From a virus: a DNA stretch of 25,729 nucleotides. This document shows positions 1 to 25,729 of this stretch, one piece after another. Under the pieces are notes generated by a model that saw only the letters and a list, made by a program, of their open reading frames with translations, ran no database searches and had not been told where the DNA came from. The stretch spans positions 1 through 25,729 of IMG/VR virus record IMGVR_UViG_3300006077_000029. The stretch is one strand, 5' to 3'. Numbering within the stretch: the stretch's first letter is position 1; every line of letters starts with the position of its first letter. The position numbers and the translations under genes are program-made.

Positions 1-122
1 CCAAGCCCAATTTTTGACTAGTTTGATTTAATAGTGAAGATAGTGAAGATAGTGAAGATAGTGAAGATAGTGAAGATAGTGAAGATAGTGAAGATAGTGA
101 AGATAGTGAAGAGCCAAGCCCA
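1..122. repeat. Nine tandem 9-bp repeats flanked by a 9-bp direct repeat
   Basis: Nine exact head-to-tail copies of ATAGTGAAG occupy 31-111. The motif CCAAGCCCA occurs at 1-9 and again at 114-122, so the array sits between direct repeats. All three plus-strand frames have stops before the array (TAG, TAA and TGA within the first 30 bases) and no convincing start precedes it on either strand, so I treat it as non-coding although the unit is three codons long. It lies just downstream of terL. Iteron-like binding sites, a packaging recognition site or a recombination remnant are all possible. The structure is certain and the role is unknown. Confidence 0.9.
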
Positions 123-196
123 GAGTACCGGGGGGGGTATTGTGCTACACAATTAGTATATGTGGGACACTACAAGTACTTGTGAGAGGGCCAACT

Positions 197-1819
197 CTAA
201 ATAGCTAGTCCATCAACTACATTGCTACTATTTTTTGTGCCCTTCTTCTTCCCTCTTTTCCCTACCACATCCCTAACTCTATACATGGCATAGTAACGCA
301 CTGCATCCATAGGGTTGGACCACTCATCATGTCTAGGCTTATCACGCCATACACCAAGGCGACTATCCCATTCTTTGGTATAATTCTCGAAGGCCGAAAT
401 GACGTACTCGCACTTCTCAGAGTCTACCCATAGCAAGGGCATCATTTCCCTAACTGCTTGGATACCAGGAAGAACGTCCTCTCGGGCCAGTATCTTCTGC
501 TTAGTCATACCTAGGTCGCGCAGCTGCTTAGATATGCTGGCCGCAGACCCTAGCTCTCGTTTCTTAGCATCATGTGGGAGTACGAATCTATCATAGCGGT
601 AGTTCCTTCCTCTTAACACTGACACATAATGGGCCAAGCTCTCACCCGTGTTATGGTAGTGGTCAATAAGCCGTATCTGTATGCGCCCACTAACAGTAGT
701 ATCAGACTGCCAAAATAGCATCTCGAAGGTGTCATTGATACCAAGGTCTAAGGACACAGTTACACGTAGCTCTGGCTCAAATGCTCCTTTTACTAATCGG
801 CCCTCGTCTCTTAGAGTCTTTATCAGCCTACCATAGTATGAGCCATCCCTAGCTTGTGAGAACGCCGACTCGGGGTTATACGGGTATTCACGGTCATATT
901 CGTCTCCGAGCTCCTCCCGTTTGGCCGCACACCACCACTTCTGGCTGTCTGTTAGCTCTATATCTAGGTCTCTCTGTACCATCTCTACGTACTCTGTATC
1001 CTCTTTCTTCATTCGCACGGGTATATTTAGTGTACAGTCAGGGTCATCTACCCATGAGAGGAACAAGGGCGCGAAGTGCATCTCTGACAGTATACCTACA
1101 TGGTTCTCTGAGGTTTTCCACTTTTGGGCAAATAGGTTGTCGCGACCCTCAGCAGTACTCTCAATAATCACTGTGTTACCAGCCTTAATAGCCTGCAGGG
1201 ACCCTGAGTTTGTTTCCTTGGCGCGCTCAGGGTATTTGTTGGCGATTTTACCTAGTTCGGATATATGCAACCTAGTTAGGGTACCAGACCTAAAGGAGGT
1301 TCTCACGAATATCTTGGAGCCGTTGTTGAACTGGGTTACTTTTGAGTTATTAACCACTCTCTCAATACCTAGTAGGCTCTTAACACTATCATCTAGGTCG
1401 TCCCATGCATAGGTTACACGCTCTAGTAGGTCGGTCGCGGCATCTGCATCTTGTGCCATTAGTCCACAGTTCATGTTCTCCATGAACACGGCGTCGTCAA
1501 AGAAGCTAATGAGCCATAGTGTACTAATACCCTGCTGTCGTGACTTAAGTATAATTAGTCTAGAGTGTCGTAATGAGGCAGCATACGCTAGGTGCTGTGC
1601 CCTATGTAGGTTGAACTTCATTGGAGTACCGAACTTATCCCTAATAGTATATAGGTTGTTTAGTCTCCACAGCTTACATGGCATGTAGTTCATAATCATG
1701 TCTTCATCGCTAGTAGGCGCACGCTCGAACAGCCACTTGTCTTTAATCAGCGTAGTCCCAGCATATATCTCATCGAATTGAGTAGGTGTAATATTTAGGT
1801 ACCAGTAGTCCTTAGCCAC
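197..1819 (-). CDS. terL: Terminase large subunit (packaging ATPase and nuclease)
   Basis: This is the motor protein that pumps DNA into the prohead through the portal and cuts it. Numbering is from the most upstream GTG (1828, 543 residues). A Walker A-like KSRQQGIST is at 95-103, a Walker B-type RLHISE at 186-191, and a coupling motif STAEG at 224-228. The linker EYPYNPESAF is near 314-323. The RuvC-like nuclease acidic residues are D361 (SLDLGINDTFE), D420 (PHDAKK) and D508 (WSNPMDAVRYY). The Lys-rich C-terminus (524-532) is typical. I chose GTG at 1819 because an AAAGG sequence ends on the G of the 1828 GTG but lies eight bases before the 1819 GTG. The 1828 start, three codons longer, cannot be excluded. 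The gene overlaps terS slightly, which suggests translational coupling. Local GC is higher than in the plus-strand genes. Confidence 0.95.
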   Translation of the reverse strand: MAKDYWYLNITPTQFDEIYAGTTLIKDKWLFERAPTSDEDMIMNYMPCKLWRLNNLYTIRDKFGTPMKFNLHRAQHLAYAASLRHSRLIILKSRQQGISTLWLISFFDDAVFMENMNCGLMAQDADAATDLLERVTYAWDDLDDSVKSLLGIERVVNNSKVTQFNNGSKIFVRTSFRSGTLTRLHISELGKIANKYPERAKETNSGSLQAIKAGNTVIIESTAEGRDNLFAQKWKTSENHVGILSEMHFAPLFLSWVDDPDCTLNIPVRMKKEDTEYVEMVQRDLDIELTDSQKWWCAAKREELGDEYDREYPYNPESAFSQARDGSYYGRLIKTLRDEGRLVKGAFEPELRVTVSLDLGINDTFEMLFWQSDTTVSGRIQIRLIDHYHNTGESLAHYVSVLRGRNYRYDRFVLPHDAKKRELGSAASISKQLRDLGMTKQKILAREDVLPGIQAVREMMPLLWVDSEKCEYVISAFENYTKEWDSRLGVWRDKPRHDEWSNPMDAVRYYAMYRVRDVVGKRGKKKGTKNSSNVVDGLAI

Positions 1820-2306
1820 GGAGTGCACCTTTCATCATATTAACACTACTAGCGCTAACCTTGGTTGAGTTGTCTACGTGTACATTGACACCGGAGTTGT
1901 TGAAGATGTTGTTATATGCATTACTTAGTGCGTTTGTAATAGATACCCACTCACTAGCCTTTAGCTTTTCACTGTCTAGTAATTCTTCTGCCTTAGTTAG
2001 TGCCTTACTTATAGTTTGGTGAAAGTCTCCATCTAGTTTCTGTAGGGAGGTTATGCCTTCCTGCACCATCTCTAGTTTCTTAACTACAGCGGCAGGAGCC
2101 TCTTCACGTGCCTTCTCTACAATAGTATGCACTACCTCTGGAGATATTGCCGCAGCCTCACCTACTAGTGCGTTGTCGCTCTCGGCTTCCATCTTTTTTC
2201 GTATGGATAGTACCTTCTGATATGCTACCCCAGTTCTCTCTGCTATATCTTTTGGCTTCTCACCTAGTGCTAGTAAGCTCTTTACTGCTAGTATGTCTGA
2301 CTGCAT
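1812..2306 (-). CDS. terS: Terminase small subunit (DNA-recognition protein)
   Basis: A 164-residue protein directly upstream of and overlapping terL, the usual place for the small subunit that recognises the packaging site and loads TerL. Residues about 4-38 look like a helix-turn-helix (ALGEKPKDIAERTGVAYQKV). Residues 55-115 are helical and charged, fitting the oligomerisation region of ring-forming small terminases. The C-terminal part has a short polar beta-like stretch (VNVHVDNSTKVSAS). The ATG at 2306 follows a strong AGGAGG at 2312-2317 with good spacing. The assignment rests on HTH, size and synteny rather than on a specific family signature. Its start faces the divergent AT-rich region, where its promoter and possibly its own DNA target may lie. 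Confidence 0.8.
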   Translation of the reverse strand: MQSDILAVKSLLALGEKPKDIAERTGVAYQKVLSIRKKMEAESDNALVGEAAAISPEVVHTIVEKAREEAPAAVVKKLEMVQEGITSLQKLDGDFHQTISKALTKAEELLDSEKLKASEWVSITNALSNAYNNIFNNSGVNVHVDNSTKVSASSVNMMKGALRG

Positions 2307-2343
2307 CGTACCCTCCTGGTATTAATGTAATAATATATATCTT

Positions 2344-2349
2344 ATCATA
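2344..2349 (-). promoter_or_regulatory. Possible -10 element for the terminase operon
   Basis: Read on the minus strand, 2349-2344 is TATGAT, about 38 bases before the terS ATG in a very AT-rich leader. Seventeen bases further upstream there is only a weak TTTAAT. In such AT-rich DNA chance matches are common, so this is tentative. Confidence 0.25.
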
Positions 2350-2363
2350 ATTATTCTTAGAGA

Positions 2364-2446
2364 TAGATTAAAAAAATTTATTTATATTTAATCTAGATTT
2401 AAGAAATATTATGATATTATATAATAATAAGAAATTATCTTATTAT
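2364..2446. repeat. AT-rich island with several short inverted repeats
   Basis: Bases 2371-2450 contain only 7 G/C in 80. Three inverted repeats are visible. TAGATTAAA (2364-2372) pairs with TTTAATCTA (2387-2395). AATCTAGATT (2390-2399) is a palindrome. ATAATAAG (2424-2431) pairs with CTTATTAT (2439-2446) around a 7-base loop. The last hairpin overlaps the left arm of the long inverted repeat that starts at 2443, so the two structures cannot form together. This is the divergent regulatory region between the terminase operon and the structural operon. Operators, promoters or an easily melted origin-like element are possible. Confidence 0.6.
2420..2425 (+). promoter_or_regulatory. Possible -10 element for the rightward structural operon
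   Basis: An exact TATAAT lies here, about 133 bases before the first plus-strand gene. No good -35 box is visible (TTTAAG around 2398 is weak). Transcription from here would carry the long stem-loop at 2443-2530 in the leader. Exact TATAAT matches are expected by chance in this AT-rich stretch, so confidence is low. Confidence 0.3.
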
Positions 2447-2530
2447 AAGTGGTTAGTACACTGCCACATTTCTTCTTCCCCGAGTAAAGACTCCTCAGTC
2501 TTCTTATGGCAGTGTACTAACCACTTATAA
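2443..2530. repeat. Perfect 24-bp inverted repeat with 40-base loop
   Basis: The left arm is 2443-2466 (TTATAAGTGG...ACTGCCA) and the right arm 2507-2530. They are perfectly complementary over 24 bases with no mismatch. The 40-base loop holds a pyrimidine tract (2469-2481) and a smaller hairpin, AAGACT (2487-2492) with AGTCTT (2497-2502). The loop also holds CTCCT (2491-2495), complementary to the AGGAG (2546-2550) of the next gene. No T-run follows, so it is not a classical terminator. In RNA it would be a long stable duplex suited to RNase III. As DNA it could be a protein target, for example for the neighbouring TerS. Confidence 0.95.
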
Positions 2531-2557
2531 ACTTACATAACACCTAGGAGGGTAATT

Positions 2558-3019
2558 ATGAGCACAGAGTATAAGAAGGAAATAAAAGAATGGTTATGGT
2601 GGACACACCGTAGACAAGTATTGCACTCTATAAGAAGAGGGCATAGACCTCCTGAATATACTCTAGAGCAACTAGGTGATTGGGTTAAAAGCCAACCTAA
2701 GTTTTTTGAGTTACTTGATGAGTGGATTAAGTCGAATAAAGCTACCCCTTTATATCCTAGTGTGGATAGAAAAGATAACTCTATTCACTACTGCTTCAAT
2801 AACATACAATTAATGACTTGGAGAGAGAACAATGCCAAGCAAAACTTTGAAATGGGAAAAGCTGTCACTCAACTTGATAAAAAGGGTAGGGTAATAAATA
2901 GCTACAAATCTATAAGGTCTGCAGCTAGAGAGCTAAACATATGTCAGAGTGCCATTACTAAAGTATGTAAAGGCAAAATGAATACAACCGGCGGCTACCG
3001 CTGGGAATACGTACAATAA
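2558..3019 (+). CDS. HNH-type (homing-like) endonuclease with NUMOD1-like C-terminus
   Basis: A 153-residue basic protein. The segment PSVDRKD (67-73) followed by NNIQLMTWRENN (81-92) matches the core of short phage HNH-type nucleases, usually seen as PSxDRxD...DNIQ. The first catalytic His of the classical motif is Arg71 here, as in many members of that group. Residues about 102-153 (VTQLDKKGRVINSY..., SAARELNICQSAITKVCKG, GYRW) fit a NUMOD1-type DNA-binding module common at the C-terminus of homing endonucleases. It has a strong AGGAGGG ribosome site (2546-2552). It sits between the long inverted repeat and the scaffold gene, a typical place for a free-standing selfish nuclease. A role in packaging, as HNH proteins near terminases have in some phages, is also possible. 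No intron is visible around it. Confidence 0.75.
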   Translation: MSTEYKKEIKEWLWWTHRRQVLHSIRRGHRPPEYTLEQLGDWVKSQPKFFELLDEWIKSNKATPLYPSVDRKDNSIHYCFNNIQLMTWRENNAKQNFEMGKAVTQLDKKGRVINSYKSIRSAARELNICQSAITKVCKGKMNTTGGYRWEYVQ

Positions 3020-3039
3020 GCATACAAAGGAATTTTAAT

Positions 3040-3747
3040 ATGCAAACAGAAAATAACAAAACAGAAACTACTCCTGAAGAAGGACAGTTTAATAGTTCTG
3101 ATTTCTTTAAGGAACATCTGCATCGTTCTGAAGATGGCAAATATGAGATACAAGGCGAAGACCTCGCACCAGTTGAGTTGGCACTCCTGGAAACAGAGGT
3201 TAGACGTCGTGGGTCTCAAGCTGCCGTAACTAAAGAACAGATGAGGGCAAATAGAGTGGAGATAGAACTTAACAAGGTCAAAGAAGTTATACCTACCGTA
3301 GACACGCAGCGTAAAGTTGTGGATGAAGCACTAAAGTATACAGACCCTGATGAGTATATCCGATTATCTCTTGAGGCTAAACAGGCCACAGACCCTTACA
3401 CAGATGCTTTCGCTACAGCTAGTAGATATGCGGAAGAGCAAGTAGGTCAAATGACCTTAGAAGGTGTAATAGCAGCTCACAATGAGGCTCATCCAGATAG
3501 AGCTATCACAGAGGGCATGTTGGAATTGGACTTACCACCTAGATTGGTACGTGAGTTCTCCAATGGTAAGCTATCACCATCTGACTTTCTCGACCAAGCA
3601 TCAACTATCCTGTATAGACCAACGGAAATAGCTAACCAGGAACTCCCAAGTATGCCAGACTTAGGAGCTGTATCGGGTCAAACGACTCCTACAGACGACG
3701 GTCAAAACGATACGCTGATGGCTAACTATGCATCAGCAGTAATTTAG
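3040..3747 (+). CDS. Putative capsid scaffold protein
   Basis: A 235-residue acidic, highly helical protein directly before the major capsid gene, with a 10-base gap. The N-terminal 25 residues are polar and probably disordered. Residues about 40-100 are charged and helix-forming (LALLETEVRRRGSQAAVTKE, then RVEIELNKVKEVI). The tail is Pro/Asp-rich and ends ANYASAVI. Composition, size and position fit a scaffolding protein that directs prohead assembly and then leaves. No family signature is recognised, so the call is mainly synteny. Start ATG 3040 follows AAAGGAA at 3026-3032. Confidence 0.65.
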   Translation: MQTENNKTETTPEEGQFNSSDFFKEHLHRSEDGKYEIQGEDLAPVELALLETEVRRRGSQAAVTKEQMRANRVEIELNKVKEVIPTVDTQRKVVDEALKYTDPDEYIRLSLEAKQATDPYTDAFATASRYAEEQVGQMTLEGVIAAHNEAHPDRAITEGMLELDLPPRLVREFSNGKLSPSDFLDQASTILYRPTEIANQELPSMPDLGAVSGQTTPTDDGQNDTLMANYASAVI

Positions 3748-3757
3748 GAGAAACAAA

Positions 3758-4921
3758 ATGGCAGTACAACCATCACAAACGGGTGTAGTTAGTATTAACT
3801 CTGCACTACAACGTAGACAATGGATGCTCGAAGGACTGGTTCAAAAATCAGCAACTTCATGGTGGGCAGGATTAAAGGGTGGGTCTAAAGACTCAGTAGT
3901 ATTTGTAACAACAGATGCATCAAAAGGTGCAGGTCATGAAGTAGTTTTCCAGTTTGGTGGAAATGTTACTGGTGCAGGTAAAGTAGACAAAGAAAGACTA
4001 CGTGGTAATGAAGAGCAGAAGAAGCAATTTTCTGACAAAATCAGAGTACGTAGAATTAGACATGGTCTTGATAATGGTGATGAGTTTGATGCTATTGATA
4101 TCGGTAATCAGTCATTAGCTACACATGAGAACTCAAGAAACCTATTGGCTGACTGGTATGTTAGACAATCTGACCAATGGCTATTCGATGCTGCACAAGG
4201 TACAGCTAATGGTGAAACAATCTCTCACGTAGTTAGACCTAACAACAGAGCTAACATTGGTGCACTAGTTGCAGGTGATACATTCGGTTATGATTTCCTT
4301 ATTAAGTTAGAAGGTATCATTAAACGTACTAAAGGGTATACAGAAGGTGGAACACGTAGACGTCTTGAGCCATTCCAATTTGCTAATGGTATGAGAAAAT
4401 ACTTGTTAGTTATTGATGCTAAACAAGCAGAAGATATGGCTATGGACTCTAAGTTGATGGGACTTCTCCAATCAGGTGATGTTAGAGGTAACGATAACAG
4501 ACTTATTAGAGGCTCAATGGGTACATTCCGTTCATTCGTAATTGTAGAAGCTGATGACTTCCAAGGTACTACTAACAGTAGAACTATCAGTAAATCATCT
4601 GTTGAGGTTTCAGGACTTAGACAAATCAATGAGAATGGTTCAGTATCAGGTGAGACTGGGTTTGATGCAACTGGTGTTGTAGCTTCAAGAGCATTGGTTC
4701 TAGGTGCAGGTGCACTACAATGTGCATTCGGTAGACAACCTGATTATAAGTTTCAGTCGTCTGATGACTATGAAATCACAAGCGGTTCAGCTATTGAAAT
4801 GTGGACTAACACTCAAACAACTATTCTTAAAGCAGAGAATGGTGAGTATGTAGATGCTAAAGTGAGTGGTTTCCAATACGGAATTGTGGCAGTAGATACT
4901 TACTCGCACACAAACGCATAA
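3758..4921 (+). CDS. Major capsid protein (N4 gp56-like / DUF4043 type)
   Basis: A 387-residue protein that forms the icosahedral shell. Recognisable stretches include GAGHEVVFQFGG followed by a GN-rich E-loop-like part (LRGNEEQKKQFSDKIRVRR), then GNQSLATHENSRNLLADWYV and RQSDQWLFDAAQG. This pattern fits the N4-gp56/DUF4043 group of HK97-fold capsid proteins, and the length is normal for that group. The segment GALQCAFGRQPDYKF near 313-327 belongs to the C-terminal half. The ATG is preceded by TTAGGAG. Codon use is biased towards A/T-ending codons, which suits strong expression. Scaffold lies upstream and a decoration-like gene downstream, giving a standard head cassette. Confidence 0.85.
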   Translation: MAVQPSQTGVVSINSALQRRQWMLEGLVQKSATSWWAGLKGGSKDSVVFVTTDASKGAGHEVVFQFGGNVTGAGKVDKERLRGNEEQKKQFSDKIRVRRIRHGLDNGDEFDAIDIGNQSLATHENSRNLLADWYVRQSDQWLFDAAQGTANGETISHVVRPNNRANIGALVAGDTFGYDFLIKLEGIIKRTKGYTEGGTRRRLEPFQFANGMRKYLLVIDAKQAEDMAMDSKLMGLLQSGDVRGNDNRLIRGSMGTFRSFVIVEADDFQGTTNSRTISKSSVEVSGLRQINENGSVSGETGFDATGVVASRALVLGAGALQCAFGRQPDYKFQSSDDYEITSGSAIEMWTNTQTTILKAENGEYVDAKVSGFQYGIVAVDTYSHTNA

Positions 4922-4931
4922 GGAGCAATAG

Positions 4932-5381
4932 ATGGCAACAGTAAACATTTCAGAAAGATTTGAAAATAACCTTCGTAAGGTTTCAGAGGTTGGGGTAGCT
5001 ACATTAAATGCAGCTATCTCTGATACAGGTGATAGATTAGGTCAAGGTATAGCATATGCAACAGCTGCAGATACTTACCTAGCTTATACTATTCCTGCAG
5101 ACAGCATTGCTACTAAATTCTACTTCCTTGTAGATGAGGCATTTGATGCTGGTACTACAGCTGCAATCACTATTAAAAGTGATGGTACATCATTAGTAGG
5201 AGCTTTAGACCTTTCATCAGTTGGACCAAGTGTATCAACAGTAGTTGATATTTACTTTGATGCAGCTGATGGTATTGAGTTCCAACTTAATCAAGATGTA
5301 ACTAAAGGTAAAGTTAGAGTAGTTGCTGAGTACATCAGTGGTTCTACAAATAACGGTATCTACGTAGCACAAGGAGCATAA
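4932..5381 (+). CDS. Putative head decoration or virion structural protein
   Basis: A 149-residue protein beginning 10 bases after the capsid gene with ribosome site AAGGAG. The N-terminus (ERFENNLRKVSEVGVATLNA) is helical. The rest is beta-rich and Ala/Thr/Asp-rich (TAAITIKSDGTSLVGALDLS, then VVDIYFDAADGIEFQL, then GKVRVVAEYISG), like small capsid-decorating or head-fibre proteins that follow the capsid gene in many phages. There are no cysteines and no catalytic motif. A function on the capsid surface is inferred from position and beta-rich composition only. Confidence 0.6.
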   Translation: MATVNISERFENNLRKVSEVGVATLNAAISDTGDRLGQGIAYATAADTYLAYTIPADSIATKFYFLVDEAFDAGTTAAITIKSDGTSLVGALDLSSVGPSVSTVVDIYFDAADGIEFQLNQDVTKGKVRVVAEYISGSTNNGIYVAQGA

Positions 5382-5382
5382 G

Positions 5383-5457
5383 ATGTCAGCAAAAATTTGT
5401 AAACCTGTTGATGGCGGGCCTAAAAAGCCTGCTAAGAAAACAGAAGCTAAAAAGTAG
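5383..5457 (+). CDS. 24-residue Lys-rich micropeptide
   Basis: ATG at 5383 starts one base after the stop of the preceding gene. AAGGAG at 5371-5376 lies 6 bases before it, inside the end of that gene. The product starts MSAKICKPVDGG and ends in KKPAKKTEAKK. It has nine lysines in 24 residues, one Cys and no aromatic residue. The tight coupling and good ribosome site argue that it is translated. Similar Lys/Pro/Ala tails occur after capsid genes in other phages, where they are often overlooked. It might bind DNA or act as a small capsid accessory peptide, but there is no direct evidence for either. Confidence 0.5.
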   Translation: MSAKICKPVDGGPKKPAKKTEAKK

Positions 5458-5462
5458 CGATA

Positions 5463-5494
5463 TAGAGCCCATTTCGATGGGTTCTAATATCTTT
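5463..5494 (+). terminator. UUCG hairpin after the head cassette, possible terminator
   Basis: TAGAGCCCAT (5463-5472) pairs with ATGGGTTCTA (5477-5486) over ten base pairs with one G-U pair, closing a TTCG tetraloop (5473-5476). The sequence after it (ATATCTTTAT) is U-rich but has no clean U-run. A weak intrinsic terminator, or an RNA 3'-end stabiliser for the abundant capsid message, fits. Transcription must partly continue, since the adaptor gene follows at once with its own AGGAGG. Confidence 0.55.
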
Positions 5495-5507
5495 ATAGGA
5501 GGTAACC

Positions 5508-6494
5508 ATGACAGTAAATGATATAGTTTTTAAGGCTCGTAAAGCTTTAGGTGATACAGATAAAACAGGTTGGGACGATATCACCCTGTCTGATTATGTT
5601 GACCAAGCACAAAAAGACCTATGTAAAGAAGCTAACATATATAAACGTACTCTATACATGGGGCTATTACAAGACGTAGAGCTATACGCACTCCCTAGTG
5701 ACTGCTTCCAAGTTGAACGAGTAGAGTACAGAGGTAGAGCACTAGACATACTGTCTAGGGAGGACCAGGACAATAGATACACCTATAAGGCTTTACACGT
5801 AATTAAGAGTGATTTAAACATGACACAGATAGAGATATCTGAACATATTAAGGCTACTAACTATGCTACAATGATTGAGGGTGTTAAGATTAAGGATATA
5901 GATATTGTCAATACTCCTACACCCATAGTTGGTGTAGCTACTGATGCTGGCCACCCACAAATATCAGTAGCTAACCCATTAGGTGTTACTGTAGGTTTAG
6001 GCATTGCATACCCTAACATAGATAGAATGGACTTTGGTGACTTATCAGGGTATAAGACATCACAAGTGAAGCAGACACAGCCTAACACAGCTAATCTAGG
6101 TGTACTAACCCAAATGAACTTTGAGGACGACAATAGAGGTGGTTACTATGGCTTACTATATAGAATAAATAATAGCTACTGTGAAGGTACTTATGGGCCG
6201 TGCACAGATGTATTCGCAGCTGATACCCACCTAAGGGTTTACTACTCAGCTATATCCTATACAGTGAATAGCTTATATGATGCTCTAATTGCTCACCCTA
6301 TGTGGGAAAAGGCATTAGTTCATTACGTTGTAGGTACGGCTAGAATGAATGATAATGATGAGGGCAACTATCAGATAGGTATGAAGGAAATGGGAATGTA
6401 CCAGGAAGAAGTTAAAAAAGCTAAGAAGCTATCCGCTAGAACATACAGCTCTAGTGTTAGTGAAATTAAAGAAACGACTTATAGAAGGATATAA
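5508..6494 (+). CDS. Head-tail adaptor (DUF6682-like)
   Basis: A 328-residue protein. The N-terminus (VNDIVFKARKALGDTDKTGW, then YVDQAQKDLCKEAN and YALPSDCFQVERVEYRGRAL) matches the start of the phage adaptor group often labelled DUF6682. Members bind under the portal and connect it to the nozzle. The C-terminus (HPMWEKALVHYVVGTARMND, then helices with EEVKKAKK) matches the end of the same family. Between them, about residues 137-245 form an extra beta-type segment with CEGTYGPC. This makes the protein about 100 residues longer than I would expect for the family. The start has a strong AGGAGG. It stands first after the UUCG hairpin and is followed by the fibre genes after two bases. Confidence 0.65.
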   Translation: MTVNDIVFKARKALGDTDKTGWDDITLSDYVDQAQKDLCKEANIYKRTLYMGLLQDVELYALPSDCFQVERVEYRGRALDILSREDQDNRYTYKALHVIKSDLNMTQIEISEHIKATNYATMIEGVKIKDIDIVNTPTPIVGVATDAGHPQISVANPLGVTVGLGIAYPNIDRMDFGDLSGYKTSQVKQTQPNTANLGVLTQMNFEDDNRGGYYGLLYRINNSYCEGTYGPCTDVFAADTHLRVYYSAISYTVNSLYDALIAHPMWEKALVHYVVGTARMNDNDEGNYQIGMKEMGMYQEEVKKAKKLSARTYSSSVSEIKETTYRRI

Positions 6495-6496
6495 TA

Positions 6497-6748
6497 ATGG
6501 CAGATGTACTAAGCGTAGCAGACATAACACCAATAGATAACAGTGATGTGGTGGACTTAACAGATGTAGTATTTGTTAAACAACTTGGAGGAGCTGAAGA
6601 TTTACAGTTTGGATTTGGTACAGTGATGCAGATTAGGAATGGGCACTCAGTTGTTGTTTCTTTGATTAATGCTGATACAATTCCATATGATACTAGCGAT
6701 ACAATTAAGACTATCTTAGATAAGATACTACTTAAATACCCACTATAA
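6497..6748 (+). CDS. Small protein sharing the tail-fibre N-terminal motif
   Basis: An 83-residue acidic protein of unknown function. Residues 27-48 (VKQLGGAEDLQFGFGTVMQI) closely resemble residues 6-25 of the next protein (IKQLAVTEDIEWGVGTVVQP). The two genes are adjacent, so this may be a short paralogue of the fibre's virion-attachment segment, a remnant of an older fibre gene, or a small adaptor between tail and fibre. The remaining sequence has no recognisable motif. The start overlaps no gene. The upstream AGAAGG is a moderate ribosome site. Confidence 0.55.
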   Translation: MADVLSVADITPIDNSDVVDLTDVVFVKQLGGAEDLQFGFGTVMQIRNGHSVVVSLINADTIPYDTSDTIKTILDKILLKYPL

Positions 6749-6758
6749 GGAGAGGTAG

Positions 6759-8150
6759 ATGTCATTACAGATTATTAAACAACTAGCAGTCACTGAAGAT
6801 ATTGAATGGGGTGTTGGTACAGTTGTACAACCTAGGGATGTTAGTGGTGACGGAGTGCCTACTGATGAGACCTTTAACCAAGTATCATCTGCTAGTATGC
6901 CTCATCTACAATTAGATGATACTACAGTAAGTGATGTGAGAACAGAGCTAAACGATAAGTACAGCAAGGCAGAGTCAGACGCTAAATTTGCTAGGATAAA
7001 TGGTGATGAAGTTGAGGTGTTCAGTGTTGCTGACCCTAGCATTAATTCTCATGCAGTTAACAAGGGTTACTTAGAGTCTTATATGGCTGGGCAGCTAGCT
7101 GACTATGCACTTAAAACAGAGGTACTCACTAAGACAAACCTTATTGCGTATTCTCCAACCTCAGACTATCACCCAGCTACTAAGAAGTATATTGATGACC
7201 TAGTTATATCAGCTGGTGCTGGTGATATGCTAAAGTCAGTGTATGACAGCCTTGATAATGGAGTAGTTAATGAGGCTAGACTTATTGATGGGGTAGGTAT
7301 CAATGATATCATGCATAATAGAGGGCCTGTTACAGATGCTGATAATGTAGCCGATACTGGTGTATGGGAAGGCTCTGATATAGCTAATGTTCCAGAAGCT
7401 GGTAAAGGGCTACTTAGGTCATACCTTGGAGCAACTCAAAGTATTGTTGTGCAGATGTACCATGGTATAGACTCAGGTAACATATTCAGCAGACGTAGTA
7501 ATAATGCTGTTTGGACCACGTGGGAAGCTATAGACGATAAGACTACAGTTGTTGATAACCTAGCTAGTACAAGTACTACAGATGCCCTAAGTGCTAATCA
7601 AGGTAGAATACTATCTGAGTCAATTACACAAGTTTCAGCTACAAACGTACCTGTTAATGGTATCATTATGTATTCAGGTGCTCTATCCAGTATACCTAAC
7701 AACTGGGCACTGTGTGATGGTTCTAATGGTACGCCTAACCTAGTAGATAAGTTTGTTCGTGGAACAGCTAGTCAGGCATACATAGGTAATACTGGTGGTA
7801 CAGACTCAGCGACCATGCCTTCTCACGCTCATAAAGGGCCAGCACACAGCCACAATGCTGCACATACGCATTCAGCTGGAACTGGCAATGATGGCGGGCA
7901 TCAGCATTCTATGACTACAAAACTAGATGGCGCTAAAGGTACTGATAATATTACTGTTAATAATGAGCCAGGGGCTACATGGGTAGATAACTTAATAACC
8001 TACGAAGGTATCCATAGCCACTCAGTAACAGTAAATGAGGCTAATTTTAATACATCAACAAGTGGCACACAGTGGACGTCAAGTGCTGGAGGCTCTGGTG
8101 ACAATAAACCAGCTTACTATACCTTAGCATATATCATTAGAGTTTCGTAA
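6759..8150 (+). CDS. Tail fibre with pyocin-knob-like and tail-collar domains
   Basis: A 463-residue receptor-binding fibre. Residues 1-30 look like a virion-attachment segment shared with the preceding protein. Residues 95-150 contain fibre repeats (NSHAVNKGYLESYM and YHPATKKYIDDLV). Residues about 165-258 end in IFSRRSNNAVWTTWEAI, typical of a pyocin-knob-like domain. LASTSTTDALSANQGRIL (268-285) precedes a tail-collar domain (298-345, VNGIIMYSGALSSIPNNWAL and GTPNLVDKFVRGT). A cluster of His-X-His motifs follows (356-383 and 419-421), like the metal-binding tips of T4-type fibres. The fold is probably a homotrimer. It has a strong ribosome site (AAGGAGAGG). Its stop overlaps the next start as TAATG. 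Confidence 0.85.
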   Translation: MSLQIIKQLAVTEDIEWGVGTVVQPRDVSGDGVPTDETFNQVSSASMPHLQLDDTTVSDVRTELNDKYSKAESDAKFARINGDEVEVFSVADPSINSHAVNKGYLESYMAGQLADYALKTEVLTKTNLIAYSPTSDYHPATKKYIDDLVISAGAGDMLKSVYDSLDNGVVNEARLIDGVGINDIMHNRGPVTDADNVADTGVWEGSDIANVPEAGKGLLRSYLGATQSIVVQMYHGIDSGNIFSRRSNNAVWTTWEAIDDKTTVVDNLASTSTTDALSANQGRILSESITQVSATNVPVNGIIMYSGALSSIPNNWALCDGSNGTPNLVDKFVRGTASQAYIGNTGGTDSATMPSHAHKGPAHSHNAAHTHSAGTGNDGGHQHSMTTKLDGAKGTDNITVNNEPGATWVDNLITYEGIHSHSVTVNEANFNTSTSGTQWTSSAGGSGDNKPAYYTLAYIIRVS

Positions 8151-9103
8151 TGAATGCAGAGGTTGAAACACTAAAACTGAGAGATAGTGAACGGTCTACT
8201 GTTCCATATCCCCAGGTGGGTATGGTACCCATAGGTGTTCCAGCTGATAATATAAGAGGCTCAGCTTATAATCTTACACCACTGGTTACATCATATAAGA
8301 ACAAACTTATTAATGGTGGGTTTGATGTATGGCAACGAGGCACAAGTGGTAATTCACCTAATTATGATAGTGCAGATAGATGGAGGCTATACACACAAGG
8401 TTTAGCTCCTACCCATAGTAGTTATCAGGGTTGGTATGCTATCTTAGCTGAGGTAGGTAATACTTACTGTTCTTTGTATCAGATAATAGAGTCTGGTACA
8501 TTTACCAGTAAGGATGTAGGAGCAGAGTTTACACTTAGTTTTGTACTTACTAGAGCTCAATCAGGTGGAGGTATAAAGATATCCTATCTTAACTCTCCTG
8601 ATAATGCCTCTACAATTACTGCAGTTTATGAGGAGGCTAGAGATTTAAAGAGTGGATTAAACTCATTCACTTTTACAATGACTGGTGTCCCTGAAAATGG
8701 AGTGCAGGTAGCTATTAGATTAGGTGCAGTTACTGATAGCAACCTACTTATTGATGATGTACAGCTAGAGCTAGGCTCAGTGGCTACAGCTTTTGAGCAT
8801 AGACCTATAGGTGTTGAGCTTGCTATGTGTCAGAGATACTATGAGGTATGTAACGAGCCAGGAGTAACTTACTCCGGCTCAATTACAAATGGTGGTGCTT
8901 ATTATGCTGTATATAAGCACACAGTGACTAAGAGGGTTACACCTACCACGGTAATTACACCAGCTCTAGAGTATGGGTTTGACCCATCTACACTGATAGT
9001 ATTTTCTGCGGATGTAAATTTTAGTGAGGCTAAATGCATTGCAAATAACTCAGTGGCTGCTGGTTATTACACAGCAAGTCTTGTAATTGATGCTGAGCTG
9101 TAG
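8150..9103 (+). CDS. Tail-fibre-associated carbohydrate-binding-like protein
   Basis: A 317-residue protein coupled to the fibre by a TAATG overlap. After a Pro-rich start, residues 51-64 read NKLINGGFDVWQRG. This begins a beta-sandwich domain seen in many phage fibres and resembling carbohydrate-binding modules. Residues about 204-232 (QLELGSVATAFEHRP and ELAMCQRYYE) are the usual end of that domain. The last 80 residues are beta-rich and form a separate tip. Binding to host surface glycans is likely from the family, but the ligand cannot be read from sequence. The coupling suggests assembly with the collar-domain fibre. Confidence 0.7.
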   Translation: MNAEVETLKLRDSERSTVPYPQVGMVPIGVPADNIRGSAYNLTPLVTSYKNKLINGGFDVWQRGTSGNSPNYDSADRWRLYTQGLAPTHSSYQGWYAILAEVGNTYCSLYQIIESGTFTSKDVGAEFTLSFVLTRAQSGGGIKISYLNSPDNASTITAVYEEARDLKSGLNSFTFTMTGVPENGVQVAIRLGAVTDSNLLIDDVQLELGSVATAFEHRPIGVELAMCQRYYEVCNEPGVTYSGSITNGGAYYAVYKHTVTKRVTPTTVITPALEYGFDPSTLIVFSADVNFSEAKCIANNSVAAGYYTASLVIDAEL

Positions 9104-9112
9104 GAGGTTGTA

Positions 9113-9511
9113 ATGTATAAAGTAAAATATATAGCTGATATATCTACACCTACAAAGTATACTGGGTATCTAGTGGATGATACACTTATAGTACCACTTG
9201 TAGAAGGTAATAGGCAGTATCAAGAGGCTCAGAATTGGATTGCAGATGGTAATACACCAGAAGTAGCTTATACGCAAGAAGAGTTGAAGGCTTATACTAA
9301 TAGTGTTGGGTTGTATGATGCTAAGTTATACTTAAGCAATAGTACTAGTTTACTGCCTCAAGATGTGCAAGATAGGTTGACTCAAGCAGAAAAAGACGCC
9401 ATAGTTGCGGACAGGTTATCAGCCATCGCAATCATAGAGGGTGAAGGCAGATCTGGCTTTGCAGTCAGTGACCTATCACTAGCAGTACTAAACAAATATA
9501 AAGGACAATAA
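9113..9511 (+). CDS. Putative tail fibre assembly or small virion protein
   Basis: A 132-residue protein. The stretch IVPLVEGNRQYQEAQNWIAD followed by GNTPE (26-50) resembles a short phage module often found in proteins beside fibres, including some fibre chaperones. The remainder is mostly helical (QDVQDRLTQAEKDAIVADRL) and acidic. It has a strong ribosome site (TAGGAGG) and its stop touches the next start. The role is inferred from neighbours, and it could equally be a fibre-bound structural protein. Confidence 0.45.
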   Translation: MYKVKYIADISTPTKYTGYLVDDTLIVPLVEGNRQYQEAQNWIADGNTPEVAYTQEELKAYTNSVGLYDAKLYLSNSTSLLPQDVQDRLTQAEKDAIVADRLSAIAIIEGEGRSGFAVSDLSLAVLNKYKGQ

Positions 9512-9748
9512 ATGGAAGCAACAAAAGGTGATTTAATTCAAGGTATGCCACTAGGTAGAGGTAATGCAACAAGCCCATACACGGTTCAAGAAATGGACAC
9601 GGTTGTTGAGTTTTTGGTAGATGGTGATGTGGTATGTAAGCTAGATAGTGGAGCTACTACAACCACATCTGTACTAGCTGGAGGTAGATATGCAATAGGA
9701 AAGGGTGTAGTTACTATTACAACAACTTCTACATTTAGTATAGGTTAG
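9512..9748 (+). CDS. Small beta-rich fibre-region protein, unknown function
   Basis: A 78-residue protein with no recognised family. The second half (VVEFLVDGDVVCKLDSGA, then GGRYAIGKGVVTITTTSTFS) looks like a single small beta-sandwich and is Thr-rich. The ATG directly follows the previous stop, with AAAGGA as ribosome site. It lies inside the fibre gene run, so a small tail-tip or fibre-cap protein is likely. Confidence 0.5.
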   Translation: MEATKGDLIQGMPLGRGNATSPYTVQEMDTVVEFLVDGDVVCKLDSGATTTTSVLAGGRYAIGKGVVTITTTSTFSIG

Positions 9749-9752
9749 TACC

Positions 9753-10202
9753 ATGCAACTATCATTAGGGCTAATGGCACGTAGACATGGTATCGTTAAA
9801 AATGCCTGTGTGCAGGAAGGTACTGATGGCATATGGTATGGTGCTGGCCCAGGTGTTGGGCAGATAGTACCACCATTCGCTATTGATGGTACTCCTATGT
9901 ATGCATTTATATGGGCAAGTACAGCAGCAGGTGAAGAAGGCACTATACTTATGTCCTTTGGTGACTTGGGTGATACTAAGCTTACTGATGTTAAAGAGAT
10001 AGTGATTACCAGCACAGAAGGCACACAGATACTTACATGGGATGCAACTAATACTGACTATAGAACAGTTAACTTAGAGCTTACAGATGCACTTATAGCA
10101 GACTATGAGTTAGATAAAGTTAGGTGTTTCAAAGCAGATGTGCTTATAGAAGGTCTATTGCTTCACTATACATTCAGCGCAATACTAACAGGGAGTAGAT
10201 AA
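9753..10202 (+). CDS. Fibre-region protein with a motif shared with the next gene
   Basis: A 149-residue protein of unknown function. It contains GVGQIVPPFAIDG (34-46) and LTWDATNTDYRTVN (94-107). Related pieces (GTVNPPEFLG and FVWNATYNDYNTIN) occur in the same order in the middle of the following 736-residue protein. The two probably share a domain, through duplication or modular exchange. The ribosome site is weak (only TAGG), so translation may depend on the gene upstream. A structural tail role is likely. Confidence 0.5.
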   Translation: MQLSLGLMARRHGIVKNACVQEGTDGIWYGAGPGVGQIVPPFAIDGTPMYAFIWASTAAGEEGTILMSFGDLGDTKLTDVKEIVITSTEGTQILTWDATNTDYRTVNLELTDALIADYELDKVRCFKADVLIEGLLLHYTFSAILTGSR

Positions 10203-10203
10203 T

Positions 10204-12414
10204 ATGAAAACTAAAACATTTCCTCTTTTTAAGAAGAATGATATAAGTGTACAGGCAACAGGTGACCATAATAATGGTACAAGATATGTTAAGAATGAGG
10301 TAGCCCTAGTAGCTCCTTCATTTGATGGTAATGTGCATAGTGGACGCAGCGTTGCATTGAGTAGTGATGGTGCTATTGATGTGCCTATTAATGCTACTTT
10401 GGGGAGTGAGCTAATTACAGGTACATGGACATTAAATACGGGATGGGTCAATAATGGAGACGGAACTTTTACTTATGATGGAGCTTCATCTGGTAGTGGT
10501 ATGTATGTACTGATAGATGGGAGGTTTCCAGTTAATTCAAATGTAGTCTTTGAATTTGAATTACTTACTGAAACATCATCAGTATATACTAGAATAGGCT
10601 CAGATACTATAGGTATTAGTGAACATGCATCTGGCTCTGGGGTGCATACGCTTGAGTGTACAAACTGGAATGGTAATGGTGCAGGGCTAAATTTTATTCC
10701 TTCTACTGCTACAACACAAGTACATATTAGACCTATATCAATCAAAGAAATCCAATCAACACAAGGACAAATATCATATTACAATGTAACTACAAAACGT
10801 CATGAGAGTATTGACAGTTTACCACTATCAACCACATACAGACTAGAGAACCTAGAGTTCAATAACCTAGTAGTGCTATGGGATAGAAGCTTCACACAAG
10901 CAGACCGTGACAAGATGGACGCTAACCCTGAGTTAGTTGTCAGATGGGCTAAAGGTGAGGATGTATTTAGTATTGGTGTGATAGGTGTTAATGATAAGGT
11001 GTATGTTGGTAGTGATACAGATGCTTTCCTGCGCTCAATACAAAGTACACAGATAGCTATCAGTGGTACATACACACGAAACACAAACTTAAACTATGGT
11101 ATTCAAACACTAGGGTTAAAACTAAATAGTGCAGGGGTTCCTACATCTATTGCAGATGCTAACACATTGAGCTTTGTTAATAACACTAGTGGGTATGTAG
11201 ATACACAACTTACACCATCTATGGATAAGTATACTATTGAATGGAATGGTATACTATCTAGTGGGGTTACTGAGCAAAGAGTATTAACACATGATGCAGC
11301 TGTTGGAGATAACTACTATATAGATGGAATACTACAAGGTGCAACACCTGCACTACCTAGTCCAACTGAGTCTATTAAGCTGAGCAACACAGCACCCATT
11401 GGGTTTGCAGATACAGTTGATACTATATATGACCCATTCAAAGTATGGTCAACAGTGGAAGATGTGGAAGTTAATACATGTAATAATACTGATATATGTC
11501 TAGGTGTAGGGGATGCAGGAGATAGTCAACACTATGGTTACTCTGATACATATGGCACAGTAAACCCACCTGAGTTCTTAGGACTAAAGATTAAAGAGTT
11601 GCAGGCTGATACGATTGACGGTGTTGTCTATGCTAAGATGGGAGAGAGCGGTACAGAAGCAGTGCCTAATTTGCCTTCAATGAAATGGGATGTTGTTGGG
11701 TTTGGGCTTGCTGAATTTGTGTGGAATGCAACATACAATGATTACAATACGATAAACGCATCACTTGCAACATTTATAGCGAATGGTGTAGGAGGTAACC
11801 TAGGTATGAATGTAGACCCTGACTTTGTGTATGACCCTATAACAGATAGTGCTGATTGGTCAAGACTAGGTACAGGTACTTCAGTAATTAGAGTTAGAGA
11901 GTCAGATGGTGTAGTTGTAGCTTATGGTGCTACCTCAGCAGAAGCATCTGTAATGTATAAGAACAACTCATTTGATGACGGGTTCATAGAAGCTACATTC
12001 TTATATAGACAGACGAGTAACGGAGTAGCTAGTTTTCCTATGGCTATCCGTATGGTTAGTGATAGTACATTTATTGGTTGTCGGTCTTATGATACTAATA
12101 TAGAGGTGTATGAGAGAGTTGATGGTGCATTTAATCGTCTTATAGCTATACCTAACCCTAGCACTGAAAACTATGTGGTTAGGGTAGAAGTTATAGGCAC
12201 TGAGTTGAAGATGTTTGTTGATGGTGTACTTGAAGCAACTGTTACTACAGCAGTTAATGCAATAGGTGGAGCAGGTATGATAGCAAGAGGCCACTCAGGA
12301 GGAGCTATTGGTATGGCTAATGGCTATTCAGTAGGTGCATTTACAGAAGTGTACATAACAGATGATGCTGGAACACCATTAGTTGATGATTCAGGAACAA
12401 AAATAATAGTATAG
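10204..12414 (+). CDS. Large multidomain receptor-binding (tail-spike-like) protein
   Basis: A 736-residue, beta-rich protein. Residues about 63-180 (LITGTWTLNTGWVNNGDGTF, a long sandwich, then HIRPISIKEIQ) look like a carbohydrate-binding module. A middle part (430-520) contains the W-N-A-T-Y-N-D-Y motif shared with the preceding protein. Residues about 548-725 (NNSFDDGFIEATFLYRQ, then VRVEVIGTELKMFVDGVLEA) have the pattern of a concanavalin/LamG-like lectin sandwich. No catalytic dyad for a depolymerase is evident. It probably sits at the tail periphery and binds host polysaccharide. The domain calls are from sequence texture and need fold comparison. Confidence 0.6.
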   Translation: MKTKTFPLFKKNDISVQATGDHNNGTRYVKNEVALVAPSFDGNVHSGRSVALSSDGAIDVPINATLGSELITGTWTLNTGWVNNGDGTFTYDGASSGSGMYVLIDGRFPVNSNVVFEFELLTETSSVYTRIGSDTIGISEHASGSGVHTLECTNWNGNGAGLNFIPSTATTQVHIRPISIKEIQSTQGQISYYNVTTKRHESIDSLPLSTTYRLENLEFNNLVVLWDRSFTQADRDKMDANPELVVRWAKGEDVFSIGVIGVNDKVYVGSDTDAFLRSIQSTQIAISGTYTRNTNLNYGIQTLGLKLNSAGVPTSIADANTLSFVNNTSGYVDTQLTPSMDKYTIEWNGILSSGVTEQRVLTHDAAVGDNYYIDGILQGATPALPSPTESIKLSNTAPIGFADTVDTIYDPFKVWSTVEDVEVNTCNNTDICLGVGDAGDSQHYGYSDTYGTVNPPEFLGLKIKELQADTIDGVVYAKMGESGTEAVPNLPSMKWDVVGFGLAEFVWNATYNDYNTINASLATFIANGVGGNLGMNVDPDFVYDPITDSADWSRLGTGTSVIRVRESDGVVVAYGATSAEASVMYKNNSFDDGFIEATFLYRQTSNGVASFPMAIRMVSDSTFIGCRSYDTNIEVYERVDGAFNRLIAIPNPSTENYVVRVEVIGTELKMFVDGVLEATVTTAVNAIGGAGMIARGHSGGAIGMANGYSVGAFTEVYITDDAGTPLVDDSGTKIIV

Positions 12415-12423
12415 GAGAATAAA

Positions 12424-13107
12424 ATGGCAAGAACAATAAATGATGTAATGACATCTGGAGAGATAAAAACAATAGTTGTTAACGACAACATCCAATATAA
12501 TAAAGCAAAAGTAGGGGCAGATGGTATGTTCCTACGGATTGGTGCAGGAGGGGCTACTGAGTTATACAGAGCAGTTGACCAAGATGTTGTGATGATTGAT
12601 GATGTAACAGTTTCAACACCAATACCTTCTGCATGGACTCAAATGTTCAGTATTACACTTACTACGGATGTAACACCGGAGAATGGTTCCATGGTATTTA
12701 GTGGTGACTTCTTCAATGATAGCTCACAAGATAGAGAATTGTGGATGCGTATGATGGTAGATGGAGTACAAGTAAGAAGTGACTTCATATTTGACTTATG
12801 GAAAGACACAGCCAATGACCATCAACAAGTTATCATGTCAACAACACCTGAAAATACTTTCTTATCAGGTCAAGTAGTAACGCTAGAATTAGGTGCTGAT
12901 TCTGACGGTAACATAACTATGAATGGTGATTACCAACAAGGAAGGTTAAAGATTACAGAGGCACAAGCAGCACCAGTAGCAGGAACATATATGAACACAT
13001 CTTCAATCGAAACATTCGATTGGAACCTACTACCACATGGAGACCCTGGAATATCAGGACAACTATACATTGCACCTAACAACACTATTAGAGTGAGCCA
13101 AGGGTGA
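12424..13107 (+). CDS. Fibre-region structural protein, unknown
   Basis: A 227-residue protein, last of the fibre run. The N-terminal part has KAKVGADGMFLRIGAGGATE followed by LYRAV, a small repeat-like beta element. The centre (residues about 55-175) is a probable jelly-roll (TPIPSAWTQMFSITLTTDVT and later RELWMRMMVDGVQVRSDFIF). There is no signal peptide. The ribosome site AGGAG is good. Its TGA overlaps the GTG start of the next small lipoprotein. Likely a virion protein, but no family is recognised. Confidence 0.5.
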   Translation: MARTINDVMTSGEIKTIVVNDNIQYNKAKVGADGMFLRIGAGGATELYRAVDQDVVMIDDVTVSTPIPSAWTQMFSITLTTDVTPENGSMVFSGDFFNDSSQDRELWMRMMVDGVQVRSDFIFDLWKDTANDHQQVIMSTTPENTFLSGQVVTLELGADSDGNITMNGDYQQGRLKITEAQAAPVAGTYMNTSSIETFDWNLLPHGDPGISGQLYIAPNNTIRVSQG

Positions 13108-13253
13108 AAAAGATAGTAACTAGGTTAGTTTTAACCTCAATATTAATGATGATACTTATAGGTTGCGCATCCATAGTCAATCAGACTATGGAATTCTCAT
13201 TATTGAATGTGAAGGCTACTAGCACTACTGAACATTATTCGGAGAAAAAATGA
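13104..13253 (+). CDS. 49-residue lipoprotein, possible outer-membrane spanin-like
   Basis: Starts at GTG 13104, overlapping the previous stop (GTGA), and ends in ATGA overlapping the next start. The product begins MKKIVTRLVLTSILMMILIG and continues CAS, a clear signal peptide with lipobox L-I-G-C, the lipidated cysteine being residue 21. The mature part is only 29 residues (ending STTEHYSEKK). No Asp follows the cysteine, so outer-membrane sorting is expected. Very short outer-membrane lipoproteins are typical of o-spanins, but a matching inner-membrane spanin is not clear here. Overlaps on both sides support it as a real gene. Confidence 0.6.
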   Translation: MKKIVTRLVLTSILMMILIGCASIVNQTMEFSLLNVKATSTTEHYSEKK

Positions 13254-13570
13254 AAAAGTTAGTATTAGTATTTATGCTTACATCATCTATGTTTGCAAAC
13301 AGCTTCTTTCAAGAAGAAGATAAGCAGATGCATATAGTAGCTACAAGTGCTATAGGGTTTACTGCTAATGCCATAGCTTACAAGGAGTATGGTCTAACTG
13401 CTGAACAGTCATTTTGGGTTGGCGTAGCTGCTGCCTTAACCGTAGGGCTTGCAAAAGAGTTATATGACAGTAGAAGTGGAGGTACAGGTTTTGACAGTAG
13501 AGATATGTTAGCTGATGGTATAGGTGGGGTCATTGGCTCTGGAGGTATGTATGTCATATACAGATGGTAG
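13250..13570 (+). CDS. Exported YfiM/DUF2279-like protein
   Basis: A 106-residue protein with signal sequence MKKLVLVFMLTSSMFANS and no lipobox. The mature part EDKQMHIVATSAIGFTANAI, then GLAKELYDSRSGGTGFDSRD and MLADGIGGVIGS, shows the pattern of YfiM/DUF2279-type envelope proteins: D-K-x-x-H near the start, a hydrophobic segment, K-E-x-x-D, then D-x-x-A-D-x-x-G. Such proteins occur in many phages close to lysis or tail genes, and their biochemical role is not settled. It is tightly coupled to the lipoprotein before it, and its last 20 bases overlap a small membrane-protein gene. Confidence 0.6.
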   Translation: MKKLVLVFMLTSSMFANSFFQEEDKQMHIVATSAIGFTANAIAYKEYGLTAEQSFWVGVAAALTVGLAKELYDSRSGGTGFDSRDMLADGIGGVIGSGGMYVIYRW

Positions 13571-13664
13571 TGATTACCTTGTAGCTATAATAGTTATGGG
13601 CTTAACTGCCTCATGGGTGGTATTCAAGTGGTGTCATTGTAACGATGACTATAAACTTAAATAG
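13551..13664 (+). CDS. 37-residue single-pass membrane protein, overlapping gene
   Basis: ATG at 13551 is preceded by a perfect GGAGGT (13541-13546) inside the end of the previous gene and reads in another frame. The product starts MSYTDGSDY and has one transmembrane segment (YLVAIIVMGLTASWVVF). It ends KWCHCNDDYKLK with a C-H-C pair. By the positive-inside rule the C-terminus would be cytoplasmic. The ribosome site and position next to two envelope genes support it as real. A tiny holin/antiholin or other lysis accessory is possible, but nothing proves it. Confidence 0.5.
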   Translation: MSYTDGSDYLVAIIVMGLTASWVVFKWCHCNDDYKLK

Positions 13665-13709
13665 ATGGGAGTCTAGCCTTTACCTAGGCTCTCATGTGTT
13701 TAAAACACA
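13665..13709 (+). promoter_or_regulatory. Paired-hairpin leader, copy 1
   Basis: ATGGGAGTCTAG (13665-13676) pairs with CTAGGCTCTCAT (13684-13695) over 12 pairs including two G-U, with loop CCTTTAC. Overlapping its end is the near-palindrome TGTGTTTAAAACACA (13695-13709), followed by a run of A. The same order recurs at 14432-14468. It starts at the end of the 37-residue gene and precedes the collagen-like gene. There is no U-run, so a classical terminator is unlikely. RNA stabiliser, processing site or phage promoter are open options. Confidence 0.55.
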
Positions 13710-13729
13710 AAAAGACATAAAGGGAAATT

Positions 13730-14425
13730 ATGAAAAAGTTAATTGTGGCTGTAATGGCTTTGATGTTAGTTGGTGTGTTTGCTCAAGCTGGGAATACTGG
13801 CTATACGTATGACAGACACGGCAGTTCGGATAGTCAAGGACCAAAAGGTGATACTGGTACTAATGGTATAGATGGTATTGACGGTACTAATGGAATTGAT
13901 GGTACTAATGGAATTGATGGTACTAATGGAATTGACGGCACCGACGGTGTAGATGGTCAGGATGGAATTGACGGTACTAACGGTGTAGATGGTCAGGACG
14001 GTGTAGATGGTCAGGATGGTGTAGATGGCGAGCCCCTAGTTGGTACAGCAGGTTATTCCGGTACTGATGGTGAAGATGGTACTGACGGAGCAAAAGGCGA
14101 CAAGGGTGATAAGGGCGATGATGGAGCAGATGGTAAAGATGCTCCTATTCAAGAGAACCCTACATTTGCACAACTAGCTGATTATGCTTTAGACTCTGGT
14201 GCTGGTAATACAGCAATGGCTAACATTGATTTTGGTTCAGTTGGTGAAGGAGAGACTGAAGGTGGTATAGGTATTGGATATACTTCTTCTAGTTGGGGTT
14301 CATCTACAGCTGGAGCAGTTGGTATTAAACATGGTGTTACTAATGACACAGCAGTAGTTGTAAAAGGTTGGAGTGCAAGCTCAGACTCTTATGGTGTAGG
14401 TGCTGGCGTAGTTCATAAGTTTTAG
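13730..14425 (+). CDS. Secreted collagen-like protein with YadA-type membrane anchor
   Basis: A 231-residue protein built as a miniature trimeric autotransporter. Residues 1-20 are a signal peptide (ending VFAQA). Residues 37-136 are Gly-X-Y collagen repeats, rich in GTNGID and GVDGQD, with one two-residue break (L103-V104) and a charged end (AKGDKGDKGDDGADG). The C-terminal 80 residues (IGIGYTSSSWGSSTAGAVGI, then VVVKGWSASSDSYGVGAGVV and final HKF) have the four-strand pattern and terminal aromatic residue of YadA-type anchors, which form a trimeric outer-membrane barrel. Predicted role: a trimeric stalk on the host surface made during infection. A virion fibre is less likely because of the signal peptide and anchor. 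It has its own leader with AAAGGG ribosome site. Confidence 0.75.
   Translation: MKKLIVAVMALMLVGVFAQAGNTGYTYDRHGSSDSQGPKGDTGTNGIDGIDGTNGIDGTNGIDGTNGIDGTDGVDGQDGIDGTNGVDGQDGVDGQDGVDGEPLVGTAGYSGTDGEDGTDGAKGDKGDKGDDGADGKDAPIQENPTFAQLADYALDSGAGNTAMANIDFGSVGEGETEGGIGIGYTSSSWGSSTAGAVGIKHGVTNDTAVVVKGWSASSDSYGVGAGVVHKF
13883..14029 (+). repeat. 18-bp tandem repeats inside the collagen-like stalk
   Basis: GGTACTAATGGAATTGAT is repeated at 13883, 13901 and 13919 (last copy one base different). GGTGTAGATGGTCAGGAT or its GAC variant is repeated at 13946, 13982 and 14000, with a partial copy at 14018. Each unit encodes two Gly-X-Y triplets. Nearly identical DNA copies allow slippage that would change stalk length without a frameshift. 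Confidence 0.85.
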
Positions 14426-14431
14426 TAGAGT

Positions 14432-14468
14432 GAGGTTCACTATGTGAGCCTTGCTGTGTTCAAACACA
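14432..14468 (+). promoter_or_regulatory. Paired-hairpin leader, copy 2
   Basis: GAGGTTCAC (14432-14440) pairs with GTGAGCCTT (14444-14452) over nine pairs with two G-U and a TAT loop. Two bases later comes TGTGTTCAAACACA (14455-14468) and an A-run. Arrangement and the TGTGTT...AACACAAAAA core match the copy at 13665-13709. It precedes the 85-residue lipoprotein gene. Confidence 0.55.
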
Positions 14469-14492
14469 AAAATTAAATGTTAAGGATTTAAA

Positions 14493-14750
14493 ATGAAAAA
14501 TATTATACTTGTAGCTATTGCTACTTTGGCCCTAGTAGGGTGTAGTGAAGGTGATGTAACCAATAACACTAATAACTATAACTATGGTACTATCGTTGGT
14601 GATGGTGCCTACTACGTTGAGGTTAACGGAGATGGCGATGTTATCTCGTGTACCACAACAGTACAAGATAGTAATGGTACTACATCAACACAGACTTGTA
14701 GCTCAACAGAAATTGCAGATGCTCAAGAGCTAGTAGATACAACAAATTAA
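14493..14750 (+). CDS. Small lipoprotein
   Basis: An 85-residue protein whose start MKNIILVAIATLALVGCSEG is a signal peptide with lipobox L-V-G-C (lipidated Cys17). The mature part is Asn/Thr/Gly-rich (NNTNNYNYGTIVGDGAYYVE) and contains two further cysteines (near 53 and 69) that could form a disulfide in the periplasm. Ser at +2 favours the outer membrane. It has its own leader and AAGGAT ribosome site and lies next to the collagen/YadA gene, so both probably modify the host envelope, for example blocking a receptor or superinfection. No family is recognised. Confidence 0.65.
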   Translation: MKNIILVAIATLALVGCSEGDVTNNTNNYNYGTIVGDGAYYVEVNGDGDVISCTTTVQDSNGTTSTQTCSSTEIADAQELVDTTN

Positions 14751-14759
14751 AGGATATGT

Positions 14760-17540
14760 ATGCCAGTTATAAATAAATTTGATGGTGGTTTGGTTACTGG
14801 CATAGACCCAGTATACCTAAACCCAGACCAATCAACTATATTACTAGATGCTAATATAGAGAACATAGGTTTATTGTCTGCTAAGAAGCCTGTTGAGTTT
14901 ACTAGCGGCAGTAGGAGTTTCTATCAGTTTCCTATATTAGATAGTGAGCCTGAGAAGTTTCATGTTACATCATCTAACAATATGAGAAGCTATGCTGAGT
15001 TTGAAGGTAGACTATGCTATAGTGATGGAGGCCCAGTATGTCAGGTAACTGATGGCACATTTGACTCTACGCTTGGTGACTTTAAATGGAATAGTTTAGG
15101 GGTAAAGAAAACCGATGGTGTTATTAAGGCTAGGGTGTTAATGCTTAGTGACTTACCTGGTGCCTCAGCTGTGGTTACTAGATACAGTGCTCCTGGTACT
15201 GGGTTTATTATAAGCAGAATTATTAGGTATAGAGTAGTGGACACTAATGGCAATATGTATACTTATGATATTGATAATAATGCTGGGTATGCATCTGTAG
15301 CTTGGACATTACCTGATAGCACATATAAAGTATATAGGGAACTAATAAGCGGCTTTAATGAACCTTCAGGTAAGTTTGTACTTGTATCACCTACTGGTAC
15401 TAACTCCATTGGCTTTGTTGACGGGCTAATCCCTTTAACAGATAATGTTGAGTATATAACTGATATACTATCTAGGGATTACTCAGGTCACAGAATGTCT
15501 GTGCATCAAGGTAAAAGCTGGACTGCACCATACAACATAGTTAGAAGTGGTGACAGAATATCAATATCTGTGAAGGGTTTAACGGGCATAGATACTAATA
15601 ATGCTTGGGAGACTTTAGACCTAAACAAGTCTATATTGCTTGATACTGAGGAAGCTGTTGTAGCCATTGCCTCAACATTTGTATTAGCTGATGAACTCTA
15701 TGTTCAGATTAGGCTTGGCAGCACAACAGAAATATATAAGGCTGATGGCTCACTAGTGTATGAGACATCAGTACCTATGGACGAAGAATTCTTTAAGGGT
15801 ACTACTGTAGAACACAATGGCTTGTTGTACATGTTTAGTCCTTCAGATGGAAACGTAGCTATATTTGATGGGACAACCATAGAGTATAAAACTATGGACT
15901 CATTCCCATTTGCTAAGGCTGAAGATACTGTGTATGTTCCATCAGGTAGTCTTGTATACGCAGTTATTAACAATCAGCATGAGTCTAATATACGTAGTAT
16001 ATCATTACCTGACTTGACTGTTAGTTACACTGGTGTGGAACGTATTGAGACACCTTTAGTTAGAGGATTGGGTGGCACATCTAACTCTGTACTTGTTGAT
16101 GGTGACTACGCTCTATTCCCTCATCACGGAGGGGTTATTAGGTTTAGCCCTACTACAAATGATGTAATAGTTTCAGGTAGGGAACTAACAGAGGCTAAAG
16201 CTTGTAACAAGAAGGGTTTTGCTTCTCATGGTACATTTGGGCATAGTATCCAAAGTAAGTCTTGTAGTGTGGATACTAGATCTGCCTATGTGACATACTG
16301 GAGTGCACCAGTAGTTTCACTGAATAGTGCGCTTGAGTATCTTAATGAGCGAACGCTAAATGGTACCTATGTTTATAATGCCTCTCAAAGAACACCTGAT
16401 GGTACATCTGATGGACCATTAATGGATATGGAGTCAGACCCTGTAACAGTGTATAAAGGGCACATAATTATTGATACCACTGGTATTATAGCTACGGAGC
16501 CACTTAGAATATATAGAACTGGTGGGTATCTAACTAGATTTACTATGGTTGAGGATGTAGATATAACTAATAACTATATTGATAAACGTGATGATGTAAC
16601 CATAGCTTTAGGTAGGAATGGGTCATATGACTTTGCAGATGCACCACCTGAAGGACTCAAGTTTCTTACAGCTCATAGAGGTAGATTATTTGGTATAGTT
16701 GGTAGTAAAGTATACTGGTCAGAAGCAGGTAATGCTAATAAGTGGGACGAGCTTCTATCATTCGTAGTAATGGATAGGGTAGTTACTGGTTTAGCCTCAT
16801 GTGTTAATGGACTTCTTATATTTATGAAAGGTAGAATTAATCTATTACAAGGTGATGATAGAACATCTTACACTCTTAGAACTACATCGGTGGAGAAGGG
16901 TACAGTGGACAGCTACTCTATCCAAGAAGCTAGTAATGGTGCTTTCTTCTTTAGTTCAGATGGGCTATGTTTTACAGATGGTGCTCAGATTAGGGAGCTA
17001 AGTTATAACATACTTGGTCCTCAGCAGTTTGATTGTATTGATAGTGCTGCCACTAATCGCTCATACTATGCACTAATCAAGGGTTACACTAATGGCACAC
17101 TAACAAAGTATCTAAAGATACTTAGGTATGACTTTGGAAAAGACCCTGTGTTTTCCAAGCTTAGTGGTGATGCTGTAAGTGGACTAGGCACTATATTCGG
17201 TAGATTAGCACATCATAGTAATGGAGTGATTTATGATACACTTGCAGGTACAGCACGTAAGCTGAACTATAGGTCAGGTAATATCACAGAGGGTATACCT
17301 ACAATGGTTAAGGAATGGGATAGAGTTAGAGTTGCTGGTAGGTTTGTTGGTAAGCTTATAGTTTATATGGAAGATAAGATAGCCATTGAGCAGACTATAG
17401 ATTTAAAGAGAGATAAGCTTATAAACTACCAATTTCCTAAGCATGCCAACAAAGGTAAAACTATATCGTTCGAGCTAGTAGGTACTGGGTTTATATCCTC
17501 TATTGAGTATAGCTTAACAGCGAGAAAGACAGTAAAATGA
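14760..17540 (+). CDS. Tail nozzle / tubular protein B-like structural protein
   Basis: A 926-residue protein. The start (INKFDGGLVTGIDPVYLNPD, then LLDANIENIGLLSAKKP) is typical of large podovirus nozzle or stabilisation proteins that begin with a short Gly-Gly entry and a list of virion contacts. The middle is a run of beta-propeller-like strands. Near 633-660 comes LKFLTAHRGRLFGIVGSKVY followed by WSEAGN, a stretch shared by tubular-B/P22 gp10-type proteins. The C-terminus is beta-rich. Function: closes the tail below the adaptor and is the docking point for fibres. It is followed by a gp13-like gene with an ATGA overlap, matching T7 order (gp12-gp13-gp14). Confidence 0.65.
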   Translation: MPVINKFDGGLVTGIDPVYLNPDQSTILLDANIENIGLLSAKKPVEFTSGSRSFYQFPILDSEPEKFHVTSSNNMRSYAEFEGRLCYSDGGPVCQVTDGTFDSTLGDFKWNSLGVKKTDGVIKARVLMLSDLPGASAVVTRYSAPGTGFIISRIIRYRVVDTNGNMYTYDIDNNAGYASVAWTLPDSTYKVYRELISGFNEPSGKFVLVSPTGTNSIGFVDGLIPLTDNVEYITDILSRDYSGHRMSVHQGKSWTAPYNIVRSGDRISISVKGLTGIDTNNAWETLDLNKSILLDTEEAVVAIASTFVLADELYVQIRLGSTTEIYKADGSLVYETSVPMDEEFFKGTTVEHNGLLYMFSPSDGNVAIFDGTTIEYKTMDSFPFAKAEDTVYVPSGSLVYAVINNQHESNIRSISLPDLTVSYTGVERIETPLVRGLGGTSNSVLVDGDYALFPHHGGVIRFSPTTNDVIVSGRELTEAKACNKKGFASHGTFGHSIQSKSCSVDTRSAYVTYWSAPVVSLNSALEYLNERTLNGTYVYNASQRTPDGTSDGPLMDMESDPVTVYKGHIIIDTTGIIATEPLRIYRTGGYLTRFTMVEDVDITNNYIDKRDDVTIALGRNGSYDFADAPPEGLKFLTAHRGRLFGIVGSKVYWSEAGNANKWDELLSFVVMDRVVTGLASCVNGLLIFMKGRINLLQGDDRTSYTLRTTSVEKGTVDSYSIQEASNGAFFFSSDGLCFTDGAQIRELSYNILGPQQFDCIDSAATNRSYYALIKGYTNGTLTKYLKILRYDFGKDPVFSKLSGDAVSGLGTIFGRLAHHSNGVIYDTLAGTARKLNYRSGNITEGIPTMVKEWDRVRVAGRFVGKLIVYMEDKIAIEQTIDLKRDKLINYQFPKHANKGKTISFELVGTGFISSIEYSLTARKTVK

Positions 17541-17836
17541 GTTTTGATTATGAGCTGAGCGAGAACTGGAAAGAGACAATTAAGCATGGTGAGACTATAT
17601 ACTACTCACATTCTATAGTTAACCATAGAATGGAAGATGGCATATGTGTAATAGGTGTTCATGCTTGTAAGCCACCTCTTGAGTATAAGGCCATTGTGCA
17701 GGCTATGAGAATAGCCAGTGAGTATGACAAGGTAATAGTTAAAGCTATTAACACAACAGATAACACTAAGAGATTTCTTGGTAAAATAGGTTTCAGGTAT
17801 CACAATGAAACACAAGCATATAGTAAAGGATTTTAA
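17537..17836 (+). CDS. Short GNAT-like / T7 gp13-like protein
   Basis: A 99-residue protein starting inside the nozzle gene's stop (ATGA). The C-terminal part (VKAINTTDNTKRFLGKIGFR) has the N-t-x-x-x-x-F-L-x-K-x-G-F pattern of the last strand and helix of GNAT acyltransferases. The acetyl-CoA pyrophosphate loop (Q/R-x-x-G-x-G/A) is missing, so catalysis is doubtful. In T7 the gene after the nozzle (gp13) is a small internal-virion assembly protein in this same place. A structural or assembly role is therefore more likely than acetylation. Confidence 0.5.
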   Translation: MSFDYELSENWKETIKHGETIYYSHSIVNHRMEDGICVIGVHACKPPLEYKAIVQAMRIASEYDKVIVKAINTTDNTKRFLGKIGFRYHNETQAYSKGF

Positions 17837-18907
17837 ATGAGTGATGTATTTGGAATAGGGTCAGCAGCTGGGGCTGTAGCTTCTGCAGGTGCAGCTGCTT
17901 ACGCGGCTGACAAACAGTATGAGGCATTGAGCGACAAACTGGATTGGTCTAAGGAAACATTTGGCATAGGTAAAGAGCACATGGATGGTCAGGACATGTG
18001 GGGAACCTTAGAGCTTCAACGAAGTTGGGATTACCTCAACCAAGGACTAGGCGAGGCTAAAGGGCAAAATAGTGCCTATCAAGGTGAGAGTGCTGATTAT
18101 AGGTCTAGAGCTGATGCTGCCCAAAATCAAATGCAAAGTTACTATGATGATATGATGGGTAACTTTAATGATATGAGTATTAACAATGAGCAGGCAGTTT
18201 CTGAGTTTAGTAGACGTTATGGACCTATCATGGATAATGTTAAGCAAGGTATTATGGACGTATCTCAAGCTAGGTTAGCATCAGGTGGTAGGGAACAGCT
18301 ATCAATGGATATGGAGACATTAGGTAAGACATTTGATAACTCAATGGCTAAACGAGGTCTAGCCAGAAGTGGTTTAAGTATTGAGGCTGACCAACGTATG
18401 CAGGCAGAGACAGCTCAGCAAGCAAGGGCTATTGATGTTAATAGTTATGCTCAAGCTCAGCAGCTGCAGGGTCAAGGTATTCAACAGCTTAACAGTATGA
18501 ATAACATATACTCTGGTCTACAACAGCAGCGCCAAGGTATTATGGGTCAGAAAGGACAAGCTATGCAAGGCATAGGTAATACTTATGGTAATATATCTAA
18601 CTCTCAGTTTGGTAGGTCAGCTAGTATGTTCGGGCGAGGCTTTGGAGCTGTAAACACTTCATATGGTAACTTAGCTAACTTATGGAGTCAGAGCGGTATG
18701 AATAGAATTAATGCTTCCAACTCTTTCTATAGTGGTGTGGGTCAACAGGGTAACGCTAATGTAGCTAATGCATATGGTAATCAGGCCACTGCTTATGGTA
18801 GTGATGCTGCTGGATTTGGTAGCTTTGCTGGCTCATTAGTAGCTAATGACACATTTAGTAGCGGAGGCTCATCTAGTGATACTGGATGGGCTTCAGATAA
18901 GTGGTAG
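17837..18907 (+). CDS. Internal virion (ejection) protein, gp14-like
   Basis: A 356-residue protein. Residues 4-24 are Ala/Gly-rich and hydrophobic (GIGSAAGAVASAGAAAYAAD). The centre is Gln-rich and helical (RLASGGREQLSMDMETLGKT, then RGLARSGLSIEADQRMQAET). The last 150 residues are Gly/Asn/Ser/Tyr-rich and low in complexity (YGNISNSQFGRSASMFGRGF). This is the usual look of small podovirus core proteins that leave the capsid first and insert into the outer membrane. Start follows the preceding stop directly. The call rests on composition and order. Confidence 0.6.
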   Translation: MSDVFGIGSAAGAVASAGAAAYAADKQYEALSDKLDWSKETFGIGKEHMDGQDMWGTLELQRSWDYLNQGLGEAKGQNSAYQGESADYRSRADAAQNQMQSYYDDMMGNFNDMSINNEQAVSEFSRRYGPIMDNVKQGIMDVSQARLASGGREQLSMDMETLGKTFDNSMAKRGLARSGLSIEADQRMQAETAQQARAIDVNSYAQAQQLQGQGIQQLNSMNNIYSGLQQQRQGIMGQKGQAMQGIGNTYGNISNSQFGRSASMFGRGFGAVNTSYGNLANLWSQSGMNRINASNSFYSGVGQQGNANVANAYGNQATAYGSDAAGFGSFAGSLVANDTFSSGGSSSDTGWASDKW

Positions 18908-18916
18908 GGATATGAT

Positions 18917-20887
18917 ATGGCAAAATTAAAAAGTAACGACATAGACTATCTCAAAGAGTCATTTAGGTATTCAAGTGATACCTATCAGACATCACAGGTA
19001 GAGGCACAAGAGGCAAGAGACATGTTTGCCAATAGGCACTACACAGCTGAGCAGATAGCTGTGTTAAATAGTAGAGGCCAACCAGTGGAGACATTCAACG
19101 TTGTACTAATGATGATTAGAGCCTTAACTGGCTATCTAGGTCAAGTACAGAATGCTCCTCAGATTAAACCAAGAACACTACAAGATAACGATGTAGCATT
19201 TGCATTAAATGATTATGTGCAGTATGTACTAGATGATAATGACTTTGATATGGTTAAGCGTAAGCTACTACTTGATGGGCTTACATCAGGTCTTATGGTT
19301 CAGTATATGGATGTAGTTAAGACAGGTGCTAAAGATAGATATGGTAGAGATATCCATAAGATAAACATTAGTCATGTACCTAGTTATCAAGTAGCTATTG
19401 ACCCTCAGTCAACTATGGAGGACTACAGTGATGCTAGATTTATTCATAGGTTCAAGTGGATTAGTGAAGATAACTTCATGCAACTATATGGGACTAGGAA
19501 GTTTGCAGAGGTTAAAACTAAGGACATGGATTACAACCACCTTAATGTATCTGATGCAGATAAGACTAGGTTTGAAAAGGACCAAAGCTATAACTCAACA
19601 GAGTATAGTACTGGGTACAATGCTAGGTTTAGTCATACATACCAGATACATAATAAGTGGCTAGTTGTTCATTCTGTAGTTAGAGAGAACAATGGTGATT
19701 ATTGGGCTATACAGTGGTGTGATGATGTAATACTTAAGCGTGAGAAGATTACATTTAAAGATGTTAAATCTCCATACACAGTAACTAAGATGAATGATAT
19801 ACTAGATGTTGAAGAGTTCTACGGCCCGTTTAGAGAGGTTGTTGAGAGTCAGAAAGCTATTAACCAAGCACTACTACAGATACAACTATTGATTAACACT
19901 AGTAAAGCATTTGTAGAAGAAGGTGCAGTTGAAGATATAGCTAAGTTTAAAGATGCCTTCAACAGAGTTAATGCTGTTGTTGAGGTAGAGGAACTTAGTG
20001 GTATCAAGCTTGAAGATATGAGTAGGGATATTATGAATCAGTATACAGCTATAGATAAAGCATTAGAGCGTATCAAACTTGTACTAGGTGTTAATGACTC
20101 ATTCTTAGGTAATGCATATGCTAGTGACTCAGGTAGAAAGGTGCAGATACAAGCACAACACTCTTCTGGTATGCTTAGTTATGTGACTGGTAAAGTAGAG
20201 CATATGATGAAACAGACTGGCCATAACATAGTTGGATTAGCCAGACAATACATATCTGCTGAACAAGTCATTAGAACATCTGACCATATGGTAGGCGAGA
20301 GATACTTCTCAATTAACCAGCCAGTGATGAGACCAGTTATTGACCCAACTAATGGTCAACCTATGATGGACCCGCAGACGGGGCAACCAGCCATGGAGCC
20401 AGTGATGGAACCAGTAGTTGACCCAGGTAGTGGTGACTTTGTTATTAATGAAGATACAGGAGCTATAGCACTTGCACCTCTAGGTGACCCTTCATCAACA
20501 CTATCATATGCAGATGTAGATATCATAATTGAGAGTGTACCTATGGACCAGACCCAGGAGAAAGACCAACTGATACTAGAGACAGTAGTTAATGGACCTA
20601 TGGGTCAAGCACTGCTACAAGCTAATCCAGCTGGTTATTACATGGCATCTAGTTTATCACTTAGAAACTATGGGGCTAAGTTCAGTAATGTACTAGCTGA
20701 CATATATCAGAAGACTGCCTTAATGGTAGGTAATGGACAGATGGACCCAACACTAGCTATGGCTGGTGGTAATATGCAAGCTATTATGGGTGGAGCAATG
20801 GGAGGTTCAAACGGTAATCCCGTCAATGGGCCTTCTTCACAAACAGCACAGATACCAACTGGGCAAGACCAAGGAGGGCCAAAATAA
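18917..20887 (+). CDS. Portal protein (P22 gp1-like)
   Basis: A 656-residue protein forming the dodecameric portal at the capsid vertex. The N-terminus (YLKESFRYSSDTYQTSQVEA) is followed by FNVVLMMIRALTGYLGQVQN and PQIKPRT (60-86), the conserved N...v...G......P core of P22-type portals. VPSYQVAIDPQSTMEDYSDA (154-173) and a later helix (FYGPFREVVESQKAINQALL, 301-320) also fit. Residues about 470-505 are a Pro/Met/Asp-rich insert with three DP-x-x-G-like units (VIDPTNGQPMMDPQTGQP). The C-terminus is Gly/Met/Gln-rich. The stop overlaps the next start (TAATG). The position between ejection genes, far from terminase and capsid genes, is unusual. Confidence 0.8.
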   Translation: MAKLKSNDIDYLKESFRYSSDTYQTSQVEAQEARDMFANRHYTAEQIAVLNSRGQPVETFNVVLMMIRALTGYLGQVQNAPQIKPRTLQDNDVAFALNDYVQYVLDDNDFDMVKRKLLLDGLTSGLMVQYMDVVKTGAKDRYGRDIHKINISHVPSYQVAIDPQSTMEDYSDARFIHRFKWISEDNFMQLYGTRKFAEVKTKDMDYNHLNVSDADKTRFEKDQSYNSTEYSTGYNARFSHTYQIHNKWLVVHSVVRENNGDYWAIQWCDDVILKREKITFKDVKSPYTVTKMNDILDVEEFYGPFREVVESQKAINQALLQIQLLINTSKAFVEEGAVEDIAKFKDAFNRVNAVVEVEELSGIKLEDMSRDIMNQYTAIDKALERIKLVLGVNDSFLGNAYASDSGRKVQIQAQHSSGMLSYVTGKVEHMMKQTGHNIVGLARQYISAEQVIRTSDHMVGERYFSINQPVMRPVIDPTNGQPMMDPQTGQPAMEPVMEPVVDPGSGDFVINEDTGAIALAPLGDPSSTLSYADVDIIIESVPMDQTQEKDQLILETVVNGPMGQALLQANPAGYYMASSLSLRNYGAKFSNVLADIYQKTALMVGNGQMDPTLAMAGGNMQAIMGGAMGGSNGNPVNGPSSQTAQIPTGQDQGGPK

Positions 20888-22938
20888 TGGGTTTAGGAAC
20901 AGCACTAGCAGCTGGTATGAATGCATACCAGACTGAAGACAATAGGTTACAAAAGAATGAGATGGCTAATCGTAAAGAGGATAGGCTAGATAAGACATTT
21001 ACAGAGAATGCCAGGATTAGAGAGCAACAAGGTAAGTTAGCTAAGGCTAAGCTAGCAGAGTATAGTTCACCTGAGGCAGCTAAGCTTAGAGCGTTACAGG
21101 TTAAGAACCAAACATCAGTTGAGCTTGGTAAGGCTGGGCTTTATGCTGATATGGAGAAATACAATCAGGGACAGAATAGTCAAGAAGCTGTAAACATAGC
21201 TAAGCAGACTGAAACCAAGGTTAAAGATATGGGCATGCAAAGAACTATGTATGAAGGTATGAATAACATATACACTGATATAGCTGCTAGTGGTAAGGTC
21301 TCAAACTTAGACTCTGTCAATGCCATGGTAGAGGCAGAGCCTTTGTTTCAAACTAAGATTAAAGGTAAGCTAATCTCTTACAATCCTAATGTGCCAAAGC
21401 ATAAGAGCAATCTCATGATGTTGGCTCAGCAACAAGCTAAGCGTAATGGTGGTGAGCCTGAGGATTACTTCCCAGCTTTAGAGCAGATGGCTAAGAACAA
21501 CATTATAGCATTTGATAGCTCTAATGATGCTCCTATAGATATTACAGCATTAGGAGCAGTAACAGGAATTACTAAGAAGTTACCTCCGTCTATGGTAGCT
21601 AAGGCTAGACAGAATATGGATAGTTCAGCAACAAAGGCAATGCAGGACTATAAGGGTCAAGTACCTGATAGAAGTAGCCAAGCTACTAATATCTCAGCTA
21701 TTCCTGAGGAGCCCATAGCTGGTGTTACTGATATAGCTCCATGGAAACTAGATGAGAATAAGTCAGAGCTTCAAACTTGGCAAGGTAAGAACCCATCAAA
21801 AGAGTTGATGAAGTTTCAGGCTTATGGTGTAGCTATTCCACCTGACTTACAGAAGGCTTATGATGATAATGTTAAATCTTTAGAGAGTGGAGGAGCTGGT
21901 TATTGGGCTGGTGCTTCACAACAACAGATGGTTGAAGGTATTGATAATATCATTGATGTGGTTGAGAATGGTGGGGCTGTAACAACTCAAATGGTAGGTA
22001 GAGCTAAGACAGGTATAGCTTCACTTGAGACAGCCGGCCAAAAGAATGACTATACTAAGAGGTTAGATGCTGCGTTGGATAATAACAGAGTTAAGGACAT
22101 ATTTAAAAGTGAAATGGCTACTAATAAAGACCATAACTTCATGATGAACCTGGAAACTGATAGAGTTAATAATGCAGGCTCTAAGTCAGTAGTGGCTAAG
22201 AAGAGAGAAGAGTTAAGAACTAACAATGGGTTTGTTGAGGATATTAATGGTGCTTTAAAAGAGATGTCTGAAATGGATGGTCAAATGCTATCAGGTTTCC
22301 TAGCTACCTCAGCTAGAGAAACTATGGCTAAAGACCCATCATTCATAAAAGACTTGGCTGAGCTAAGAGTAGGTGATGACTCTAAAGCAGCAATAGCTGA
22401 AGCAGATAAGCTTAGAAAGCAAGTGTATAACAGTTTAAAGATGAACACTAAGGTTGGTGTTATGCTAGCTAAGTACATTAAATCAGTATCAGGTGCAGCT
22501 GTATCAGATGATGAGAGAACATTCTTAACTGGGTTAATGCAAGGTGCTATAGATGCAAACCCTAGGGCGATGGCAGTATCGCTACAAGCATTTAGAGATA
22601 CTATGGCAGCAGATGTTAGTCGTGATGCTAATGACTTTCATTGGCAAAGTATGCTGCCTGAGACCACCTACAATATGAAGGGTGTACTAGAGGATAGCAA
22701 TATTGACTATGCATCGTCAATGCCTGAAGGTGTAGCCATTGCTACAGATACCTATGACAAAGCAACAAGTAGTTTCGGTAAAGCCTATGATAGCTTTATA
22801 AGTAAAATGAAAGATATAAAAGACCCAAGTAGAGTAACAGATAGAAAGAATGCAGCTACAGCTGAAAGACTAAAGGACATGCCTCCACCAAAAGACGCCT
22901 CTAAAGGTGCATGGATTAAGAAAGAGTGGTTAGACTAA
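20887..22938 (+). CDS. Internal virion protein, gp15-like
   Basis: A 683-residue, strongly helical protein coupled to portal by TAATG. Residues about 12-75 form a charged coiled coil (RLQKNEMANRKEDRLDKTFT, then KLAEYSSPEAAKLRALQVKN). The centre has alternating helices (VDNIIDVVENGG-like turns), and the C-terminus is basic (KDMPPPKDASKGAWIKKEWL). No enzyme motif is visible. Size, helical make-up and place before the largest gene match T7 gp15-like proteins that build the ejected channel in the periplasm. It ends with another TAATG overlap. Confidence 0.55.
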   Translation: MGLGTALAAGMNAYQTEDNRLQKNEMANRKEDRLDKTFTENARIREQQGKLAKAKLAEYSSPEAAKLRALQVKNQTSVELGKAGLYADMEKYNQGQNSQEAVNIAKQTETKVKDMGMQRTMYEGMNNIYTDIAASGKVSNLDSVNAMVEAEPLFQTKIKGKLISYNPNVPKHKSNLMMLAQQQAKRNGGEPEDYFPALEQMAKNNIIAFDSSNDAPIDITALGAVTGITKKLPPSMVAKARQNMDSSATKAMQDYKGQVPDRSSQATNISAIPEEPIAGVTDIAPWKLDENKSELQTWQGKNPSKELMKFQAYGVAIPPDLQKAYDDNVKSLESGGAGYWAGASQQQMVEGIDNIIDVVENGGAVTTQMVGRAKTGIASLETAGQKNDYTKRLDAALDNNRVKDIFKSEMATNKDHNFMMNLETDRVNNAGSKSVVAKKREELRTNNGFVEDINGALKEMSEMDGQMLSGFLATSARETMAKDPSFIKDLAELRVGDDSKAAIAEADKLRKQVYNSLKMNTKVGVMLAKYIKSVSGAAVSDDERTFLTGLMQGAIDANPRAMAVSLQAFRDTMAADVSRDANDFHWQSMLPETTYNMKGVLEDSNIDYASSMPEGVAIATDTYDKATSSFGKAYDSFISKMKDIKDPSRVTDRKNAATAERLKDMPPPKDASKGAWIKKEWLD

Positions 22939-25729
22939 TGGAATATACAACAGAAGACGTAGGCACAGAGCCTAAGGTACAAACACTAGATGCATTCAAT
23001 AACCAAATAGTAACACCAAAGGACGAAATATTAGCTCCTAAAGAAGAGGTTAAACCTGCTGAGGTAGATACTCATGGTAATGTTGAATTTAAAGCTCCTG
23101 AGAGTACTCAAGGCTCATACAGTGCTGGAGCTAGTAATGCTAGACCAAAGAAAAAGAACCTTGCTATAGATATGAGTAAGCCATATTTATACCCACTTAA
23201 TAAACCTGATGGAGAGCCTACAGATTATGGGCAGACCATGGAGAATGTACAGACTAGTATTAAAGCTATGTCTGATGGAGCTTCCCCTGATGAGATATAC
23301 AAAGATAACTTTCCTTTAAAGGTACAAACATATAAGTACCTAACAGAAACTAAAGGTGCAAATCCTAGAGATGTAGCTAAAGGACTAGGTTTAGATTATG
23401 AGCTCATTCAGTCCTCACAAGACTCATGGGATAGATATAAAAAAGCCTTACACTCACAAATCTCACAGATAGGCACTGGGTTCTTAATGGTTGGTAATAC
23501 TATGCCTACAGCAACAGCGAGTGATGATGCATATGTAGCCAGAGCAAGAGAGGAAACTGACAAAATAGTTAAAGATGATAAAGAGTCTAAGGCTATATAT
23601 GATGTAATGAATGCAGAGTATAATGAGGTTGATGGGTCCATAGATAGTCCATGGAACCTTGCAGCTATGGGAGGTGATGCTACATTAGACTTAGGTATTG
23701 GTGCAGGAGCAGCAGTGGCAGCTAAGGGTACTACGGCTACTGTTAGAGCACTAAGAGAAGCATATATAAATGTGGCTGCAGCTACTACTAAAGAGGCAGC
23801 TAAGTTTGGGTATCATCAAGACCCAGCAGAATTAGCTACTGGTGTACTATCAGCTATGGCAGCTGAGTCTGTAGGTGGGTATTTGGCACATAGGTTCATG
23901 CCTAAAGTTAATGAAGGGCTTCAAACTAAAGATGTTGGTCAACTCCAGGATATGCTAGATGGTATGAGCATACTTAAGAAGTACAATATAGAAGTAGGTG
24001 AAGAGGACTTACTTAATCCTGAGGAGATACTAACAAGGATTAAGGCTAAGCATCTAAACCCATCAGAACTTGAGCGTATTACATCTATATACACTAAGAG
24101 AAACATATCTCTTATGAAGGGTATAAATAGGTCGCTTGAGTCTATAGGTATTACAGACCCTAGGAAGCTGGAGCAGTATGCTAATGGTGAGATACCATTA
24201 GACAGAATGGGTCCAGAGTTCAAGGAGTTTATAGAGGGTAAGATGGCTGTGCATAAAGCTAAGATGGACCCAGTTTATGAGTCGCTTGAAACTCTTGACA
24301 TTAATCCATCAACTGGTAATCAAGCTACATACTCTATTGAGGGGCTTACTGAGCAGTTTAGGCTTGGGTCAGGTGGTGCTAAGGCCATCTATAAAAACCT
24401 AAAAAGTGAGATTGACCACATATTTAACACTATGGATAACCCAGCAAGCATCCAAGCTAAAGAGATAGAAGCCAAGCTAAAGGGCGATCTTAAGTTGGCA
24501 TCTGCTAATCTTATAGGTGTAGACTCTGCACTTAATAAGGTAGATGATACCATACTAGATGCCCAAGGTAGATTAAACCTAGCTAATGCTAGGCTTGCCG
24601 AGGCTGGAGAGGATATGACACCTTCAAAGAGGATATCACTTGAGGAGATTAAGCGTAAAGCTGTTAGGGACTTAGGAAAGCACACTAAGGCTAGACGTTC
24701 ATTGAAGGCACAAAGAAGAGAGGCTAACAAACGTATTAAGTCACTAAAGAAACAGAAGAAGGCTAATAGGTCAGCTGTTAAGTTAGCCACTGAGCCTACT
24801 CACTCTAGCATTATGCAGGTTAATGAAGTTAGAAAGTATGTCAATGGACTACTTCACAATGGTGGCACTATGTTTGACACTACTAGTCCTACTCATAAAG
24901 CATACATGAACAATATAGTTAAGCAGATGGATGAATGGATGGATAACATACCAACTGATGAAGGTAAACTATTAGTTAGTAGGTTACGTTATGCTAACAA
25001 ACTAGCAAAAGAAGGTTTTGATAAGTGGGGTGATGGTGCATTTAAAGGTATTACAAAGGCTTTAGACTCTGACAATCCTGATGCATTAAATTCTTTATTT
25101 AAAGGTGAAAATGCTAGGTTTCATCTAGAAAACTTAGGTAAAGTAGCTGGTAAAGATAGTGAGCTATATGCTAAGGCAGCAGGTAAGTTCCTACATGATA
25201 AGATAATGAATGGAGTTACAGGTCAGTCAGGGGTTACTGAAATGGCAGATATTAACTGGGAGCAGATGGCTAATAACCTACGTAGTCCAGAGGTTAAATC
25301 ATTAGTTAAGGACTTGATGGGTGATGAAGCACTAAAGGAAATTAATGGTATGACCTATATAGCTGGTACATTAGGTAAACATGTTAATAAAGCATTTGAG
25401 TCTATTGCTCATACACAAGCACAGAAGAAACATATACTTAGAAGTATCTATGATGGTACTGTAGGTGATATGATGTCCACCATTACAGCTGGTATTGAGA
25501 GATACTCAGGCCACACTTTAAAAACTAAGTTTTATGGTGGTAAGTCCAATAAAGGTAAGATTAAGGCTATGCTTGACAACTCAATAGCTGATATTATACA
25601 GCAAGCATCAGCTAAAACTATTATAGGTGTACTGCCTAATAATAGATATTCTGTTGGTGAGGCTGTACAGCAGATTGAGAAAGAGTTAGCTAAGCGACAA
25701 GGCAAACCTAATGCTACTATAGAATATGT
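22938..25729 (+). CDS. Very large internal virion protein, gp16-like, cut by window end
   Basis: The frame opens at ATG 22938 (TAATG overlap) and stays open to the window edge, giving at least 930 residues. The N-terminus is polar and Pro/Glu-rich. A small Ala/Gly hydrophobic region is near 240-275 (NLAAMGGDATLDLGIGAGAA). A Lys/Arg-rich coiled coil runs from about 560 to 617 (RRSLKAQRREANKRIKSLKK). No lytic transglycosylase catalytic motif is seen in the visible part. By size and order it fits the largest ejected core protein (T7 gp16-like), but a giant protein carrying an enzyme in its unseen C-terminal part, for example a virion RNA polymerase as in N4, cannot be excluded. Confidence 0.55.
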   Translation, partial: MEYTTEDVGTEPKVQTLDAFNNQIVTPKDEILAPKEEVKPAEVDTHGNVEFKAPESTQGSYSAGASNARPKKKNLAIDMSKPYLYPLNKPDGEPTDYGQTMENVQTSIKAMSDGASPDEIYKDNFPLKVQTYKYLTETKGANPRDVAKGLGLDYELIQSSQDSWDRYKKALHSQISQIGTGFLMVGNTMPTATASDDAYVARAREETDKIVKDDKESKAIYDVMNAEYNEVDGSIDSPWNLAAMGGDATLDLGIGAGAAVAAKGTTATVRALREAYINVAAATTKEAAKFGYHQDPAELATGVLSAMAAESVGGYLAHRFMPKVNEGLQTKDVGQLQDMLDGMSILKKYNIEVGEEDLLNPEEILTRIKAKHLNPSELERITSIYTKRNISLMKGINRSLESIGITDPRKLEQYANGEIPLDRMGPEFKEFIEGKMAVHKAKMDPVYESLETLDINPSTGNQATYSIEGLTEQFRLGSGGAKAIYKNLKSEIDHIFNTMDNPASIQAKEIEAKLKGDLKLASANLIGVDSALNKVDDTILDAQGRLNLANARLAEAGEDMTPSKRISLEEIKRKAVRDLGKHTKARRSLKAQRREANKRIKSLKKQKKANRSAVKLATEPTHSSIMQVNEVRKYVNGLLHNGGTMFDTTSPTHKAYMNNIVKQMDEWMDNIPTDEGKLLVSRLRYANKLAKEGFDKWGDGAFKGITKALDSDNPDALNSLFKGENARFHLENLGKVAGKDSELYAKAAGKFLHDKIMNGVTGQSGVTEMADINWEQMANNLRSPEVKSLVKDLMGDEALKEINGMTYIAGTLGKHVNKAFESIAHTQAQKKHILRSIYDGTVGDMMSTITAGIERYSGHTLKTKFYGGKSNKGKIKAMLDNSIADIIQQASAKTIIGVLPNNRYSVGEAVQQIEKELAKRQGKPNATIEY

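Follow-up and report, generated by a model that had tools for sequence, protein, structure and literature searches.

Trimeric autotransporters and their phage relatives

The trimeric autotransporters of bacteria (TAAs, type Vc) are exported by the Sec route, trimerise, insert a barrel in the membrane and project their passenger through it. In the YadA-type members a coiled-coil neck usually, though not universally, precedes the membrane anchor, and collagen fits a threefold anchor of this kind. Phage proteins that join collagen to a YadA-type anchor are already known from annotation. In 2013, yadA homologues of the virulent Salmonella phages FSL SP-058 and SP-076 were described, located away from the tail genes, and taken as possible virulence genes (PMC3728262). 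In the open-access literature covered, we found no functional study of phage YadA-anchor proteins. The case discussed here is a divergent variant, encoded in a virus record of IMG/VR that is a fragment of 25,729 bases and is called the window below. The first-pass annotation of this DNA knew of no described phage system of this form. This view has to be given up: relatives are present in 73 phage records and in 11 IMG/VR contigs, several of them with a collagen stalk, and the Salmonella phage homologues had been published.

The 73 records match a phage anchor query of this type in a collection of 50,697 phage records, and they span podo-, sipho-, myo- and jumbo phages. As cases in point, they include Schitoviridae (FSL SP-076, S6), Kuravirus (phiEco32, with the similar EcP-vB and Bas90), Ackermannviridae (SKML-39), Straboviridae (Phynn), the siphovirus MED16 and jumbo phages such as Munch and GAP32, while FLC9 and Yoloswag came to light through other anchor queries. 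The 11 contigs overlap in part with the phage relatives that were read individually. Pfam anchor scores of 17 scanned phage relatives range from 45 to 70 bits, several of these proteins matching Collagen too, and a signal peptide, collagen and an anchor are combined in EcP-vB, phiEco32, FSL SP-076, PCSE1, RF1 and Munch. Every relative read individually, as well as the 11 contigs, displays a start that resembles a signal peptide. For phiEco32, Bas90 and LIET2 this start is an internal ATG, the annotation having placed the beginning of the gene further upstream; in the anchor proteins of phiEco32 and Bas90 (L193:5491-6288 and L198:871-1788) that ATG opens a clear signal peptide. Matches to the whole window protein (36 viral, 70 genome) are mostly matches to collagen, with an anchor at the end in two of them only, L037 and L055, and 80 further collagen-bearing viral loci yielded no new anchor beyond those found with the anchor queries.

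The names given to these proteins vary. Relatives are annotated 'adhesin' or 'tail protein', some of them 'agglutinating' or 'autoagglutinating adhesin', and UniProt calls several phage proteins 'YadA-like C-terminal membrane anchor domain-containing protein'. The families phrog_26246 and phrog_17426 are filed under 'tail', yet they consist at least partly of proteins with a signal peptide and a YadA anchor (L199, L194, L185, L183, L188), which makes the label doubtful. In the neighbourhoods examined, the relatives' genes are surrounded by small genes that are hypothetical, early or involved in nucleotide metabolism, or else, in PCSE1 and AAM22, the anchor gene and the virion genes are on different strands.

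A collagen stalk with a divergent anchor

The window gene (13730..14425; this and all features below are on the plus strand) is an open reading frame with an ATG start, preceded on its 5' side by AAAGGGAAATT, and it codes for 231 residues laid out as signal peptide, collagen and anchor. The predicted Sec signal peptide (13730..13789; type I, no lipobox) is MKKLIVAVMALMLVGVFAQA, followed by G: 20 residues with two Lys, a hydrophobic core (KD 3.2) and an AQA site, a call based on this pattern and on a scripted check of hydrophobicity and of the AXA motif. There follow 16 residues of mature chain (13790..13837) in which sequence and Pfam reveal no head domain. The collagen stalk itself (13838..14140, residues 37-137) scores 57.3 bits with Pfam Collagen (E 1.3e-15). 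Both the signal peptide and the roughly 33 Gly-X-Y triplets announced by the first-pass annotation were recovered, the triplets being exactly 33, in runs of 22 and 11 with a single interruption; if triple-helical, they would make a rod of about 29 nm. In the 93-residue C-terminus, residues 146-164 form a short helix (14165..14221) according to the AlphaFold2 model and the sequence, and profiles and predicted fold place the strands of a YadA-type membrane anchor at 14222..14422, the last residue being Phe. Sequence and model show no long coiled-coil neck: between collagen and strands there is just a short linker with the 19-residue helix. Treating the missing neck as a variation, we file the protein as TAA-like and not as a typical TAA.

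The same layout is found in the YadA-like protein of EcP-vB and in the 'agglutinating adhesin' of phiEco32 and FSL SP-076 (phrog_26246), and the feature that defines the phiEco32 and EcP-vB proteins, a signal peptide, a Gly-X-Y run and an anchor in a phage genome, is present in the window. These three proteins have 226-320 residues and 22-41 triplets. EcP-vB is the closest in layout, with signal peptide, 37 triplets, short neck and anchor in 258 residues. However, the three possess a neck that resembles a coiled coil and extends over several tens of residues, where the window protein has no long neck, their anchors score 69-70 bits, well above the Pfam cut-off that the window anchor fails to reach, and their genes lie away from virion genes whereas the window gene is beside tail-fibre genes. 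The uncultured phage L037 (IMGVR_UViG_3300009136_000050) codes for a protein of 145 residues which, as in the window, has a signal peptide and an anchor but no long neck. Its stalk is shorter (8 triplets), its anchor scores higher (Pfam 18.7 bits, our own HMM described below 29.5 bits) and its gene neighbourhood is different. Both proteins share a segment FAQ...A.A..DF.S, but in a pairwise BLOSUM alignment they score no better than shuffles, so that their kinship rests on profiles and layout. Directly after the L037 gene stands a second small collagen gene (L037:6438-6941), whose first half includes a hydrophobic stretch.

Among bacterial proteins, the trimeric autotransporters YadA, Hia and AtaA match the window protein in anchor profile and predicted fold; it differs from them in having neither head nor coiled-coil stalk, in being encoded by a phage and in being very short. 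A metagenome-assembled Moraxella sp. genome (L055:4363-4638) also joins collagen to a YadA anchor, but in a bacterial genome and within an open frame of 924 residues that has a coiled-coil neck; it possibly illustrates the type of bacterial source. The collagen-like adhesin Lcl and SclA/SclB match in the collagen only, far under the cut-offs, and are anchored otherwise.

An architecture like that of trimeric autotransporter adhesins suggests a function as host-surface adhesin, by which infected cells would stick together or to surfaces, easing local spread, and the 'agglutinating' and 'autoagglutinating' labels of phage relatives point the same way. These names, however, rest on homology only, and the window protein has no head domain: its passenger is almost only collagen, in a mature chain that is acidic (37 D+E against 9 K+R). 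We consider this adhesive role unlikely, while giving it some weight.

Whether the C-terminus is truly an anchor had to be settled below the usual thresholds. The proposed match to PF03895 (YadA_anchor) exists, but at 13.9 bits (E 0.06) it stays under the curated cut-off of 22.7; against the window record alone the profile gives 16.8 bits (E 1.8e-4). A Pfam gathering score is a threshold on scores and not a biological feature. In view of the low score, an independent HMM of 79 positions was made from 47 bacterial anchors taken from Pseudomonadota genomes. It scores the window C-terminus at 16.4 bits, colinear over positions 10-76, a value reached by none of 20,000 composition shuffles nor by any of 20,000 shuffles with Gly held fixed, while the reversed C-terminus scores -2.7 bits. 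When it was run on 8,169 six-frame open reading frames of the fetched loci, the listed matches comprised, besides L037 and the window frame, strong anchors only. Shuffles and this background rule out chance similarity between Gly-rich sequences as the source of the score.

Further, a single one of 38,880 PHROG families matches the C-terminus, weakly (phrog_8062, E 0.46). Bona fide phage anchors match the C-terminal half of this family at E 6e-31, which identifies it as a phage anchor family. In a 13-sequence alignment, identity between the window C-terminus and ten phage anchors is 25-28%. By tblastn it has no match in the 50,697 phage records; a pattern scan of IMG/VR gave no confirmed match, and against 369 genomes of the class of Moraxella there were weak matches only, taken as noise. 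Protease matches returned by phmmer against the PDB were put down to chance, and a mixed alignment of bacterial and phage anchors proved too diverse to serve as a scanning profile.

The predicted fold leads to the same place. With the 13-row alignment, the AlphaFold2 monomer of the C-terminus (pLDDT 86, pTM 0.73) displays a helix (8-26), a short strand (29-33) and four long strands (42-51, 54-64, 69-78, 83-91), and type Vc chains are likewise each made of a helix with four long strands. The five leading Foldseek matches in the PDB are, in order, the anchors of Hia (three times), AtaA and YadA, with TM 0.69-0.75, and the next is an unrelated protein; in BFVD the leading matches are mostly phage proteins named YadA-type or adhesin. 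As the alignment includes true anchors, the model and the claim of homology are not entirely independent. From the single sequence the order of helix and strands is unchanged at pLDDT 42, and this is not counted as evidence. Another BFVD match, the 168-residue 'collagen triple helix repeat family protein' of Synechococcus virus S-ESS1 (A0A1V0DX45; probability 0.99, E 0.022), is possibly another small phage collagen stalk.

Between an anchor and no anchor, the profile tests and the monomer model thus favour the anchor. Shuffles, PHROG link, colinear alignment and fold match agree in identifying the predicted C-terminal domain as a divergent YadA-type anchor, as had been proposed along with the terminal Phe. 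The window copy is set apart by this divergent anchor, by the missing long neck and by its site next to predicted lipoprotein genes within an island of tail-fibre genes. It also shows that curated domain cut-offs can overlook divergent members of a family.

The island and its exported proteins

The window carries a podovirus gene set: terminase, scaffold, major head protein, tail-stabilisation-like protein, DNA-ejection-like protein and portal. Between the terminase and scaffold genes, an open reading frame with NUMOD1 and I-HmuI-NUMOD-like domains (2558-3019) likely codes for a homing endonuclease. Head proteins of Pseudoalteromonas phage PH1, Edwardsiella phages KF-1/ETP-1, Vibrio phage VPMS1 and Dickeya phage Amaethon share 39-45% identity with that of the window, and all these phages infect Gram-negative hosts. 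Comparison with relatives delineates an island of 8.3 kb (6495..14759), made of tail-fibre genes and a cassette for exported proteins, the genes that flank it being 0-1.3 kb apart in three relatives.

The Eib trimeric autotransporters of E. coli are prophage-borne, and the stalk might likewise be an adhesin of lysogenic conversion. Eib proteins belong to the TAAs (PMC4352079). Against this, no integrase or lysogeny gene was found among the open reading frames of the window, itself a fragment, and the relatives include phages described as virulent (PMC3728262), which leaves conversion a very improbable explanation.

In the cassette, the collagen-anchor gene is preceded by a gene for a small predicted lipoprotein of 49 residues (13104..13253; lipobox LIGC), whose GTG start overlaps the preceding stop, and by one for an exported protein (13250..13570) that resembles DUF2279/YfiM-family lipoproteins through profile matches under curated cut-offs (phrog_26616, E 9.6e-13; YfiM, 52.7 bits for a cut-off of 117). 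It is followed by a gene for a predicted lipoprotein of 85 residues (14493..14750; lipobox LVGC, weak LPAM_1). No cassette protein matches a known anti-phage defence family of PADLOC-DB. Predicted lipoproteins next to the window gene, and an L037 copy that follows internal virion proteins and is surrounded by small predicted membrane proteins, could fit a lysis helper acting through a load on the machinery of outer-membrane assembly, through its blockage, or by weakening the outer membrane. Yet no lysis protein is known to have this build, and the relatives' genes are located elsewhere; such a role seems hardly probable.

Two RNA hairpins of 12 bp with a matching layout, two of the three longest perfect hairpins in the window, frame the gene: one in its leader (13665..13695, z -3.8), followed by a small GUGUU/AACAC hairpin, the other right after it, where it belongs to the leader of the lipoprotein gene that follows (14429..14455, z -3.6). 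They were not retained as intrinsic terminators, as no U-tract follows the stems; our guess is that the pair serves processing or stability.

Display on the host surface or in the virion

A secreted collagen rod joined to an adhesin-type membrane anchor suggests that the virus plants a stalk on the surface of its host, and display on this surface, rather than incorporation into the virion, is the reading that we consider probable. The signal peptide would send the chain through Sec, three chains would join into a trimer, the C-terminal helix and strands of each would contribute to one outer-membrane barrel, and the collagen part would form the 29-nm triple-helical rod outside the infected cell, the protein staying out of the virion. 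Both the domain reading and the inferred exported, surface-anchored trimer that the earlier annotation had put forward find support. Display on the infected cell is suggested by the signal peptide and by a virion proteome: LC-MS/MS of MED16 virions lists 11 proteins, and the anchor protein gp62 is not among them (PMC8306585).

To be sure, several observations run counter to display on the host. The gene is in line with late genes, between tail-fibre genes and tail/portal genes, in a late structural region where the relatives' genes are not; a homologue in the record of Yersinia phage fHe-Yen8-01 reads 'receptor binding protein, phage particle associated'; and PHROGs files close families under 'tail'. 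Collagen, moreover, is common in phage tail fibres. All this would suit a virion fibre or receptor-binding protein that uses its signal-like N-terminus and anchor-like C-terminus in assembly or in contact with the outer membrane. Cyanophage virion proteins with a YadA domain have been described, by domain name only (PMC9146016). But the signal-peptide-like start in all relatives read would be unusual if assembly took place in the cytoplasm, the anchor protein is absent from MED16 virions, and in most relatives the gene is not close to virion genes. A place in the virion is, on balance, quite unlikely.

As for the purpose of a stalk displayed on the host, the first-pass annotation suggested that it might exclude competing phages, change adhesion or retain released virions. 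Neighbouring lipoprotein and fibre genes recall exclusion factors of the Llp/Cor type. Llp of T5 and Cor of T1 are phage superinfection-exclusion proteins at the host outer membrane (PMC9586334, PMC11990801), Llp being a lipoprotein that blocks the receptor of its own phage (PMC9586334), and according to the BASEL paper (PMC11990801) some small siphoviruses encode factors for superinfection exclusion where their receptor-binding protein is encoded. Llp and Cor are, however, receptor-binding lipoproteins with no sequence relation to the window protein, and the likeness is possibly one of function only. An acidic rod of 29 nm could hinder the access of tails or shield receptors, including those on debris after lysis, and together with the neighbouring predicted lipoproteins it might turn infected surface and debris into poor targets for further adsorption. 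We advance adsorption blocking as the likeliest purpose, though a tentative one, with aggregation of cells next in line.

Speculating beyond the window, phage trimeric-autotransporter stalks, those with collagen among them, may constitute a general class of organelles that virulent phages build on the surface of their hosts, for the most part wrongly filed under tail proteins; they would change who adsorbs to the infected cell, and the window copy would be a divergent member that lacks a neck and moves together with a tail-fibre island. Annotation pipelines group these proteins with tail fibres, which may cause them to be mistaken for receptor-binding proteins in host-range prediction. If they are displayed on hosts, unrelated virulent phages share one surface device. 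The BASEL phage SkaterBoy (Bas90), which infects E. coli K-12, carries such a protein, making its purpose directly testable.
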